A stretch of DNA of 64,000 nt, from contig UBNE01000012.1 of the NCBI GenBank assembly GCA_900466745.1, positions 62,001-126,000 on the forward strand. The letters are read 5' to 3'. Position 1 is the stretch's first letter. Every line of letters begins with the position of its first letter. The position numbers were made by a program, and so were the translations under genes. The notes under the pieces are model-generated. The model was not told where the DNA came from. It did no database searches and saw only the letters and a program-made list of their open reading frames with translations. Positions 1 to 64,000 of this stretch are shown here, piece by piece. Origin of the DNA: Hyphomicrobiales bacterium. GTDB lineage: Bacteria; Pseudomonadota; Alphaproteobacteria; Rhizobiales; Beijerinckiaceae.

Positions 1-63
1 ATCAAGCTCAACGCGCTGCGCCTGCGCACGCTCGGCCAGCGCAAGAAGAAGCTGGGATTGTAA
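1..63 (+). CDS. 3' end of an unidentified CDS (partial)
   Basis: The first 63 bases read through in frame 1 to a TAA stop and give a basic C-terminal tail ending in QRKKKLGL. The rest of the gene lies outside the window, so no function can be given. The Lys/Arg-rich tail fits many cytosolic proteins. Seeing an open frame from base 1 to the stop is weak evidence alone, but the next stretch is clearly non-coding and repeat-rich, which fits a gene end here. Confidence 0.5.
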   Translation: MKLNALRLRTLGQRKKKLGL

Positions 64-422
64 CGCTCATCGAGGGTGTCATCCCGTGCGCGCTGCGGCA
101 TGTGAATGCCGCAGCGCATATACCGGACCGCGTGACGACAGAGGCTCCTACCACCCGGCGCGGTCCGACCACGCCGGGTTGCCTTTCGATGAGCGCGACC
201 TTCCAGGCCCGGCGCGATGTCTGGATGACCTTCTCGCACGCAATCGCTTCCAGGGGATCGTCGAAGGTTTCGACATGGACCGGACGGTCGATATTTCATC
301 CTGCCGACGGTCCCGTGTCCGCGCAGCGGCACCGCGCGCCGCAGCGCGCACGGGATGACACGCGGCATGAACCGGCGCCCTCCTCGCGCGTTCAGCTCTC
401 ACCTTTCACGTGAGTGCCCCGC
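64..422. repeat. Intergenic region framed by a 24-bp inverted repeat
   Basis: I see no convincing gene in these 359 bases. A perfect 24-bp inverted repeat lies at 76-99 and 338-361. Its left arm also forms a local hairpin with an 11-bp stem (90-100 with 107-117). A smaller inverted repeat, CGGACCGCG at 124-132 and CGCGGTCCG at 159-167, lies inside. The arms contain the GTCATCCCG core seen in dispersed palindromic repeats of alphaproteobacteria (from general knowledge). It may be a composite palindromic repeat element or a MITE-like relic. No transposase or target duplication is evident. Confidence 0.6.
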
Positions 423-767
423 ATGAAGCTCCCCGTTTCGACTGCTATCGCCGCCCTGCTCGCCGCCACGCCCGCCTTCGCGCAGGAAATCGCGCCGACC
501 AAACCGGCGACGCCCGAGATCGCGACCTGCAAGAAGGCGGCGCTCGACGCGCTCTCGGCGAAGGAGCCCGAGATCAAGGACATCTATATCGACGAGGACG
601 GCGCCACCGTCGCCGTGTCGGAGGCGAAGATCGAGGCGATTCCAGTGACGCGCATCGTCATGGCCGAGGCCTATCTGCGCACCGACCGCTCCGACAAGCC
701 GCGCCGCTTCCTCTGCCTGCTCGGCGAGAAGAACAAGGTGCTGCTGACCTTCTTCACCGCGCGCTGA
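423..767 (+). CDS. Small exported hypothetical protein
   Basis: A 114-residue protein starting at the ATG at 423. The nearby in-frame GTG at 414 would put three residues ahead of a normal signal peptide, so the ATG is preferred. Residues 1-21 form a clear Sec signal peptide (MKLPVST, a hydrophobic stretch, then AFA before QE). The mature part is about 93 residues, acidic, with two cysteines (in TCKKAA and in LCLLGEK) that could form a disulfide in the periplasm. I do not recognise the family. It stands alone, convergent with the small gene that follows. Confidence 0.75.
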   Translation: MKLPVSTAIAALLAATPAFAQEIAPTKPATPEIATCKKAALDALSAKEPEIKDIYIDEDGATVAVSEAKIEAIPVTRIVMAEAYLRTDRSDKPRRFLCLLGEKNKVLLTFFTAR

Positions 768-790
768 ACCGGAGCGCCGGCCACTTTGAA

Positions 791-1036
791 TCAGGGTTCG
801 TCGATGACCTCGGTCGAGGGACGGTCCTTGCCGTCGGCCAGCTCCTCGTGCCACTGGCCGTCGCCGTCCTGATAGACGATGCCGTCGGTGTTGCCGGCGA
901 GCGTCTGGCGCGCCGCCGCCTCGGTGGCCGCCTTCAGCGCGGCCTCGTGCGAGCGGAAGGTTTCCGACAGAACGTCGCCGACCTTGTAGGCCCAGCCCCC
1001 GTCATGCTCGACGACTTCGTACCTGACTATCGCCAT
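791..1036 (-). CDS. DUF2188-like small protein
   Basis: An 81-residue soluble protein starting MAIVRYEVVEHDGGWAY. The opening strand, the conserved GGWAYKVGD, then a helix (SHEAALKAATEAA) and a VYQDGDGQWHEE segment match the layout of DUF2188 proteins, small alpha/beta proteins of unknown function. There is no signal peptide or membrane segment. It lies 41 bp downstream of the YcxB-like membrane protein on the same strand and may be co-transcribed with it and with fabABI. The longer frame upstream is a shadow of neighbouring genes. Confidence 0.7.
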   Translation of the reverse strand: MAIVRYEVVEHDGGWAYKVGDVLSETFRSHEAALKAATEAAARQTLAGNTDGIVYQDGDGQWHEELADGKDRPSTEVIDEP

Positions 1037-1077
1037 GGCCACCTCCGTTCGAAAACCGGGAAACTTGGGCGGTGGCT

Positions 1078-1602
1078 TCAGGTTCCGGTCCGCTGCGACA
1101 GGAAGCGACGCAGTTCCTCGATCTGCGCCGGCTCGAAGCTGCGCTTCGGCAGGATCTGGTAGGTGGCCGGATGCGGCCAGAGCAGGAGCAGGGCGTCGTT
1201 CTCGAGCCAGCGCCGATAGGACGGCCAGCGATGCATGGAATGGCCGGATACGGTCTCGACGCTGAGGCCCTCCTCGTCCCAGCGATAATGCAAGGGGGCC
1301 TGGAAGGCCGGCACCGCGCGGAGATTGCGCCGGGCCGCGCGCCGGCCGAGCAGCAGCACGATCACCACCGGCAGGCCGAAGACCAGGAGCAGCGATCCGA
1401 CGCCGGCCAGCGCGATCGCTCCCGCCAGCCCGCCCGGAACCGCGCCGGAGAGAAGCAGGGCGAAATAGGCCGTGGCGACGCAGCAGAGCAGGGCCTGCTT
1501 CCACCATCTGGAGCGCTGGCGAAAGCCGTCGCGCAGCATCAGCCGCTGGGCGGCGACGAGGTCGTCTTCCCCGACGGCGACGACCGCCTCGCGCCGCATC
1601 AT
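1078..1602 (-). CDS. YcxB-like membrane protein
   Basis: A 174-residue protein with two close transmembrane segments (about residues 38-58 and 62-84) followed by a cytosolic C-terminal domain. That domain has the pattern of YcxB-like proteins: a WDEEGLSVET turn, a WPSYRRWLEND segment, then a Phe/Glu-rich helix near the end (RSFEPAQIEELRRFL). The biochemical function of the family is unknown. It starts 11 bp after the fabI stop on the same strand, so it is probably the last or next-to-last gene of the fab operon. Two adjacent ATG codons (1602 and 1599) are possible starts. Confidence 0.75.
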   Translation of the reverse strand: MMRREAVVAVGEDDLVAAQRLMLRDGFRQRSRWWKQALLCCVATAYFALLLSGAVPGGLAGAIALAGVGSLLLVFGLPVVIVLLLGRRAARRNLRAVPAFQAPLHYRWDEEGLSVETVSGHSMHRWPSYRRWLENDALLLLWPHPATYQILPKRSFEPAQIEELRRFLSQRTGT

Positions 1603-1613
1603 CCGGGCGGCCC

Positions 1614-2444
1614 TCAGGCTTCGCCCTGGTCCGCCGCCCGCAGGCTTTCGAGCACCGGCATCGAGGTGATGTGATAGCCGGCGTCGACATGATGGACGTC
1701 GCCGGTGACGCCGCCCGACAGGTCGGAGAGGTAGTAGAGCGCGGCGCCGCCGATCTCCTCCAGCGTCACCGATTTGCGCAGCGGCGAATTGGCGCGCTGC
1801 CAGGACAGCATGGCGCGCGCATCCGAGATGCCGGCGCCGGCCAGCGTCCGGACGGGACCGGGCGAGAGCGCGTTGACGCGGATGCCGCGCGGGCCGTAAT
1901 CGCCGGCGAGATAGCGCACGCTCGCCTCCAGCGCCGCCTTGGCCACGCCCATGACGTTGTAGTTCGGCATGATGCGCGTCGAGCCGCCATAGGTCAGCGT
2001 GATGACGCTGCCGCCATGGGGCATGCGCGCCGCCGCCCGCTTCGTCGCCTCGGTGAAGGAGAAGCAGGAGATCACCATGGTGCGCGAGAAATTCTCGCGC
2101 GTGGTGTCGGCATAGAGCCCCTTGAGCTCGTTCTTGTCGGAGAAGCCGATGGCGTGGACGAGGAAGTCGAGCGTGTTGCGCTCGGGATCGCCGCCCCAGA
2201 CCTCGTCCAGCTTCGCGAAGGCCGCATCGACCGAGGCGATGTCCTCGACGTCGCAGGGAATGACCAGGTCGGAGCCGATGCTCGCGGCCAGCGGCTTGAC
2301 GCGCTTGCCCAGCGCCTCGCCCTGATAGGTGAAGGCGAGCGCGGCGCCATGCGCGTGCAGGGTCTTGGCGATGCCCCAGGCAATCGAGTTCTGATTGGCG
2401 ACCCCCATGACGAGGCCGCGCTTGTTCTGCATCAGGGGAAGCAT
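1614..2444 (-). CDS. fabI: Enoyl-ACP reductase (NADH) FabI
   Basis: A 276-residue short-chain dehydrogenase-type enoyl-acyl-carrier-protein reductase. It catalyses the last step of each fatty acid elongation cycle in the cytosol. The N-terminal nucleotide-binding segment (LVMGVANQNSIAWGIA, from about residue 11) is typical of FabI. The catalytic pair Tyr162 and Lys169 sits in PNYNVMGVAKAALEA, which is diagnostic of FabI rather than FabG. The length is slightly over the usual 260-270 residues. The ATG at 2444 is used; MQNKRGL four codons in is an alternative. It begins 7 bp after the fabB stop, so translation is probably coupled. Confidence 0.95.
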   Translation of the reverse strand: MLPLMQNKRGLVMGVANQNSIAWGIAKTLHAHGAALAFTYQGEALGKRVKPLAASIGSDLVIPCDVEDIASVDAAFAKLDEVWGGDPERNTLDFLVHAIGFSDKNELKGLYADTTRENFSRTMVISCFSFTEATKRAAARMPHGGSVITLTYGGSTRIMPNYNVMGVAKAALEASVRYLAGDYGPRGIRVNALSPGPVRTLAGAGISDARAMLSWQRANSPLRKSVTLEEIGGAALYYLSDLSGGVTGDVHHVDAGYHITSMPVLESLRAADQGEA

Positions 2445-2451
2445 GATGCCC

Positions 2452-3678
2452 TCACGCCTCCAGCCGCTTCATCACGATGGTGGCGTTGGTGCCGCCGAAG
2501 CCGAAGGAGTTGGAGAGCACGCAGCCCAAGCCCGCATTGTCGATGCGCTTGCGCACGATCGGCATGTCGGCGAAGGCGGGGTCGAGCTCGTCGATATGGG
2601 CGCTCTCGCAGATGAAGTCGTTGTTGAGCATCAGGAGAGAGTAGATCGCCTCCTGCACGCCGGTCGCGCCGAGCGAATGGCCGGTGAGCGACTTGGTCGC
2701 GGCGATCGGCGGGCTCTTCTCGCCCGAGCCGAAGACCTCGCGGATCGCCTCGATCTCCTTGCCGTCGCCGACCGGGGTCGAGGTGCCGTGCGGGTTGATG
2801 TAGTCGACCTTGGCCTTCACGCCCTCCAGCGCCATGCGCATGCAGCGCACCGCGCCCTCGCCCGACGGCGCGACCATGTCATAGCCGTCGGAGGTGGCGC
2901 CGTAGCCGACGACCTCGCCATAGATCTTGGCGCCGCGCGCCCTGGCGTGCTCCAGCTCCTCCAGCACGACGACGCCGGCGCCGCCGGCGATGACGAAGCC
3001 GTCGCGGGCGACGTCATAGGCGCGCGAGGCGACCGCCGGGCGGTCGTTGAAGTCGGAGGACATCGCGCCCATGGCGTCGAACAGGACGGAGAGCGTCCAG
3101 TCCAGCTCCTCGCAGCCGCCGGCGAAGATCACGTCCTGCTTGCCCCACTGGATCAGCTCATAGGCGTTGCCGATGCAGTGGTTCGAGGTCGCGCAGGCCG
3201 AGGAGATCGAATAGTTGACGCCCTTGATCTTGAACCAGGTGGCGAGCGTGGCCGAGGCGGTCGAGGACATGCCCTTGGGCACGGCGAAGGGGCCGACCTT
3301 CTTGGAGGAGCCGCTCTCGCGCGCCTTGTCATAGGCGTCGATCAGGGCGCGGGTCGAGGGGCCGCCCGAGCCCATGACGATGCCGGTGCGCTCGTTGCTG
3401 ACCTCGGCCGGCTCCAGGCCGGCATCGGCGATGGCCTGCTCCATGGCGACCTGGTTCCAGGCCGAGCCACCGCCATGGAAGCGCATGGCGCGCCGGTCGA
3501 GCACCGTCGCGGGATCGAGAGTCGGCACGCCAGCGACCTGGCTGCGGAAGCCGTGCTCGGCGAATTCGGGCACGAAGACGATCCCGGATTTCGCTTCCTT
3601 CAGCGACGACAGCACCTCCTGGGTGTTGTTGCCGATGGACGAGACGATACCCATCCCGGTGACGACGACGCGTCTCAT
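2452..3678 (-). CDS. fabB: Beta-ketoacyl-ACP synthase I FabB
   Basis: A 408-residue condensing enzyme that elongates acyl-ACP with malonyl-ACP and is needed for unsaturated fatty acids. The start [14 protein letters not shown] (ATG at 3678) is the standard family beginning. The 13 residues upstream in the open frame do not look coding. The catalytic triad is visible: Cys162 in [11 protein letters not shown], one His in [11 protein letters not shown] and one in [12 protein letters not shown]. It lies between fabA and fabI in the order usual in Hyphomicrobiales. Pairing with FabA supports FabB rather than FabF. Confidence 0.95.
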
Positions 3679-3803
3679 GCTCGCTTCACTCCAGCTTTTC
3701 GCCAGCTCTTCGCCCACGGCGGGACGGGCCGCGCCGCTCTGGATTCACAACGGCGCAAATGGACCGTAAGGGCGCCGCACGCAAGGTCGGCTTGCGTTTT
3801 TCC

Positions 3804-4316
3804 TCAGGCCGCTTCCGGCTTGAACAGGCCCACGCGCATGTCGCTGACGGTGTAGATGCGCTTGCCGTCGGCCTCCAGCCAGCCATCGGCGATGCCGAGG
3901 ACGAGCTTCGACTTGAAGACGCGCTTGAAGTCGACGCCGTAGACAACGCGCTTGACCGTCGGCAGCACCTGGTCGGCGAACTTCACCTCGCCGACGCCGA
4001 GCGCCCGGCCCCGGCCCTGCAGGCCGAGCCAGCCGAGGAAGAAGCCGGTGAGCTGCCAGAGCGCGTCGAGGCCGAGGCAGCCGGGCATGACGGGGTCGCC
4101 CTTGAAATGGCAGTCGAAGAACCAGAGGTCGGGCTTGATGTCGAACTCGGCGCGAACCATGCCCTTGCCGTGCTCGCCGCCCTCCTCGGCGATCTCGGTA
4201 ATGCGGTCGAACATCAGCATCGGCGGCAGCGGCAACTGCGCATTGCCCGGCCCGAACAGCTCCCCGCGGCCACAGGCGAGGATCTCCTCGTAGCTGAAAG
4301 ACGATTGACGCTGCAT
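3804..4316 (-). CDS. fabA: 3-hydroxydecanoyl-ACP dehydratase/isomerase FabA
   Basis: A 170-residue hot-dog-fold enzyme that dehydrates 3-hydroxydecanoyl-ACP and isomerises the trans-2 to the cis-3 product, the branch point to unsaturated fatty acids. Catalytic His70 ([14 protein letters not shown]) and Asp84 (LGLDALWQL) are present, and the length fits the family. The ATG at 4316 gives the standard start [13 protein letters not shown] and has a GGAG site close upstream; the longer frame adds an unlikely leader. It is the first gene of the fabA-fabB-fabI operon and is divergent from irr. Confidence 0.95.
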
Positions 4317-4620
4317 TCCTGCTCCGTTGCCTGGTGACGGCCGAACGGCCGACGAAGATGCCTGCGTGCCTAACACGCCGCGTACGGAAAACGAAAGGGC
4401 GCAGGAACGCTCACCCACACGACGCTGCGAACGCTGCGGAAGGTCCCGGCGGAGGCAGCCGCGGCACGGCCGCGTCCCGCCTGGCGAAAACCGCTGTCAG
4501 TAGATTGGCACGAGCCCCGCGCTTGCGGCGGCCCGGCCGAAGCCCTACATTTCAGATGAATTCCAAACGAGACGGGGCGCATGGCGTGCCCGCCGCAGGC
4601 AGAAGGGACACGGCGAAGGC
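4317..4620. other. Divergent fabA / irr intergenic region
   Basis: This 304-bp gap separates two genes transcribed away from each other and must hold both promoters. On the plus strand I can see one plausible sigma70-type promoter for irr (listed separately). On the minus strand the fabA ribosome site is clear but no strong -35/-10 pair stands out. A short palindrome of the form CGGCCGNNCGGCCG lies near 4340. No Irr-type operator (TTTAGAA-like) was found, and no gene. Confidence 0.5.
4523..4551 (+). promoter_or_regulatory. Putative promoter of irr
   Basis: A -35-like TTGCGG at 4523-4528 is separated by exactly 17 bp from a -10-like TACATT at 4546-4551. Transcription would begin near 4558, about 60 bases before the irr start. 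The match is read by eye and is only moderate, as is usual for alphaproteobacterial housekeeping promoters. Confidence 0.4.
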
Positions 4621-5085
4621 ATGGGCGATCTGGTTTCCCGGGACGAGGCCTACGGATCGAGCATGCGTCAGGGGTGCCCGTTCCACGACATCCGCCAGAA
4701 GCTGCGCCGGGTGGGGCTGCGGCCTACGCGGCAGCGCGTCTCGCTCGGCTGGGTGCTGTTCGCCAAGGGCGACCGGCACATCAGCGCCGAGATGCTGCAC
4801 GAGGAAGCGGTCAGGGAGCGCATCCCGGTTTCGCTGGCGACGATCTACAACACGCTGCGCCAGTTCACCGAGGCGGGGTTGCTGCGCGAGCTCGCCATCG
4901 ACGGCAACAAGACCTATTTCGACACGGCCAGCCACGACCACCACCATTTCGTGGTCGAGGGCGAGAACCGCGTCATCGACATCCCCGCCCGCGAGATCGA
5001 CGTCGCCAGCCTGCCGACGCCGCCGGAAGGCTACGAGATCTCGCATGTCGACGTGGTCGTGCGGCTGCGCAAGATCGAAGGCTGA
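4621..5085 (+). CDS. irr: Iron response regulator Irr (Fur family)
   Basis: A 154-residue Fur-superfamily repressor/activator that senses iron through heme and controls heme synthesis and iron uptake genes in Rhizobiales. The heme-regulatory motif is visible as GCPFHD (Cys19-Pro20); Bradyrhizobium Irr has the nearly identical GCPWHD. A winged-helix domain follows (GLRPTRQRV to SLATIYNTLRQFTEAGL). A His cluster HDHHHF (His105, His107-109) matches the second heme/metal site. The C-terminal strand ends VVVRLRKIEG. It is divergent from fabA. The ATG at 4621 is used; the ATG at 4663, just before the Cys-Pro motif, is an alternative. Confidence 0.93.
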   Translation: MGDLVSRDEAYGSSMRQGCPFHDIRQKLRRVGLRPTRQRVSLGWVLFAKGDRHISAEMLHEEAVRERIPVSLATIYNTLRQFTEAGLLRELAIDGNKTYFDTASHDHHHFVVEGENRVIDIPAREIDVASLPTPPEGYEISHVDVVVRLRKIEG

Positions 5086-5094
5086 GCCGCTCCC

Positions 5095-5116
5095 GAGGCG
5101 GGGCCGCGGCCGCCTC
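5095..5116. terminator. GC-rich hairpin between convergent genes
   Basis: GAGGCGG at 5095-5101 pairs with CCGCCTC at 5110-5116 around an 8-base loop. It lies between the stop codons of irr and the convergent SH3 gene, slightly overlapping the latter. There is no T-run, so if it ends transcription it is not a classical intrinsic terminator. Confidence 0.35.
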
Positions 5117-5645
5117 AGTCGACCGTCTCGTTCGGATAGACGCCCCAGAGCCTCTCCTGAGGCATATAGCCGCTGATGTTGCGGACGCTGACGCGGCACC
5201 AGTGATGGGCGCATGAGGCGACGCTGGTGACGACGCCCGGCTGCAGCTCGGCGACCACCGCGGCGTTGGCATCGGCAGCGCTGCGCAGCGGGAACAGTTC
5301 CTTCCTGTTCTTGGACCAGGGCGCGACGAGCGCCGTCCGGCGGCCGGAGAGCAGGCTGTGGAGAACCCAGCCCTCGGTGCCGTCGGCATCGCGGACCCGC
5401 CGCCAGGTCTCGAACTCCGCCGTCACCTCGACCGGCAGCCCGGCCCGCTGGTAGACCCAGCGCGTGCGGTGCTCCTTCGACGGTCCCTCGCGCAGGTTCA
5501 CCCGGTCCGATTTCAGGCTGACATAGCGCGGCACCGGCAACCCCGTGACCGAGCCCGCCTGCATGTCCTGCGCGCGCGCCCCCGCTGTCGTCACGGCGAT
5601 GAGGAAGCCCGCCATGAAGAGGGGCCGCACCCGCAAGCTCAGCAT
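5115..5645 (-). CDS. Exported SH3-domain protein
   Basis: A 176-residue periplasmic protein. The ATG at 5645 gives a good signal peptide (residues 1-22, ending AGARA before QD); the longer frame would bury it. The mature part has two bacterial SH3-like repeats. The first covers about residues 35-100 (SDRVNLREGPSKEHRTRWVYQRAGLPVEV to GTEGWVLHSLLSGRR). The second covers about 105-170 (LRSAADANAAVVAELQPGVV to SGYMPQERLWGVYP). Such proteins often bind peptidoglycan, but a specific partner is unknown. It is convergent with irr, a neighbour often seen in this order. Confidence 0.8.
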   Translation of the reverse strand: MLSLRVRPLFMAGFLIAVTTAGARAQDMQAGSVTGLPVPRYVSLKSDRVNLREGPSKEHRTRWVYQRAGLPVEVTAEFETWRRVRDADGTEGWVLHSLLSGRRTALVAPWSKNRKELFPLRSAADANAAVVAELQPGVVTSVASCAHHWCRVSVRNISGYMPQERLWGVYPNETVD

Positions 5646-5817
5646 CGATCGCTCTCCTAGGGCCCCCGCTTTCGGGCGAAAGGGCAAGTTGTCATCCGCC
5701 GGCGCGCCGCCTAGACAAACGGGAACCGGACGGCGCCGCCTCCCATTCCTGGGCCACCAGGGTTAACGGCGCGTTGAGGGAGAAAAGCCAATCCGGCGAG
5801 CCAGGAAGGGAACCGCC

Positions 5818-6813
5818 ATGTCGAAGAAGAAGCCGCTGGTCGTGGTGACGCGCAAGCTGCCGGCCGTGGTGGAGACCCGGATGCGCGAATTGTTCGACGC
5901 CAGGCTCAACATCGACGACAAGCCGATGTCGCAGGCGGCCCTGATCGAGGCGGTGAAGACGGCCGATGTGCTGGTGCCGACCGTGACCGACAGGATCGAC
6001 GCCACGACCATCGCCGAGGCCGGGGAGCAGCTCAAGCTGATCGCCAATTTCGGCAACGGCGTCGACAATATCGACGTCGCCAGCGCCGTGCAGCGCGGCA
6101 TCACCGTCACCAACACGCCGGGCGTGCTGACCGACGACACCGCCGACATGACGATGGCGCTGATCCTCGCCGTGGCGCGGCGCATCGCCGAAGGATCGCG
6201 TGTCATTCCCGAGGACGAATGGGCCGGCTGGTCGCCGACCTGGATGCTCGGGCGCCGGATCACCGGCAAGCGGCTCGGCATCGTCGGCATGGGCCGGATC
6301 GGCCAGGCGCTGGCGAAGCGCGCCGCCGCCTTCGGCCTCTCGATCCACTACCACAACCGCCGCCGCGTCGACGCCCGCATCGAGGAGAAGCTCGGCGCGA
6401 CCTACTGGGATTCGCTCGACCAGATGCTGGCGCGGATGGACATCGTCTCCGTCAACTGCCCGCATACGCCGGCGACCTACCACCTGCTCTCGGCCCGCCG
6501 CCTCAAGCTGATGAAGCCGGACGCCATCCTGGTGAACACGGCGCGCGGCGAGATCGTCGACGAGACGGCGCTCGCCCGCATGCTGGAAGCCGGCGAGCTC
6601 GCGGGCGCCGGGCTCGACGTGTTCGAGCAGGAGCCGGCGATCAATCCGCGCCTGCTCAGGCTCGCGCGCCAGCACAAGGTCGTGGTGCTGCCCCATCTGG
6701 GCTCGGCCACCCATGAGGGCCGCGCCGAGATGGGCGAGAAGGTCATCGTCAACATCAAGACCTTCATGGACGGGCACAAGCCGCCGGACCGCGTGCTGCC
6801 GAGCATGCTCTGA
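5818..6813 (+). CDS. D-2-hydroxyacid dehydrogenase (glyoxylate/hydroxypyruvate reductase type)
   Basis: A 331-residue NAD(P)H-dependent dehydrogenase that reduces 2-oxoacids such as glyoxylate or hydroxypyruvate. The Rossmann motif GMGRIG follows an N-terminal catalytic-domain half containing NFGNGVDNIDV. The catalytic residues are all visible: Arg in NTARGEIVDE, Glu in DVFEQEP and His in LPHLGSATHEGR. The insert GWSPTWMLG is typical of the GRHPR-like subgroup. The gene stands alone, with the ATG at 5818 after a fair purine-rich stretch. The substrate is not certain from sequence. Confidence 0.88.
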   Translation: MSKKKPLVVVTRKLPAVVETRMRELFDARLNIDDKPMSQAALIEAVKTADVLVPTVTDRIDATTIAEAGEQLKLIANFGNGVDNIDVASAVQRGITVTNTPGVLTDDTADMTMALILAVARRIAEGSRVIPEDEWAGWSPTWMLGRRITGKRLGIVGMGRIGQALAKRAAAFGLSIHYHNRRRVDARIEEKLGATYWDSLDQMLARMDIVSVNCPHTPATYHLLSARRLKLMKPDAILVNTARGEIVDETALARMLEAGELAGAGLDVFEQEPAINPRLLRLARQHKVVVLPHLGSATHEGRAEMGEKVIVNIKTFMDGHKPPDRVLPSML

Positions 6814-6833
6814 GCGGCCAGGCCGCCCCTCAG
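6810..6833. terminator. Hairpin between convergent genes
   Basis: CTGAG at 6810-6814 and CTCAG at 6829-6833 bracket a GC-rich inner pair (GCGG with CCGC), covering both stop codons of the convergent dehydrogenase and HAD genes. The stem has a bulge and no T-run, so this is a weak bidirectional terminator candidate. Confidence 0.3.
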
Positions 6834-7498
6834 CCCGCGAGCCCGGCGACCGCCCGCGGCCAGTCCTCGTAGCGCTCGACGATCAGCGCGGCGCCGGCGG
6901 CCAGCAGCCGCTCGCCCATCGCCGCCCTGTCGCGCGCCGTGCCGACGAAGCCCGCGACGCGCATGCCGGCCGCCCGCGCCGCCGCGACGCCCGGCACCGA
7001 ATCCTCAAGCACCAGGCAGCGCTCCGGCCGCGCCTGCATCCGCGACGCGGCGAACAGGAAGACATCCGGCGCCGGCTTGCCGCGCGCCACCTGCGAGGCC
7101 GAGAAGACATGCGGATCGAACAGGTCGAGAAGGCCGGCGAGCCCGAGATTGTGCCGCAGCGGCGCCAGGCTGGTCGAGGAGGCGACGCAGCGGCGCCCGG
7201 CCAGCTCCGTCAGCGCCGCGCGCACGCCCGGCAGGGCCCGCAGCTCACCGGCGAGCCGGGCGGCGACGCCGGCCTCGATCCGGCTTTCGAAATCGGCGGG
7301 AAGCGGGCGGCCCAGCGCCGCCTCGATGACCGCGAAACCCGCGGTGAGCGGAATCCCGACGAGATTGTTGAAATAATCCTCGAGCGTCCAGGCCGTCAGG
7401 CCGGCCTCACGGCACAGAGCGAGGCTGACCTCGGCATAGAGCGTCTCGCTGTCGATCAGCGTGCCATCGCAGTCGTAGATGACGAGATCGAACGCCAT
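6830..7498 (-). CDS. HAD-superfamily phosphatase (subfamily IA)
   Basis: A 222-residue haloacid-dehalogenase-type hydrolase with a helical cap. Motif I is YDCDGTLIDSE near residues 8-18 (nucleophile Asp9), motif II lies around ASSTS, motif III is the Lys in GKPAPDVFLFAA, and motif IV is VLEDSVPGVAAARAAG. This is the phosphoglycolate phosphatase / beta-phosphoglucomutase-like group. The substrate cannot be told, though phosphoglycolate would fit the adjacent glyoxylate-reductase-like gene. It lies 18 bp downstream of the NDUFA9-like gene on the same strand and may share its transcript. Confidence 0.88.
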   Translation of the reverse strand: MAFDLVIYDCDGTLIDSETLYAEVSLALCREAGLTAWTLEDYFNNLVGIPLTAGFAVIEAALGRPLPADFESRIEAGVAARLAGELRALPGVRAALTELAGRRCVASSTSLAPLRHNLGLAGLLDLFDPHVFSASQVARGKPAPDVFLFAASRMQARPERCLVLEDSVPGVAAARAAGMRVAGFVGTARDRAAMGERLLAAGAALIVERYEDWPRAVAGLAG

Positions 7499-7516
7499 GG
7501 CGGGTCGCCCGCCGGT

Positions 7517-8521
7517 TCAGGCCGTGCGGGCCCCCTCGAACTGCCCGGTCTTGCGGAACCGCCAGAGATAGGACGGCACCTCAGCCTCGACCGAGACCGG
7601 GGCGATGCCGAGCCCGGCGAAATCGCGGCCTTCCCGGACCGCCGCCGGCGAGACGACGTTGTCCTGCCCGAGCAGCAGCACCTGGTCGCGCGTCAGCTTG
7701 AGCTCGTTGGGCAGCAGGCCCAGCGTGAGGGTGTCGACCACCTCGAGCACGCGCGCCACGACGCCGGCCAGAGGCAGCGGCAGCGGCGCGATCAGGCGCC
7801 TGCGGCCGGTGACCTTGCAGATGTCCTCGACGATCCGGCGCAGGCTCATCACCTCCGGGCCGCCGAGCTCGTAGACCTGGCCGGGCGCGATGCCGCCGTC
7901 GACGGCACGGGCCACGACCTCGGCCACGTCGCCGACGAAAGCCGGCTGCAGCCGGACCTCCCCGTCTCCGATCAGCGGCAGCACCGGCAGCATCCGGGCC
8001 ATCGCGGCATAGCGGTTGAAGAACGTGTCCTCGGGCCCGAACATCACCGAGGGGCGCAGGATGACCGCCTGCGGAACCACCTGGCGGACGGCGGCCTCGC
8101 CCTCGGCCTTGGTGCGGGCATAGGCCGAGCGCGATTCGGCATCGGCGCCGAGCGCCGAGACCTGCACGAGCCGGCCGATGCCGGCCGTGGCGCAGGCCAG
8201 GGCGACCGCATGCGCGCCATTGGCCTGGACGGCGCCGAAGCTCTGGCGGCCGCTCTCCTTCATGATGCCGACGAGATTGACGACCGCATCGGCACCCATG
8301 GCCGCGGCGGTGACGGAGGCGGGATAGCGCAGATTGGCCTGCACCGCATGGATCTGCCCGACGACGCCGAGCGGCTGCAGGAAGCCGGCGAGATCCGGCC
8401 GGCGCACGGCGACGCGCACCCGGTAGCCGCGCTTGACCAGGGCGCGCACGACATGGCGCCCGAGGAAGCCGGAGCCGCCGAAGACGGTGACGAGCTGCTG
8501 GGACGGGGCTTGAACGGCCAT
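7517..8521 (-). CDS. NDUFA9-like NAD(P)-binding protein (complex I accessory/assembly type)
   Basis: A 334-residue atypical short-chain dehydrogenase. The N-terminal VTVFGGSGFLGRHVVRAL is the NAD(P)-binding glycine motif. The following pattern (AVRRPD, AVVNLVGIMKESGRQ, RLVQVSALGAD, RPSVMFGPEDTFFNRYA) matches bacterial homologues of the complex I subunit NDUFA9. These are thought to help complex I assembly or quinone-related chemistry at the membrane. The active-site Tyr-Lys pair of classical SDRs is replaced (SAYARTKAEGE keeps a Tyr-X3-Lys). A TTTAGAA element lies directly upstream. Confidence 0.85.
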   Translation of the reverse strand: MAVQAPSQQLVTVFGGSGFLGRHVVRALVKRGYRVRVAVRRPDLAGFLQPLGVVGQIHAVQANLRYPASVTAAAMGADAVVNLVGIMKESGRQSFGAVQANGAHAVALACATAGIGRLVQVSALGADAESRSAYARTKAEGEAAVRQVVPQAVILRPSVMFGPEDTFFNRYAAMARMLPVLPLIGDGEVRLQPAFVGDVAEVVARAVDGGIAPGQVYELGGPEVMSLRRIVEDICKVTGRRRLIAPLPLPLAGVVARVLEVVDTLTLGLLPNELKLTRDQVLLLGQDNVVSPAAVREGRDFAGLGIAPVSVEAEVPSYLWRFRKTGQFEGARTA

Positions 8522-8534
8522 CGGGAAAGCTCCG

Positions 8535-8551
8535 TTTAGAATGGTTCCGTC
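8535..8551 (-). promoter_or_regulatory. Weak Irr-box (ICE)-like site before the NDUFA9-like gene
   Basis: TTTAGAA-TGG-TTCCGTC at 8535-8551 keeps a perfect left half of the TTTAGAA-N3-TTCTAAA Irr operator but only 3 of 7 bases in the right half. It shares the core GAATGGTTC with the better site at 23132. It sits 14 bp upstream of the start codon at 8521, where a bound repressor would block initiation. Low confidence. Confidence 0.25.
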
Positions 8552-8760
8552 CTCCTAGATCATATGCCGCGAAAGTGGAAATCCCTTTTGCGCGCTGCGG
8601 CGCAGGGCGGTCATGCCGACGCTCCGGCCTGCGGCAGCGCACGCTCGCGAGAGGCCCCAGGCCGCGCTCCCCGGTCTTTCGCGGGGCGCGGAACGGCGGG
8701 GCCGCAATCGGCTTTTCAACAGCCGGGACGGGAGCCGGCACAATTCTTTTCGGGAGGCCG

Positions 8761-8789
8761 TTGACAGCGCGCCGCGCCCCCCGTACACG
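8761..8789 (+). promoter_or_regulatory. Promoter of tRNA-Leu
   Basis: A consensus -35 TTGACA at 8761-8766 is followed after exactly 17 bp by a -10-like TACACG at 8784-8789. Transcription would start near 8796, a few bases before the mature tRNA at 8800. The position directly before a tRNA makes this a confident call. Confidence 0.75.
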
Positions 8790-8799
8790 AACCGCCGTT

Positions 8800-8884
8800 G
8801 CCCAGGTGGCGGAATTGGTAGACGCGCTGGTTTCAGGTACCAGTGGTGAAAGCCGTGGAGGTTCGAGTCCTCTCCTGGGCACCA
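8800..8884 (+). tRNA. tRNA-Leu (anticodon CAG)
   Basis: An 85-base class II tRNA. The acceptor stem GCCCAGG pairs with CCTGGGC (8874-8880), followed by discriminator A and an encoded CCA at 8882-8884. The D arm contains GCGGAATTGGTAGACGC, the typical leucine form. The anticodon stem CTGGT/ACCAG encloses loop TTCAGGT, giving anticodon CAG, which reads CUG codons. A long variable arm and a normal T arm (GGAGG TTCGAGT CCTCT) complete it. The CUG codon is expected to be very common in this high-GC genome. Confidence 0.97.
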
Positions 8885-8914
8885 CTTCTTCTCGCATTTC
8901 GCGACAAGAAGTGG
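8882..8914 (+). terminator. Hairpin directly after the tRNA
   Basis: CCACTTCTT at 8882-8890 pairs with AAGAAGTGG at 8906-8914, and an inner TCGC/GCGA pair extends the stem around a short loop. The stem uses the tRNA's own CCA end. No T-run follows. It may act as a 3' processing or termination structure for the tRNA transcript. Confidence 0.4.
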
Positions 8915-9266
8915 ATAGTCGGCAACGGTTTGGCCGGCAGCCGCCTTTATGGCGCGACTTCGTGCCACCGACCTTGCGTCACCAGTCCCTTTGCTGCCGC
9001 ATCGGGCGCCAGCAACCCCAGCGTGAAACTGAAGCCGGCGCTGCGCGAGGCCTGCGCGACCGCACCGTCATACCCCTTCGGTGATTCCCGCGCGCCATGG
9101 CGATCATCGACAAGGCGTTCCTTTCCGCTATGGCCGGGGACGTGGCGATGGCTCCGGCGGATCGGGATCGGGAACGGCCGAGAGCCTCGACGAACAATCT
9201 GCATTCCTGCCGCGTCGGGCGAAGCGGATAGCAGCATGCGCCGCAAGCGCCCGGCGGGGCCGCCCT
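8885..9266. other. Gap between tRNA-Leu and the sensor kinase gene
   Basis: These 382 bases hold the tRNA hairpin and no gene I can support. On the minus strand a frame ending at 8947 gives SAGFSFTLGLLAPDAAAKG near its end. This reads more protein-like than its upstream part, which is Arg/Gly-rich shadow sequence. It could be the 3' remnant of a decayed gene. I do not recognise the family. Confidence 0.35.
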
Positions 9267-10598
9267 TCAGGAGCGCGGTTCGCCCTCGACCGGGAAGGTG
9301 ACCGTCGCCTTCAAGCCTCGGGGGCTGCGGTTTTCCAAGCGGATCCCGCCGCATCGGAGCCGGGTCAGGGCCACTTCGACGATCGCCAGCCCGAGCCCGC
9401 TTCCGGCCGCCACGGAACCGCGTCCGCGGTAGAAGCGCTGCGTGACGAGCGGGATTTCGTCGGGCGGGATGCCCGGCCCCTCATCCTCCACGGCAAGCCC
9501 ACTTCGGCCTTCGAGGCGCCATCGCACCCGTCCCGAATGCGGGCTGTGGACGCAGGCGTTCTCATGCAGGTTGCGCAGCACCACCGCGAGGGTGTCGGGG
9601 TCGCCCGCAACGGCGAAAGCGTCGAGCGCCGGGTCGATCTCCACGACGAGATCGCTCCGCGAGCGCTCCCTGTCGATCTCCCGCAGCAGCGGGCCGAGCA
9701 CGACAGGGCCCGCCGCCGGAGAGGCGGTGCCGGCGTCGAGGCGGGCGAGAGCGAGGAGCTGGCTCATCAGGCGGGCGGTCCGATCCACCCCCTGGACGAT
9801 CTTATCGAGCGCCGACAGGCGCATCGTGCCGTCCTCCGCTGCCCTCGCGATCTGCGCCTGGGTCCGGATGCCGGCGAGCGGCGTGCGCAGCTCATGGGCG
9901 GCGAAGGCCGTGATCGCCCTTTCATGCCGCCGCGCCGCCTCGAGCCGCCCGAACAGCCCGTTCAGCGCCTCGGTCAGCGGGCGAAGCTCGGCGATGTCCC
10001 GGGGCGGCAGCGGTGCGAGGTCGTCGGCGGCGCGGCCCTTGAGATCGGCGGCGATGCTCTTCAGAGGCGCCAGCCCCCGGCCGACGCAGAGCCAGATCAG
10101 CCCTGCCAGGAGCGGCAGGATCAGCAGGGCCGGAGCGACCAGTCCGCGCACGAGGTCCTGCACCAGCCGGTCGCGCAGGCCGAGCCTGTCGCCGACCAGC
10201 ACGCGCACGCCCCTGGCGGCGTCCTCGATGGCATAGACCCGCCAGGGCTCGCCGGCGACGAGGCTGGAGGAGAAGCCTTCCGCCGCCTCGGTCAGCCGCT
10301 CGGCCGGCGCCGAGCTCGATGCCGCGACGAGGTGCCCGTCCAGCGACCAGATCTGGCAGGACAACTGGCGCTGATAGCCATTGGCGGCCTGCGGCGCGGC
10401 AGCGATCGCGGCGCCGCCCGCCCCGCCATCGTCGCGGACCAGCGAGGCGACCATGCGCGCCGCCTCCTGGAGCCTGGTGTCGAGGACGTGCTCGAGCTCG
10501 CGTTTCGTGCCGAGATAGATCCAGATCGTCGCCGCCAGCCAGATCAGGCCCGTGGCCACGACCAGGATGAGGAACAGCCTGGCCCGCAGCGAGGTCAC
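9267..10598 (-). CDS. Sensor histidine kinase (QseC/PmrB-like)
   Basis: A 443-residue inner-membrane two-component sensor. It has a transmembrane segment at about residues 7-29, a periplasmic sensor region of some 120 residues, and a second segment at about 152-173. A HAMP linker (PLKSIAADLKGRAADDLAPLPP) and the phosphorylation box with His235 in AAHELRTPLAGIRTQ follow. The ATP-binding domain has the N box (NLHENACVHSPHSG), G1 (VEDEGPGIP) and GSGLGLAIVE. The GTG start at 10598 overlaps the regulator's stop by 4 bp (GTGA), so the pair is translationally coupled. The signal sensed is unknown. Confidence 0.9.
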   Translation of the reverse strand: MTSLRARLFLILVVATGLIWLAATIWIYLGTKRELEHVLDTRLQEAARMVASLVRDDGGAGGAAIAAAPQAANGYQRQLSCQIWSLDGHLVAASSSAPAERLTEAAEGFSSSLVAGEPWRVYAIEDAARGVRVLVGDRLGLRDRLVQDLVRGLVAPALLILPLLAGLIWLCVGRGLAPLKSIAADLKGRAADDLAPLPPRDIAELRPLTEALNGLFGRLEAARRHERAITAFAAHELRTPLAGIRTQAQIARAAEDGTMRLSALDKIVQGVDRTARLMSQLLALARLDAGTASPAAGPVVLGPLLREIDRERSRSDLVVEIDPALDAFAVAGDPDTLAVVLRNLHENACVHSPHSGRVRWRLEGRSGLAVEDEGPGIPPDEIPLVTQRFYRGRGSVAAGSGLGLAIVEVALTRLRCGGIRLENRSPRGLKATVTFPVEGEPRS

Positions 10599-11257
10599 GG
10601 CGCCTGCCTCAGGCGATAGCCGAGGCCGCGCACGGTCTCGATCAGCCCGCGGCCGAGCTTCTGGCGCAGATTGTGGACATGGACCTCGATCGCGTTGCTC
10701 TCGACATCCTCCTGCCAGCCATAAAGCCGCTCCTCCAGCTCGGCGCGCGAGCGAATGATCCCCGGCCGCTCGGCGAGGGCGCGCAGAATGGCGAATTCCC
10801 GCCGCGTCACGTCGAGAGGGACGCCGCCGCGCGAGACGCCGTGGCTGCCAGGGTCGAGAACGAGCCCGGCCGCGGCAATGGTGGCGGCAGCCCGGCCTTC
10901 GCCCCGCCGCACGATCGCGCGCAGGCGGGCGGCGAGTTCGTCGAGATCGAAGGGCTTGCCCAGATAGTCGTCGGCGCCGCGATCGAGGCCGGCGATCCGG
11001 TCGCGCGTCTCGTCGAGCGCCGTGAGCAGAAGAATCGGCCGCCGCTCGCCGGCCGCCCGCAGGCTTTCGAGCAGGTCGAGGCCCGAGCCGTCCGGCAGCA
11101 TGAGGTCGAGCACGATCGCGTCGAAGGCGCCGGCCGCCAAAGCATGCCGGCCATCGGCGCAGGAACCGACCACCTCGGCGCAGACGCCGTGGAACCGCAG
11201 GCCCACGGCGAGCCCGTCGGCGAGAATGGGGTCGTCTTCGACGATCAGGACACGCAT
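10595..11257 (-). CDS. OmpR-family response regulator (QseB/PmrA-like)
   Basis: A 220-residue regulator. The receiver domain (residues 1-115) has acidic residues EDD at 7-9, phospho-acceptor Asp51 (AIVLDLMLPDG), Thr in LLLTALDE and Lys in YLGKPFD. A C-terminal winged helix (about 125-220) contains TRREFAILRALAERPG, the recognition region SNAIEVHVHNLRQKLG and a final GLGYRLRQAP. It precedes and overlaps the sensor kinase gene. A direct-repeat box of the PmrA/QseB type lies 33 bp upstream of the start, which suggests autoregulation. A purine-rich GGGAAG site precedes the ATG. Confidence 0.92.
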   Translation of the reverse strand: MRVLIVEDDPILADGLAVGLRFHGVCAEVVGSCADGRHALAAGAFDAIVLDLMLPDGSGLDLLESLRAAGERRPILLLTALDETRDRIAGLDRGADDYLGKPFDLDELAARLRAIVRRGEGRAAATIAAAGLVLDPGSHGVSRGGVPLDVTRREFAILRALAERPGIIRSRAELEERLYGWQEDVESNAIEVHVHNLRQKLGRGLIETVRGLGYRLRQAP

Positions 11258-11289
11258 CTTTCTTCCCTGCCCCCGGAAACCTCCGCCAG

Positions 11290-11306
11290 CTTAAGGCTGG
11301 CTTAAG
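11290..11306 (-). promoter_or_regulatory. PmrA/QseB-type operator CTTAAG-N5-CTTAAG
   Basis: Two identical CTTAAG hexamers at 11290-11295 and 11301-11306 are separated by 5 bp (GCTGG). This is the spacing of the direct repeats bound by PmrA/BasR- and QseB-type OmpR regulators (YTTAA-N5-YTTAA class, established for enterobacteria). The site lies between the response regulator (start at 11257) and the divergent DsbA-like gene (start at 11435) and could serve either. Because each CTTAAG is itself palindromic, orientation cannot be told from the repeats. Confidence 0.6.
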
Positions 11307-11434
11307 CTGGCCGGTGCCGATGGCCGCATCCGTTCACCGCAAGGCAAGCGCGGAGGCGGTCGCCGGGCCTGCTGCGCTCGCCAAGGCAGCGACGCCCCCG
11401 GCACCCTTCCGACACCGAAAAAGGGCTCAGATCC

Positions 11435-12058
11435 ATGCTCCATCACCGCCGGGCCATCCTCGCCGGCATACCGCTCCTCGCCCTCGGGCTGCCGGGCCCC
11501 GCATCCGCCCAGTCGGCGCCCCGGATCGACGTCGAGGCCATCCTCAACGATCCGGAAGCTCCGGTCTCGGGAAACCCGAAGGGCGATGTCACCATCGTCG
11601 CCTTTCTCGACTACAACTGTCCGTTCTGCAAGAAATCCGCCCCCGACCTCGCGCGCATCGTCAAGGAGGACGGCAAGATCCGGCTGGTCTACAAGGACTG
11701 GCCGGTCATCGGCGAAACCTCGGTCCATGCCGCGCAGCTCGCCCTCGCCGCGGCCTATCAGGGCGGCTACCAGCGGGCGCATGACGCGCTGATGGCGACC
11801 AAGGGACGGTTGAGCAAGGAACAGATATCGGCCGCGCTCAAGGATGCCGGTCTCGACCTGACGCGCCTGCAGGCCGATCTCGACGCCCATGGCGACCGGA
11901 TCGTCGCCCTGCTGAAGCGCAACATGGCCCAGGCCGACTCGCTCGGGCTCCAGGGCACGCCGACCTATCTCGTCGGCCCGTTCCGCACCTCGACCCTGGA
12001 CTACCAGGGCTTCAGGCAGGCCGTCGCCGACGCGCGCGGAAAGAAGACCGGGCCTTAG
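11435..12058 (+). CDS. DsbA-family thiol-disulfide oxidoreductase
   Basis: A 207-residue periplasmic protein with a signal peptide (residues 1-25, ending ASA before QS). It has a thioredoxin fold of the DsbA/ScsC-like group, with active site Cys62-Pro-Phe-Cys65 in FLDYNCPFCKKSAP and a cis-Pro loop GTPTYLVG. The inserted helical domain lies between. It probably oxidises or isomerises disulfides in exported proteins. It is divergent from the two-component system across the CTTAAG box and may belong to that regulon. An AAGGG ribosome site stands 9 bases before the ATG. Confidence 0.88.
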   Translation: MLHHRRAILAGIPLLALGLPGPASAQSAPRIDVEAILNDPEAPVSGNPKGDVTIVAFLDYNCPFCKKSAPDLARIVKEDGKIRLVYKDWPVIGETSVHAAQLALAAAYQGGYQRAHDALMATKGRLSKEQISAALKDAGLDLTRLQADLDAHGDRIVALLKRNMAQADSLGLQGTPTYLVGPFRTSTLDYQGFRQAVADARGKKTGP

Positions 12059-12063
12059 GCGCG

Positions 12064-12087
12064 GCCGGCTTTCGGGCGGGAGCCGGC
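12064..12087 (+). terminator. Hairpin after the DsbA-like gene
   Basis: GCCGGCT at 12064-12070 pairs perfectly with AGCCGGC at 12081-12087 around a 10-base loop, 6 bases after the stop codon. No T-run follows. It is a reasonable transcript-end structure for the single-gene unit. Confidence 0.45.
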
Positions 12088-12101
12088 GTCACGGCTGCCG
12101 C

Positions 12102-12400
12102 TCACTCCCGGACGCGATCGGACCTCACGAGAAACCTCCGCTCGCGTCCGTTATCGAGCGAGAACATGCCGCCGCGCCCCGGCACGACGTCGAGAATCAG
12201 GCGGGTATGCTCCAGGCCTCGAACTGCGCCGCGCCGATGTAGGACGGCGTCGCGCCAGAGCTTCTTCGGCGCGTAGCTGACCAGCAGGTTCTTGGTCTGC
12301 CGGCAGCGAGCATCATCTTGTGGGTCTCGCGGCCGATGCCCGGCTGCTTGTAGCCGCCGAAGGCCGGATAGGCATGGTAGCAGTTGGTCCAGAAGCGGCC
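12102..12400 (-). pseudogene. Fused remnant of aldehyde dehydrogenase and DUF779 genes
   Basis: Read on the minus strand, the first half encodes the C-terminal end of an aldehyde dehydrogenase: [27 protein letters not shown], then after a frameshift [15 protein letters not shown]. It runs directly into the C-terminal half of a DUF779 protein: [10 protein letters not shown], then after a one-base loss [20 protein letters not shown], ending at a TGA at 12102. DUF779 genes usually sit beside this type of aldehyde dehydrogenase, so a deletion has joined the two neighbours. At least two frameshifts and no start codon mean it cannot make a product. Confidence 0.85.
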
Positions 12401-12668
12401 AGTTTGAGCGTGAGGCGAAACATCCGCGCGGACGCCATCGTCTTCTTCCTCCGCTTAAGGCTCACGAAAAATCCGCGGTTTCTTCTTCCGATACAGCCTC
12501 CGGGACATTCAGCCTCCGCCCTGGCCATCGCTGACGCGAGGACCCCAAAACCGGGACAGAGGCGCATAATCGGCTGTTATGCATAAGGCATCAATTGGTA
12601 TTCGTTGTTTTGAGAATGCTTCGTCTAAGTTCTCCCTGCAGATCATCATTCTTGCGAAGTGGCCCGAA
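12401..12668. other. Leader region before the hydantoinase-like gene
   Basis: The stretch between the pseudogene and the next start codon is less GC-rich than its surroundings and holds no gene I can support. It contains the LysR-type repeat at 12565-12581 (listed separately). An in-frame ATG at 12579 would extend the next protein by 30 residues, but it overlaps that operator and the extra residues do not look like part of the enzyme. Confidence 0.5.
12565..12581 (+). promoter_or_regulatory. LysR-type operator CATAA-N7-TTATG, copy 1
   Basis: CATAA at 12565-12569 and TTATG at 12577-12581 form a perfect inverted repeat with a 7-base centre, the T-N11-A geometry of LysR binding sites. It lies 88 bp upstream of the hydantoinase-like start. 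Two more exact copies lie upstream of the other units of this cluster (19513 and 20488). Confidence 0.7.
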
Positions 12669-14018
12669 ATGTCCGATTTCGATCTCGTCCTGCGCGGCAA
12701 TATCGTGCTGTCCAACCACGTCATCGAAGACGGCCATGTCGCCGTCAGCGGCGGCAAGATCGGCAAGGTCGGCGCCGGCGCCCCGCCTTCCGCCCGGGAA
12801 ACCCAGGATTTCCGCGGCCACTGGATCATGCCGGGCGTGATCGACGGCCAGGTCCATTCCGGCAGCCAGGCCGATCACGAAGGCATCGGCATGTGCTCCC
12901 GCGCCGCGGCGGCCGGCGGCGTCACGGTCATGGTCGACATGCCCTATGACGAGCCCGAGCCCGTCACCAGCGCCAGGCTCTTCAACGCGAAGGTCGCGGT
13001 GGTCGAGCGCGACGCCCATGTCGATGTCGCGCTCTATGCCACGATCGCCGTCGAGAACGGGCTCCACGCCATTCCCGGGCTGGTGGAGGCAGGCGCCTGC
13101 GCCTTCAAGTTCTCGACCTTCGAGGCCAATCCGACGCGTTTTCCGCGCATCGGCGACGACACGCTCTACGAAGCCTTCAGGCTGATCGAGCCGACCGGCC
13201 TGCTCTGCGGCGTCCACAATCAGGACCAGGAGATGACGAGGCGCAACATCGCGAAGCTGATCGAGGCGGGCGACACCGGCCCGGACGCCTTCCTGCGCGC
13301 CCACACCGCACTGATCGAAAATCTCGCGACGGCCCGGATCTACGAGATCGGCGCCGAGACCGGCGCGCGCGCCCACGCCGTCCATGTCTCGACCGCGCGC
13401 GGCTTCGAGATCTGCAACATGTACAAGCGCGCCGGCCACAAGGCGACGGTCGAGAGCTGCGTGCAGTATTTCATGCTCAATGCCGAGGAGCACGGCCCGC
13501 GCTTCGGCGCCAGGATCAAGCACTACCCGCCGATCCGCCCCAAGGCCGAGAGCGACCTGCTCTGGAGCCATCTCGCCGCCGGCCATTGCGACTTCATCTC
13601 GTCGGATCACGTCTCCTGGGGGCTGGAGAAGAAGAGTGACCCGAACATCTTCAGGAACACCTCGGGCGGGCCGGGGATCGAGACCCTGCTGCCGGCGCTC
13701 TGGACCGGCTGCGAGGAGCACGGGCTCCCGCCCACCATCGTGGTGAAGCAGCTCTGCGAGGGCCCGGCGAAAGCCTTCCTGCTCGCCGATAAGGGCCGGC
13801 TCGAAGCGGGAGCCGATGCCGACATCGCCGTGCTGGAACCCGGCCGCTTCGTCCATGATCCGGGCAAGAGCCTCTCGGCCGTGAGGTGGAGCTCGATGGA
13901 AGGCCGCGAGCTCCGCGTCCGTGTCGCCGCCACCTATGTTCGCGGCCGGCTCGCCTGGGACGGTCAGCGGATCTGCAACAAGGCCGGAGACGGCCGCTTC
14001 CTGCGCCCCACGGCGTGA
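12669..14018 (+). CDS. Hydantoinase/allantoinase-like cyclic amidohydrolase
   Basis: A 449-residue metal-dependent amidohydrolase of the dihydroorotase/allantoinase/hydantoinase group. These enzymes open cyclic amides such as hydantoins, dihydropyrimidines or allantoin in the cytosol. Likely metal residues are Lys147 (carboxylated, CAFKFSTF), His183 (GVHNQD), His239 (HAVHVST) and Asp313 (ISSDHVSWG). The usual first HxH is Gln61-Val-His63 (PGVIDGQVHSGS), so one metal ligand is replaced. The ATG at 12669 starts the usual MSDFDLVLRG. It lies 6 bp before the carbamoylase-type gene, an order that suggests ring opening followed by carbamoyl removal. The substrate is inferred. Confidence 0.85.
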   Translation: MSDFDLVLRGNIVLSNHVIEDGHVAVSGGKIGKVGAGAPPSARETQDFRGHWIMPGVIDGQVHSGSQADHEGIGMCSRAAAAGGVTVMVDMPYDEPEPVTSARLFNAKVAVVERDAHVDVALYATIAVENGLHAIPGLVEAGACAFKFSTFEANPTRFPRIGDDTLYEAFRLIEPTGLLCGVHNQDQEMTRRNIAKLIEAGDTGPDAFLRAHTALIENLATARIYEIGAETGARAHAVHVSTARGFEICNMYKRAGHKATVESCVQYFMLNAEEHGPRFGARIKHYPPIRPKAESDLLWSHLAAGHCDFISSDHVSWGLEKKSDPNIFRNTSGGPGIETLLPALWTGCEEHGLPPTIVVKQLCEGPAKAFLLADKGRLEAGADADIAVLEPGRFVHDPGKSLSAVRWSSMEGRELRVRVAATYVRGRLAWDGQRICNKAGDGRFLRPTA

Positions 14019-14024
14019 GCTGCC

Positions 14025-15269
14025 ATGGCGATCGACCAGGACCGGCTCTGGCAGCGTCTCGAAACGCTCTCGCGGATCACTGACCCCGAGCGTCCCTGGA
14101 CCCGCCGCTCCTTCACGCCGCGCTTCCTCGAAGGCCGGGAATGGCTCGCGGCGCAGTTCCGAGGCGCCGGGCTGGAGACCGGGCTCGACGCGGCCGGCAA
14201 CCTCTTCGGCCGCCTCCCCGGCGCCGATCCCGCATTGAAGCCGATCCTGATCGGCTCGCATTCGGACACGGTGCCCTCCGGCGGCCGCTATGACGGCATC
14301 CTCGGCGTGATCGCGGCGCTGGAGGTCGCCCAGAGCCTCGGGGAGCGCGGCGAGCGCTTGCGCCATACGCTGGAGGTCGTCGACTTCCTCGCGGAGGAGC
14401 CCAGCGAGTTCGGCCTCTCCTGCATCGGCAGCCGCGCCCTCGCGGGAGCGCTGAGCGAGCAGCACCTCGCCCTCGCCCGCCCGGACGGCATGACGCTGCG
14501 CGACGGCATCGCCTTCGTCGGCGGCCGGCCGGATGAGATCGCCTCGGCCAGGCGGCCGGCGGATGGCGTCGCCGCCTATGTCGAGCTCCATATCGAGCAG
14601 GGCCGCGTGCTGGAGAACGAGCGCATCCCGATCGGGATCGTGACCGACATCGTCGGCATCCGCCGGGAGCGCATCACCGTCACCGGCCGGGCCGACCATG
14701 CCGGCGCAACGCCGATGCCGCTGCGCGCCGATGCGCTGGTCGGCGCCGCGAAGCTGGTCGAAGCCGCCCATGAGCGGGCGCTGGCGACGGCGCGCGACGA
14801 GCAGCCGCTGGTCGCGACCTTCGGGCGCATCGAGGTCAGCCCCAACGCGGCCAATGCCGTGCCGGGCGAAGCCGTGCTGACGCTGGAAGTCCGCTCCGGC
14901 AACGAAGCGGCGGTCGCGGCCTTCGGCGCCGGATTGCTGCGAGACCTGCGGCCAACGCTGGAGGCGCTGCGCCTCGCCATCGCGGTCGAACCGATCAGCC
15001 ATGTCGCGCCCACCGCCTGCGCAGCCGGGATCCGCAAGGCCATCGCCGATGCCGCAGCCTCGCTCGGGCTCGCCACGCGCAACCTGCCCAGCGGCGCCGG
15101 CCATGACGGCGTCTTCGTCGCCCGGACCGAACCGATCGGCATGATCTTCGTACCCTGCCTCGACGGACGCAGCCACGCGCCGGAGGAATCGATCACGCCC
15201 GGGCAGGCCGGCGACGGCGCGCGCGTGCTGGCCGAGACGGTGCGCCGGCTCGATGCCGGCCTGGGCTGA
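14025..15269 (+). CDS. Hydantoinase/carbamoylase-family amidase (N-carbamoyl-L-amino acid hydrolase or allantoate amidohydrolase)
   Basis: A 414-residue M20-type zinc/manganese amidohydrolase. It removes the carbamoyl or ureido group from N-carbamoyl-L-amino acids, N-carbamoyl-beta-alanine or allantoate. Metal ligands are visible: His79 and Asp90 in GSHSDTVPSGGRYDGILGV, the Glu pair near 124-125 (DFLAEEPSEFG), a His in the dimerisation region (YVELHIEQGRVLEN) and a C-terminal His in GRSHAPEE. It directly follows the hydantoinase-like gene and so should act on that enzyme's product. Whether the substrate is hydantoin- or allantoin-derived cannot be told. Confidence 0.88.
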   Translation: MAIDQDRLWQRLETLSRITDPERPWTRRSFTPRFLEGREWLAAQFRGAGLETGLDAAGNLFGRLPGADPALKPILIGSHSDTVPSGGRYDGILGVIAALEVAQSLGERGERLRHTLEVVDFLAEEPSEFGLSCIGSRALAGALSEQHLALARPDGMTLRDGIAFVGGRPDEIASARRPADGVAAYVELHIEQGRVLENERIPIGIVTDIVGIRRERITVTGRADHAGATPMPLRADALVGAAKLVEAAHERALATARDEQPLVATFGRIEVSPNAANAVPGEAVLTLEVRSGNEAAVAAFGAGLLRDLRPTLEALRLAIAVEPISHVAPTACAAGIRKAIADAAASLGLATRNLPSGAGHDGVFVARTEPIGMIFVPCLDGRSHAPEESITPGQAGDGARVLAETVRRLDAGLG

Positions 15270-15302
15270 AGCCCGCCCGGCGAACGACGCCCGCGGTCCG
15301 CC

Positions 15303-16805
15303 TCAGCGCAAGGGCGCCCCGTAACGCTCGACCCGATAGGGCTCGCGGGCGAGGCCGACGCAGAACCGCGCCACGGCTTCCTGCAGCCTTTCGGCGAGCA
15401 GCTTCATCGGCGCGTTGACCGCCGTCAGCCGCTCGCGCGCCGCCTCGGCCTGCTGCGCGAGCCTGGCCAGGTCGAGCGTCAAAAGGTGTCCGTCCCTGAC
15501 CACGAAGCGCCCGCCGATCATCACGTCGCGCACGGCGGTGCCGTCCTCGACATGGACGATCTGGTTCACCGTGTGGTTGTGCGGGAGCCAGTTGATATGG
15601 CCGAGGTCCACAAAGACGAGGTCGGCCTTGTAGCCGGTCGCGATCCGCCCGATACGGTCGAAGCCCAGCGCGCGGGCGCCGCCCTCGGTGGCCGCATGCA
15701 GGGCTTCCGGCGTGGTCAGCCAGCCGTCCACCTCCGGGCCGCGCACCTTCGACACGAAGGAGGCGAGCCGGGTCGCCTCGTACATGTTCTGATTGTCGCC
15801 GCTGTTGGAGCCGTCCGTTCCGATCGCCACATTGACGCCGGCCTCGAGCATGGCCCGAACATCGGCGAGCCCGCTGCCGAGGCGCATGTTGCTGGCGGGA
15901 TTATGCGCCACGGAAGCGCCATGGCCGGCGAGAATGCGCATATCCTCGTCATCGAGCCAGACGCCATGCGCCACGGTGAAGTCCGGCCCCAGGAGGCCGA
16001 GCCGGTCGAGATGGGCGGTCAGCGTACGGCCATAGCGCCTGATCCCCGAGAGCGCCTGGATCTTCGATTCCGAGACATGGCTGTGCAGGGCGAGGCCGTG
16101 GCGCCGGGCGCAGTCGCGGCAGGCGCCGAGAAAATCGTCGGTGCAGTGCAGGGGAATCGTCGGCGCCAGCGCGATCCTCAGCCTCTCGCCGTCGACGCGC
16201 CCGTCGCGGACGAAAGTCTCGAAGCCTTTCAGCGTCCGCTCATAGGGCTGCAGGCGGAAGCGGTCGACCTCGGCCCGCAGAGCTTCCGGCAGCGCCTCGT
16301 AGAGGCCGGGAACGGCCTGGTAGAGCGTCAGGTCCGCCACCATCGGCGCGATGGTCGCCCGCATGCCGACATCCCGATAGGCGCGTGCGATCGCCTCCAT
16401 GCCCTCCACCGTCGGCGCCGGCACCTCGAAGAACAGGTCGTAGCAAGCGGTGGTCCCCTTCAGGACCATCTCGGCACCGTTCAGCGCCGCCGAGAGATAC
16501 TTGTCCTCGAAACTGCGGTTGCCGCTGATCCAGGGGCCCGCGGCAAGCAGCAGCTCCAGCGACCAGCGGTCGCCCATCGCCTTGGCCAGCGCGCCATGCG
16601 CATGCGTATGGGCGTTGATCAGGCCGGCATGGATGAGCTTGCCGGCGGCATCGACGACCTGCGCGCCCTCCGGAGCGGCCAGCCCGCGCGGGCCGATCTC
16701 GCGGATCATGTCGCCCTCGAGCAGGAGGTCGACGGCGTCGGCCTGCGCCCGGCCCGGCAGCAGGACGAGCGCGTTGCGGATGACGGTGTAGAGCGCGCTC
16801 TTCAT
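15303..16805 (-). CDS. TRZ/ATZ-type amidohydrolase (deaminase-like)
   Basis: A 500-residue amidohydrolase of the chlorohydrolase/guanine deaminase/SAH deaminase superfamily. The metal site is visible: His66-Thr-His68 in GLINAHTHAHG, a His in LALHSHVSESK, a His in FTVAHGVWLDDEDM, and Asp in AIGTDGSNSGDNQN. Such enzymes deaminate or dechlorinate N-heterocycles. The ATG at 16805 gives a family-like start; the longer frame runs into the permease gene. It is the last gene of the ABC importer operon, 22 bp after the permease stop. It therefore probably acts on the imported compound. Confidence 0.85.
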   Translation of the reverse strand: MKSALYTVIRNALVLLPGRAQADAVDLLLEGDMIREIGPRGLAAPEGAQVVDAAGKLIHAGLINAHTHAHGALAKAMGDRWSLELLLAAGPWISGNRSFEDKYLSAALNGAEMVLKGTTACYDLFFEVPAPTVEGMEAIARAYRDVGMRATIAPMVADLTLYQAVPGLYEALPEALRAEVDRFRLQPYERTLKGFETFVRDGRVDGERLRIALAPTIPLHCTDDFLGACRDCARRHGLALHSHVSESKIQALSGIRRYGRTLTAHLDRLGLLGPDFTVAHGVWLDDEDMRILAGHGASVAHNPASNMRLGSGLADVRAMLEAGVNVAIGTDGSNSGDNQNMYEATRLASFVSKVRGPEVDGWLTTPEALHAATEGGARALGFDRIGRIATGYKADLVFVDLGHINWLPHNHTVNQIVHVEDGTAVRDVMIGGRFVVRDGHLLTLDLARLAQQAEAARERLTAVNAPMKLLAERLQEAVARFCVGLAREPYRVERYGAPLR

Positions 16806-16827
16806 GCTGGGCGACCCGCCATGTCCA

Positions 16828-17619
16828 TCAGCGCCGCTCCTCGGCGGCGGCCCAGGGGAAGAAGACCCGCTCGGCCACCACGATGAGCTGGAAAAGAACG
16901 ATGCCGAGCAGCGCCAGGACCAGCATCGCGCCAAAGGCGACAGGCACCTTGAAAAAGGCCGTCGCCGAGGTGATGAGGTAGCCGAGCCCGCGCTCGGCCG
17001 CGACGAATTCGCCGACCACGGCGCCCACGACCGACAGCGCGATCGCCGATTTCAGTCCCGAGAAAATGAAGGGGATCGAAAAGGGCAGCCGCACCCGGAA
17101 CAGCTCCTGCAGCTTGCTCGCCCGGCAGGAGCGCGCAAGCTCGATCAACTCCGACGGCACCGCGAGCAGGCCGGTCGTCATCGCGATCACCAGCGGAAAG
17201 AAGGCGACGAGGAAGGTCACGATCACGCGCGGCATCTCGTTGGGGCCGAGCATCACGACGAGGATCGGCGCGATCGCCACCTTCGGCACCGACTGCGTCA
17301 GCACCAGCAGGGGGTAGATCGCATCCGCCGCGAGCCGCGAGGACGAGATCAGCACGGCCAGGGGAAAGCTGACGGCGATCGACAGGAAGAACCCGAACAG
17401 CACCGTGCGCAGCGTCGCCACCATGTGCTCGCCGAGCTGCTGGCCGCCCATCGCCGCCATGTCCTCGACGATGCGCGAGGGCGACGGCAGCAGATACTCC
17501 GGAATGGCGAAGAGCCGGGCGCTCGCCTCCCACACCGCCATCAGCACGAGCAGCGCGAGCAGCGGGATCAGGAATTCGCGGCTCGCGCTCAGCCAGCCGG
17601 GGAGCCTAGTGTTCGACAT
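16828..17619 (-). CDS. ABC transporter permease (SsuC/TauC/NMT1-type)
   Basis: A 263-residue inner-membrane permease with about six transmembrane segments. It carries the binding-protein-dependent permease signature (EAA loop) around AARSCRASKLQELFRVRLPFSIPFI. It belongs to the family that moves sulfonates, taurine, nitrate or pyrimidine/thiamine precursors. Its start overlaps the end of the ATPase gene by 14 bp, so the two are translationally coupled. Substrate choice rests with the THI5/NMT1-like binding protein upstream. Confidence 0.9.
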   Translation of the reverse strand: MSNTRLPGWLSASREFLIPLLALLVLMAVWEASARLFAIPEYLLPSPSRIVEDMAAMGGQQLGEHMVATLRTVLFGFFLSIAVSFPLAVLISSSRLAADAIYPLLVLTQSVPKVAIAPILVVMLGPNEMPRVIVTFLVAFFPLVIAMTTGLLAVPSELIELARSCRASKLQELFRVRLPFSIPFIFSGLKSAIALSVVGAVVGEFVAAERGLGYLITSATAFFKVPVAFGAMLVLALLGIVLFQLIVVAERVFFPWAAAEERR

Positions 17620-18385
17620 CGAAGCGCGCCCCCTGTTCGCCGAAGATCAGGTCGCGGATGCGGCCCGTGCAGCGCTGGAATTCGGGATGGCCCGAGAGCG
17701 AGAAGTCGCGCGGCCGCGGAAGGTCGACGTCGATGATCTCGGCGATCCGACCGGGGCGCGGGGACATGACCACCACGCGGTCGGCCAGGATCACCGCCTC
17801 GGGAATGGAATGGGTGACGAAGAGAATGGTCTTGGGCGTGTTGGACCAGATCCGCAACAGCTCGATCGTCATGATCTCGCGCGTCAGCGCGTCGAGCGCG
17901 CCGAAGGGCTCGTCCATCAGCAGGATGTCGGGATCGTGCACCAGCGCACGGCAGATCGCGGCGCGCTGCTGCATGCCGCCGGAGAGCTGGCGGGGGCGGT
18001 GCTCGGCGAAATCGGCGATGCCGGCCACCTTGAGCAGGTCCTTCGCCCGGCGCCGCGCCGCCTCGTCGGCGCGGCCCATGATGGTCGACGGAAACATCAC
18101 GTTCTCGACGATCGTCGCCCAGGGCAGCAGGGTCGGCGCCTGGAAGACGATGCCGGTGTCCTGGCGCGGCCCGGTGACCCGCTCGTCGCGGATGAAGATG
18201 CTCCCTTCCGTCGGCGCGACGAGGCCCGAAACCAGCCGCAGCAGCGTGGACTTGCCGCAGCCGGAGGGACCGACCAGCGTGACGATCTCGCGATCCTTCA
18301 CCGTCAGGTCGATGCCCTGCAGCGCTCTCACGCCGCCATTGCCGACCGCGCCGAAGACCTGACCGACCTGCTTGATGTCAATCAT
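17606..18385 (-). CDS. ABC transporter ATP-binding protein (SsuB/TauB-type)
   Basis: A 259-residue ATPase. Walker A is GPSGCGKST near residue 40, the Q-loop is VFQAPTLLPW, the signature is LSGGMQQRAAICRAL, Walker B is DILLMDEPFGALD and the switch His is in FVTHSIPEAV. The family energises nitrate/sulfonate/taurine/pyrimidine importers. It sits between the binding-protein gene (37 bp away) and the overlapping permease gene, forming one importer operon. Confidence 0.92.
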   Translation of the reverse strand: MIDIKQVGQVFGAVGNGGVRALQGIDLTVKDREIVTLVGPSGCGKSTLLRLVSGLVAPTEGSIFIRDERVTGPRQDTGIVFQAPTLLPWATIVENVMFPSTIMGRADEAARRRAKDLLKVAGIADFAEHRPRQLSGGMQQRAAICRALVHDPDILLMDEPFGALDALTREIMTIELLRIWSNTPKTILFVTHSIPEAVILADRVVVMSPRPGRIAEIIDVDLPRPRDFSLSGHPEFQRCTGRIRDLIFGEQGARFDVEH

Positions 18386-18422
18386 CGATAGGCCTCCAGG
18401 GCCGCCAGTATCCGCCGGATGC

Positions 18423-19430
18423 TCACTGCCTGGCCGGGAGGAAGGACATGTCGACCGCCGTCTGCGGATCGACCGAGATATCCAGGTCCTGGGCCTTCGC
18501 GACGACCTCGTAGGTCTTCTTCAGCCGCTCGGCCGTGATGCCGCCGACACCCGCCTCCCTGGCATGGTCGGTGAAGATGAAAGCGAGGGTCGCCTTCAGG
18601 CTGCCCAGGCAGTCGTCGAGGTCGACCTGCTGGTTGGCCTTCACATGGGCCTCGCAGGCCGCCTGCGGATCGGCGCGCGCGGCATCCCAGGCCTCCAGCG
18701 TCGCCTTCATGAAATGGCGCAGCATCTCGGGTCGCTTCTGAATGGTCGCTTCGGAAGTGTGAAACGCCAGCGAGTAGATCGCGAAGCCAGCCTCGACGAA
18801 GGGTAGGAAGGCGAGCTCCTTGCCGGCCTTCTGCGCCTGCTTGTTCTGGTAGTAGAAATTGGTCGAGTAGGACGGCATCGCATCGATCTTGCCGGCGATC
18901 AGCAGCGGCCCCATCGCCGAGCCGTCAACGGTCACCCATTCGATCTTGCTCGGATCGGTGTGGGCGGCGGCCGCCACTGCCGGGAAGTAGAGCCTGTGGC
19001 TGTTGCCCGGCGTGATGCCGATCTTCTTGCCTTCCAAGCCGCTGAAGCTCGTGATCCCCGAATCCTTGAGCACGAAAAGGGAATGGGGCGAGTGAGCATA
19101 GACCGCGCCGATCATCTTCAGCGGCACGGAACTGCGCTGGCGGGCGGTGAAGAGCGCCGAGATGTCGGCCATGCCGATATCGGCGGCTCCGCCGGCAACC
19201 TTGCTGAGCGTGTCGCCCGAGCCGTTGCCGCGGCTGATCCGAAGGGTGATGCCGTTGCGCGCATAGATCCCCGAGGCGATGCCGGCATAGTAGGGCGCGT
19301 AATCGCCCGTCGGAATCCAGTCGAGCATGAGGTGGACGTTGTCGGCGGCCCGCGCCGCTCCCGTCGCGGCGCCGAGCGCGACCGCGACTCCGAGGACGGC
19401 CCTGGCCGCGGTCGACATGAACTTGAACAT
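18423..19430 (-). CDS. NMT1/THI5-type ABC substrate-binding protein
   Basis: A 335-residue periplasmic binding protein. The ATG at 19430 has an AAAGGA ribosome site and gives a good signal peptide (residues 1-28, ending AARA before ADN). The mature protein opens VHLMLDWIPTGDYAPYYAGIASGIYARNG. This is the hallmark of the NMT1/THI5-like family, which binds pyrimidine precursors, N-heterocycles or ureido compounds. First gene of the importer/deaminase operon; a LysR-type repeat lies 83 bp upstream. The ligand is unknown, but the neighbours suggest a hydantoin-, pyrimidine- or purine-derived ring. Confidence 0.88.
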   Translation of the reverse strand: MFKFMSTAARAVLGVAVALGAATGAARAADNVHLMLDWIPTGDYAPYYAGIASGIYARNGITLRISRGNGSGDTLSKVAGGAADIGMADISALFTARQRSSVPLKMIGAVYAHSPHSLFVLKDSGITSFSGLEGKKIGITPGNSHRLYFPAVAAAAHTDPSKIEWVTVDGSAMGPLLIAGKIDAMPSYSTNFYYQNKQAQKAGKELAFLPFVEAGFAIYSLAFHTSEATIQKRPEMLRHFMKATLEAWDAARADPQAACEAHVKANQQVDLDDCLGSLKATLAFIFTDHAREAGVGGITAERLKKTYEVVAKAQDLDISVDPQTAVDMSFLPARQ

Positions 19431-19512
19431 CACGATTATCCTTTTGCCGGTTCCCTTCTCAGCAGAAGGAACCGCAGCGCGGATCAAATCAAATACCAAT
19501 TTTTCGCGAAAT

Positions 19513-19529
19513 CATAATGGCGTGTTATG
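19513..19529 (-). promoter_or_regulatory. LysR-type operator CATAA-N7-TTATG, copy 2
   Basis: CATAA at 19513-19517 and TTATG at 19525-19529 form the same inverted repeat as copies 1 and 3, with a different 7-base centre. It lies between the LysR stop and the ABC binding-protein start, 83 bp upstream of the latter. The conserved arms with varying centre argue for a protein-binding site. Confidence 0.7.
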
Positions 19530-19572
19530 GCCGCTTCCGGCCTCCTCATTCGATCGCCTTCCGCATCGCCCG

Positions 19573-20484
19573 TCATGAAGGAAAGGCGTCGTCGGGCGCC
19601 GCCGGCAGCAGCGTGCGCAAACCGTCGACGAAGCTGCGGGCGATGCGCGACAGCGGCTCGATCCGCGACGACAGCAGATGGGGCCGCGTCGCCATCTTGG
19701 GCACCAGCGGGCGCGACCGGATATTCGGCCAGGCATTGTCCATCAGCACGAAATCATCGACGATGGCGACACCCCCGCCGGCCTGGACGAGGCAGCAGGC
19801 ATTGGGCGTGAAGCGCACTTGCGCATTGAAGCGGATGGGTTTCGGCGCGCCGCTCAGCGCGCGGCTGACGACCATGCCGTAGGGCGTCTGCGAACCGTAG
19901 CCGATGATCGGATAGGGCACGAGGTCGGCCGGCTTCACCACCCGCTTCTCGCCGAGCGGATGGCCGGCGGGAAAGATCACCTGGAGGCGGCCTTCGCCGA
20001 TCTGCGTCGCCTTGACCGTCGGATCGTCGACCGCCATCGACGTCACCGCGAGATCGGCGCGATGGCTCGCGATGCGGGCGATCAGGTCGGCGAGCGTCAG
20101 GATCTCGAGCTCGACGCGCACCTCCGGATGAGCCTGGCGAAAGCGGGCAATCGCCTTCGGAACCAGCATATGGCCGACGCTGGGGCTCGCGACCAGCCGG
20201 ACCGAGCCGGCCGCGCCGCGCCGCAGCTCATCGGCGAGCTCGTTGACCCGGGCCACCCCCTGGTGGACCTGCTCGACCTCGGCGAACAGCAGGCGCGCCT
20301 CGGGCGTCGGCTGCACCCTGCCCTTGACGCGCTCGAAGAGGGACAATCCGAGCCGGTCTTCCGTATAGGACAGAAGCCGGCTGATGGCGGGCTGGGAGAC
20401 CGACAGCAGCCGCGCCGCCCCGCTGATCGACCCCGTCGCCATCACCGCGCGGAACATCTCGATCTGCCGCAGATTCATCGCCAT
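19573..20484 (-). CDS. LysR-family transcriptional regulator of the hydantoin-like cluster
   Basis: About 303 residues. The N-terminal helix-turn-helix is MNLRQIEMFRAVMATGSISGAARLLSVSQPAISRLL. The C-terminal co-inducer domain begins about residue 90 (GSVRLVASPSVGHMLVPKA). The ATG at 20484 is chosen because a GGGAGG site lies 9 bases upstream. The ATG at 20490 would overlap the operator and be too close to that site. It lies between the ABC operon and the divergent D-carbamoylase. A CATAA-N7-TTATG repeat covers its own start region, so autoregulation is likely. The co-inducer is probably a pathway intermediate. Confidence 0.88.
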   Translation of the reverse strand: MAMNLRQIEMFRAVMATGSISGAARLLSVSQPAISRLLSYTEDRLGLSLFERVKGRVQPTPEARLLFAEVEQVHQGVARVNELADELRRGAAGSVRLVASPSVGHMLVPKAIARFRQAHPEVRVELEILTLADLIARIASHRADLAVTSMAVDDPTVKATQIGEGRLQVIFPAGHPLGEKRVVKPADLVPYPIIGYGSQTPYGMVVSRALSGAPKPIRFNAQVRFTPNACCLVQAGGGVAIVDDFVLMDNAWPNIRSRPLVPKMATRPHLLSSRIEPLSRIARSFVDGLRTLLPAAPDDAFPS

Positions 20485-20487
20485 GCC

Positions 20488-20504
20488 CATAACCCTCCCT
20501 TATG
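20488..20504. promoter_or_regulatory. LysR-type operator CATAA-N7-TTATG, copy 3
   Basis: CATAA at 20488-20492 and TTATG at 20500-20504 flank the 7-base CCCTCCC, which is also the LysR ribosome site on the opposite strand. The site lies between the LysR gene and the divergent D-carbamoylase gene (start 20599). Binding here would repress the regulator and could activate the hydrolase. Confidence 0.7.
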
Positions 20505-20598
20505 AATGGCGCGGAAATTAGCATATGCTTGTTCTGGGAGCACTCGGCTAGATTCTCCAGGGCCCGCATGGGGCGCGCCTTGCCATGGAGTTCTATCG

Positions 20599-21540
20599 AT
20601 GTCGCGCATTCTCACCGTCGCTGCGGCTCAGCTCGGCCCTATCCATCAGGCTGACGACCGTGCTTCGGTCGTCAGCCGGATGATCGCCCTGATGGAGCAG
20701 GCGAAGATGCGCGGCGCCGATTTCGTGGTCTACCCCGAGCTCGCCCTGACGACCTTCTTTCCGCGCTGGCATTACGAGGATCGCGCCCAGGCGGATCGCT
20801 GGTTCGAGACCGCCATGCCCGGCCCGCAGACGCAGCCGCTGTTCGACAGGGCGCGGGAGCTGCAGATCGCGATGAATTTCGGCTATGCCGAGCTGACGCC
20901 GGAAGGGCGGCACTTCAACAGCTCGATCCTCGTCGACAAGACCGGGCGAATCGCCGGCAAATACCGCAAGGTGCATTTGCCGGGCCATGCCGAATACGAC
21001 CCCAGCCGGGCGCATCAGCACCTCGAAAAGCGGTATTTCGAGCCCGGCGACCTGGGTTTCCCGGTCTGGGCTTTCGAAGGCGGCCTGGTCGGCATGGCGA
21101 TCTGCAATGATCGACGGTGGCCCGAGACCTATCGCATCATGGGGCTCCAGGGCGTCGAGATGATCGTGCTGGGCTACAACACGCCGACCGCGAACGGCCA
21201 TTCCAGCACGGAAACCCTGGCCGATCGCCTCTTCCACCATCGCCTGTCGGTGCAGGCCGGCGCCTATCAGAACTCGACCTGGGTGGTAGCCGTTGCCAAG
21301 GCCGGGGTGGAGGACGGGCATGCCCTGTTCGGCGGCACGCTGATCGCCGGGCCGGACGGCAAGATCGTCGGCGAGCTCGACCATGAGGAGGACGGGCTGC
21401 TCGTCCATGCCTGCGATCTCGACGCCACGCGCTTCGGCAAGGAGACGATCTTCAATTTTGCAGCGCATAGGCGCGTCGAGCACTATGGGCTCATCACCTC
21501 GCGCACGGGGAGCGGTGCCCCGCTGGGACGCGCCGTCTGA
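20599..21540 (+). CDS. N-carbamoyl-D-amino acid hydrolase (nitrilase superfamily)
   Basis: A 313-residue carbon-nitrogen hydrolase closely resembling the Agrobacterium N-carbamoyl-D-amino-acid amidohydrolase. The catalytic triad is Glu47 (FVVYPELALTTFFPRWH), Lys124 (KYRKVHLPGH) and Cys169 (GMAICNDRRWPETYR). The conserved blocks HLEKRYFEPGDLGFPV and IFNFAAHR...HYGLI also match that enzyme as I recall it. It converts N-carbamoyl-D-amino acids to D-amino acids, CO2 and ammonia. The ATG at 20599 fits the family start MSRILTVAAAQLGP. It is divergent from the LysR gene across operator copy 3. Confidence 0.92.
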   Translation: MSRILTVAAAQLGPIHQADDRASVVSRMIALMEQAKMRGADFVVYPELALTTFFPRWHYEDRAQADRWFETAMPGPQTQPLFDRARELQIAMNFGYAELTPEGRHFNSSILVDKTGRIAGKYRKVHLPGHAEYDPSRAHQHLEKRYFEPGDLGFPVWAFEGGLVGMAICNDRRWPETYRIMGLQGVEMIVLGYNTPTANGHSSTETLADRLFHHRLSVQAGAYQNSTWVVAVAKAGVEDGHALFGGTLIAGPDGKIVGELDHEEDGLLVHACDLDATRFGKETIFNFAAHRRVEHYGLITSRTGSGAPLGRAV

Positions 21541-22036
21541 GCGGCTGCGGCGCCGGCTGCCTGCCCACGGCGCGAGCTCGCGCCTGAAGCTCGTCATCGT
21601 GGAGGGCGGCGAGCTCCTGTGCAAGCTTCCCGACCAGCCGCAGTCGGGGAAGGCGCTCGAGATCGCCGCCCATGCCGTCGCCGCCTTCGACGCATCGGAG
21701 CCGCGCGACCTTCCCCGGCTGGCGACCTCCGACATCGAGCTCCACCTCGCGCGGGACATCCGCGCGGCGCGCCTGCGCAACCCTCCGTCCCTGGCGGAGT
21801 TCAGCGCGGCCACCGGCCTCAATGCGCGCAAGCTCAAGGCCGGCTTCCAGCGCGTATTCGAGGACAGCGTCTATGGCTACCTCCAGTCGCTGCGTCTGGA
21901 GGAGGCCTCTCGGCTGCTGAGCGCGGGAGACATGAACGTATCCTCGGTGGCCTATCGCGTCGGATACAGCCCCGCCCATCTGTCCGTCGCCTTCCGGAAG
22001 CGCTTCCGGCTCTCGCCCAAGCAGCTCAAGCCCTGA
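21485..22036 (+). pseudogene. N-terminally truncated AraC-family regulator
   Basis: The C-terminal half is a normal AraC/XylS DNA-binding domain with two helix-turn-helix motifs (PSLAEFSAATGLNARKLKAGFQRVFEDS and MNVSSVAYRVGYSPAHLSVAFRKRFRLSP). The frame is open upstream but enters the 3' end of the hydrolase gene. Recognisable protein begins only near 21578 (LKLVIVEGGELL). About 150 residues of the usual N-terminal sensing domain are missing. The first in-frame ATG (21485) lies inside the neighbouring gene. It is probably a deletion remnant of a PchR-like regulator of the adjacent iron island, though a free DNA-binding domain is possible. Confidence 0.65.
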
Positions 22037-22067
22037 AGGCCGGCAGCGCGTCCCGTCCCTGCTGGCC

Positions 22068-22967
22068 TCAATCCAGCGACAGCGCCCTGTCCAGCGTGCT
22101 GCGCCGCCATGCGGCCGGCGTCTCCCCGACCATGCGCCGGAACACGCGCGTGAAATGGGCCTGGTCCGAGAAGCCGGCTTCGACGGCGACCTCGGTCAGC
22201 GACCGGTCGCCGGCGGCGAGCAGCCGCTGGCCCTGCTCGATCCGGGCCTTGAGCTGCCATTGATGCGGCGGCAGCCCGGTCGAGGCCTTGAAGGCGTGGC
22301 TGAAATGCGATTGCGACAGACCGACGAGACCGGCGAGATCCTGCAGGCGGATCCTGCCGGCGGCGTGCTCGGCGATGTAGTCCGTCACAGTCTTGAGCTG
22401 CCGGCTGGTCAGCGGCGTCCGGCGGCGCGGCGCCTCGCGCGCGACGCCGAACAGGTCGATCAGCACCGCGAGGACGAGGCTGTCGCCATAAAGGTCGTGC
22501 CGGGCATCGGGCTCGGCGCATTCGCCGGCGATGAGCCGCGCCAGCATCTGGATGCGCTCATTCGAGAACATGATGCGCGGCTGCCGCAGCAGCTCGCGCG
22601 ACAATGCCTCGCCCAGGCGCTCGCTGACGCCGGCGGGATCGAAATGCAGGTCGAGATGGCGGATGCGCATGCGCTGCTGCGTGCGCCCCCAGACCGGCAC
22701 ACCGGCCGGCATGAAGCTGATCCCATGCGCGCCGCCCCGTGGCGAGATGCCCGGCTCCGACGGCTCGAGCCGCGTCTCGAAGCTGCCGCCGGCCTTGTCG
22801 AGGACGATGAAGAGCCGCGGATGGTCCGAGACGTATTCGCCCGTGGCGCCGGCCTGGCACTCCGCCTGCCAGAGATCCGCGATGACGCCGTTCCAGCTCC
22901 GGCATTTGAGCGAGCCGATCACGCTGATGCCTTCGCGGACCGATCGCATGCCTGGCTGGAAACCCAT
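22068..22967 (-). CDS. AraC-family transcriptional regulator (siderophore-type)
   Basis: A 299-residue regulator. The ATG at 22967 is preceded by a strong AGGAGG site, so the 11 extra upstream residues are not used. An N-terminal cupin-like sensing domain (about 1-190) is followed by an AraC domain with two helix-turn-helix motifs: IRLQDLAGLVGLSQSHFSHAFKAS and RSLTEVAVEAGFSDQAHFTRVFRRMVGETPAAWRRS. It is divergent from a TonB-dependent siderophore receptor, and a 20-bp-spaced direct repeat lies between them. It likely activates that receptor when the ferric siderophore is present. Confidence 0.88.
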   Translation of the reverse strand: MGFQPGMRSVREGISVIGSLKCRSWNGVIADLWQAECQAGATGEYVSDHPRLFIVLDKAGGSFETRLEPSEPGISPRGGAHGISFMPAGVPVWGRTQQRMRIRHLDLHFDPAGVSERLGEALSRELLRQPRIMFSNERIQMLARLIAGECAEPDARHDLYGDSLVLAVLIDLFGVAREAPRRRTPLTSRQLKTVTDYIAEHAAGRIRLQDLAGLVGLSQSHFSHAFKASTGLPPHQWQLKARIEQGQRLLAAGDRSLTEVAVEAGFSDQAHFTRVFRRMVGETPAAWRRSTLDRALSLD

Positions 22968-23049
22968 CCTGACCCTCCTGCGGCCGGATAATCGCGTCAA
23001 AGCGCGTGTTCAAAATGCAACGCGACAATCGCAATTCTACCCGCCTGCC

Positions 23050-23083
23050 CAGGAACGTTCAATACATGACAGGAACGATCAAT
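23050..23083. promoter_or_regulatory. AraC-type direct-repeat operator
   Basis: CAGGAACGTTCAAT at 23050-23063 and CAGGAACGATCAAT at 23070-23083 match at 13 of 14 positions and begin exactly 20 bp apart, close to two helical turns. This is the layout expected for an AraC-family protein binding one DNA face. It lies between the divergent AraC gene and the TonB receptor gene. Confidence 0.6.
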
Positions 23084-23131
23084 CCAGAATTGACCGCCAA
23101 TGATACGCCGCTATGCAAAGCAGTGGCTGTA

Positions 23132-23148
23132 TTTTGAATGGTTCTAAT
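23132..23148. promoter_or_regulatory. Putative Irr box (ICE) before the TonB receptor gene
   Basis: TTTTGAA-TGG-TTCTAAT matches the TTTAGAA-N3-TTCTAAA Irr operator at 12 of 14 arm positions. It lies 65 bp upstream of the TonB receptor start, downstream of the AraC repeats. It would place the receptor under iron control by Irr, which is encoded in this window, in addition to siderophore control by the AraC protein. The consensus is from knowledge of Rhizobiales. Confidence 0.5.
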
Positions 23149-23213
23149 TTTGACCTATTCCTGTACGGCACGCAATATTGGGGCTTGAGCCGGCCATGTG
23201 CTATCGACGAGAC

Positions 23214-25412
23214 ATGATGAAGAACCTTGTTCTTTACTCGACTGCTTCTTTGACGGCGCTGTTATACGGAGCCGCCGCGCTGGCGCAGACCGCGCCCGCC
23301 CCGACGGTCCAGCTCGACACGATCACGGTCGAGGGCCGGGCCGAGACGGCGACCGGGCCCGTCAACGGCTATGTCGCGACGCGCTCCACCACCGGCTCGA
23401 AGAGCAACACGCCGATCACCGCCATCCCGCAATCGGTCTCGGTCATCGGCCGCGACGAGCTCGACGACCGCAAGGCGCTGAAGGTCGACGAGGCGCTGCG
23501 CTACACGGCCGGCGTCACCGCGCAGCCCTTCGGCGCCGACCCGGATACGGACTGGTTCTTCATCCGCGGCTTCCAGGCGACACAGACCGGCGTCTATCTC
23601 GACGGCCTCCAGCTCTATGGCTACGGTTTCGGCGGCTTCCAGATCGACCCCTTCATGCTGGAGCGGGTCGAGGTGCTGAAGGGCCCGGCCTCGGTGCTCT
23701 ATGGCGGCTCCAACCCCGGCGGCATCGTCAGCCTGGTCAGCAAGCGGCCGAACGGCAGGAATTTCGGCTATGTCGAAGCCGGCATCAACAATTTCGGCAA
23801 TGCCTATGTCGGCATCGATGCCGGCCTCAGCGACAAGCAGGGCGTGTGGAGCACCCGCCTGACCGGCAAGCTCTCGGGCGGCGACCAGTACACCGACTAT
23901 TCCAACGATTTCCGCGGCACGATCATGCCGCAGATCACCTATCAGCCGAACGGCGCCACCCGCATCACCGCCTATGGCGCCTACAGCTATCTCGACCAGA
24001 TCCATTCCGGCGGCAACTTCCTGCCCTATGTCGGCACGGTGGTGAACGCGCCTTTCGGCAAGATCCGGCGCGACGCCTTCCTCGGCGAGCCGTCGATCGA
24101 CAGCCAGAAGCGGGTCACAACGATGCTGGGCTACGAGTTCCAGCATGATTTCGGCGGCGTGACCTTCTCGCAGAACGCCCGCTACGGCCAGATGCGCGGC
24201 TCCCAGCTCGGCCCCTATGGCTATGGCTATGCTGGGCCCGACGCGCCCTTCGGCAACGGCTTCCAGCCGCTGGGACCGGACTACCAGCTCTACCGGATCG
24301 GCTTCCAGGAGCACACCAAGGTCAACACCTTCACCATTGACAACCGCCTCGAAGGCAAGGTCGACACCGGGCCGCTGCAGCATTCCTGGATGATCGGCCT
24401 CGACTACAAGTATTTCGAGATCGACCATGTCCAGGCATCGGGCGGCGGGACGACGATCAGCGTCACCAACCCGGTCTACGGGGCGCCGCAAGGGGCGAGC
24501 TTCGTCTATCTCGATCAGAAGCTGAAGCACCATCAGATCGGCGTCTATCTGCAGGACCAGATCCGCTTCGGTGGCGGCTGGCTGGCGACGTTCAACGGGC
24601 GCTACGACTATGCCGAGAAGAAGTCGGTGAGCCCGGCCACGCTCGCCTTCTCGCCGAGCTATGACGACAAGGAGGGGGCCTTCAGCGGGCGCGCCGGCCT
24701 CGCCTATGAATTCGCCAACGGGCTGACGCCCTATGCCAGCGTCGCGACCTTCTTCAACCCGGTCTTCGACGGCACCTCGACCGGCGTCCCCGGCGTCTTC
24801 CTGCCGTTCAAGCCGGAGAAGGGCTGGCAGGTCGAGGGCGGCATCAAGTACAAGCCCACCTTCGTCGATGCGCTGTTCACCGCCTCGGTCTTCCACATCG
24901 TCAAGGACAACGTCCTCGTCCCCGCACCGACCTTCTTCAACGCCTTCGCCCAGCAGCAGCTCGGACAGGTGACCTCGACCGGCTTCGAGTTCGAGGCCAA
25001 GGCCAACCTCACCGAGAACCTGAAGGTGCTGGCCGCGCTGACGGCGTTCAACCTGGAGATCAGCAAGCACACCGACCCGTCGCTGGTCGGCAAGACGCCG
25101 TTCATCGTGCCCGAGATCACCGCATCGGGCTGGGCCGACTACACCTTCACCGAGGGCGTCCTGAAGGGGCTGAGCCTCGGCGCCGGCGTGCGCTATGTCG
25201 GCAAGTCCTGGGCCGACAACGCCAACACGCTGAAGGTGCCGGGCGCGACGCTGGTCGACGCCGCGATCCGCTACAAGGTCGGCAACTGGGGGCTGGCGGT
25301 CAACGTCACCAACCTCTTCGACAAGGCCTATGTGAAGAGCTGCCAGGACTTTTCGAGCTGCAGCTACGGCGATGCCCGCACCGTCACCGTCTCGGCGAAT
25401 TATCGCTGGTGA
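23214..25412 (+). CDS. TonB-dependent siderophore receptor (FhuA/FpvA type)
   Basis: A 732-residue outer-membrane receptor. It has a signal peptide (residues 1-23, ending ALA before QT), a TonB-box-like region QLDTITVEGR, and a plug domain with SNTPITAIPQSVSVI, ADPDTDWFFIRGFQATQTGVYLDGLQ and RVEVLKGPASVLYGGSNPGGIVSLVSKRP. A 22-strand barrel follows and ends in the terminal aromatic NYRW. The plug pattern is that of hydroxamate-type siderophore receptors. A Cys pair (SCQDFSSC) sits near the end. Adjacent ATGs at 23214 and 23217 are possible starts. A FhuD/FhuB-like importer follows directly. Confidence 0.92.
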   Translation: MMKNLVLYSTASLTALLYGAAALAQTAPAPTVQLDTITVEGRAETATGPVNGYVATRSTTGSKSNTPITAIPQSVSVIGRDELDDRKALKVDEALRYTAGVTAQPFGADPDTDWFFIRGFQATQTGVYLDGLQLYGYGFGGFQIDPFMLERVEVLKGPASVLYGGSNPGGIVSLVSKRPNGRNFGYVEAGINNFGNAYVGIDAGLSDKQGVWSTRLTGKLSGGDQYTDYSNDFRGTIMPQITYQPNGATRITAYGAYSYLDQIHSGGNFLPYVGTVVNAPFGKIRRDAFLGEPSIDSQKRVTTMLGYEFQHDFGGVTFSQNARYGQMRGSQLGPYGYGYAGPDAPFGNGFQPLGPDYQLYRIGFQEHTKVNTFTIDNRLEGKVDTGPLQHSWMIGLDYKYFEIDHVQASGGGTTISVTNPVYGAPQGASFVYLDQKLKHHQIGVYLQDQIRFGGGWLATFNGRYDYAEKKSVSPATLAFSPSYDDKEGAFSGRAGLAYEFANGLTPYASVATFFNPVFDGTSTGVPGVFLPFKPEKGWQVEGGIKYKPTFVDALFTASVFHIVKDNVLVPAPTFFNAFAQQQLGQVTSTGFEFEAKANLTENLKVLAALTAFNLEISKHTDPSLVGKTPFIVPEITASGWADYTFTEGVLKGLSLGAGVRYVGKSWADNANTLKVPGATLVDAAIRYKVGNWGLAVNVTNLFDKAYVKSCQDFSSCSYGDARTVTVSANYRW

Positions 25413-25479
25413 GGCCCGCCGGCGACGCATCGAGGGCCGCGGCGCTGCGCTGCGGCCTTCCGTTGTGGTAGTGCCGCGC

Positions 25480-26370
25480 ATGACCGGATTCACGGCACAT
25501 CCGACGCGCCGCACCGCGCTTGGCCTGATCGCGGCCGCGGGCTGCGCCCGGCCGGCGCGGGCCGGCGGCCTGCGCGTCGCGACCGTCGACTGGTCGGTGC
25601 TGGAGACCCTGCTCGCGCTCGGCCTGCCGCCCGTCGCGGCGCCGGAATTGCGCCAGTTCCGCGAGGTCGCCGTCGAGCCTGCGGTGCCTGCGCAGGTCAC
25701 CGATCTCGGTCTGCGTGGCTCCGTCAATTTCGAACTGCTGCTGCTGTCGCGGCCGGATCTGATCCTGTCGTCGAGCTTCTATGCCGGCTCCGAGCCGCGC
25801 CTGCGCCGGATCGCGCCGGTCGAGAGTTTTTCCGTCTATGCGCCGGGCCGGCCGCCCTACGAGCCGGCACTGGCGATGACCCGCCGCATCGGGGAGCGGC
25901 TCGGCGCGGCGGCGGCGGCGGAGCGTTACGTCGCGGAGACCGAGGCCGAGTTCGCGGCCCTGCGCGACAGGCTGAAACCGCTCGCGACACGCTCCGTCAT
26001 TCCCATCAATCTCGGCGATGCCAGGCATTTCCGCGTCTTCGGCGACGACAGCATGTTCGGCGAGGTGCTGCGGCGGCTCGGCCTCGCCAATGCCTGGACG
26101 GACCATACGAGCTATTCCGCCACGGCGCCGATCGGGCTGGAGGCGCTGGCGCAGGTGCCGCAAGCCGAGATCGCCCTGATTCCGCCGGTGCCGCCCGGCG
26201 CCATGGAGACGCTCGCGCGCAGCGCCTTCTGGAACGCATTGCCCAATCTGCGCGAAGGCCGGCTGCTCCGGATCGGCTCGATCAATCCCTACGGCGGCCT
26301 GCCCGCAGCACGGCGCTTCGCCCGGCTGCTGACCGAGGGCCTGCTCGCGGCGGAGGCGGCCCGTGGCTGA
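25480..26370 (+). CDS. Iron-siderophore periplasmic binding protein (FhuD-like)
   Basis: A 296-residue class III periplasmic binding protein. The N-terminus TRRTALGLIAAAG is a twin-arginine-type leader, cleaved near ARAG, which is common for FhuD. The mature protein has the two-lobe pattern: VDWSVLETLLALGLPPVA, the signature LSRPDLILSSSF, a long linking helix (PLAMTRRIGERLGAAAAAERYVAETEAEFAALRDRL) and PYGGLPAARRFARLL. It overlaps the next gene (permease) by 8 bp, so the two are coupled. It probably delivers a ferric hydroxamate from the receptor upstream. Confidence 0.88.
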   Translation: MTGFTAHPTRRTALGLIAAAGCARPARAGGLRVATVDWSVLETLLALGLPPVAAPELRQFREVAVEPAVPAQVTDLGLRGSVNFELLLLSRPDLILSSSFYAGSEPRLRRIAPVESFSVYAPGRPPYEPALAMTRRIGERLGAAAAAERYVAETEAEFAALRDRLKPLATRSVIPINLGDARHFRVFGDDSMFGEVLRRLGLANAWTDHTSYSATAPIGLEALAQVPQAEIALIPPVPPGAMETLARSAFWNALPNLREGRLLRIGSINPYGGLPAARRFARLLTEGLLAAEAARG

Positions 26371-28360
26371 CGCCGCCGGACCTGCTCGCCCGCGGCTCGG
26401 CGGGCGCTCCGGCGCCTGGGCCTTCGCCGCGCTGGCGGCGGCGGCACTGCTCGCGGCGGTGGTGGCGACGCGGCCCGCCCTGCCGGCCTCGCCCGCGCTC
26501 GCGCGGACGCTCGAGAGCATCCTGCTCTGGCACAGCCTGATGCCGCGGGCCGCCACCGCGCTGGTCTGCGGCGCGGCGCTCGGGCTTGCGGGCATGCTGC
26601 TGCAGCGCGTGCTGCGCAATCCGGTCGCCGATGCCTCCACGCTCGGCATCGCGTCCGGGGCGCAGCTCGCGCTCACCGTCGCCTCCGCCTACGCGCCTGC
26701 GCTGATCGCCGCATCGCGGGAGGGCGTGGCGCTGGCCGGCGCCCTTGCCGCCGTCGCGCTCGTGCTCGGGCTGAGCTGGCGGCGCGGCCTCGATCCGATG
26801 ACCGTCGTTCTCTCCGGCATGGTCGTCGCGCTCGTCGCGGCGGCCGCGAGCGCGACCGTTATCCTCGCCAAGGGCGAATATGTGCTGTCGCTGTTCATCT
26901 GGGGCGCCGGCTCGCTCAACCAGCAGAGCTGGGACGCCGTCCTCGCGCTCGCGCCGCGCCTCGCCCTGAGCGCCGCCGCCGCGGCCTTGCTGCTGCGCCC
27001 GCTCACCCTCCTCGGCCTCGACGAGGATGTGGCGCACGGCCTCGGCCTCACCTTGCCCGCCGCCCGCTTCGCCGTGCTCGGCATCGCGGTCTGGCTGGCG
27101 GCGAGCGTCACCGCCGAGGTCGGGGTGATCGGCTTCGTCGGCCTCGCCGCGCCGGCCCTGGCGCGCGAGCTCGGCGCCCGCACGCCGCGCCAGATGCTGC
27201 TGGCGGCGCCGGCGCTCGGAGCCCTGCTGCTCTCGATCACCGACAGCGCCGTGCAACTGCTCGGCTCCGGCTTCAACGATCTCGCGCCGACGGGCGCGGC
27301 GACCGCCCTGTTCGGCGGGCCGCTCCTGCTCTGGCTGATGCGACGGGTTCCCCTCGCCCTGCCGCCGCAGGCGCAGGACGCCGCATGGGGATCTTATCGG
27401 GCGGCGCGATCGCTGCGTTCGCTCGCTCCGCTGGCCGGCCTCATCCTGGCGGTGGCCGCGCTCGGCCTCCTGCTCGGCCGCGGGCCGGCCGGATGGAGCT
27501 GGGCGACGGGCGCGCTGTTCTGGGACCTGCTGCCCTTCCGCGGCCCGCGCCTCGCCGCGGCCGGCACGGCCGGCGCGCTTCTCGGGGCCGCCGGCTGCCT
27601 GATGCAGCGCCTGACCGCGAATCCGCTCGCGGGGCCCGAGGTGCTCGGCGTCAGCGCCGGCGGCGGCGTCGGATTGCTGCTCGCGCTCACCCTGATGCCG
27701 ACGAGCCCCTTCGCGATGCTCTCCGGCATCGCGGGCGGCTCGCTGGCGGTGCTGGTCGTCATGCTGCTCTTCGCCGCCCGCCCCGGCATCGGCCCGCAGC
27801 GCCTGCTGCTGGCCGGCATCGCCATGGGGGCGCTCTGCATGGCCGTGGTCTCGACAGCGATGGCCCAGGGCGACCTGCGCGCCTATCTGCTGCTGGTCTG
27901 GCTCTCGGGCTCGACCAACCGGGCCGGCGTCTTCGAGGCCTGGACCGGCCTGATCGCCTGCATCGTGCTGATCGCGCCGCTCCTGCTCGCCAGCCGCTGG
28001 CTCGACCTGCTGCCGCTCGGAGAGGCGACCGGCCGCAGCCTCGGGCTCGCCGTGACGCGCAGCCGCCTCTGCCTCGCCGCCATGGCCGCGCTGGCGACGG
28101 CGGTCGCTTCGCTCCTGGTCGGCCCGCTTAGCCTGATCGGGCTGATCGCGCCGCATCTCGCGCGTCTCGCCGGCTTCGCGCGCAGCCGCGACCAGCTCCT
28201 CGCCGCCATGCTGATCGGCTGCGGGGTGATGATCACCGCCGACTGGCTCGCGCGACTCGTCGTCTTTCCCTATCAGCTCCCGGTCGGGCTGTTTGCCGCG
28301 CTGATCGGCGGACCCTATCTGATCTGGCTCCTGAACCGTGGAGGCCCCCGCAATGGCTGA
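26363..28360 (+). CDS. Iron-siderophore ABC permease, fused double domain (FhuB-like)
   Basis: A 665-residue membrane protein made of two tandem FecCD-family permease halves, as in FhuB. Each half has the conserved segment after its second helix: GLAGMLLQRVLRNPVADASTLG in the first and GAAGCLMQRLTANPLAGPEVLG in the second. About 18-20 transmembrane helices are expected. The GTG at 26363 overlaps the binding-protein stop. It has no partner ATPase gene downstream; instead a broken siderophore-interacting protein gene follows. It must borrow an ATPase from another locus. Confidence 0.9.
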   Translation: MADAAGPARPRLGGRSGAWAFAALAAAALLAAVVATRPALPASPALARTLESILLWHSLMPRAATALVCGAALGLAGMLLQRVLRNPVADASTLGIASGAQLALTVASAYAPALIAASREGVALAGALAAVALVLGLSWRRGLDPMTVVLSGMVVALVAAAASATVILAKGEYVLSLFIWGAGSLNQQSWDAVLALAPRLALSAAAAALLLRPLTLLGLDEDVAHGLGLTLPAARFAVLGIAVWLAASVTAEVGVIGFVGLAAPALARELGARTPRQMLLAAPALGALLLSITDSAVQLLGSGFNDLAPTGAATALFGGPLLLWLMRRVPLALPPQAQDAAWGSYRAARSLRSLAPLAGLILAVAALGLLLGRGPAGWSWATGALFWDLLPFRGPRLAAAGTAGALLGAAGCLMQRLTANPLAGPEVLGVSAGGGVGLLLALTLMPTSPFAMLSGIAGGSLAVLVVMLLFAARPGIGPQRLLLAGIAMGALCMAVVSTAMAQGDLRAYLLLVWLSGSTNRAGVFEAWTGLIACIVLIAPLLLASRWLDLLPLGEATGRSLGLAVTRSRLCLAAMAALATAVASLLVGPLSLIGLIAPHLARLAGFARSRDQLLAAMLIGCGVMITADWLARLVVFPYQLPVGLFAALIGGPYLIWLLNRGGPRNG

Positions 28361-28605
28361 CGAACCCGAGCTGCACGCCGCGGCGCGGGTGGCGATGTCA
28401 GCGTGCTGATCCCGCCGCCGGGGCGCGAGCCGGTCTGGCCGGGCGCCGGAGCGGACAATCGAGTGATCTGGCCGTGCGGCGCGGACGAGCTGGTGCGGCG
28501 CGTCCACACGATCCGCTCGATCGATCCCCTGCGCCGGTAGCTCGCCATCGACGTGGTGCTGCACGACACATCGCCCGGATCGAGCCCGATGAATGCGCAG
28601 GGCGC
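28353..28605 (+). pseudogene. Broken siderophore-interacting protein (SIP/ViuB-type ferric reductase)
   Basis: An ATG at 28353 with a GGAGG site overlaps the fhuB-like stop and opens a frame that ends after 18 codons (MADEPELHAAARVAMSAC). Shifted by one frame, the next bases encode a SIP flavin-domain segment: VSVLIPPPGREPVWPGAGAD, then ELVRRVHTIRSIDPLRR. An in-frame TAG at 28538-28540 (probably from GAG) is followed by LAIDVVLHDTSPGS. The N-terminal region, the flavin domain start and the whole NAD(P)H domain are lost. An intact SIP would reduce ferric siderophore in the cytosol. Confidence 0.75.
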
Positions 28606-28744
28606 CGCGACGAACCGCAATGCCGGCGCGAAGCACTATGGAAGCGTTCTAATTACATATTGAAAACAATGGTTTGAAGGATTTTTTGTTACATTGTACT
28701 GTGCAGCCTCCGCCACGGTTGGCGCTGGCCCGCAATGCTGATGC
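28606..28744. other. Leader of the AraC-family gene at 28745
   Basis: The gap between the permease stop and the next AraC gene is filled first by the SIP remnant and then by this AT-richer leader. It contains a weaker Irr-box-like site (28637-28653) and T-runs, and no gene. Confidence 0.4.
28637..28653. promoter_or_regulatory. Weak Irr-box-like site before an AraC-family gene
   Basis: TATGGAA-GCG-TTCTAAT matches 11 of 14 arm positions of TTTAGAA-N3-TTCTAAA. It lies about 90 bp upstream of the AraC-family gene at 28745. It is weaker than the 23132 site; the AT-rich setting in a GC-rich genome supports a regulatory role but not this specific one. Confidence 0.35.
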
Positions 28745-29731
28745 ATGATTGAATATTCCGAGGATCATCGACTCCATGTGAGCGGCGAGATTTCCTACAG
28801 GGACGTCGAGGCCTATCTCGACGGGACAGTCTACCTGTCGATCGCGGCGCCGCGGCAGGTGCTCCAGACCGGCGTTTCCTTCGCCCGCGGCAGCTACTGG
28901 ATCGAGCCGATCAGGCCATCGGTGCATCTCACCGGCTGCGACCTCGAATATCTCGACGACGAACGGGTGGTGGGCTCCTACCGGCCGAGCCTGTTCGTCG
29001 GCATCCTTCTCGCGGGCGAGCATACCGGCTTCGTCGACGGCCATTCGATCGCGACCTCGCGGATCGGCGTGCCGACGCTGCTGGGCGTGAGCGATCAGGT
29101 CGATATCCGCTCGGCGCAAAGGCCCGGCCAGGTCTGCCGGATGAGCGGCTTCCATGTCGGAGCCGAGTTCCTCCGCGAGCTTGGGGAAGAGGCCGGGCTG
29201 AGCGGCTGCGAGACGATGCTGGACAGCTTCGCCGACGGCTTCCTCTGGCAGGAGGTCGAGGCCCGCACGGCCCTGCGCGCCCATCTCCTGCAACTCGCGG
29301 AGAACCCCTATCAGGGCAGGCTGGCGCAGCTCTATTCCGAGAGCCGGGTGCTGTCCGCGCTGGTCGAGGTCGCGGGCATCTTCCAAGAGCAGCGGCGCGG
29401 GATGCCGCAGCTCTCCCGCTCGCATCGCGAGCATGCCGAGCATGCCCGCCTGATCCTCGACAACCAGCTCGCCGACCCGCCCGCCGTCCCGGAACTCGCC
29501 CGCATCGTCGGCCTCAACGAAACCAGCCTGCGGCAGGCCTTCAAGGCGGCCTTCGGCTCGACCATCATCGACTATCTGCGCGAACGGCGGCTGGAGATCG
29601 CGCGCGTGCTGGTGCGGGAGCGGCGCCTGTCGATCGCCGAGGTCGGCTATCGCGTCGGCTTCTCCAGCCCCGCGAACTTCGCCACCGCCTATCGCCGGCG
29701 TTTCGGCCGCTCGCCGCGCCAGGATCTGTAA
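28745..29731 (+). CDS. AraC-family regulator (PchR-like)
   Basis: A 328-residue regulator with a siderophore-sensing N-terminal domain and a C-terminal AraC domain. Two helix-turn-helix motifs are clear: PAVPELARIVGLNETSLRQAFKAAFG and LSIAEVGYRVGFSSPANFATAYRRRFGRSPRQDL. The layout, with a Leu-rich linker and a first motif beginning NET, resembles PchR/YbtA proteins that need the ferric siderophore as co-activator. It is followed in the same direction by a YbtPQ-like importer operon, with GCAAAGG direct repeats between, so it probably activates that operon. Confidence 0.88.
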   Translation: MIEYSEDHRLHVSGEISYRDVEAYLDGTVYLSIAAPRQVLQTGVSFARGSYWIEPIRPSVHLTGCDLEYLDDERVVGSYRPSLFVGILLAGEHTGFVDGHSIATSRIGVPTLLGVSDQVDIRSAQRPGQVCRMSGFHVGAEFLRELGEEAGLSGCETMLDSFADGFLWQEVEARTALRAHLLQLAENPYQGRLAQLYSESRVLSALVEVAGIFQEQRRGMPQLSRSHREHAEHARLILDNQLADPPAVPELARIVGLNETSLRQAFKAAFGSTIIDYLRERRLEIARVLVRERRLSIAEVGYRVGFSSPANFATAYRRRFGRSPRQDL

Positions 29732-29753
29732 CCCTTCCAAATCCTGCGGGCGC

Positions 29754-29781
29754 GCAAAGGAAAAACTACGGCCGGCAAAGG
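29754..29781 (+). promoter_or_regulatory. PchR-like direct-repeat box
   Basis: GCAAAGG occurs at 29754-29760 and again at 29775-29781, exactly 21 bp apart (two helical turns). Each copy sits in a similar context (CGCGCAAAGG and CCGGCAAAGG). It lies just downstream of the AraC gene and about 70 bp before the half-transporter operon, as expected for an AraC/PchR activator site. Confidence 0.5.
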
Positions 29782-29849
29782 CGAGATGCATGGAGGCGCC
29801 TTCAGCGCGCCAATAAGAAGACGGTCCATCCTCGGATCGAAGGTCTGCC

Positions 29850-31742
29850 GTGACGGTCAGCGCTTCCACAGAGGCCCTCGCCGTCGACGCGCGCGGGCCG
29901 GACAACGACAAGGCGGCGAAGGCCGCAACCGAGCCGCGCGCCTCGGTCTCGATCGGCGCCGTCGCCATGCGGCTCTTCGCGATGATGCGGAAGCGGCGCT
30001 GGCTCCTGCTGCTCTCGATCCTGTGCGGGACGCTGGCGGCGCTGCTCTCGCTCGCGCCCTATGCCGCTGCCGCCGCCGCGCTCGCGGCTATCCTCGATGG
30101 CGGCGTCGACTGGCAATGGATCGGCCTGGTCGGAGGGCTCGCGCTCGGCGCCGTGGCCGCGCGGCACCTGTTCTTCTCGCTGGCGACCGGCCTGTCGCAC
30201 CGGATCGCCTTCCAGACCCAGCAGGAACTGCGGCTTGCGCTCGCCGCCAAGCTCGCACGCGTGCCGCTCGGTTTCTTCGACGACCGCTCCAAGGGCGAAT
30301 TGCGCACCATCCTGCTCGACGATGTCGAGGGGGTCGAGGACGGCATGGCCCATCTCGTGCCGGAGCTCAGCGCGGCGATCGTCGCGCCGGTCCTCGCGCT
30401 CGCGCTGCTCGCCGCCATCGACTGGCGCCTGACGCTGCTCGCGCTTCTCCCGATCGCTCTCGGGCTCGTCCTGATCGGGCGTGTGATGAAGCAGGGCGAA
30501 GGCCCGACGCATGACTATCTCGCGATCCAGTCCCGCATGGCCGAGACGGTCGCCGAGATGGCCGACGGCCTGCCCACGGTGCGCGCCTTCAACCAGGACG
30601 AACAGGCCACCGCGCGGACGCAGCGCATCTTCGCTGAGATGACGCGTTTCTCCGATGCCTGGATGCACCATGCCGTGGTGCCGGGCTCGGCCGCGCAGGT
30701 GCTGCTCTCGAGCCATCTGCTCTTCGCCGCGCCCGCCGGCCTGCTGATGGCGGCGCAGGGCTGGCTCGGCCCGGCGACGCTGGCAGCCTTCCTCGCCATC
30801 GCCTACGGGCTCGGCGACGTCTTCACCTCGCTGCAGGGCATCAGCCATCGCCTGATGCGCCAGGTACAGTTGCTCGACCGCATCGACGCGGTCCTCGCCG
30901 CCCCGGAGCTTCCGGTCAGCGCCGCGCCGGGCGAGCCGGCCGACAGGCTGCTGCGCTTCAAGAATGTGAGCTTCTCCTATGGCGCGCGGCAGGTGCTGCA
31001 TGGCGTCGATTTCACGGTGGCGCCGGGGCGCTGCCTCGCCCTGGTCGGGCCCAGCGGCTCCGGCAAATCGACGCTGGCGCGGCTGATCGCCCGCTTCCAC
31101 GACGTCGGCAGCGGCGCCGTCTCGATCGGCGGCGTCGATATCCGCGAGCTGGCGCCGGACGCGCTCAACCGTGCCGTCTCCTTCGTCTTCCAGGAGGTTT
31201 TCCTCTTCGCCGGCACGATCGCCGACAATATCCGCCTCGGCCGACCCGACGCCGATGGCGACGCGGTGATCGACGCGGCGCGGCGCGCCCGGGCGCATGA
31301 CTTCATCGCGGCGCTGCCGCAGGGCTACGACACCATCGTCGGCGAGCGCGGCCTCGGGCTCTCCGGCGGCGAGCGCCAGCGCATCTCGATCGCGCGCGCC
31401 ATCCTGAAGGACTCGCCGATCCTCGTGCTCGACGAGGCCACGGCCTTCGCCGATCCCGAGAACGAGGCGCTGATCCAGGACGCGATCGAGGACCTCGCGC
31501 GCGAGCGCACCCTGATCGTGATCGCCCACCGCCTGCACACCATCGTCCATGCCGACGAGATCCTGGTCCTGGATGCCGGCCGCGTGGCCGAGCGCGGCAG
31601 CCATGCCGCGCTGGTCGAGCAGGGCGGGCTCTATGCCCGGATGTTCGCGGCGCATGAAGCCGTCGCCCATCATCGCCATGCCGATGGACGCCGTGACGAA
31701 CAGGCCGCCCGGCCCGCGCTCGCGGCGGAGGCCCGCCCATGA
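29850..31742 (+). CDS. ABC half-transporter for siderophore import (YbtP/IrtA-like)
   Basis: A 630-residue protein with a type IV exporter-fold membrane domain (residues ~40-350, six helices) fused to an ATPase domain. Walker A is GPSGSGKST, the signature LSGGERQRISIARAIL and Walker B ILVLDEATAFADPENE. Though exporter-shaped, this family includes importers of ferric siderophores (YbtPQ, IrtAB). The GTG at 29850 has a GAAGG site. It overlaps the next gene by 4 bp (ATGA) and probably pairs with it as a heterodimer. Confidence 0.87.
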   Translation: MTVSASTEALAVDARGPDNDKAAKAATEPRASVSIGAVAMRLFAMMRKRRWLLLLSILCGTLAALLSLAPYAAAAAALAAILDGGVDWQWIGLVGGLALGAVAARHLFFSLATGLSHRIAFQTQQELRLALAAKLARVPLGFFDDRSKGELRTILLDDVEGVEDGMAHLVPELSAAIVAPVLALALLAAIDWRLTLLALLPIALGLVLIGRVMKQGEGPTHDYLAIQSRMAETVAEMADGLPTVRAFNQDEQATARTQRIFAEMTRFSDAWMHHAVVPGSAAQVLLSSHLLFAAPAGLLMAAQGWLGPATLAAFLAIAYGLGDVFTSLQGISHRLMRQVQLLDRIDAVLAAPELPVSAAPGEPADRLLRFKNVSFSYGARQVLHGVDFTVAPGRCLALVGPSGSGKSTLARLIARFHDVGSGAVSIGGVDIRELAPDALNRAVSFVFQEVFLFAGTIADNIRLGRPDADGDAVIDAARRARAHDFIAALPQGYDTIVGERGLGLSGGERQRISIARAILKDSPILVLDEATAFADPENEALIQDAIEDLARERTLIVIAHRLHTIVHADEILVLDAGRVAERGSHAALVEQGGLYARMFAAHEAVAHHRHADGRRDEQAARPALAAEARP

Positions 31743-33463
31743 GATTGCTCGCCTTCATCCACGCCCATCTCGGCGATGCGCGCGCCCTGTTCCGGCGCGC
31801 CATGCTCTTCACCTTCCTCGAGGGGCTGATGACGGCAGGGCCGGTGGTCGCCGTCGCGCTCGGCCTGATGCGGCTGGCGCAGGGCCCCGCCGACCTGCCG
31901 GCGCTGCTGCCCTACGCCCTCGCCGTGGTCGCCGCCGTGGCGCTGCGCATTGTGCTGATCCGCCTCGCCTGGTCGTCGGGATTCCGCGCCGGCAATGTCG
32001 CGACCGAGGCGATCCGCAACCGGCTGGTCGCGCATATGCGGGCGGTGCCGCTCGGCGCGCTCGGGCGCTGGAGTGCGGCGCGGCTGGCAAGCCTCGTCAC
32101 CGAGGACGGGCGCTGGATCAACGAAGCCTCGACCTTCACGCTGAACCGGCTGTTCGGGGGGCTCGCCGCGGGGCTGTGCCTGCTGCTGGCGGCGGCCTGG
32201 TTCGACCCGGCGACCGCACTCGCTGTTCTCTTCGCCTTCGGCCTCGGCCTGCTGTCTCTGCCCGTGGCCGGACGCCTCCTGAAACGGGTGATCGCGCGCC
32301 GCAACGCCGAGCTGACCGATATCAGCCAGCGCATCGGCGAATATGGCGAGGGGATCGCGGTGTTCCGCTCCTTCCGCGCCGGCGAGGGCGCCTTCGCCCG
32401 CTTCGCCGAGGCGGCCGACCGCCTGCGCCGCCTGATGCTCGGCTATACGCCCGTCCTGGTCTCGCTCCATGGCGTCGCCGCGACGCTGATGGGCGCCGGC
32501 TTGCCGCTGGCGCTGATGATCCTGGCCTGGCGGGGCGGCGAGGCCGCGCCGTCGCTGATCCCGGCGCTGCTGCTCGGGCTCGCGGCGGGCCACGCCCTGT
32601 CGGCGGCGGTGCTCGGGCAGATGCTGCCGTTCAGCCTCGGCATGCAGGCCGAGGCCGGCATGGCCCGCTTCCTCGCCGAACCGGCGCTCGCGCATCGCGG
32701 GCGCGAGCCGGGCACGCCTCTCGACTTCGCGCTCGAACGGGTCTCGTTCAGCCATGACGGCAGGCGCGGCGCGGTCGACGGCATCGCCCTGGCCGCCCGC
32801 CAGGGCGGCATGACCGCGATCGTCGGGCCGAGCGGGGCCGGCAAGTCGAGCGTCGTCGGCCTGATGATGCGCTTCTTCGACCCCCAGAGCGGCCGCGTGA
32901 CGGTCGGAGGCGTCGATATCGCGGACATCCCGCCGGCCCGGCTGCAGGCGCTGACGGCGCTGGTGAACCAGGACGTCCACCTCTTCCGGGACACGCTGCG
33001 CGCCAACATCCTGCTCGGCGCGCCCGGCGCCGACGAAGCCCGGCTCGCCGCCGCCATCCGCGCGGCAAGGCTGGAGGAATTGATCGCGGCCCTGCCGGAC
33101 GGGCTCGATACCGTGATCGGCGAAGGCGGGCGCACCTTGTCGGGCGGCGAACGCCAGCGCGTCGCCGTCGCGCGGGCGCTTCTGAAGGACGCGCCGATCC
33201 TGCTGCTCGACGAGGCCAGCTCCGCCATGGATCCGCTGACCGAGCGCGCCATCCAGCAGGCGGTCGCGGCGCTGGAAGACGGACGCACCCTCGTCGTCGT
33301 CGCCCATCGCCTGCGCAGCATCGCCGAAGCCGACCGGATCCATGTGATGGATCGGGGGCGGATCGTCGAGGAAGGCCGGCATCCGGAACTGCTCGCGCGG
33401 GGCGGGCTCTATGCCCGGCTCTGGCAGGCGCAGGAGCGTGCGGCCGGATGGAGGCTGAGATGA
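31739..33463 (+). CDS. ABC half-transporter, partner subunit (YbtQ/IrtB-like)
   Basis: A 574-residue exporter-fold half-transporter: six membrane helices (about residues 20-300) and an ATPase domain. Walker A is GPSGAGKSS, the signature LSGGERQRVAVARALL, Walker B ILLLDEASSAMDPLTE and the H-loop VVVAHRLRSI. It overlaps the preceding partner and the following MFS gene by 4 bp each (ATGA), so all are made together. The heterodimer is inferred to bring ferric siderophore across the inner membrane. Export cannot be excluded from sequence alone. Confidence 0.87.
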   Translation: MRLLAFIHAHLGDARALFRRAMLFTFLEGLMTAGPVVAVALGLMRLAQGPADLPALLPYALAVVAAVALRIVLIRLAWSSGFRAGNVATEAIRNRLVAHMRAVPLGALGRWSAARLASLVTEDGRWINEASTFTLNRLFGGLAAGLCLLLAAAWFDPATALAVLFAFGLGLLSLPVAGRLLKRVIARRNAELTDISQRIGEYGEGIAVFRSFRAGEGAFARFAEAADRLRRLMLGYTPVLVSLHGVAATLMGAGLPLALMILAWRGGEAAPSLIPALLLGLAAGHALSAAVLGQMLPFSLGMQAEAGMARFLAEPALAHRGREPGTPLDFALERVSFSHDGRRGAVDGIALAARQGGMTAIVGPSGAGKSSVVGLMMRFFDPQSGRVTVGGVDIADIPPARLQALTALVNQDVHLFRDTLRANILLGAPGADEARLAAAIRAARLEELIAALPDGLDTVIGEGGRTLSGGERQRVAVARALLKDAPILLLDEASSAMDPLTERAIQQAVAALEDGRTLVVVAHRLRSIAEADRIHVMDRGRIVEEGRHPELLARGGLYARLWQAQERAAGWRLR

Positions 33464-34734
33464 GTCTGGCATCGCCTTCCGCCGCTGCGGGCATGGCTCG
33501 ACCCCTGCCGCTGCAGCGCTCGCTGCGCCTCGGCATCGGCGCGGTCTATGGCGCGGCCGCCGTCCCCCTCTTCTTCATCTACAACATCCTGCCGGCGAGC
33601 CTGCGCCAGGCCGGCCAGCCGCCGGAAGCCGCCAATCTCGTCTTCCTGGCCTATCTGCCCTTTGCGCTACGCGTCGCCTGGGCTCCGGTCGTGGCCCGCC
33701 TCGGCCGGGAGCAGGCGCCGGTCTTCCGGTGCATGGTGCTCGTCTGCCTCGCCCTCGCCGTGGCGATCACGGCGAGCCTCGCGGCCTTCGAGCCCCATGG
33801 CGGCACATCCGGCATCATCGCCGTCGCCACGCTCGCGATCATGGCGATCGCGACGGCGGCCGTGGCGCTCGACGGCTATCTGCTCGCCGGCTTCCCGCGG
33901 GAGGCGCGGGTGCGCTCTGCCCCGCTCCAGGGCATCGGCTTCGCGCTGGGCGGCCTCGTCATGGGCGCCGGCATCATGCTCTGCGACGGCGCCGGCTGGA
34001 GCGGCATCATCCTGCTGCTCGTCCTGATCACGGCCGGGCTGGCGCTGCCGGCGCTGCTGCTTCCGGGCGGCGGAACCGCGACGGACCAGGGCGGGAACGG
34101 CCCCGACGCGGCGTCCGGCCTCTGGCGCTTCCTGAGAAGCGTCCCGGCGCGCCGGCGGCTGGCCTTCTCGCTGCTCGGCCATGGCGGCCTCGGCCTTGCC
34201 GGCGGCATGCTGCCCGTGCTGCAGGTCGATGCGGGCTTGAGCCTCGGCCAGATCGGCCTCGTGGCGGCGATCGGCGCCAACGGCGTCGGCGTGATCGCCT
34301 CCTGGGCGACGGGGCTGGTGCTGCGCGGCAGCGAGGTCTGGCGCGTCGCGCTCCTGGTCAGCCTCGCCTCGGCCTTCTGCTTCGCGGGCTTCGCCCTCTC
34401 GGGCGTCAGGGCCGAGCCGATGGTCGCCATCGCCCTGTCGCTCGCGGTGATGGCGCTCGGCTACGCCTTCTTCGTCGTCTTCCGCGCGCTGGTCCTGCCG
34501 ATCTGCGCCGGCGATCGCGGCACGACGCAGGCCGCGGCCCTTTCCAGCATCGATGCCCTCGTCGCGACGGTCTCGGCCATCGCCTCCGGCTTCGTCCTCG
34601 GCCGCGGCGGCCTGCCCCTGCTGCTCGGCCTCGCGGCCGGCTTCTGCGCTGCCGGCGCGCTCGTCGCCTGGCGCGCGCGCCGGCGCGGCGACGACCTTCA
34701 CACCTCTTCACCCCACGGAGCCCGACCCTCATGA
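33460..34734 (+). CDS. MFS siderophore transporter (RhtX/FptX-like)
   Basis: A 424-residue major facilitator with about 12 membrane helices. The opening (AVYGAAAVPLFFIYNILPASLRQAG, then FLAYLPFALRVAWAPVVARLG) resembles the RhtX/FptX group, single-subunit permeases that take up rhizobactin or pyochelin. The start at 33460 is chosen for the ATGA overlap with the upstream gene; four codons earlier (33448) is possible. It lies within a four-gene operon with a TonB receptor, which supports siderophore uptake. Confidence 0.82.
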   Translation: MSLASPSAAAGMARPLPLQRSLRLGIGAVYGAAAVPLFFIYNILPASLRQAGQPPEAANLVFLAYLPFALRVAWAPVVARLGREQAPVFRCMVLVCLALAVAITASLAAFEPHGGTSGIIAVATLAIMAIATAAVALDGYLLAGFPREARVRSAPLQGIGFALGGLVMGAGIMLCDGAGWSGIILLLVLITAGLALPALLLPGGGTATDQGGNGPDAASGLWRFLRSVPARRRLAFSLLGHGGLGLAGGMLPVLQVDAGLSLGQIGLVAAIGANGVGVIASWATGLVLRGSEVWRVALLVSLASAFCFAGFALSGVRAEPMVAIALSLAVMALGYAFFVVFRALVLPICAGDRGTTQAAALSSIDALVATVSAIASGFVLGRGGLPLLLGLAAGFCAAGALVAWRARRRGDDLHTSSPHGARPS

Positions 34735-36932
34735 AGCGGCCCTTCAGCCACTCCGCCAGCCCTTTCATGCTGCTCGCGACGACGGCGCTCGCGGGGATGC
34801 TCTGCCCGCTACCCGAGCCCGCCCGGGCGCAAGGCCGGGACGCGCAGGTGCTCCAGCTCGACGAGATCACGGTGACCGCGCGCCGGCGCGACGAGACCCT
34901 GCGGGAGATCCCCTTCGCGGTGGACGTGCAGAGCCGGGCCCAGCTCGACGAGAAGCGGGCCTATGACGCGCCCGCGGCGCTGAAGGATGTCGCCGGCGTC
35001 TACATACCGGGCTTCGGCGACCGCTCGACCTCGTTCCTGATCATGCGCGGCGTCGGGCCCATCCTGTTCCCGCTCGGCCCGGACGATTCCTCGGTGCTCA
35101 CCTTCGTCGACGGCACGCCGCTGCCGATCGGCTCCTCCAACGCCAATTATCTCGATCTCGAGCGCGTCGAGGTGCTGAAGGGGCCGCAGAGCACGCTGTT
35201 CGGCCGCAACACCACGGGCGGCGCGGTCAATCTGGTGCCGGCCCTGCCCGACGACACCTGGAAAGGCTATCTGCGCTCGGAATACGGCACGCAGAACCAT
35301 CGCCTGCTCGAAGGCGCGGTCGGCGGCCCGCTGATCAAGGACAAGCTCGGCGCGCGCATCGCCTTCCGCCTTCGCGGCATCGACGGCTACGTCAACAACG
35401 TCGTCGGCCCCGATCTCGGCCGCGAGCAGAGCGCGACGGGCCGCCTGACGCTGCGCTTCACGCCGACCGACCGGACCACCTGGACGCTCAGCGGCAGCGC
35501 CGATTCCTCGGATGGCGTGCCGGTCTACTATGCGCTGAAGGGCGACGGCTTCCCGATCCTGGCGGCCCAGAACCTGGGGCGGGAGGTCACGAAGAACTAC
35601 GCCTTCCAGTCGAAGTTCGAGCACAGCTTCGAGCGTTTCACCTTCACCTCGCAGACCTCCTACAACGCGCTCCGCGCCGACCTGACCTATAACGGCGCCG
35701 ACTTCTTCCTCGGCAGCCGCATCACCGGCCTGCCGCTCGACGCCTTCGGCAACATCGCCGGCAACTACTTCGACCGGAACATCGACCAGAACCGCTTCAC
35801 GCAGGAACTGCGCCTGAGCTCCAACCCGGGCGAGACGCTGCAATGGATCGCCGGCCTCGCCTATTATCGCGACGAGGCGAAGTTGTTCTCGATGCGCAAC
35901 GTCTTCGTCTACGGCCCTGCCGTCTCTGGCTTCGACAACCTGCACCAGACGACGACCGGCCAGGCGGTCTTCAGCGAAGTGACCTATCCGGTGATCGACC
36001 GGCTGAAGCTCTCGCTCGGCGGCCGCTATACGCGCGAACAGAAGAAGTATGACGGCGAATTCTGGAACGACGGCACGCCCGGTACGGTTCCGGCCTTCGC
36101 CGAGGGCGGCAAGAGGGACTATAATTTCTGGACCGGCCGGGCCTCGCTCTCCTATGACTGGACCGACAAGCTCACCAGCTTCGCCAGCGTCTCGCGCGGC
36201 TACAAGAGCGGTGGCTTCGGCACCTTCAACTCGCTGATGTGGGCCGGCGTGCCGCGCACGCCCTATGATTCGTCGAGCATCGTCGCCTACGAGATCGGCG
36301 GCCGCGGCTCGTTCCTGGACGATCGGCTGAAGGTCTCGGCCGCCCTGTTCTACAACGACGTCAGCAAGGAGCAGATCCTAGCCTACGATCTGCAGAACTT
36401 CGCCCAGCAGTCGCTCAATCTCGACACCAAGAGCTACGGGGTGGAGCTCGATGCGAGCTGGCGCGTCACCGAGAACTGGGAGATCGCCGGCGGCATCACC
36501 TACACCTCGACCGAGATCACCGACGTGCCCGCCGCCGCGGCCGCCGCGCAGGCCGGGCTGAAGAAGGGCAACCAGTTGCCGCAGGTGCCGGAATGGGCCG
36601 GCAAGGCCTCGGTCACCTATCGCGCCCCGCTCGGCATCGCGGCCTTCGGGCCGGGGAACTTGCTCGCCCGCGTCGGCTACAACGATATCGGCCCGCGCTA
36701 TTCGGAGGCCGGCAACCTGGCCAAGCTCAAGGCGGTCCACCTGCTCTCCGCCCGGCTCGGCGTCGAATGGGAGAAGGGCGAGGCCTATCTCTTCGGCGAG
36801 AACCTGCTCGACAAGCGCTACGTCACCTTCGCCCAGCCCTATGGCACCAGCGTGCTGACCGGCGCGCCGGTCTACGGCACGGTCTATGCGCGCGGCGCCA
36901 CGATGGGCGTCGGCGCCGCGATCAAGTTCTGA
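34731..36932 (+). CDS. TonB-dependent receptor of the half-transporter operon
   Basis: A 733-residue outer-membrane receptor. It has a signal peptide (residues 1-33, ending ARA before QG), TonB-box region LDEITVTARRRDE, and plug motifs DVAGVYIPGFGDRSTSFLIMRG and RVEVLKGPQSTLFGRNTTGGAVNL. A barrel follows and ends VGAAIKF. This plug pattern is nearer FyuA-like and general iron-complex receptors than FhuA. The ATG at 34731 overlaps the MFS stop by ATGA; a longer open frame upstream is only the shadow of the MFS gene. It should feed the inner-membrane half-transporter or the MFS permease. Confidence 0.9.
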   Translation: MKRPFSHSASPFMLLATTALAGMLCPLPEPARAQGRDAQVLQLDEITVTARRRDETLREIPFAVDVQSRAQLDEKRAYDAPAALKDVAGVYIPGFGDRSTSFLIMRGVGPILFPLGPDDSSVLTFVDGTPLPIGSSNANYLDLERVEVLKGPQSTLFGRNTTGGAVNLVPALPDDTWKGYLRSEYGTQNHRLLEGAVGGPLIKDKLGARIAFRLRGIDGYVNNVVGPDLGREQSATGRLTLRFTPTDRTTWTLSGSADSSDGVPVYYALKGDGFPILAAQNLGREVTKNYAFQSKFEHSFERFTFTSQTSYNALRADLTYNGADFFLGSRITGLPLDAFGNIAGNYFDRNIDQNRFTQELRLSSNPGETLQWIAGLAYYRDEAKLFSMRNVFVYGPAVSGFDNLHQTTTGQAVFSEVTYPVIDRLKLSLGGRYTREQKKYDGEFWNDGTPGTVPAFAEGGKRDYNFWTGRASLSYDWTDKLTSFASVSRGYKSGGFGTFNSLMWAGVPRTPYDSSSIVAYEIGGRGSFLDDRLKVSAALFYNDVSKEQILAYDLQNFAQQSLNLDTKSYGVELDASWRVTENWEIAGGITYTSTEITDVPAAAAAAQAGLKKGNQLPQVPEWAGKASVTYRAPLGIAAFGPGNLLARVGYNDIGPRYSEAGNLAKLKAVHLLSARLGVEWEKGEAYLFGENLLDKRYVTFAQPYGTSVLTGAPVYGTVYARGATMGVGAAIKF

Positions 36933-36943
36933 AGCGCGGCGCG

Positions 36944-37312
36944 ATGATCGACAGCTCGTCCTGGCCGGTCGTGCGCTGGACCATGCCGGCCCGCATCCCC
37001 GACGCGGAGGCCGAGCGCGTCGTCGCGGAATGCGATGCGCTGCTCCGGCGCGGCGAGCGCTTCGCCCTGGTCTTCGACGGGGCCGAGCGGCCCGAGCAGT
37101 CGCCGCGCTTCGCCGGGCTCTACAAGGCCTGGTCCCGCGAACGGCGCAGGCAGCTCGGGCGATGGGTCGCCGGCGCGGCGCGGATCGAGCCGGATGCGGC
37201 GAGGCGCGAGGCCGTGCTCGGCAGGCTGATGAACGCGGCCCTGGCGGCGTTCATGCCCTATCCGTTTCGCGTTGCGGCATCGGAGGAAGCCGCGCTCGCG
37301 CATCGGCCCTAA
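36944..37312 (+). CDS. Hypothetical protein at the end of the siderophore operon
   Basis: A 122-residue soluble protein starting MIDSSSWPVVRWTMP, 11 bp after the receptor stop. It is rich in Arg and Glu and mostly helical (PDAEAERVVAECDALLRRGERFALVFDG, then GLYKAWSRERRRQLGRWVAGAARIEPDAARREAVLGRLM). There is no signal peptide or metal motif. I do not recognise the family. Its position suggests an accessory role in intracellular handling of the siderophore or iron. Confidence 0.7.
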   Translation: MIDSSSWPVVRWTMPARIPDAEAERVVAECDALLRRGERFALVFDGAERPEQSPRFAGLYKAWSRERRRQLGRWVAGAARIEPDAARREAVLGRLMNAALAAFMPYPFRVAASEEAALAHRP

Positions 37313-37333
37313 AAGCGGAACGCGGTTTTTGGG
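37307..37333. terminator. A/T-tract hairpin between convergent genes
   Basis: CCCTAAAA at 37307-37314 faces TTTTTGGG at 37326-37333 with a short GC-rich loop region, overlapping the stop codon of the small gene. The flanking A and T runs would serve as a bidirectional terminator between the operon and the convergent AraC gene. Confidence 0.45.
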
Positions 37334-37366
37334 AAAAGCCGCTGCAGAACCAAAGAGGCAGAGCAT

Positions 37367-38251
37367 CTAGCGGCGCCGCATCTTGGGCGTCACGCCATAG
37401 GCGCGCTTGAACGCCGTCGTGAAGTTGGAATGATGGGCATATCCGGCGAGGTGGGCGGCCTGGGCGATGGTGAGCTCGCCCTGTTCAAGCGCGTCCTTGG
37501 CGGCCTCGAGCCGGGACTGGCGAATGAACTCGACGACGGTCACCCCATAATGCTCCTTGAAGCAGCGCTGCAGGGCGCTGGGACTCGTGCCGGCTTCGAA
37601 AGCGATGGCTTCGATCTTCAAGGTGCCGCGCAGATTGTCGAGGATGTAGTCGCGCGCGCTGACGCTCTGGCGCATCGCCGTCGCCGTTCCGCGCGCCAAT
37701 TCCTTGCCCTCGCTGTCGATCAGGGCCCGGCACACATCGCTCATGATCTCGAGGCCCCGCGACTGGCGATACAGCGTCAGCAGCTCGCCATGCAGCATGG
37801 GAGGCGGATTCAGGATCTGCTCGGCGAGCTGGACGAGATGCGGCGGCGGCTCGAAGGCATGGTGGCTGAGATGCTGCGAGAAGAAGCGCGCGAGTTCGGG
37901 GACCCGCGCCCCCTGCTCGCCGGCGAGCGAGGTGATCCAGCTCATCGGCGCCGAAACCCGCACCTTGCGCATCGCCGTGTCGGTCTCGGTCAGGAAGGTC
38001 AGCGCGCTCGGCCTCGTCACGCAGAACAGGCCCGCGACCGGCCGGCAGCGGTCGCCATGGCCGGCATCGAAGTGGAAGGTCTTGTCGTCGACGCGGAAAT
38101 GCTGGGCGCCGTGCAGCAGCACGAAGACCTGAACATAAGGCGTGATCTGCTCGGTACGGAAGGACGGGTTGCAGCTCGGCCAGCCTTGCAGGCCAGCGAC
38201 CCTGGCCACCCCCAGAGGGGTGACGCTCTCGATATGACCGTCCTGTATCAA
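37367..38251 (-). CDS. AraC-family transcriptional regulator
   Basis: A 294-residue regulator with an AraC-binding-like N-terminal domain (FRTEQITPYVQVFVLLHGAQHFRVDDKTFHFDAGHGD) of the DUF1479/AraC-N kind. The C-terminal AraC domain has motifs LKIEAIAFEAGTSPSALQRCFKEHYG and LTIAQAAHLAGYAHHSNFTTAFKRAYGVTPKMRRR. The only upstream start is a TTG at 38251; an internal GTG near 38212 is an alternative. It is divergent from a TonB receptor across an AT-rich gap and is its likely regulator. Confidence 0.82.
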   Translation of the reverse strand: MIQDGHIESVTPLGVARVAGLQGWPSCNPSFRTEQITPYVQVFVLLHGAQHFRVDDKTFHFDAGHGDRCRPVAGLFCVTRPSALTFLTETDTAMRKVRVSAPMSWITSLAGEQGARVPELARFFSQHLSHHAFEPPPHLVQLAEQILNPPPMLHGELLTLYRQSRGLEIMSDVCRALIDSEGKELARGTATAMRQSVSARDYILDNLRGTLKIEAIAFEAGTSPSALQRCFKEHYGVTVVEFIRQSRLEAAKDALEQGELTIAQAAHLAGYAHHSNFTTAFKRAYGVTPKMRRR

Positions 38252-38265
38252 AATTCCAGTTCCAG

Positions 38266-38282
38266 TATTTAAGTATTCTAAA
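38266..38282 (-). promoter_or_regulatory. Irr-box-like half site between AraC and TonB receptor genes
   Basis: On the minus strand the site reads TTTAGAA-TAC-TTAAATA: one arm is perfect, the other matches 4 of 7, giving 11 of 14. It lies in the AT-rich divergent gap (38252-38425). GCAAA also recurs at 38335 and 38357 (22 bp apart), which might be part of an AraC-type site. Confidence 0.35.
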
Positions 38283-38425
38283 GAAGGTAATCGTCCGCCA
38301 TGGAGCGTTTACGCATAAGTTTTTGCTGAAATCGGCAAAAAGTAAAGCTTTGACAAGCAAACGACCCAATCACATTTTGCGCTGCAACCTTGGCGCGTTG
38401 CGCTTCCTGCTGGCTGGGCACCCGA

Positions 38426-40627
38426 ATGACACTGTTACCGACCTTTGATTGGCTGCCCGTGACGGCCGGCCGCCGGACCTCCGTGGCAGCGGCCCGTTCC
38501 TTCGCCTTGCTGGCCGGAGCCAGCCTGATGGCCCTCCTGGCCGGGCATGCGCGGGCCCAGGAGGCGCAGGGCGCCGCCATCGAGCTCGATCGCATCACTG
38601 TCCAGGGCGAAACCGGCAACGGCCCCGTCCAGGGCTATATCGCCCAGGTCAGCCGCGCAGGCAGCAAGACCGACACCCCGATCGAGAAGACCCCGCAGTC
38701 GGTCAGCGTGGTGCCGCGCCAGCAGATGGAGGACCAGTCCGTCAACTCGGTCGCCGAGGCGCTGCGCTACACGCCGGGCGTGATGACGGAATATCGCGGC
38801 TCCTCGAACCTCCATGACGAGATGTTCGTGCGCGGTTTCGCCTATGTGCCGCGCTATCTCGACGGGCTGCGCTACGGCTCGGATTCGTTCGGGCAGGTCG
38901 ATCCCTACCTGCTCGAACGCGTCGAGGTGCTGAAGGGGCCGGCCTCGGTGCTCTACGGCCAGGCCAATCCCGGCGGCATCGTCAATCTGGTGAGCAAGAT
39001 GCCGCAATTCGCGGCGCATCGCGAGGTCTTCGTCAGGACGGGGAACCGGTCGCGCGCCGAGGCGGGCTTCGATATCGGCGGCCCGGTCGGCGAGCACTTC
39101 GCCTATCGGGTGGTCGGTCTCGGCATGAGCGTCGACGGCCAGGAGGACCATGTCGAGCAGAAGCGCTTCGCCATCGCACCGTCCTTCACCTGGCGCCCCA
39201 GCGACCAGACGCGGCTGACCGTGCTCGGCTTCTACCAGAACGAGCCGGATGCCGGTTACCGGAACTTCCTCGAATCGGCCGGCACCCGCTACCGCTCCGC
39301 CTATGGCTATGTGCCGCGCAGCTTCTTCATGGGCGACCCGAATTTCGACCGGTACAAGCGCGAGCAGAGTTCGATCGGCTACCAGTTCGAGCACCGCTTC
39401 AACGATATCGTGACGGTTCGGCAGAATGCGCGCTACAGCGTGATCGACACCGACTTCCGCACGATGGTCGAATGGAGCATGGGATCGGGCGCGAACCAGA
39501 ACCTGTTCACCCGCAAGGCCGGCGCCGGGCCGGAAAAGCTGAACCAGTTCGTGATCGACAACCAGGTGCAGCTCGACTTCCTCACCGGCCCGCTGAAGCA
39601 CAAGGTTCTGACCGGCTTCGACTACCAGTGGTCGAAGCGCGACTACCAGTGGGGCTATGCCAGCGGAACCAGCACGATCGACTGGACCAACCCCGTCTAC
39701 GGCGACCCCGGCGACACCAATGTCGTCTACAGCACGGATACGCGGACCCGCGCCCGCCAGCTCGGCGTCTATGTGCAGGACCAGATCGAGATCGGCCGCC
39801 TGAACCTGCTGTTCGGCCTCCGCCGCGACTGGGCCGAGACCAGCGTGACGGACCACCTCGCCGGCAATGCCAAGACCTCGGTCGACAGCAGCGCGACGAC
39901 CTGGCGCGCGGGGGCGATCTACAATTTCGACAACGGCCTGGCCCCCTATGTCAGCTACAGCACCTCCTTCGAGCCCGTCCTTCAGACGCCGGCCGCCGGG
40001 CAGGCGCCGTTCAAGCCGACCGAGGCCCGGCAATTCGAGGCGGGGCTCAAATTCGCCCCGCAGGGCGCCAACTATCAGGTGACGGCGTCCTATTACGACC
40101 TGACCCAGCAGAACGTCCTGACGCGCAAGACCTTCGCCGACCCCTATACGCAGATCGGCGAGATCCGGAATCGCGGCTTCGAGCTCGAGGCGCGGGCCGA
40201 GGTGCTGGAGGGGCTGACCCTGCTCGCCAGCTTCAGCCACATCAAGTCCGAGGTGACGGATTCGCTGGACAGCACGATCCTGCACAAGATGCCGACGCGC
40301 ATTCCGCGCAATCAGGGCTCCCTCTGGGCCAAGTACGATTTCCGCGGCGGCGCGCTCGCCGGCCTCAGCCTCGGCGGCGGCGTCCGCTATATCGGCGAGA
40401 GCTGGGGCAACGACACCAATACCTTCAAGGTCCCGGAGGTCGCGCTGTTCGACGCCATGATCAGCTATGATTTCGGCAAGACCAATCCGACGCTCAAGGG
40501 GCTCAGCGCGCAGCTCAATGCCAGCAATATCGCCGACCGCCGCTATGTCTCCTCCTGCAACAGCGCCTATGCCTGCTGGTGGGGCGCCGGACGCGTCGTA
40601 ACCGCGCAGCTCAAATACACATGGTGA
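38426..40627 (+). CDS. TonB-dependent siderophore receptor (catecholate set, locus 1)
   Basis: A 733-residue outer-membrane receptor. The signal region is long (about 1-45, ending ARA before QEAQG). The TonB box region is LDRITVQGE, followed by plug motifs TPIEKTPQSVSVVPRQQM, YTPGVMTEYRGSSNLHDEMFVRGF and RVEVLKGPASVLYGQANPGGIVNLVSKMP, and a barrel ending KYTW. A terminal Cys pair (SCNSAYAC) resembles that of the 23214 receptor. Its stop overlaps the esterase start by 7 bp, so the two are coupled. The partner genes suggest a catecholate substrate, although the plug is FhuA/FpvA-like. Confidence 0.9.
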   Translation: MTLLPTFDWLPVTAGRRTSVAAARSFALLAGASLMALLAGHARAQEAQGAAIELDRITVQGETGNGPVQGYIAQVSRAGSKTDTPIEKTPQSVSVVPRQQMEDQSVNSVAEALRYTPGVMTEYRGSSNLHDEMFVRGFAYVPRYLDGLRYGSDSFGQVDPYLLERVEVLKGPASVLYGQANPGGIVNLVSKMPQFAAHREVFVRTGNRSRAEAGFDIGGPVGEHFAYRVVGLGMSVDGQEDHVEQKRFAIAPSFTWRPSDQTRLTVLGFYQNEPDAGYRNFLESAGTRYRSAYGYVPRSFFMGDPNFDRYKREQSSIGYQFEHRFNDIVTVRQNARYSVIDTDFRTMVEWSMGSGANQNLFTRKAGAGPEKLNQFVIDNQVQLDFLTGPLKHKVLTGFDYQWSKRDYQWGYASGTSTIDWTNPVYGDPGDTNVVYSTDTRTRARQLGVYVQDQIEIGRLNLLFGLRRDWAETSVTDHLAGNAKTSVDSSATTWRAGAIYNFDNGLAPYVSYSTSFEPVLQTPAAGQAPFKPTEARQFEAGLKFAPQGANYQVTASYYDLTQQNVLTRKTFADPYTQIGEIRNRGFELEARAEVLEGLTLLASFSHIKSEVTDSLDSTILHKMPTRIPRNQGSLWAKYDFRGGALAGLSLGGGVRYIGESWGNDTNTFKVPEVALFDAMISYDFGKTNPTLKGLSAQLNASNIADRRYVSSCNSAYACWWGAGRVVTAQLKYTW

Positions 40628-42216
40628 GCCTGTCCCGATCATCGGCGCTCGTCGCCGCGATGCTCACGGTCGCCGGCCCGGCCGCCGCCCTGACGAGGCT
40701 CGCCCCGAATCGGCCGCAGACGGTGGCGCTGAAGCAGGCGGCGCCGGAACGCTTCGATCCGCAGGCCCGGGCCGGGGACTATCTCGCCGGCTTCGTCGAT
40801 GGCGGCCCGGCCGGTTCCGTGACCGTCGATCTCGCGGATGCGGATGGCGGGCCGGTCAGGCGGCTGGTGACGGCGGGGCGCGGCCGCAGCGAATTTCGCT
40901 TCGTGGCCGAGAAGGCCGGACAGGTGTTGCAGGTGACGGCCGCAAGCCCGGGCAGCGTGACGATCGGCCTGTCCCAGCACCTCGCGCGGGAGCAGCAGAG
41001 GTTCACGCCCCAGCCGCCGCTGAGCCCCGCGATCGCAAGATTATCCGCCGAGATCGCGGCCGGCGGCACCGCCGACGCGTTCTGGCAGGAGGCCGAGCGG
41101 ACAGGCGCGCCTCTCGTCGAGCCGGGCCCCGACGGGAAGACCATCCTCACCTTCCTGTATCGCGGGGCAAGGCGCAATGTCCGCATTTTCGGCGCGCCGA
41201 GCGGCGACCATGACGAGATGCAGCGCCTGCCCGGAAGCGATGTCTGGTATCGCAGCTATCTCGTGCCGGCGGAGACGCGCCTCTCCTACAAGCTCGCGCC
41301 CGACGTGCCGGACCTGCCGGGCTCCGCCCGCGAGCGCCGCATCGCCATCCTCGCCACGGCGCAGGCCGACCCGCTCAACCGGCATTCCTGGCCAGGCGAC
41401 GCGCCCGACCGCTTCAACCGGGAATCGACCGTCGTCTTGCCGGCCGCGCCGGCGCAGCCCTGGCTCGACCGGGCCCAGGCGCCTGCCGGGACGGCGACGG
41501 ACGGCTCCATCGCCTCCTCTCGTCTCGGCAACAGCCGGCAGATCACGATCTATCGCCCGCCGGGCTTCGATGCGGGCCGCCCCGACAATCTCCTGCTCTT
41601 CGTCTTCGACGGCCCGGAATACCAGTCGAAGGTGCCGACACCGCGCATGCTCGACGCGATGATCGCGGCGGGCGCCCTGCCGCCGACCGTGGCGGTCTTC
41701 GTCGCCAATGCCGACCGCGAGGCGCGGGGGCGCGAATTGCCCGGCAATCCCGCCTTCGCCGACTTCATGGCCGAGGAATTGCTGCCGCGGGTCCTGGCGG
41801 AGACGGGGCTGAAGCACGATGCGGCGCGCACCATCCTCGCCGGATCGAGCTTCGGCGGGCTCGCGGCTGCGACGGTCGCCTTCCGGCACCCGGCGCGGTT
41901 CGGCAATGCGATCAGCCTGTCCGGCTCGTTCTGGTGGCATCCCCCCGGAAGCGACCCGGCCAGCCCCAACCACGTCGCCGCGCTCTTCGCCCGCTCGCCG
42001 CGCCTGCCGGTGCGCTTCTTCCTGAGCGCCGGCCTCTTCGAGGGCGGCAGCCCCTCTCATGGCGACGGCATCCTCGAAACCTCACGACATCTGCGCGACG
42101 TGCTCGTTGCACGCGACTATGAGGTGACCTATCGCGACTATGCCGGCGGCCACGACTATCTCGTCTGGCGCGGGGCGCTGGCCGACGGCCTGCTGGCGCT
42201 GTTCGGCAGACGCTAG
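40621..42216 (+). CDS. Exported enterochelin-esterase-like hydrolase (Fes/Cee-like)
   Basis: A 531-residue esterase with a signal peptide (residues 1-23, ending AAA before LTRL), so it acts in the periplasm, unlike cytosolic Fes. After a beta-rich N-terminal domain comes a Fes-type domain (GDHDEMQRLPGSDVWYRSYLVPAETRLSYKL). An alpha/beta-hydrolase domain follows, with nucleophile Ser410 in AGSSFGGLAAATVAF and His511 in GGHDYLVWRG, the usual Fes ending. It should cut the trilactone of a tricatecholate siderophore. It overlaps the receptor stop; an alternative GTG start is at 40624. A CeuE-like binding protein follows 35 bp on. Confidence 0.88.
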   Translation: MVSLSRSSALVAAMLTVAGPAAALTRLAPNRPQTVALKQAAPERFDPQARAGDYLAGFVDGGPAGSVTVDLADADGGPVRRLVTAGRGRSEFRFVAEKAGQVLQVTAASPGSVTIGLSQHLAREQQRFTPQPPLSPAIARLSAEIAAGGTADAFWQEAERTGAPLVEPGPDGKTILTFLYRGARRNVRIFGAPSGDHDEMQRLPGSDVWYRSYLVPAETRLSYKLAPDVPDLPGSARERRIAILATAQADPLNRHSWPGDAPDRFNRESTVVLPAAPAQPWLDRAQAPAGTATDGSIASSRLGNSRQITIYRPPGFDAGRPDNLLLFVFDGPEYQSKVPTPRMLDAMIAAGALPPTVAVFVANADREARGRELPGNPAFADFMAEELLPRVLAETGLKHDAARTILAGSSFGGLAAATVAFRHPARFGNAISLSGSFWWHPPGSDPASPNHVAALFARSPRLPVRFFLSAGLFEGGSPSHGDGILETSRHLRDVLVARDYEVTYRDYAGGHDYLVWRGALADGLLALFGRR

Positions 42217-42251
42217 ATCATCGCTGGCGCATCGCTCCAGGAGTCCGAACC

Positions 42252-43190
42252 ATGCCATGTGACCGCCGCCAGTTCCTGCGCCAGATCGCCGGCGCTGCCC
42301 TGCTCGCCATCCCCGCGGCCGGCGGCCGGGCTCATGCCGCGCCGGTCACGGTGAAGCATGATCGCGGCGAACTGTCCCTGCCCGGCATTCCCGCCAGGGT
42401 CGCGACCTTCGACCTGACGGCGCTCGACACGCTGGATGCGCTCGGCGTTCCCGTCGCCGGCGTGCCGGATTTCACCATGCCGTCCTATCTCGCCGGCTAT
42501 GCCGACAAGCGCTATGCGCGGATCGGCTCGCTCTTCGAGCCCGATTACGAGGCGCTGAGCGCGCTTGGCCCGGACCTCATCATCGTCGGCGGCCGCTCGC
42601 GCGCGAAATATGCCGAACTCTCCCGGATCGCGCCGACGCTCGACCTGACCGGCGACGCCGCCCAGCCCTATGCCAGCGACCTGGTCAACATCGCGACGCT
42701 GGGCCAGCTCTTCGGCAAGGACAGGGAGGCGGCGGCGCTGGTCGCGCGCATCCAGGCTTCCGTCGCCGCATTGCGCCAGAAGGCGATGCAGGCCGGCAAG
42801 GGCCTTTTCCTGCTCGTCACCGGCGGCCGGATCAGCGCCTATGGTCCGGGCTCCCGCTTCGGCATGATCCACGACGTCTTCGGCGTCGCCCCGGCCATGA
42901 CAAACATCAAGCCCGGCGTCCATGGCCAGCCGATCTCCTACGAGCTCATCCGGAAGGCGAACCCGGACTGGCTCTTCGTGCTCGATCGCGACGCCGCCAT
43001 CGGGCGGCAGAAGGAAGGCCAGGCAGCGGCGACCCTGCTCGACAACGAGCTCGTCGGGCAGACGACGGCCTGGAAGACGAAGCAGGTCGTCTATCTGGAC
43101 GCGCCCGCCTGGTATCTCTCCGGCGGCGGCGCCCAGTCGCTGCAGGGTGCGATCGACCAACTGACGCAGGCCTTCTCGCGGCCGCGCTGA
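42252..43190 (+). CDS. CeuE/YclQ-like catecholate-iron binding protein (orphan)
   Basis: A 312-residue periplasmic binding protein. The leader CDRRQFLRQIAG looks twin-arginine-like, cleaved near AHA. The mature protein has FDLTALDTLDALGVPVAGV and LGPDLIIVGGRSRAKYAELSRIAPTLDLTGD. Likely iron ligands are His224 (VHGQPISYE) and Tyr288 (AWYLSGGG), matching the His and Tyr of Campylobacter CeuE that complete the shell around tetradentate catecholates. An AGGAG site precedes the ATG. No permease or ATPase gene is adjacent. The closely similar protein at 60838 has a full importer, which this one may share. Confidence 0.87.
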   Translation: MPCDRRQFLRQIAGAALLAIPAAGGRAHAAPVTVKHDRGELSLPGIPARVATFDLTALDTLDALGVPVAGVPDFTMPSYLAGYADKRYARIGSLFEPDYEALSALGPDLIIVGGRSRAKYAELSRIAPTLDLTGDAAQPYASDLVNIATLGQLFGKDREAAALVARIQASVAALRQKAMQAGKGLFLLVTGGRISAYGPGSRFGMIHDVFGVAPAMTNIKPGVHGQPISYELIRKANPDWLFVLDRDAAIGRQKEGQAAATLLDNELVGQTTAWKTKQVVYLDAPAWYLSGGGAQSLQGAIDQLTQAFSRPR

Positions 43191-43252
43191 ACGCAGCGCC
43201 CGAGACCGGGCGACGGGGATGGCCGCACGCTTCCCAGCAGGATCGGGATGCG

Positions 43253-44146
43253 TCAGGGAGCGAGGCAATCGCTGCGCAGGAAGCGCATGAACTCGTTCAC
43301 GAGCTCGGTCCGTGGACTGTGCGAGGGGAAGAGCACGCCGAAATTGTAAGGTACGTCGGGCTGGAAACGGCGCCAGACCAATCCCCTGGCGGCAAAGGCG
43401 CCGGCCGTGAAGCGGTCCGTGACCGTAACGCCCACTCCATTCGCCACCAATTCGCAGGCTATGGCGGCGATGGGCGTATCGACACGGATGTCCGGTACGG
43501 CGCCCGCGTCGTCCAGCGCCTGCTGCAGCGGCAAATGCACGAAGCTGTCGCGTCCCTTGCCGACGAAGGGCAGCCCGTGCAGATCCCGCGGCGTGACGAC
43601 CTCGCGCCCGGCCAGCGGATGGTCCGGCTGCATCACGCAGACCCCGATGGCCGGGTCGAAAAGCTCGATGTCCACGCCCGGCTTTTCCATCGGCAGCATG
43701 GCGAAGCCGATATCGAACTGGCGCGTCGAGACCCAGGACGCGATGGTTTCGGAGCGCTGCACCTGCAAGGCGGCCGCCACCCCCTGCCGGGCCGCCAGGA
43801 AACGCGCCAGCGCGGCCGGCAGAAACTGATGGGCCAGCGCCGGCATGCTGACGATCCGGAGCTGCTCCACGCGCCGCTCCCTGATCTGCGCGGCCCGCTC
43901 GGCGATGCGCTCGAGCCCGACGAAGCTGCGCTCGACCTCGTCATGGAGGGCAAGCGCCTCGGCCGTCGGCCAGCTCCGCCCGTCGGCGCGGGTGAACAGC
44001 GCGAATCCGAGGCGTTCCTGAAGCTCCTTCAGGAGCCTCGATATCGAAGGCTGCGACGTTCGCAGCAGGCGCGCGGCCTGGGTAAAGCTGCCGACATGCA
44101 AGACGGCGTTGAAGGCCTCCCAATGCTTGTGGCTGATCTGCGTCAC
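43253..44146 (-). CDS. LysR-family regulator of the polyamine-type ABC operon
   Basis: A 297-residue regulator with a GTG start at 44146. The helix-turn-helix is WEAFNAVLHVGSFTQAARLLRTSQPSISRLLKELQ; the co-inducer domain starts about residue 90 (EQLRIVSMPALAHQFLPAALARFL). It is divergent from the transporter and amine-metabolism operon. A 24-bp near-perfect palindrome lies in the gap. It probably activates that operon in the presence of the imported compound or a product. Confidence 0.88.
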   Translation of the reverse strand: MTQISHKHWEAFNAVLHVGSFTQAARLLRTSQPSISRLLKELQERLGFALFTRADGRSWPTAEALALHDEVERSFVGLERIAERAAQIRERRVEQLRIVSMPALAHQFLPAALARFLAARQGVAAALQVQRSETIASWVSTRQFDIGFAMLPMEKPGVDIELFDPAIGVCVMQPDHPLAGREVVTPRDLHGLPFVGKGRDSFVHLPLQQALDDAGAVPDIRVDTPIAAIACELVANGVGVTVTDRFTAGAFAARGLVWRRFQPDVPYNFGVLFPSHSPRTELVNEFMRFLRSDCLAP

Positions 44147-44242
44147 ATCAAGGCGCCTCGAAGCCGGAGGATCCAGACTGCCGGTGCTGTCGGGCGCGGG
44201 CGGCAGGCCGCCGCCACGAGGCGGTCGAACCTACTCATATCA

Positions 44243-44285
44243 AATCCGGATCGAGCGATCCAGATTTCGTCAATTGACATATAAC
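44243..44285 (+). promoter_or_regulatory. LysR palindrome and -10 element of the transporter operon
   Basis: A 24-bp palindrome at 44243-44266 (arms AATC and GGATCG facing CGATCC and GATT) has only one mismatched pair. It lies immediately upstream of a TATAAC at 44280-44285, which would serve as a -10 with no good -35. The palindrome sits where a LysR protein would contact RNA polymerase. Transcription would start near 44291, 48 bases before the binding-protein gene. Confidence 0.6.
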
Positions 44286-44338
44286 CCTCTCGTCGAAACC
44301 CTGCGGTCAACCAGGATAAGAACCGAGGGGTCGAAGCT

Positions 44339-45388
44339 ATGAGTTCTCCACGTCGCAGAATCCGTCCGACGGCAATCGGGGCGGCGCTGCTGGCCATGGC
44401 GGCGGTATCGTCCGGCGCCCGCGCGCAGGATACCATGTATGTCGCGGGTTATGGCGGTTCCTTCGAGCGGCTCATGCGCGAATCCGTGATTCCGCCGTTC
44501 GAGAAGGCCAACAACGTCAGGATCGAGTACGTCGCCGGCCAGTCGACCGCGACGCTGGCGAAATTGCAGGCGCAGCGCAGCAAGCAGGAAATCGACATCG
44601 CGATCGTCGATGACGGCCCGATGTACCAGGCCGTGCAGTTCGGCTTCTGCGCGCCGATCCAGAAGGCGCCCGTCCTCGACGACATCTATCCGATCGCGAA
44701 ATTGTCGGAGCAAGCGATCGCCTTCGGCATCGGCGTCACCGCGCCGGTCTACAACACCAAGATCTTCAAGGAGAAGGGTCTTCCGGCCCCGGCATCCTGG
44801 GCGGATCTCGGCAACAGCGCCTATAAGGGCCAAGTCGCGCTGCTCGGCGCCGCCAGCACGACCGGCCTCCACGGCCTGATCATGGTCGCCCGCGCCAAGG
44901 GCGGCGGCGAGGCGAATATCGACCCGGGCTTCAAGGCCTTCAAGGAGGAGATCCGCCCGAACATCGTGACCTTCGCCCCCTCCGCCCCGAAACTGGAGGA
45001 ACTCCTGCAAAGCGGCGAGATCGCCATGACGGTCATCGCCCGCTCGCGCGCCGTCGCCCTCAGGAAGGAAGGCCTGCCGCTCGAGGCGGTGGAGCCGAAG
45101 GAAGGCGCCGCCGCCCTGATGGTGACGATGTGCCCGGTCGTCGACAGCGACGTCCCCGCGCAATCGCAGAAATTCATCCAGCACATGCTCTCGCCCGCCA
45201 TCCAGAAGGTCTTCGCCAAGGCGGGCTACGGGCCGGTCAACCGGAAGACCGAGCTCAGCGCGGAGGAGAAGGAGGGGCTTGCCGTCGGCGACGAGGCCGT
45301 CGGCAAGCTCGCAAAGATCGACTGGCCGGTGGTCAACCAGCACCGCGCGGCCTGGACGCAGCGCTGGAATCGCGAAGTGGAACGCTGA
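44339..45388 (+). CDS. ABC substrate-binding protein (spermidine/putrescine PotD type)
   Basis: A 349-residue periplasmic protein. The signal peptide covers about residues 1-30 (ending GARA before QD) and the mature protein opens MYVAGYGGSFERLMRESVIPPFEKANNVRIEYVAGQST, typical of the extracellular solute-binding family 1 proteins for polyamines, opines and other amino compounds. A GAGGGG site stands 9 bases before the ATG. First gene of a seven-gene operon. The ligand is not known, but the enzymes downstream suggest an amine or opine-like compound. Confidence 0.9.
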   Translation: MSSPRRRIRPTAIGAALLAMAAVSSGARAQDTMYVAGYGGSFERLMRESVIPPFEKANNVRIEYVAGQSTATLAKLQAQRSKQEIDIAIVDDGPMYQAVQFGFCAPIQKAPVLDDIYPIAKLSEQAIAFGIGVTAPVYNTKIFKEKGLPAPASWADLGNSAYKGQVALLGAASTTGLHGLIMVARAKGGGEANIDPGFKAFKEEIRPNIVTFAPSAPKLEELLQSGEIAMTVIARSRAVALRKEGLPLEAVEPKEGAAALMVTMCPVVDSDVPAQSQKFIQHMLSPAIQKVFAKAGYGPVNRKTELSAEEKEGLAVGDEAVGKLAKIDWPVVNQHRAAWTQRWNREVER

Positions 45389-45398
45389 TCCTTCCCGG

Positions 45399-45422
45399 CC
45401 CGGCCGGCTTCGCCCGGCCGGG
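45399..45422 (+). terminator. Strong hairpin after the binding-protein gene
   Basis: CCCGGCCGG at 45399-45407 pairs with CCGGCCGGG at 45414-45422 around a 6-base loop, in the 60-bp gap between the binding-protein and ATPase genes. It lacks a T-run. Such hairpins often protect the upstream mRNA or partly terminate, so that more binding protein than membrane components is made. Confidence 0.6.
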
Positions 45423-45448
45423 GCATTCCAGAACGGACTTTCCAGACA

Positions 45449-46522
45449 ATGGCTAAGATCGCGCTCGAGGCGCTCACGAAGCGTTTCGCTGCCTTCACGG
45501 CGCTCGCCGGCATCGACCTGGCGATCGAACCGGGAGAATTCGTCGGACTTCTCGGGCCTTCCGGCTGCGGCAAGACCACGACCCTGAACATCGTGGCGGG
45601 GTTCGAGGAGCCCAGCAGCGGGCGCGTCCTTCTGGACGGCCGGGACCTGGCGGGCGTGCCGGCGAACCGGCGCGGAATGGGCATCGTGTTCCAGAGCTAC
45701 GCCCTCTTTCCGCACATGACCGTGGCGGAAAACGTCTCCTTCGGGCTGGAGATGCGCGGGATCGGCCGCGCCGAGCGGGAGGGGAAGGTCCGCCAGGCGC
45801 TCGACCTGGTGCATTTGTCGGCCATGAGCGAGCGCTATCCGCGCCAGCTTTCCGGCGGGCAGCAACAGCGGGTCGCGCTGGCGCGGGCCCTCGCCATCGA
45901 GCCCGCCCTCCTCCTGCTCGACGAGCCGCTGTCCAATCTCGACGCCAAGCTGCGCGAGGAGATGCAGATCGAGATCCGCGCCATCCAGCGGCGCGTCGGC
46001 ACGACGACGATCATGGTCACGCACGACCAGGCCGAGGCCCTCGCGACCTGCGACAAGATCGCCGTGATGGATGCCGGCCGCATCGTCCAGCTCGCCGACC
46101 CGCTGACGCTCTACGACGCGCCAGCCAGCCGCTTCGCCGCCGCCTTCGTCGGGCGATCCTCCCAGATCCCGGCCAAGGTCGCGGCCGTCGACGGGGCGCT
46201 CGCGCGCCTGCGCATCGACGGCCTGGCGACGGAGGTCGGCGGGCGGCTTCGCCATTCGCTGGCGGCGGGGGACGCCGTCTCGATCGCGCTGCGCCCCGAG
46301 AAGGTCCGGCTCGGCGCTCCCGGCACGGGCACGGTCGAGGGCCTCCTGCAATCGCGCGTCTTCCAGGGCAATTGCTGGCTGTTCTCGGTCGACACCCAGG
46401 TCGGCGCCGTGCTCGTGTCGGAGCCGCATCGCGGCGTCCCGCGCTTCGGGGAAGGCGATGCGGTGTCGATCGCCTGGGCCGCGGAAGATGCAGCCATCGT
46501 CCCGGAGGCCGCCCATGGCTAG
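45449..46522 (+). CDS. ABC transporter ATP-binding protein (PotA type)
   Basis: A 357-residue ATPase. Walker A is GPSGCGKTTT near residue 37, the Q-loop VFQSYALFPHM, the signature LSGGQQQRVALARALA, Walker B LLLLDEPLSNLDAKLRE and the switch MVTHDQAEALA. A C-terminal TOBE domain (about 240-357, with VSIALRPEKVRLG) is typical of polyamine, sugar and iron importers. Its end overlaps the first permease start by 8 bp. Confidence 0.92.
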   Translation: MAKIALEALTKRFAAFTALAGIDLAIEPGEFVGLLGPSGCGKTTTLNIVAGFEEPSSGRVLLDGRDLAGVPANRRGMGIVFQSYALFPHMTVAENVSFGLEMRGIGRAEREGKVRQALDLVHLSAMSERYPRQLSGGQQQRVALARALAIEPALLLLDEPLSNLDAKLREEMQIEIRAIQRRVGTTTIMVTHDQAEALATCDKIAVMDAGRIVQLADPLTLYDAPASRFAAAFVGRSSQIPAKVAAVDGALARLRIDGLATEVGGRLRHSLAAGDAVSIALRPEKVRLGAPGTGTVEGLLQSRVFQGNCWLFSVDTQVGAVLVSEPHRGVPRFGEGDAVSIAWAAEDAAIVPEAAHG

Positions 46523-47378
46523 CGCCAGGCGCCGGAGCGCGCCCTATCTCCTGAGCCTGCCGGCGCTGCTGTTCTTCGCCGCGCTGCTGGTCACTCCCCT
46601 CGTGATGATCGCCGGCCTGAGCTTCCAGGCCTTCGACCTGAACACGGGCCGGACGGGCGGCCTGACATTCGGCAACTACGCCGATACGCTGGGGGACCCC
46701 TATTATCACGCCATCTTCCTGCGCACGGTCGGCATCGCGCTGGCGACGACGGCGATCTGCATCCTGATCGGCGCCCCGGAAGCCTATTTCCTGTCGCGCA
46801 TGCGCGCTCCCTGGCGCTCGATCTTCCTGATCGTGACCTTGAGCCCGCTGCTCATCTCGGTCGTCGTGCGCACGCTGGGATGGGCCCTGCTCTTCGGCCG
46901 GAACGGCGTGATCAACCAGGTCCTCGCGGCCCTCGGCCTCGCCTCGAGCCCGATACCGATGCTCTATACCGTTCAGGGCGTCGTCATCGCGCTGGTGCAT
47001 GTGGCGGTGCCGTTCATGGTAATCTCGGTCTGGGCCGCGCTGCAGCGCCTCGACCCCAAGGTGATCCGGGCGGCGAGCTCGCTCGGCGCCAGCGAATTCA
47101 CGGTCTTTCGGCGCATCGTGCTGCCGCAGGTCGTCCCGGGCATCCTGTCGGGGTCGCTGATCGTCTTCGCCCTGGCGGCCAGCGCCTTCGCAACCCCGGC
47201 GATCATCGGCGGGCGGCAGCTCAAGGTCGTCGCCACGGCGACCTACGACGAATTCCTCGGGACGCTGAACTGGCCGCTCGGAGCCGCGATCGCCATCGTC
47301 CTGCTCGCCGTCAACGCCGCGATCATGCTGACCTATAACCGCATCGTCGAGCGGCGCTATGCGAGGTTCGCGCAATGA
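46515..47378 (+). CDS. ABC transporter permease (PotB type)
   Basis: A 287-residue permease with six membrane helices, opening LLSLPALLFFAALLVTPLVMIAGLSF. The EAA loop is visible as AASSLGASEFTVFRRIVLPQVVPGI. The ATG at 46515 overlaps the ATPase gene end, and the stop overlaps the second permease by 4 bp (ATGA), so the transporter parts are translationally coupled. Confidence 0.9.
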   Translation: MASARRRSAPYLLSLPALLFFAALLVTPLVMIAGLSFQAFDLNTGRTGGLTFGNYADTLGDPYYHAIFLRTVGIALATTAICILIGAPEAYFLSRMRAPWRSIFLIVTLSPLLISVVVRTLGWALLFGRNGVINQVLAALGLASSPIPMLYTVQGVVIALVHVAVPFMVISVWAALQRLDPKVIRAASSLGASEFTVFRRIVLPQVVPGILSGSLIVFALAASAFATPAIIGGRQLKVVATATYDEFLGTLNWPLGAAIAIVLLAVNAAIMLTYNRIVERRYARFAQ

Positions 47379-48169
47379 GCCGCAACGGAGCCTTCGCGAT
47401 CGCCTTCCACACCCTGTTCGTCGCCTTCATGCTGGCGCCGCTGGTGGTGGTCATGTGGATGTCGCTGACGCCCGCGAACCTGCTGTCCCTGCCGACCTCG
47501 GCGCTCTCGCTGCGCTGGTTCCGGGCCATTCTCGACCATAGCCAGTTCATCGACGCCTTCTGGTTCAGCATCCTGCTGGGCTTCCTCTCGGCCACGCTGG
47601 CGATGCTGCTGGCCGTGCCGGCGGCGCTCGCCCTGGCGCGCCATCGCTTTCCCGGGCGGGAAGGCCTGGTCGCGCTCTTCCTGTCGCCGCTAATCATCCC
47701 GCATGTCGTGCTCGGCGTCGCCTTCCTGCGCTTCTTCACGCAGATCGGGACGACGGGAACCTTCGCCGGGCTTCTCGGAGCTCATGTGCTGGTGATCTTT
47801 CCCTATGGGCTGCGCCTCGTCCTGGCGGCCCTGACGACGAGCGATCCGGCCATCGAACGCGCGGCGATCTCGCTCGGAGCCTCACGATGGACCGTGTTCC
47901 GCCGGGTGCTCCTTCCGCTGATGATTCCCGGCGTCGCTGGCGGGTGGGTCATCTCCTTCATCCAGAGCTTCGACGAGGTGACGATGACCGTGTTCGTCGC
48001 GACCCCGTCCTCGATGACGCTGCCGGTACGCATGTACCACTACATCGAGGAGTCGATCGACCCGCTGGTCGCCTCGGTCTCGACCGTCGTCATCCTTCTC
48101 ACCTTCCTGCTCATGGCCGTCGTGGACCGCATCTACGGGCTCGACCGCATCCTGGTCGGCAAGGGCTGA
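47375..48169 (+). CDS. ABC transporter permease (PotC type)
   Basis: A 264-residue permease, the partner of the preceding one. Six helices are expected, starting AFHTLFVAFMLAPLVVVMWMSLTP. The EAA loop is AAISLGASRWTVFRRVLLPLMIPGV. The C-terminal region (ESIDPLVASVSTVVILLTFLLMAVVDR) is standard for PotC and also helps to recognise the permease remnant at 51.8 kb. Confidence 0.9.
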   Translation: MSRNGAFAIAFHTLFVAFMLAPLVVVMWMSLTPANLLSLPTSALSLRWFRAILDHSQFIDAFWFSILLGFLSATLAMLLAVPAALALARHRFPGREGLVALFLSPLIIPHVVLGVAFLRFFTQIGTTGTFAGLLGAHVLVIFPYGLRLVLAALTTSDPAIERAAISLGASRWTVFRRVLLPLMIPGVAGGWVISFIQSFDEVTMTVFVATPSSMTLPVRMYHYIEESIDPLVASVSTVVILLTFLLMAVVDRIYGLDRILVGKG

Positions 48170-48209
48170 ACGCCCCGCCGATCGACCCCGACCTCTCGAG
48201 GACTGGACA

Positions 48210-49331
48210 ATGAAAGCAATTGTTGTGGGGGCCGGCGTCGTCGGCTCGTCGGTGGCCTATCGCCTCGCGCAGGCCGGAGCGGATGTGACCGTCGTCGAGG
48301 AGCGGCGGCCCGGCGGCGGCACGTCGAGCGTGACCTATGCCTGGGTCAACGCCTGCGAGAAGCTGACATCCGAGGCCTATTTCCGGCTCAATTTCGCCGG
48401 GCGCCAGGCGCATGAGGCGATTCTGGCCGAATTCCCCGGCGCGAATTGGTATCACCGGCCCGGCGTGCTGCAATGGCAGGACGCGGAAGCGGAGGCCGGC
48501 GGCCGCGACGGCAGCGATCCGATGGCGAAGCTGGAGCAGCTCGTCGCCTGGGGCTATCCGGCGGAGGTCCTCGGGCTGGACGACGTGCGCCGGCTCGAGC
48601 CGGAGATCAATCCCGAGGCGATCGGCAGCGCGCCCGTCATTCACTACCCCCGCGACGGCTGGCTCGACCCCGTCCCTTATTCCGGCGCCCTGATCGGCGC
48701 GGCCCGGGAGCGTCACGGCGCCAGCCTCCTCGAGGCTCGCGCGGCCCGGCTGATGCTGGCCGGGAACCGCTGCGGCGGCGTCGTGCTGGAGGACGGCCGC
48801 ACGATCGAGGCCGACGTCGTGGTGAATTGCGCAGGCCGGTGGCTCAACGACATCGTCCCGGCGCCCGAATACCGCATCCCGCTGGCGCCGACGCTCGGCA
48901 TCGTCGCCTATACGCCACCCGCCGGCGCCCCTCTCAGAAGCGCGCTTCGCACCCCGCTGATCAATATGCGCCCCGATGGCGGCGGCCGTTTCCTGCTGCG
49001 CTCGAACGAGCTCGACCGCCTGCTCGCCGACGACCAAGGCGCCCTGCCCGGCCATCCGCTGGCGCAGGAGCTGATGCGGCGGGCCGCCAGGACCGTTCCG
49101 GCGCTGAAGAACGTCCCCGTCGAGGCCGTCCGCATCGCGACGCGCCCCATTCCGCAGGACAGCTACTCGGCCGTCGGCCCCGTTCCGGGCCTGTCGAACT
49201 ACTATGCGGTGGTGACGCATAGCGGCGTGACGCTGGGAGCCTTCCTGGGCGAAGCCGTCGCCGACGAACTCGTGCATGGGCGCAGCCGCGACGAACTCTC
49301 CGCATTCCGCCCCAGCCGCTTCTTCAATTGA
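48210..49331 (+). CDS. FAD-dependent amine/amino-acid oxidoreductase (DAO family)
   Basis: A 373-residue flavoenzyme of the glycine/D-amino acid oxidase group. The FAD-binding start is AIVVGAGVVGSSVAYRLAQAGADVTVVEE; a second FAD segment is VVVNCAGRWLND, and the C-terminus has YYAVVTHSGVTLGAFLGEAVADEL. It would oxidise a secondary amine or D-amino acid. In opine catabolism, opine oxidases of this family split the opine. It lies 40 bp after the permease gene and 10 bp before the octopine-dehydrogenase-like gene. Confidence 0.87.
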   Translation: MKAIVVGAGVVGSSVAYRLAQAGADVTVVEERRPGGGTSSVTYAWVNACEKLTSEAYFRLNFAGRQAHEAILAEFPGANWYHRPGVLQWQDAEAEAGGRDGSDPMAKLEQLVAWGYPAEVLGLDDVRRLEPEINPEAIGSAPVIHYPRDGWLDPVPYSGALIGAARERHGASLLEARAARLMLAGNRCGGVVLEDGRTIEADVVVNCAGRWLNDIVPAPEYRIPLAPTLGIVAYTPPAGAPLRSALRTPLINMRPDGGGRFLLRSNELDRLLADDQGALPGHPLAQELMRRAARTVPALKNVPVEAVRIATRPIPQDSYSAVGPVPGLSNYYAVVTHSGVTLGAFLGEAVADELVHGRSRDELSAFRPSRFFN

Positions 49332-49341
49332 GGATCGCCCG

Positions 49342-50394
49342 ATGCGCGTCGCCATCATGGGAGCCGGCGCTGCCGCCTTCGCCGCAGCCGCCTTTCTCGC
49401 CGAACGCGGGCACGACGCCGTGCTCTGGTCGCCGAGCGGCAGGAGCACGGAGGCGCTCGCCGCGGGAGCCGCACTCGTCAGCGAAGGAAAGATCGAGGGA
49501 GAATTCCGGCCGGACGTGGCGAAGAGCTGCGAATCCGCGCTCGCAGGCGCCGACGCGGTGCTGGTCGCCCTGCCGGCGAACGGGCACAAGCACGTCATGG
49601 ACGCCATGGCGCCGCTGCTCCGGGCGGGGCAGCCCGTCATCATCTCCTCGCATGCCTCGCTGGGCGCCTTCTACCTGTCGCGGCTGCTCGCGGACCGCGG
49701 CGTCGAAGCGCCCGTCGTGGCGCTGAGCACCACGATTCTCCGCTCCCGCCGCACCGGCCCCCACACGGTCAGGATCGCCACGATCCGCAGCAAGGTCGAT
49801 ATCGCCACCCTGCCCCGCCGCCTGGCCGACGAAGGGCTCGCGCTCTGCCGCAGCCTGTTCGGCGACCGCTTCCGCGCCGTCGACGGTCTCCTCGCCGTCT
49901 CCCTCAGCAACGTCAATCCGCAAAGCCATATGGCGCTGGCGCTCGCCAACTTCACCCGCATGGAGAAGGGAGAAGCCTGGGGCCAGAGCGAGAACATGAC
50001 GATGGCGGTCGGGCGCCTGCTGGAAGCGATCGATGCGGAGCGGCTGGCCCTGGCCGCGGCCTTCGGCGTGCAGGTGAGAACGATGCGCGAGCACTATTCG
50101 CTGACCTATGGCGTGCCGGACGCGCCGCTGGGCGAGACCTCGCGGATGCTCGCCGGGACGCAGCCGGTCACGCTCGGCCCCGCCACCATCGAGACGCGCT
50201 ACACGCTGGAGGACGTGCCCTTCGGGCTTCTGCCGCTGGCCGAGCTGGGGCGCCTCGCCGGAGTGCCGATGCCGCTGCATCAGGCGGGCCTCGCCATCTT
50301 CTCCGCCCTCTACGGCCGGGACCTCGCGCAGGACAACGACATCCTGCCCGCCCTCGCCCGGAGAGGGTTGTCGCGCGAGCAGTTGCTGGCCTGA
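49342..50394 (+). CDS. NAD/NADP octopine/nopaline-type dehydrogenase
   Basis: A 350-residue dehydrogenase of the opine dehydrogenase family. The N-terminal Rossmann part opens VAIMGAGAAAFAAAAFLAERGHDAVLWSPSG. The C-terminal opine-dehydrogenase domain has the conserved SNVNPQSHMALALANFTRMEKGE, with the His that acts in catalysis, and an EHYSLTYGV segment. Such enzymes condense or split N-(carboxyalkyl) amino acids. The ATG at 49342 fits the motif; the open frame upstream is the end of the previous gene. Its place in an import operon suggests breakdown rather than synthesis of an opine-like compound. Confidence 0.85.
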   Translation: MRVAIMGAGAAAFAAAAFLAERGHDAVLWSPSGRSTEALAAGAALVSEGKIEGEFRPDVAKSCESALAGADAVLVALPANGHKHVMDAMAPLLRAGQPVIISSHASLGAFYLSRLLADRGVEAPVVALSTTILRSRRTGPHTVRIATIRSKVDIATLPRRLADEGLALCRSLFGDRFRAVDGLLAVSLSNVNPQSHMALALANFTRMEKGEAWGQSENMTMAVGRLLEAIDAERLALAAAFGVQVRTMREHYSLTYGVPDAPLGETSRMLAGTQPVTLGPATIETRYTLEDVPFGLLPLAELGRLAGVPMPLHQAGLAIFSALYGRDLAQDNDILPALARRGLSREQLLA

Positions 50395-50474
50395 GGCCGC
50401 AGGCGGCGGGACACGACGAACCACGAAGCCAAACACGGCCGCCGCGGCGCGGCCCATTGACCGGAGGCGAGGCC

Positions 50475-51629
50475 ATGCAGGGGCGGCACTTTCTGAACAT
50501 CCCGGGACCGAGCCCGATTCCGGACCGGATCCTGAGAGCGATCGCGATGCCGATCATCGACCATCGCAGCGCGGCGTTCGCGGAACTCGGCCGAACCGTC
50601 CTGGAGGGTTGCAAGACCGTGTTCGGGACGACCCAGCCGGTCGTGATCTATCCCTCTTCCGGGACCGGCGCCTGGGAAGCGGCGATCGTCAATACGCTGT
50701 CCCCCGGCGACACCGTGCTGATGGCCGAGACCGGGCATTTCGCGACGCTCTGGAAGGCGATCGCGGCGCGCTTCGGGATCGAAGTCGCCTTCATCCCCGG
50801 CGACTGGCGCCGCGGTGCCGATCCGGACGCGATCGAGGCGCATCTCGCGGACGACAAGGCGCACCGCATCAAGGCGGTGATGGTGGTTCACAACGAAACC
50901 TCGACGGGAGCGACCAGCCGGATCGCCGAGATCCGCAGGGCGATCGACGCCGCCGGACACCCCGCCCTCTTCATGGTCGACACGATCTCGTCGCTCGCTT
51001 CCGTCGACTACCGGCACGACGAATGGCAGGTCGACGTCACGGTCTCCGGCTCGCAGAAGGGGCTGATGCTCCCGCCGGGACTGAGCTTCAACGCGGTTTC
51101 GCAAAAGGCGCTGGCTGCGGCCAGCTCCAGCAGGATGGCGCGCTCCTACTGGGACTGGCAGGAGATGATCAAGCTCAACGCCGGCGGCTTCTTCCCCTAC
51201 ACGCCGGCGACGAACCTGCTCTACGGGCTCAGGGAAGCGCTGGCGATGCTGCAGGAAGAAGGGCTCGCCAACGTGTTCGCGCGCCATCGGCGCCTCGCCG
51301 ATGCCTGCCGCGCTGCCGTTCAGGCCTGGGGGCTGGAGGTGCTGTGCGAAGTCCCGGCGGAGCAATCGCCGGTGCTGACGGCCGTGATGATGCCGGAAGG
51401 GCACGATGCGGACCGCTTCCGCCGGATCGCCCTCGAGCGCTTCAACATTTCGCTCGGTTCGGGGTTGGGCAAGGTCGCGGGAAAGGTCTTCCGGATCGGC
51501 CATCTCGGCGAATGCAACGAACTGAGCCTGATCGGCGCGCTGGCCGGGGTCGAGATGGGGCTCGCGGCGGCGGACGTCCCGCACCAGCGAGGCGGCGTCG
51601 ACGCGGCGATGGCCTTGCTGCGCGACTGA
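50475..51629 (+). CDS. Class V aminotransferase (serine/alanine-glyoxylate type)
   Basis: A 384-residue PLP enzyme of the alanine/serine-glyoxylate aminotransferase group. It opens FLNIPGPSPIPDRILRAIAMPIIDHRS. The PLP-phosphate region is YPSSGTGAWEAAI, the cofactor Asp lies in FMVDTISSLASVDY, and the Schiff-base Lys is in SGSQKGLMLPPG. A C-terminal VFRIGHLGECNELSLIGALAGVEMGL is family-typical. The ATG at 50475 has a GGAGG site. It is the last gene of the operon, 80 bp after the dehydrogenase. It may handle the amino or keto product of the upstream enzymes. Confidence 0.9.
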   Translation: MQGRHFLNIPGPSPIPDRILRAIAMPIIDHRSAAFAELGRTVLEGCKTVFGTTQPVVIYPSSGTGAWEAAIVNTLSPGDTVLMAETGHFATLWKAIAARFGIEVAFIPGDWRRGADPDAIEAHLADDKAHRIKAVMVVHNETSTGATSRIAEIRRAIDAAGHPALFMVDTISSLASVDYRHDEWQVDVTVSGSQKGLMLPPGLSFNAVSQKALAAASSSRMARSYWDWQEMIKLNAGGFFPYTPATNLLYGLREALAMLQEEGLANVFARHRRLADACRAAVQAWGLEVLCEVPAEQSPVLTAVMMPEGHDADRFRRIALERFNISLGSGLGKVAGKVFRIGHLGECNELSLIGALAGVEMGLAAADVPHQRGGVDAAMALLRD

Positions 51630-52046
51630 GCCAAGGCGCGCGCCCAAGCCGAAATCCGCGAGAGGACGGGATCCGCGGGTCGCGTTCCGTGGACGGGCGG
51701 GAAGATGCCCGTGCCCGACCGGTCGGCCCCACAGGAAGCACCCCGCCCTTGCTCGGCGGCGGGCTCGCCTCGCCGCCGGCGCCTGCCGCGCTCCTCGCTG
51801 CGCGCGAACATCAGCCCCGCCATCGCGGCGGCGGCCTGCATCGTCATGACCCTGACCTTCCTCCTGCTCCTGGCCCTGAAGGGGGACCGCGCTTCTCCAG
51901 GCTCTGCGCAGGAAGCGGAAGAGCGAGGCCGCCGCAGGCTGACGCCCTGCTTCCGCCTCGGCTTTTCGAGACCCGCATTCCCGTTTTCGGGGCCGATGCT
52001 CCGGGCCTTGCGGCGGGGCGCCCCCCAGTTCCGCGGCAGCCGCCGC
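51630..52046. other. Gap with a permease-gene remnant
   Basis: These 417 bases between the aminotransferase and the LVIVD gene hold no intact gene. The only recognisable content is the ABC permease tail at 51783-51890 (listed separately). The rest is shadow-like sequence rich in Arg and Pro codons in every frame. Confidence 0.5.
51783..51890 (+). pseudogene. Fragment of an ABC permease gene (PotC-like C-terminus)
   Basis: A plus-strand frame encodes SSLRANISPAIAAAACIVMT followed by LTFLLLLALKGDR. This resembles the last helix and tail of PotC-type permeases, which read S-x-x-x-x-x-x-P-x-x-A-x-x-S/A-T followed by a Leu-rich helix; compare the end of the intact permease at 47375. There is no start and no upstream permease sequence. 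It appears to be the leftover 3' end of a lost transporter gene, perhaps once part of a longer operon. Confidence 0.5.
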
Positions 52047-53303
52047 TCACACCGTCAGTTCGAGGATGGAGAGCCCGCCATTGTAGTCGTTGGCGTAGAC
52101 CAGCCCCTCCCTGTCGACATAGACGTCGCAGGACTGGATGACCCTGGGGCGGTTGGGGCGATGGTCCATCAGCCGCGGCGGCTGCGGCGGAACGAAGGCG
52201 GCGATCTCCTCGGGCCGGAACGGGTTGGCGATGTCGTAGACCCGGATCCCGGCGTTCTGCTGCGTCGCGAAAATGCGCCGGTCGCTGACGAAGCCGTCGG
52301 GGCGGTTCTCGTAGATGTTGTGGGGGCCGAAATGGCCGCCCTTGCGGCGGTAGTCGGCATCGTCCGGCTCCGGGCAGGTCGAGATGCTGATGGGCTTCAT
52401 CGGATCGCGGACATCGAACAGCCAGATCGGCTTGAAGCCGTCCTCATAATCGTCGAGCACGGCTTCGTCGGCGACGACGAGCAGGTCGCGGGCCGGCAGA
52501 TGCAGGCAGTTATGGGTGCCGCCGTTGAAGGGCGGCGACCAGTTGTGGTGGAGCTTCAGGGCCGGAGCGGCCGGGTCCGCCACGTCGATGACGACGAGGC
52601 CGGCATCGCGCCAGGCGCCATAGGCCGTCGTCCCGCTGACCGTGGCGTGATGCAGGCCGAAGCGGCGATGCGCCGGCCAGCTCGGGGTTTCGCCGGCGGC
52701 CGCGTTCATGCCCGGCAGCCAGACCCGGCCGCCCTCGCGCGGCCTGGTCGGATCGGCCAGGTCGACGGTCATGAAGATGTAGTCGGTGAAGCCGTCGAGC
52801 AGCGCCGAGACATAGGCCCAGCGCCCGCCCGTGTACCAGATGCGGTGGATTCCCCCGCCCGCGACCGGCAGGAAGCCGATCTGCCGGGGGTGAGCCGGGT
52901 CGGCGATGTCGTAGACCGCCATGCCGGCCGTCCAGTTCCGGACCGCCGGGCTGCTCGCGGCGGTGCCGACCTTCTCGCCGAGCGCCCCCGAATAATAGTT
53001 CTTCTCGTCCTGGAACTCGGCCGAGGCGAACATGTCCTTCGCGTTGATGACCAGCAGGAGGTCGCCGAAGGTCTGGAGATGGATGTTCCAGGTGTTCGGC
53101 GGCGCCGGGATGTAGTTCACCGCCCTGGGCCGCCGCGGATCGCGGACGTCGACGACGCTGAACCCCTTCGAGAACATGTGGCCCGTGATGGCATGGCCCT
53201 TGTTGACCATGAGCTGGACGCCGTCGGGGCGGCCGCCCTGGTCGGAATGGCCGATCAGCTTGAGGTTGCGGGCATAATCCGGCTTCGGCAGGTCCTGTGA
53301 CAT
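52047..53303 (-). CDS. LVIVD-repeat beta-propeller protein
   Basis: A 418-residue protein made of repeated strands of the LVIVD type: FSVVDVRDPRRPRAVNYI, MAVYDIADPAHPRQIGFLPV, LVVIDVADPAAPALKLHH, IWLFDVRDPMKPISISTCP and IRVYDIANPFRPEEIAAFVP. These should fold into a beta-propeller. There is no signal peptide, unlike many LVIVD proteins. The ATG at 53303 starts MSQDLPKPDYARN. It is the last gene of the sugar-type ABC operon, separated from the binding-protein gene by a strong hairpin. It may bind or modify the imported compound; no enzyme activity can be read from sequence. Confidence 0.82.
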   Translation of the reverse strand: MSQDLPKPDYARNLKLIGHSDQGGRPDGVQLMVNKGHAITGHMFSKGFSVVDVRDPRRPRAVNYIPAPPNTWNIHLQTFGDLLLVINAKDMFASAEFQDEKNYYSGALGEKVGTAASSPAVRNWTAGMAVYDIADPAHPRQIGFLPVAGGGIHRIWYTGGRWAYVSALLDGFTDYIFMTVDLADPTRPREGGRVWLPGMNAAAGETPSWPAHRRFGLHHATVSGTTAYGAWRDAGLVVIDVADPAAPALKLHHNWSPPFNGGTHNCLHLPARDLLVVADEAVLDDYEDGFKPIWLFDVRDPMKPISISTCPEPDDADYRRKGGHFGPHNIYENRPDGFVSDRRIFATQQNAGIRVYDIANPFRPEEIAAFVPPQPPRLMDHRPNRPRVIQSCDVYVDREGLVYANDYNGGLSILELTV

Positions 53304-53339
53304 GGTCGATCCAGGTTTTGGAGCGTGGAGGGGAAGCAT

Positions 53340-53370
53340 CGCCCGGGCCGGCACGCCGCCGGCCCGGGCG
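53340..53370 (-). terminator. Perfect 13-bp hairpin after the sugar-type binding-protein gene
   Basis: Positions 53340-53352 pair without mismatch with 53358-53370 around a 5-base loop, 7 bases after the stop codon of the binding-protein gene. There is no T-run. It may stabilise the upstream transcript or reduce read-through into the LVIVD gene. A similar hairpin follows the other binding-protein gene at 45399. Confidence 0.65.
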
Positions 53371-53377
53371 AGCGCTG

Positions 53378-54481
53378 CTACTGGCCGGCCCAGATCTTCT
53401 TGTAGATGGCGGCGTAATTGTTGTCGGGGTCGTAATTGTCCTTCGGCCCCCCGTCCGAGCCGATATTCGCGGCCGTGAAGAGATGGGCGGGGGCGACGAA
53501 GCCGCTGTCCTTCTGCTTGCTCAAGGCGCGGTTCGCCTCGTCGACGATCTGCCAGCCATGCAGCCGCAGCGGCTCGGCCACGGTCGCCTGCTGGTATTCC
53601 TTCTGCCGGATGCGCTGGAAGGCGGCGCCGCTGCCGTCCCCGGCCGAAACGGCGAGCGGCGCCCCGTCGCCGGGAATGCCGGCGGCGGCGAGGGACGGCG
53701 CCATGAAGTCGAAGGTCAGGTCGTTGATGCTGAGCGAATGCGTCCAGCTCTTGCCGTATTTCTGGAGGAGCGAGGTCGTCAGTTGCGGCATGCGGGTCGA
53801 GGATTCGGCCAGGGGGGTGTCGACGAATTCGAGCACCTTGCTGTCGCCGCACTCCTTGATCAGCGCCTCCATGGCGCGCGCCTTCCGGACCGCGATCTCA
53901 TAGGTGCTGTCGGTGAAGATCACGACGCCGGCCTTGCCGTTCGTCTCGGCGCAGGGCAGCGAGGCCGCGGCGCGGGCGACCTCGAGCGGGTCGGTGGTGA
54001 TGTTGGTGAACAGCGAGAGCTTGGGCGCGGGGCCCGAATGCGCCACCGCATGCCAGCCGATCAGAACGATGCCCTGCTTGGCCGCATCCTCCAGCGCGCT
54101 CGACTGCTCGGTGGCGTCGATGGCGCCGAGCACGATCACGTCGGGCTTGGTCGCGATCGCCTGGCTCATCGCGCTGGTGCGGCCGGAGACCGAGCCCTGG
54201 CCGTCGAGCAGGCGGTATTTCCAGCCGATCGCGTCGGCCGCCTCCTTGACGCTTTCGCCGACGCCGCGGGCGCCGCCATTGTTCTGGTCCGTGGAGATGT
54301 AGACGATCGTCTTGCCAGGCAGCGCCTTGGGGCCCGTCGTCGGGCCGGCCCAGGGCGCCGCCGGCGCCGACATCTTGGCCGCGAAGGCCCTGGCGTCCGA
54401 AACCGCGTCGGCGCGCGCGGCCGGGGCGAGCAGCAGGCTCGGCGCGATCACGAGCAGCAATTGCCAAATGCGTGTGCCCAT
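53378..54481 (-). CDS. Sugar-type ABC substrate-binding protein
   Basis: A 367-residue periplasmic binding protein of the ribose/galactose (peripla_BP_4) type. The signal peptide is residues 1-24 (ending ARA before DAV). The first lobe has KTIVYISTDQNNGGARGVGESVKEAADAIGWKYRLLDGQG, and PDVIVLGAIDATEQSSALEDAAKQGIVLIGWHA is characteristic. A GGGAGG site precedes the ATG at 54481. The ligand need not be a simple sugar, since this family also binds autoinducer-2, polyols and other small molecules. It is the third gene of the minus-strand operon, after ATPase and permease. Confidence 0.88.
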   Translation of the reverse strand: MGTRIWQLLLVIAPSLLLAPAARADAVSDARAFAAKMSAPAAPWAGPTTGPKALPGKTIVYISTDQNNGGARGVGESVKEAADAIGWKYRLLDGQGSVSGRTSAMSQAIATKPDVIVLGAIDATEQSSALEDAAKQGIVLIGWHAVAHSGPAPKLSLFTNITTDPLEVARAAASLPCAETNGKAGVVIFTDSTYEIAVRKARAMEALIKECGDSKVLEFVDTPLAESSTRMPQLTTSLLQKYGKSWTHSLSINDLTFDFMAPSLAAAGIPGDGAPLAVSAGDGSGAAFQRIRQKEYQQATVAEPLRLHGWQIVDEANRALSKQKDSGFVAPAHLFTAANIGSDGGPKDNYDPDNNYAAIYKKIWAGQ

Positions 54482-54542
54482 TTCTTTCCTCCCTTGGTTG
54501 TGGCCGGCCGCGACGGCGATCGAGCGCCGGCGCGGAGGATGT

Positions 54543-55598
54543 TCAGGCGCCTTCGGCGCCGGTCGGCCTCGGCGGGGCCGGAGGCCGCAGGCGGCGCCGG
54601 CGCTGCGTGTAGCCGGCGATGCCGATCGCAACGAGCAGCGTCACGCCGTTGAACAGCGGCTCGACATAGAACTGGCCGCCGAACTGCTGGATGCCCGAGA
54701 TGCCGACCGCCAGGATGCCGACCCCGACGACCGTGCCCCAGACATTGACCCGGCCGGGCCGGATCGTGGTCGAGCCGAGGAAGGCGCCGACCAGCGCCGG
54801 CAACAGGAATTCGAGGCCGACGCTCGCCTGGCCGATACGCAGCCGGGCGGCCAGGATCACGCCCGCGACGGCGCCGAGCAGGCCCGAGACGACGAAGGCG
54901 CCGATGACATAGCGCCGGGTCGGGATGCCGTTCAGCGCGGCGGCGCGCTGGTTGCCGCCGATGGCGTAGAGATAGCGGCCGACCGGGAGATATTCCGTCG
55001 CGATCCACAGGATCAGGCTGATCGCCAGGACGTAGAAGGCGGCGATGGGCAGGCCGAACAGTTGCGAGGTGTAGAGCGCGGTGAAATCGCGCGGGATCAT
55101 GCCGATGACCTGGCGGCCGCCCGTGTACCAGAGCGCGGTGGCGTAGAGCACCGTGCCGGTGCCGAGCGTGGCGATGAAGCTGTCGATCTGCGCCATCTCG
55201 ACCAGCAGGCCGTTGATCAGGCCGAGCAGGCAGCCGAGCAGGAGCACGATCACGATGGTGACGCGCCAGTCGAGGCCGAACTGCGTCTGCAGGGCGATGG
55301 CGAGAATGTGCCAGAGCACGATACCGTAGCCGACGGTGAGATCGATGCGGCCGGCCATCATCGGCACCATGGCGGCGAGCGAGAGGATGGCGATGATGGA
55401 CTTGTCGGCCAGGATCGAGCGCAGGTTCAGCAGGGTCGGAAAGGTCTCGGGCAGCAGAATCGAGAACAGCGCGATCAGCGCGACCATCAGGATCGGCAGG
55501 CCGTAGACGGGAAGAAGGCGCAGGACGCGCTGGCCCGGGCCGAGACCTTCGAGGTCGAGCTCGGTCGGTTCGAGCGCTGCGGACTTGATGCTGGCCAT
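54543..55598 (-). CDS. Sugar-type ABC permease (RbsC type)
   Basis: A 351-residue membrane protein with 8-10 helices of the ribose/xylose permease group. It has AGRIDLTVGYGIVLWHILAIALQ, the conserved NGLLVEMAQIDSFIATLGTGTVLYA, and AIGGNQRAAALNGIPTRRYVIGAFVVSGLLGAVAGVILAAR, which matches the RbsC EAA-like region. It lies 23 bp after the ATPase stop and 61 bp before the binding-protein gene, in the order ATPase-permease-binding protein. Confidence 0.9.
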   Translation of the reverse strand: MASIKSAALEPTELDLEGLGPGQRVLRLLPVYGLPILMVALIALFSILLPETFPTLLNLRSILADKSIIAILSLAAMVPMMAGRIDLTVGYGIVLWHILAIALQTQFGLDWRVTIVIVLLLGCLLGLINGLLVEMAQIDSFIATLGTGTVLYATALWYTGGRQVIGMIPRDFTALYTSQLFGLPIAAFYVLAISLILWIATEYLPVGRYLYAIGGNQRAAALNGIPTRRYVIGAFVVSGLLGAVAGVILAARLRIGQASVGLEFLLPALVGAFLGSTTIRPGRVNVWGTVVGVGILAVGISGIQQFGGQFYVEPLFNGVTLLVAIGIAGYTQRRRRLRPPAPPRPTGAEGA

Positions 55599-55621
55599 AT
55601 ACGCTCCGTTGGTGGGTGCCC

Positions 55622-57148
55622 TCAGTGATGCCTGTGCGCTGCGCCCATGGCGGCGGCCCGCGTCAGCACCGCGACCGTGAGCTCGGCCATGGCGAGCTCC
55701 GCGACGATGGCGCCGTCCCGGAACACGAGCGCGCGATGGCAGATCGCCGCGACCTCCTCGAAATCGGTCGAGACCAGCAGGATCGCCTGGCCCCGGCCGA
55801 GCGCCTCGTGCAGCAGGCGGTAGATCTCGGCCTTGGCCCCGACATCCACCCCCGCCGTCGGGTCCTCGAGGATGAGCAGGTTCGGCCCGATGCGCATCCA
55901 GCGCGCCACCACCACCTTCTGCTGATTGCCGCCCGACAGCATCTCGATCGGCATGTCGGGATCGTTGGGATGCAGCCGCACCTGGTCGCCGAGGGCGACG
56001 GCCTCCAGGCGCTCGGCCGCCGGCGTCCGCAGGTCGAGCCCGCCGCGCCCGAGCGCGGCCGGGTTGATGAACAGATTCTCGCGGACGGTCAGCGGAGCGG
56101 CGACGCTTTCGGCCAGCCGGTCTCCGCCGACGAAGCCGAGGCCGCAGCGCATCGCGTCCTGGGGCGACCGCGCCGCGACGGGCCGCCCCTCCAGGGTGAC
56201 CCTTCCGCTCATGGCGGCGGCGCCGGCCAATCCGCGGCCGACCAGCTCCTGCCCCGCCCCGCGCAGGCCCACCAGGGCGACGATCTCGCTGCGGCCGACC
56301 GAGAAGCTCAGCGGCGGCGAGCCGCCGCAGCGCAGATCCTCGCAGACCAGCATCGGCTGGGGCGGCGGCGGCTCGGAGCGGACGAAGACGCTGTCCGGCC
56401 GGCGCCCGACGATGGTCTCGATCAGGCTGTCGGGCTGCGCGTCGCAGACCGGCCTCTGATCGACCACCCGGCCGTCGCGCATCACGACGAGGCGGTCACA
56501 GACGGCGAAGACCTCGTCGAGGCGATGGGACACGTAGATCATCCCGACCCCGCGCGAGCGCAGCTTCCTCAGCACGCTGAACAGGGTCTCGACATCCCCC
56601 TGCGGCAGGCTCGCCGTCGGCTCGTCGAGCACGAGGACGCGCGCCCTGATCCCGACCGCGCGGGCGATGGCGACCAGCGACTTCTCCGTGCGCGACAGAT
56701 CGCCGACCCGCTGCCGCGGGTCGATCCCGTCGGCGATCCCGGCCAGCGAGGCGCGCGCCTGCTCCTCGACCGCGCGCCAGTCCACCAGCCCCAGCCGCCG
56801 CGGATAGCCCTGCGCCATGGCGATGTTCTCTGCGACCGTCATCCAGTCGAGCAGGCCGAGATCCTGATGGATGAAGGCGATGCCGCCGGGCTCCGATCGC
56901 GGATCGTGGAGCGCCCCGGCCAGCCGGATCGCGCCGGCATCGGGCAGGTGCACGCCGGCCAGGATCTTGATGACGGTCGACTTGCCGGCGCCGTTCTGCC
57001 CGAGCAGCGCCAGGACCTCGCCGGCGCGCAGGTCGAACGAGACATCGCGCACCGCCTGCGTGCCGCCGAAGGATTTCGACAGGCCGGCAATCGACAGCAG
57101 CGGGCGTGCCCCCGATTCCTCGACGCCTTCTGGCGCAAACGCAGCCAT
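55622..57148 (-). CDS. Sugar-type ABC ATP-binding protein (RbsA type, two ATPase domains)
   Basis: A 508-residue double-domain ATPase. The N-terminal domain has Walker A GQNGAGKST, signature-like DLSRTEKSLVAIARAVG and Walker B VLVLDEPTASLP. The C-terminal domain has a degenerate Walker A (GLRGAGQELVGRGLAG) but an intact signature LSGGNQQKVVVARW and Walker B LLILEDPTAGVDVGAK. This asymmetry is normal for RbsA/MglA. The ATG at 57148 is used; the longer frame would reach into the divergent regulator region. First gene of the operon, divergent from an AraC regulator. Confidence 0.9.
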   Translation of the reverse strand: MAAFAPEGVEESGARPLLSIAGLSKSFGGTQAVRDVSFDLRAGEVLALLGQNGAGKSTVIKILAGVHLPDAGAIRLAGALHDPRSEPGGIAFIHQDLGLLDWMTVAENIAMAQGYPRRLGLVDWRAVEEQARASLAGIADGIDPRQRVGDLSRTEKSLVAIARAVGIRARVLVLDEPTASLPQGDVETLFSVLRKLRSRGVGMIYVSHRLDEVFAVCDRLVVMRDGRVVDQRPVCDAQPDSLIETIVGRRPDSVFVRSEPPPPQPMLVCEDLRCGGSPPLSFSVGRSEIVALVGLRGAGQELVGRGLAGAAAMSGRVTLEGRPVAARSPQDAMRCGLGFVGGDRLAESVAAPLTVRENLFINPAALGRGGLDLRTPAAERLEAVALGDQVRLHPNDPDMPIEMLSGGNQQKVVVARWMRIGPNLLILEDPTAGVDVGAKAEIYRLLHEALGRGQAILLVSTDFEEVAAICHRALVFRDGAIVAELAMAELTVAVLTRAAAMGAAHRHH

Positions 57149-57183
57149 CAAAGCCGTTTCCCCATGAGCGTCCTTGCGATCAG

Positions 57184-57196
57184 GAACGCTTCGTTC
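57184..57196. promoter_or_regulatory. Small inverted repeat in the ABC / AraC divergent gap
   Basis: GAACG at 57184-57188 and CGTTC at 57192-57196 form a 5+3+5 inverted repeat in the 97-bp gap between the sugar-type ABC operon and the AraC gene. It could bind the AraC protein, but the repeat is short enough to occur by chance. Confidence 0.25.
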
Positions 57197-57245
57197 TAGG
57201 AGGGGGAGGCTGTCGTAAATTGAAAAAACTGGCAAGGAATTTTTC

Positions 57246-58088
57246 TTGAGCGTCAGCACACGCGACCGGCTGGAGCGATTGACGCGGCCTTTCGCGCCCG
57301 AAGCGTCGACGCGGCGCCTGATCGCCGCGGAGGACGCGGCGGCCCCCTATGCCGAAACGGTGACGGCGCAGCTCTGCGAGGCGTCTCCCGGCGACCGGAT
57401 GCACAAGCTGATCCTGGTCGAGACCGGGCAGCTCGACGTCGAGGGCGCCGCGGGCGGCTGGCTGATCGTGGCCGGGCATCTGATCTTCGTACCGGCCGAC
57501 CGCGCCTTCAGGATGCGTTCGGCGCCCGGCACGACGCTGCTGGTGGCGCATCTCGAGCCCGCGGACGCGGCCTGGATCCATCACGGCTGCTGGACGACGG
57601 CCGCGACGCCGCTGGCGCGGGAGATGCTGGCGCGGGCGGTGCGCTGGTCGCCGGCGCAGGTCGCGGACGGGGGGACCGCGCGGATGTTCTTCCGGACCCT
57701 GTCGGGTCTGTGCGCCGAGTGGTTCGCCAACAAGCGGATGCTGTGGCTGCCGGTGGTCCAGTCGGAGCCGATGCGCCGGGTCGCCCTGTATCTGCGCGAT
57801 CATCTCGGCGACGCCTCGCTCGAAGGTGCCGCGGCCGCCTCGGGCCTGTCCGGCCGGACATTGCAGCGGCAGTGCCGGGCGGAACTCGGCATGTCCTGGC
57901 GGGACCTGCTGCGCGAGGCGCGGATGATGCGCGGACTCGAGCTGCTGGCGGGTCAGCGCATGCCCGTCAGCGCGGTGGCGCGGCAGATCGGCTTCGGGAC
58001 GAGCGCGGCCTTCACGACGGCTTTCGCCAGGCGCTTCGAGATGACGCCGACCGAATACGTCGCGCGGCGCTGCCTGGCGGCCTGGTAG
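57246..58088 (+). CDS. AraC-family transcriptional regulator
   Basis: A 280-residue regulator with a cupin-like N-terminal domain (GDRMHKLILVETGQLDVEGAAGGWLIVAGHLIFVPADRAFRM). The C-terminal AraC domain has DASLEGAAAASGLSGRTLQRQCRAELG and MPVSAVARQIGFGTSAAFTTAFARRFEMTPTEYVARR. The best start is a TTG at 57246 with AAGGAA 7 bases upstream; no ATG lies near. It is divergent from the sugar-type ABC operon and convergent with the catecholate ABC operon. The former is its more likely target. Confidence 0.82.
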   Translation: MSVSTRDRLERLTRPFAPEASTRRLIAAEDAAAPYAETVTAQLCEASPGDRMHKLILVETGQLDVEGAAGGWLIVAGHLIFVPADRAFRMRSAPGTTLLVAHLEPADAAWIHHGCWTTAATPLAREMLARAVRWSPAQVADGGTARMFFRTLSGLCAEWFANKRMLWLPVVQSEPMRRVALYLRDHLGDASLEGAAAASGLSGRTLQRQCRAELGMSWRDLLREARMMRGLELLAGQRMPVSAVARQIGFGTSAAFTTAFARRFEMTPTEYVARRCLAAW

Positions 58089-58122
58089 GCGCCGTGCCGC
58101 GTACGATATTCGGCCCGACGCT

Positions 58123-58869
58123 CTAATAGGGGATGGCGAGCATCCGATCGCCGATCCGCGCGACCTCGATCTCCATGTCGTAGATCGCCGCGAGCGCCTG
58201 CGAGGTCATGATCGCCTCCGGCGGGCCGGAGCGGACGATCCGGCCGTCGCGCATCGCCACGATCCGGTCGGCATAGGTCGCGGCCACGTTGATGTCGTGC
58301 AGCACGATCACGATCGTCTTGCCGAGCTCGTCGGCCATGCGGCGGACGAGCCGCATCATGTCGCGCGCATGCTTCATGTCGAGATTGTTCAGGGGCTCGT
58401 CGAGCAGCACATAGTCGGTGTCCTGGCACAGCACCGTGGCGACATGGGCGCGCTGGCGCTGGCCGCCGGAAAGCTCGTCGAGGAAGCGCTCCGCCAGGGC
58501 CTCGAGCCCGAGATAGGCGAGCGCGCGCTCGATATGCGCGGCGTCGTCGCGGGTGAGACGGCCCTTGGAGCTGGGGTAGCGGCCGAAGGCGACGAGATCG
58601 CGCACCGTCAGGCGCGACACGATGTGGTTGTCCTGCCGCAGGATGGAGAGCCGCCGCGCCCCGGGCGTGGTGGCGACGTCGAGCCCGTCCACCGCGATGC
58701 GCCCGGCGCTCGCCGAGACGAGCCGGCCGATCATCGTCAGCAGCGTGGACTTGCCGGCGCCGTTCGGGCCGACCACGGCGGTGATGCCGGCCCGGGGAAG
58801 GGTGATCGAGACGTCGTCGACCACGACGGTCTCGTCATAGCGTTTGCTGACGCCGCTGATCTCGATCAC
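58123..58869 (-). CDS. Iron-siderophore ABC ATP-binding protein (CeuD/YclP type)
   Basis: A 248-residue ATPase of the FecE/FepC group. Walker A is GPNGAGKST, the Q-loop lies in ILRQDNHIVSRLTV, the signature is LSGGQRQRAHVATVLCQDTDYVLLDEPLNNLD (signature plus Walker B), and the switch His is in VIVLHDINVAATYADRIVAM. The RQDN Q-loop form is typical of the catecholate CeuD/YclP/FatE subgroup. It is the last gene of the operon; its start overlaps the permease stop by 4 bp. It may also serve the orphan binding protein at 42252. Confidence 0.92.
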   Translation of the reverse strand: MIEISGVSKRYDETVVVDDVSITLPRAGITAVVGPNGAGKSTLLTMIGRLVSASAGRIAVDGLDVATTPGARRLSILRQDNHIVSRLTVRDLVAFGRYPSSKGRLTRDDAAHIERALAYLGLEALAERFLDELSGGQRQRAHVATVLCQDTDYVLLDEPLNNLDMKHARDMMRLVRRMADELGKTIVIVLHDINVAATYADRIVAMRDGRIVRSGPPEAIMTSQALAAIYDMEIEVARIGDRMLAIPY

Positions 58870-59828
58870 CGCAGGCCTCCGCGCAAGAGCAACAGGATGA
58901 AGACGATGCCGCCCGCGAACTCGATCACGATGCTGAGCGCGGTGTCGAAGCCGAAGGCGCGCTCGAGCGCCACCTGCCCGCCGACCAGGCAGATCCAGGC
59001 GATCAGCACCGCCGCCGGCAGGATCAGGACATGGCGGTGCGAGCGCACGAGCTGGTAGGCGAGATTGGAGACGAGAAGCCCGAGGAAGGTGACCGGCCCG
59101 ACCAGCGCCGTCGAGACGCTGACCAGCACCGTGACCATCAGCAGCACGCGCGTGACGGTGGCGCGATGCGGGACGCCGAGCGAGATCGCGGCGTCGCGGC
59201 CGAGCGCCAGCACGTCGAAGACATGGCGCATCCGCCAGCCCGCGACCGACACCAGCAGCACGATCACGGCGGTGAGCCCGAGCAGGTCGCGATCGATGGT
59301 GTTGAAGCTGGCGAAGAAGCGGTCCTGCAGCACCACGAACTCGGTCGGGTCGATCATCCGCTGCAGCAGGTTCGAGAGGCTGCGGAAGAAGACCCCGAAG
59401 ATCACCCCCGCCAGCAGCAGCAGATGCAGCCCGTGCCGCGCGCCGAGGAAGAGCCAGCGATAGAGCACGGCCGCGAAGCCGATCATGCTGGCCGCCTCGA
59501 CCAGGAAGACCAGCCGCGCATCGACCGCGCCGAAGGCGGCGGCTCCGAACAGGAAGACGACCACGGTCTGGATCAGCACATAGAGCGCGTCCAGCCCCAT
59601 GATCGAGGGCGTCAGGATGCGGTTGCCGCTGACGGTCTGGAACAGCACGGTCGAGACCGCGACGGCATAGCCGACGAGCAGCAGCGCGGCGAGCTTGGTC
59701 GCGCGCAGCGGCAGCACGAAGTCGAGCCGCCCGGTCAGGCCGATGGTCATGAAGCCCGCCGCCGCGGCCAGAGCCAGCAGGCCGAGCAGGATCAGCACGG
59801 CGCGCGGAGAAGGAGCCCTAACCCGCAC
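58866..59828 (-). CDS. Iron-siderophore ABC permease (CeuC/YclO type)
   Basis: A 320-residue FecCD-family permease with 8-10 helices. The conserved region after the second helix is VSTVLFQTVSGNRILTPSIMGLDALYVLIQT, the TP-SIMGLD form being typical of the CeuB/C-YclN/O subgroup. The coupling region FLGLLVSNLAYQLVRSHRHVLILP is also clear. It overlaps both neighbours (11 bp with the other permease, 4 bp with the ATPase), so the importer is made from one transcript. Confidence 0.91.
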   Translation of the reverse strand: MRVRAPSPRAVLILLGLLALAAAAGFMTIGLTGRLDFVLPLRATKLAALLLVGYAVAVSTVLFQTVSGNRILTPSIMGLDALYVLIQTVVVFLFGAAAFGAVDARLVFLVEAASMIGFAAVLYRWLFLGARHGLHLLLLAGVIFGVFFRSLSNLLQRMIDPTEFVVLQDRFFASFNTIDRDLLGLTAVIVLLVSVAGWRMRHVFDVLALGRDAAISLGVPHRATVTRVLLMVTVLVSVSTALVGPVTFLGLLVSNLAYQLVRSHRHVLILPAAVLIAWICLVGGQVALERAFGFDTALSIVIEFAGGIVFILLLLRGGLR

Positions 59829-60816
59829 GCGCGCCTCGCCGGAGCAGCAGGAACAGGAAGATCCCGCTGCCCAACACGCCCATCACCGTGCCGACGGGAA
59901 TCTCGAAGGGATAGCGTAGCACCCGGCCGAGAATGTCGCAGGCGAGGACGAAGGCGGCGCCGAACAGCGCGACATAGGGCACCGAGCGGCGCATGTTGTC
60001 CCCCATGATCAGGCTGACGATGTTGGGCACGATCAGGCCGAGGAAGGGAATCATGCCGATGGTCGCGACCACCAGCGCCGTCACCATGGCGACGATGGAG
60101 AGGCCGAACGCCACGACGCGGCGATAGTCGATGCCGAGATTGGTGGCGAAGTCGCGCCCCATCCCGGCCGCGGTGAAGCGGTTCGCGGCGACGCAGGCGA
60201 GCCCGGTCAGCGCCAGCGCCAGCCACAGCATCTCGTAGCGGCCGCGCAGCACGGCCGAGAAATCCCCGGTCGTCCAGGCCCCCAGCGACTGCAGCAGATC
60301 GTAGCGATAGGCGATGAAGCTGGAGATCGCGCTGATCACCCCGCCGAGGATCAGCCCGACCAGCGGCACCACCAGCGGCGAGCGCAGCGGCACCCGCCGC
60401 AGCAGCGCCAGGAACAGGCAGGTGCCGGCGAGCGCGAAGGCGGACGCGACCAGCATCCGCAGCAGGACCGGCGCCCCGGGCGCGAGCAGCGTCACCGTCA
60501 GCATGCCGAGCCCGGCCGACTCCACCGTCCCGGCCGTCGAGGGCTCGGCGAAGCGGTTGCGGGCGATGAGCTGCATGATCATGCCGGCGACCGCCATCGA
60601 GGCGCCGGTGAGGATCAGCGCGAAGGTCCGCGGCAGCCGGCTGGCGAGCAGCAGCAGCCGGCCCTCGTCACCGCCGGCGAGCAGCTCGGCCGGCGACAGG
60701 CCGCCCGCTCCGATGAGCAGGCTCGTCGCGGCCAGGGCCAGGACGAACAGGGCCGAGATGGGAAGAAGCCGCATGCGGCGCAGGTAACGCGACGGCGGAG
60801 GTTTGGAAAGCCGCAT
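59818..60816 (-). CDS. Iron-siderophore ABC permease (CeuB/YclN type)
   Basis: A 332-residue FecCD-family permease, partner of the preceding one. The segment SRLPRTFALILTGASMAVAGMIMQLIARNRFAEPSTAGTVESAGLG shows the R-LPR entry and the Q-x-x-x-R-N-x-x-x-EPS-x-x-G motif of this subgroup. The coupling region is FLGLIVPNIVSLIMGDNMRRSVP. The first ATG is at 60816; a second at 60774 (MRLLPISALFVL) is equally plausible, since neither has a strong ribosome site. The binding-protein gene ends 21 bp upstream. Confidence 0.9.
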   Translation of the reverse strand: MRLSKPPPSRYLRRMRLLPISALFVLALAATSLLIGAGGLSPAELLAGGDEGRLLLLASRLPRTFALILTGASMAVAGMIMQLIARNRFAEPSTAGTVESAGLGMLTVTLLAPGAPVLLRMLVASAFALAGTCLFLALLRRVPLRSPLVVPLVGLILGGVISAISSFIAYRYDLLQSLGAWTTGDFSAVLRGRYEMLWLALALTGLACVAANRFTAAGMGRDFATNLGIDYRRVVAFGLSIVAMVTALVVATIGMIPFLGLIVPNIVSLIMGDNMRRSVPYVALFGAAFVLACDILGRVLRYPFEIPVGTVMGVLGSGIFLFLLLRRGARAG

Positions 60817-60837
60817 GCGCTCGGTTTCGACGCTCCG

Positions 60838-61773
60838 TCAGTTCGCCCCGGCGAAAGCCTGGACGAGCTGGTCGACCGTGGCCTGCATCGCGGTCAGCCC
60901 GCCGCCGACCAGATACCAGTTGACCGGGTCGAGATAGACCACCTGCTTCTTCTTCCACGCCGTCGTCTGCGCGACCAGCTCGTTGTCGAGCAGCTTCGCC
61001 GCCGCGCCTTCCCGGCCGATCGCGGCGTCGCGGTCGATCACGAACAGCCAGTCCGGATTCGCCTTGCGGATGAACTCGAAGGAGACGGGCTGGCCGTGCC
61101 GCCCGACCTTGAGGTCGGTCACCGCCGGCGCCACGCCGAATTCATGCAGGAGGCCGAAGCGCGAGCCCGGGCCATAGGCGCTCATCTTGCCGCCGGTGGT
61201 GAGGACGAGCAGCCCCTTGCCGACCGACGGCGCCTTGGCCTTGAGCGCGTCGACAGAGCCCTGCAGCCGGTCGAGCCTCGCCTTGGCCTCGCCCTCCTTG
61301 CCGAAGATCCGGCCGAGCGTGGCGACGTTGCGCTGGACGCTGCCATAGGGGTCCTTGGCGTCGGAGGTGAGGTCGATGGTCGGCGCGAGCTTGGCGAGCT
61401 GCTCGTATTTGGCGCCGGAGCGGCCTCCGACGATGATGAGATCAGGCCCCACCGCGGCGACGGCCTCGTAGTTCGGCTCGAACAGGGTGCCGACCTTGGC
61501 GTAGCTGTCCGCGTCGTACTTCGCCAGATAGCGCGGGCGGTTGCCGCCCGGGACGCCGGCGACGGACACGCCGAGCGCGTCGAGCGTGTCGAGCGAGGCG
61601 AGATCGAAGACGATCACCTTCCGCGGCGTCGCGGGCAGCGTGGTCTCGCCCTTGGCGTGCGCGATCTTGATCGGCTCGGCGAGGGCCGGCGCGAGGCCGA
61701 GGCCGACGCCGAGCGAGAGTGCCGCCGCCCGTGAGGCGAACCATGAGGCGAAGCCCCGGCGCGAGATCATCAT
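60838..61773 (-). CDS. CeuE/YclQ-like catecholate-iron binding protein
   Basis: A 311-residue periplasmic binding protein with a twin-arginine-like leader (SRRGFASWFASR, cleaved near ALA). The mature protein has RKVIVFDLASLDTLDALGVSVAGVPGG, VGPDLIIVGGRSGAKYEQLAKLAPTIDLTSD and NPDWLFVIDRDAAIGREG. Likely metal-shell residues are His226 (RHGQPVSFE) and Tyr287 (NWYLVGGG), as in Campylobacter CeuE. It lies between the TonB receptor and its permeases. It is a close paralogue of the orphan at 42252. Two adjacent ATG codons (61773 and 61770) are possible starts. Confidence 0.9.
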   Translation of the reverse strand: MMISRRGFASWFASRAAALSLGVGLGLAPALAEPIKIAHAKGETTLPATPRKVIVFDLASLDTLDALGVSVAGVPGGNRPRYLAKYDADSYAKVGTLFEPNYEAVAAVGPDLIIVGGRSGAKYEQLAKLAPTIDLTSDAKDPYGSVQRNVATLGRIFGKEGEAKARLDRLQGSVDALKAKAPSVGKGLLVLTTGGKMSAYGPGSRFGLLHEFGVAPAVTDLKVGRHGQPVSFEFIRKANPDWLFVIDRDAAIGREGAAAKLLDNELVAQTTAWKKKQVVYLDPVNWYLVGGGLTAMQATVDQLVQAFAGAN

Positions 61774-61853
61774 GAGGATAGCTCCCTGGGTTATGGAGGA
61801 TGACGCAAGCGGCCGCCGCCGGCGGCGACGGCCGTGACGGGCCGGGTTCCGGC

Positions 61854-63965
61854 TCAGAAGGTGCCGTTCAGCCCGACATAGTAGCGACGGACTTCCTCGG
61901 TGTAGTTGCTGCCGGTCGAGACCTGCCTGTCGAAGAGGTTGAGCACGCCGGCCTTCAGCCTGAGATCGTCGCGGATCTGGTAGGTCGCCCCGAGATTGAA
62001 GATGGTATAGGGCTTGACCACCTGGGCCGTAAGCGTCTCCGACGTCGCGACATAATCGACCTGCTTGCCGAGATAGTTGGCCGACAGGTTCAGCCAGAGC
62101 TTCTCGGTCGCCTTCCAGCTCAGCTCGGAATAGACCGACAGCTCGGGAGAGGCGCTCAGCGGCTCCTTGGTCTCGAGATTCACCGCCTCGATCAGATAGG
62201 TGAAGTTGGTCGTCCAGGTCAGGCGCTCGTGCAGCGGCACGGTCAGATTGCCCTCGATGCCCTGCGTGCGGGCCCGGTCGACATTGACCTGCTGCACGTA
62301 TTTCGTGCCGTTGGGCAGGATCAGCGAGGCGACCCGCGCCGAGGTGATCTTGTTCTGGATGTCGTTGTAGAAATAGGTCGCGCTCGCCTTCCAGCCATGG
62401 ATGCCGAAGAGGGCGCCGTCGAAATAGGCGCCGACCTCGAAGGCGTCGAGGGTTTCCGGCTTGAGGTCGGGGTTGCCGACCATCTCGCAGGGCCCGCCGA
62501 CCGCGCCGCAGCCGCGCCCGCGCGAGGTCGTCACCCAGTTCGGGTTGAGCTGGCGCAGATTGGGCGCCTTGAAGCCCGTCGACCAGCCGCCCTTGAAGGT
62601 CAGCGAATCCGTCGGATTGTAGACGAGGTAGAGCCTCGGCGAGGCGTGCTCGCCGAACTTCTCGTGGAAGTCGCCGCGCAGCCCCTGGGTGAAGATCAGC
62701 TTGTCGGTGAGGGTGGTGTTGTTCTCGACATAGAGCGCGTAATTGGTGAGGCTCGTGTCGGTGGTGCCCGTCGACTTGGTGACGGAGTTGGTCTTGCCGA
62801 GATTCTGCGGGTCGTCCAGCGTCTCGTGCTGCACAGTGCCGCCGACGGTCAGGTTGTGCCGGAAGAACAGGTCGAAGGGCCGGCTGAAGCGGCCTTCCAG
62901 CGTGTAGAGATTGGCGTCGATGCTGTTGTCGACCGGCAGCCCCGCCGTGACCGTGCGGCTGTGATTGGTGGCGAATTCGGCCGAGGCCGTCAGGGTCGAG
63001 GTGCCGAAGCCCCAATTGCCCTTATGCGAGAGCGAGACGGTCTCGCGGGTCATCCGCGAGGGGCCGCGCGACACGCCGCCCTCCAGTTCGTCCACTTCCC
63101 CGGTCGCCTTCTGCTCGCTGGCCGTGACCTCCAGATCCACCGTATGGTCGCTGTTCGGCGTCCAGCTCAGCATGGCGCTGCCGTCATAGTTGCGCAGCCC
63201 GTAGCGGCCGGTATTGAGCAGGTTGAGCCCGGGCTCGTCGTCGCCGCGCCTGGCATAGTTGCCGTAGATCCGCAGCGAGAGCGTGTCCGGGATCAGCGGC
63301 CCCGACAGGGTGAAGGCGGATTTGTCGCTGCGCCCGGCCTTGGCGTTGCCGGGAACCATGGTCTCGACCGAGACCGAGCCGCCCCAGCGGCTGCCCGGGC
63401 GCTTGGTGATGATGTTGACGACGCCGCCGAAGGCGTCCGAGCCGTAGAGCGTCGACATCGGTCCGCGCACCACCTCGATCCGCTCGATCGCCTCGACCGG
63501 GACCCAGTTGCTGTCGCCGTTGCCGTGGCGCAGATTCGTCAGCCCGGCATTGACGCGCTTGCCGTCGACCAGGATCAGCGTGTAGCCGGAGCCGAGCCCG
63601 CGGATGCTGATGCCGCGCTTGCCGTCGCTGCCGAAGCCCATATTGACGCCGGGCACCTCGCGCAGGATCTCGTCGACGTCGTTGACGGGGCGGCGCTGGA
63701 TCTCCTGCTCGCCGATCACCGAGACGCTCGCCGGCGCATCGCGGACCGTATACTGGGTCGAGGAAGCGGTGACCGTGATCGTATCGAGGTCGAGATCGGC
63801 CCCGCTCGCGGCCTGGCCCTGCTGGGCCGCCGCCGCTTCCGGCAGGGCGGCCGCCAATGCGAGGGCCAGCAGCGAGATCCCGCCCTTCAGTGCCCACCCG
63901 CCGCCGGAAGCCTTCCCGCTCCCGCATTCCGCTCCCGGCCCGGCCGCCTCGGCTTGCCCCAACAT
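61854..63965 (-). CDS. TonB-dependent catecholate receptor (FepA/CfrA-like)
   Basis: A 703-residue outer-membrane receptor. The start at 63965 has an AAGGAG site. A long leader (about 1-47, ending AAA before QQG) precedes the TonB-box region DLDTITVTAS. The plug has RDAPASVSVIGEQEIQRRPVNDVDEILREVPGVNMG, RGLGSGYTLILVDGKRVNAG and RIEVVRGPMSTLYGSDAFGGVVNIITKRP, the FepA/CirA/CfrA pattern. A Cys pair (GCGAVGGPC) lies in a barrel loop. The barrel ends YYVGLNGTF. It is the first gene of the importer operon; only 35 upstream bases are in the window, too few to judge its control. Confidence 0.92.
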   Translation of the reverse strand: MLGQAEAAGPGAECGSGKASGGGWALKGGISLLALALAAALPEAAAAQQGQAASGADLDLDTITVTASSTQYTVRDAPASVSVIGEQEIQRRPVNDVDEILREVPGVNMGFGSDGKRGISIRGLGSGYTLILVDGKRVNAGLTNLRHGNGDSNWVPVEAIERIEVVRGPMSTLYGSDAFGGVVNIITKRPGSRWGGSVSVETMVPGNAKAGRSDKSAFTLSGPLIPDTLSLRIYGNYARRGDDEPGLNLLNTGRYGLRNYDGSAMLSWTPNSDHTVDLEVTASEQKATGEVDELEGGVSRGPSRMTRETVSLSHKGNWGFGTSTLTASAEFATNHSRTVTAGLPVDNSIDANLYTLEGRFSRPFDLFFRHNLTVGGTVQHETLDDPQNLGKTNSVTKSTGTTDTSLTNYALYVENNTTLTDKLIFTQGLRGDFHEKFGEHASPRLYLVYNPTDSLTFKGGWSTGFKAPNLRQLNPNWVTTSRGRGCGAVGGPCEMVGNPDLKPETLDAFEVGAYFDGALFGIHGWKASATYFYNDIQNKITSARVASLILPNGTKYVQQVNVDRARTQGIEGNLTVPLHERLTWTTNFTYLIEAVNLETKEPLSASPELSVYSELSWKATEKLWLNLSANYLGKQVDYVATSETLTAQVVKPYTIFNLGATYQIRDDLRLKAGVLNLFDRQVSTGSNYTEEVRRYYVGLNGTF

Positions 63966-64000
63966 GCCCTTCTCCTTCGCCCACTGATTGTCTTGCAGCC

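Follow-up and report, generated by a model that had tools for sequence, protein, structure and literature searches.

In the window, as we call the whole 64,000-nucleotide stretch of DNA that was analysed, a gene for a LysR-type regulator lies among genes for a hydantoinase, a carbamoylase, an ABC importer, a deaminase and a D-carbamoylase (Table 1). The perfect inverted repeat CATAA-N7-TTATG occurs in this cluster three times, exactly where a first-pass annotation of the DNA had placed it. Each copy lies upstream of a transcription unit of its own, as had also been claimed: the dyad centre precedes the start codon by 96 bp at the hydantoinase gene, by 91 bp at the gene for the importer's binding protein and by 103 bp at the D-carbamoylase gene. 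Starts used for these distances are those obtained by orthologue alignment; the long open reading frames at 12579 and 20506 begin within or next to the sites, and these positions are unlikely to be the gene starts.

Table 1. Genes and predicted operator elements of the cluster (positions in the window).
Feature	Position	Strand	Remarks
Operator 1, dyad CATAA-N7-TTATG	12565..12581 (core 12566-12580)	+	faces hydantoinase/carbamoylase unit
Operator 1, second element GGTAT, proposed activation half-site	12597..12601	+	21 bp from TTAT arm
Hydantoinase, ErtD family (hydantoin-5-propionate amidohydrolase)	12669..14018	+	NF058538
N-carbamoyl-L-glutamate amidohydrolase, ErtE family	14025..15269	+	NF058540
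TRZ/ATZ-type amidohydrolase/deaminase, last gene of importer unit, without a site of its own	15303..16805	-	
ABC importer permease	16828..17619	-	
ABC importer ATPase	17606..18385	-	
NMT1/THI5-like substrate-binding protein	18423..19430	-	start 19430 by orthologue alignment
Operator 2, second element GGTAT	19493..19497	-	
Operator 2, dyad	19513..19529 (core 19514-19528)	-	faces importer/deaminase unit
LysR-type regulator	19573..20484	-	PF00126, PF03466; conserved start 20484
Operator 3, dyad	20488..20504 (core 20489-20503)	+	faces D-carbamoylase, not lysR
Operator 3, second element AGCAT	20520..20524	+	
D-carbamoylase (CN_hydrolase)	20599..21540	+	best solved match N-carbamoyl-D-amino-acid hydrolase

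The hydantoinase scores 666 bits against the ErtD model NF058538 (cut-off 600) and the carbamoylase 591 bits against the ErtE model NF058540 (cut-off 520), so that the pair exceeds the curated equivalog cut-offs of both NCBIfam models. Going by the model names, we take ErtD and ErtE, named for ergothioneine utilisation, to carry out the last steps from ergothioneine to glutamate. Residues 1-304 (of 313) of the CN_hydrolase align with solved N-carbamoyl-D-amino-acid hydrolases (E 4.5e-116), and this full-length homology places it among the D-carbamoylases. N-carbamoylputrescine amidase (AguB) was rejected as its identity, the score against TIGR03381 being 133 against a cut-off of 410. The best solved match of the deaminase is annotated as 8-oxoguanine deaminase / hydroxydechloroatrazine ethylaminohydrolase. 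The regulator has the domains of a LysR-type protein, with HTH_1 (PF00126, 65.8 bits) at the N-terminus and LysR_substrate (PF03466, 123.1 bits) at the C-terminus; a search for solved relatives found none at E 1e-20. Its start at 20484, preferred in the first-pass annotation, is supported by an in-frame ATG or GTG at this position in all 22 genomes compared, the window's included; neither the ATG inside the site (20490) nor a later one (20478) is conserved.

None of 100 dinucleotide shuffles contained a match to CATAA-N7-TTATG, and when the three intergenic stretches were resampled 2000 times with a first-order model, no resample reached three dyads. Outside the three copies, the entire window is free of sites with fewer than two arm mismatches, in keeping with the earlier statement that intergenic DNA holds no further copy. 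In the whole genome (4,489,033 bases) the sequence occurs five times, three of these within 8 kb in the window, and its reversed control pattern does not occur; the genome scan proposed with the annotation thus finds the motif rare and concentrated at the cluster. The fourth copy lies at the start of a GcvA-like LysR gene (contig C46) and the fifth among phage-like genes (contig C69), both labels having been assigned by eye from the translations. The arms are admittedly short and copies of the core are found elsewhere in the genome (nine in all versus five for the reversed control), as would be expected of chance palindromes in AT-rich intergenic DNA. However, the shuffles, the resamples and the conservation of the sites across 22 genomes led us to reject this explanation, to which we attach virtually no credence.

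The presence of LysR and ErtD was examined in 67 genomes of the genus, the window's own included, with LysR counted at 62% identity or more (one genome, with a 42% hit only, was not counted as positive). By this measure LysR is present in 19 of the 67, and ErtD in the identical 19. An order-wide search for LysR among 397 genomes, with five candidates scored per genome, gave two genomes beyond the window's own. The 19 genus genomes, these two and Reyranella make up the set of 22. Since only 11 of 51 distinct sites of this set have both bases of the outer C..G pair, the core was redefined as ATAA-N7-TTAT; it is this core that is conserved, and the outer C..G pair is variable. The centres diverge at conserved orthologous sites, so the contrast of constant arms and differing centres drawn in the annotation holds.

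A scan for the core within 350 bp of gene starts in the 22 genomes found it upstream of lysR (22/22), the binding-protein gene (6/6), the thiohydantoin desulfurase gene (17/17) and most D-carbamoylase genes (19/22). The three D-carbamoylase genes without a site (in G273, G360 and Reyranella) each share a unit with ErtD or ErtE and come after it. Overall, only 8 of the 22 genomes have a site at ErtD, but these include all five where no desulfurase precedes it; 14 of the 17 ErtD genes in desulfurase genomes are without one, the site lying instead before the desulfurase. Contigs are broken in G023, where the adjacency of desulfurase and ErtD is not shown. Under the same conditions no site was found upstream of ErtE (0/21) or of the deaminase (0/6). 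Counting the genes that head target units, 47 of 47 have the site (17 desulfurase, 6 binding protein, 19 D-carbamoylase and 5 ErtD). Most genes without a site fit the operon structure, and the site for the most part stays with the leading gene after operon rearrangement. The rule that only unit-heading genes have sites is broken by ErtD in G007, G015 and G054, where it lies behind the desulfurase and yet has an additional site of its own (3 of the 17).

The site also goes with the regulator. D-carbamoylase orthologues have it in 19 of 19 genus genomes with LysR versus 0 of 11 from genomes without, the latter being the 11 loci fetched of 26 hits at 70-76% identity, a class distinct from the 56-60% paralogues found in most genomes. 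As supporting evidence only, the pattern ATAAY-N5-RTTAT was counted 80 times in the 19 genomes with LysR versus 66 times in the 48 without. Eight distant ErtD loci of the class besides the window's (seven at 43-47% identity to the window's ErtD and one at 68%) have no site even when one arm mismatch is allowed; the site is therefore not something that ErtD genes carry in general.

When site-bearing promoters were aligned on the dyad, a second element emerged. All 50 promoters (19 D-carbamoylase, 17 desulfurase, 8 ErtD and 6 binding protein) have the sequence RGYAT at precisely the same place, +17 to +21 after the dyad, and at each of the other shifts between -8 and +8 it was found in 0 of 50. 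The step from the TAT in the dyad to the YAT in this element is 21 bp, or two helical turns. Because related sequences are not independent, the 50/50 count, like the 22/22 for lysR, overstates the number of events. The 50 promoters were moreover chosen for having the dyad, so the agreement of the three different promoters of the window is cleaner evidence than the orthologue counts. All three carry RGYAT in one direction and none in the reverse (0/3). Since RGYAT lies on one side only, each site has a direction, and site 3 points to the D-carbamoylase. An exact composite of dyad and RGYAT was absent from 200,301 control bases. Dyads lacking RGYAT were seen once beyond the 3' end of lysR in L049 and twice in L110, at the lysR-proximal dyad and before another binding-protein gene. 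The composite is specific enough to predict regulon members in further genomes.

The short core alone is unspecific, as its nine genomic sites, three of them in the cluster, compare with five for the reversed control. The other six exact sites lie at the start of the GcvA-like gene, at the start of an OxyR-like gene, among phage-like genes and at three places on contigs C33/C53 (labels by eye). They were considered as extra regulon members and rejected, RGYAT being missing in either direction at all six; they were left out of the regulon for this reason. The dyad consensus itself is already known as a generic LTTR-type box: a 15-bp motif, ATAA-n7-TTAT, is reported for CynR of the Escherichia coli cyanate operon (PMC5002191), the same consensus as at the window sites. 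These resemblances bear on the idea that another or a second LysR-type regulator, for example GcvA-like or CynR-like, uses the sites and that the local LysR controls only itself. The published CynR consensus and the dyads at the starts of the GcvA-like and OxyR-like LysR-type genes lend it some colour. However, RGYAT is absent at the latter two sites, and the D-carbamoylase site was found in all 19 genus genomes with the window-type LysR and in none of the 11 fetched without it. Identity with CynR was rejected: the window LysR scores 74.5 bits on the CynR model (NF008416), far below the cut-off of 277, and the target genes differ from those of CynR. Control by another regulator is thus very unlikely in our estimate, and the LysR encoded at the locus remains the preferred candidate.

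Relatives of this LysR point in the same direction. In a tree of 44 LysR proteins, the 11 taken from the window clade group together with support, and every one of them has the composite at one site at least. Outside the clade it was found only in L011, L139 and L143, the last two with one arm mismatch. A composite with one mismatch also precedes a binding-protein gene adjoining the 48% relative in L053. Phylum-level relatives (29 loci, 30-46% identity) are mostly without it, the two exceptions having one arm mismatch. Within the clade, 54-61 of the helix-turn-helix residues 1-62 (87-98%) are identical between the window LysR and four other members, compared with 56-82% in the remainder of the protein. 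A whole LysR clade goes with the operator, and thiohydantoin desulfurase units stand under the operator too.

Promoter layout suggests how the regulator would act. In the aligned promoters a sequence resembling a -10 box, roughly CTANNNT, can be made out at about +45 to +50, but its signal is weak (0.67-0.93 bit) and, judged by eye, not clear before the binding-protein genes; a -35 box is not conserved. Relative to a transcription start inferred from this signal, the dyad would lie near -64 and RGYAT near -38, an arrangement that, by analogy, matches the classical recognition site and activation site of LysR activators. Such RBS/ABS operators are described, with the classical tetramer and the sliding-dimer model, in PMC12609908. 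Compared with that account, the window cluster shares the HTH_1 and LysR_substrate domains, a divergent target gene, the T-N11-A dyad and a second site near the inferred -35 region; it differs in its second site, which is conserved as one RGYAT half-site always 21 bp away, and in that the lysR-proximal dyad doubles as the apparent Shine-Dalgarno region of lysR. The T-N11-A-like spacing noted in the first-pass annotation is confirmed here, site 3 being such a dyad upstream of both the divergent target and lysR.

Four bases lie between the core of site 3 and the conserved lysR start. On the lysR strand the seven-base centre of the lysR-proximal site is G-rich; in the window it reads GGGAGGG, apparently the Shine-Dalgarno sequence of lysR. 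For the 22 lysR-proximal sites the mean predicted energy of pairing with the 16S tail is -5.28 kcal/mol, versus -2.14 on the opposite strand and -2.38 at other sites, kinship being ignored in these means. Since this G-rich centre is predicted to pair with the 16S tail, operator and apparent Shine-Dalgarno region coincide, which would suit autorepression. The overlap could also be read as a sign that LysR is mainly a repressor, whose sites block polymerase until an inducer releases them. At the structural promoters, however, about 45 bp separate the end of the dyad from the weakly defined -10-like element downstream, and the half-site lies near the would-be -35 where no consensus is conserved, the usual activator layout. 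We consider general repression very unlikely; a classical LysR activator regulon is the most likely reading.

The metabolic role of such a regulon can be approached from its enzymes. No match to the thiohydantoin desulfurase model NF058529 was found in the window genome at E 0.001. Judged by this enzyme, the genome does not have the complete ergothioneine utilisation pathway; ergothioneine itself was rejected as the substrate of the cluster on this account, and the pathway may be fed differently. With the ergothioneine utilisation systems the cluster has the ErtD and ErtE enzymes in common, and in 17 genus genomes also the operator, which there stands before the desulfurase gene; the window operators differ in serving a unit of NMT1-type importer and TRZ/ATZ deaminase and a D-carbamoylase, with no desulfurase. 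The cluster probably turns hydantoin-type nitrogen compounds into glutamate, a direction suggested by the family names and by ergothioneine biochemistry.

Altogether, we are highly confident that the three repeats are the operators of the LysR encoded at 19573-20484, which would activate three units of a regulon feeding hydantoin-5-propionate-type compounds to glutamate; what was observed are the sites, the second element, the co-occurrence and the association with genes heading units, and the predicted parts of this explanation are binding, activation, start point, pathway direction and inducer. That the sites are operators of one LysR regulon, the central proposal of the first-pass annotation, is supported by their rarity, by conservation at orthologues and by their absence at the 11 D-carbamoylase loci fetched from genomes lacking LysR. 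Each operator would be two-part and directional, with a recognition dyad about 64 bp before the inferred transcription start and an activation half-site two helical turns downstream, beside a promoter without a recognisable -35 box. With inducer, LysR would activate the ErtD-ErtE pair, the importer/deaminase operon and the D-carbamoylase, while its binding at site 3 would at the same time mask the ribosome-binding region of lysR, giving autorepression. As intermediates common to both cluster types narrow the candidates to a few compounds, the inducer would most plausibly be hydantoin-5-propionate or N-carbamoyl-glutamate. For an otherwise nameless LysR it can thereby be predicted from sequence which operator it uses, in which direction it acts and which genes it controls, and the protein is tied to enzymes whose names refer to the final steps in ergothioneine/hydantoin breakdown. 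Our search of open-licence papers found no description of a LysR regulator of ErtD/ErtE or of thiohydantoin or ergothioneine breakdown. PMC13405746, in the part considered, mentions ergothionase and thiourocanic acid and not hydantoin, which is neutral for the pathway reading.

A broader scheme can be put forward tentatively, with more doubt than belief. The LysR clade of the hydantoin-5-propionate branch might keep one strict directional operator while the hydantoin-making enzyme is swapped: one type of cluster would use a thiohydantoin desulfurase, the other a TRZ/ATZ deaminase that comes with an importer. The window cluster would then represent a route not yet described, by which a creatinine-like imino-hydantoin is taken up and deaminated to the hydantoin, the regulator sensing an intermediate shared by both routes and the autoregulatory operator doubling as the lysR Shine-Dalgarno region.

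Sites occur at a distance from the regulator gene as well. The intact LysR and the desulfurase-ErtD-ErtE genes sit on different contigs in G007 and G054, and 1.75 Mb lie between them in G015. No LysR of the clade was detectable within 20 kb around the desulfurase-ErtD units of G007 and G054, and the related LysR beside that unit in G015 is broken. Despite this distance, desulfurase and ErtD each keep a site in all three genomes, and the simplest reader of these sites would be the unlinked regulator.

Operator 2, the site before the importer/deaminase unit, and its second element (RGYAT, 21 bp downstream of the TTAT arm) are kept in the same-genus genomes G007 and G015 despite loss of the importer operon beside lysR, where only a deaminase remnant is left. 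A LysR gene of the desulfurase-linked type is broken across several frames in G015, and at the corresponding position of G007 and G054 it is undetectable, while the adjacent operators are intact. Coordinates within the compared loci (L-numbers) are listed in the table.

Clusters of thiohydantoin desulfurase, ErtD and ErtE were found in L106-L108 and L040-L052. The L043 cluster, the only one annotated in detail, also includes an amino-acid-type ABC importer, a D-hydantoinase-like protein, an Asp/Glu/hydantoin racemase, a flavin reductase and an FAD oxidase. In G054 the ErtE alignment falls into two pieces, suggesting that the gene may be interrupted. The binding-protein gene preceded by the additional dyad of L110 is divergent from ErtD; no second element was found at this dyad in either direction.

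Similar dyads lie at other LysR-type genes of G000, the window's own genome. Among the matches listed, a CATAAG-N5-CTTATG site is present in many same-genus genomes; such sites possibly represent a second LysR operator family, distinct from the window operator.

Coordinates of the features
Feature	Position	Context
Deaminase remnant	L038 10556-10896	G007
Deaminase remnant	L039 9363-9564	G015
Broken LysR	L107 11645-12403	G015
ErtE	L106 10338-11580	G054
Additional dyad	L110 14284-14298 (same region as L009 6463-6477)	before amino-acid-type binding-protein gene
CATAAGGCACCCTTATG	L118 4810-4826 (G000:C46)	start of GcvA-like LysR gene (label by eye)
ATAATTAAAACTTAT	L116 3040-3054 (G000:C36)	overlaps start codon of OxyR-like gene (label by eye)
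TTATGCATAA	window 12577-12586	perfect palindrome overlapping right arm of site 1
AraC-type ORF	window 21383-22036	PF12833
Possible aldehyde dehydrogenase remnant	window 12120-12430 (-)	

The palindrome at site 1, which precedes the ErtD/ErtE pair, was not seen at either of the remaining window sites. By eye, the minus-strand segment at 12120-12430 resembles what is left of an aldehyde dehydrogenase C-terminus. The AraC-type ORF and the D-carbamoylase gene, at its 3' end, overlap in different frames.
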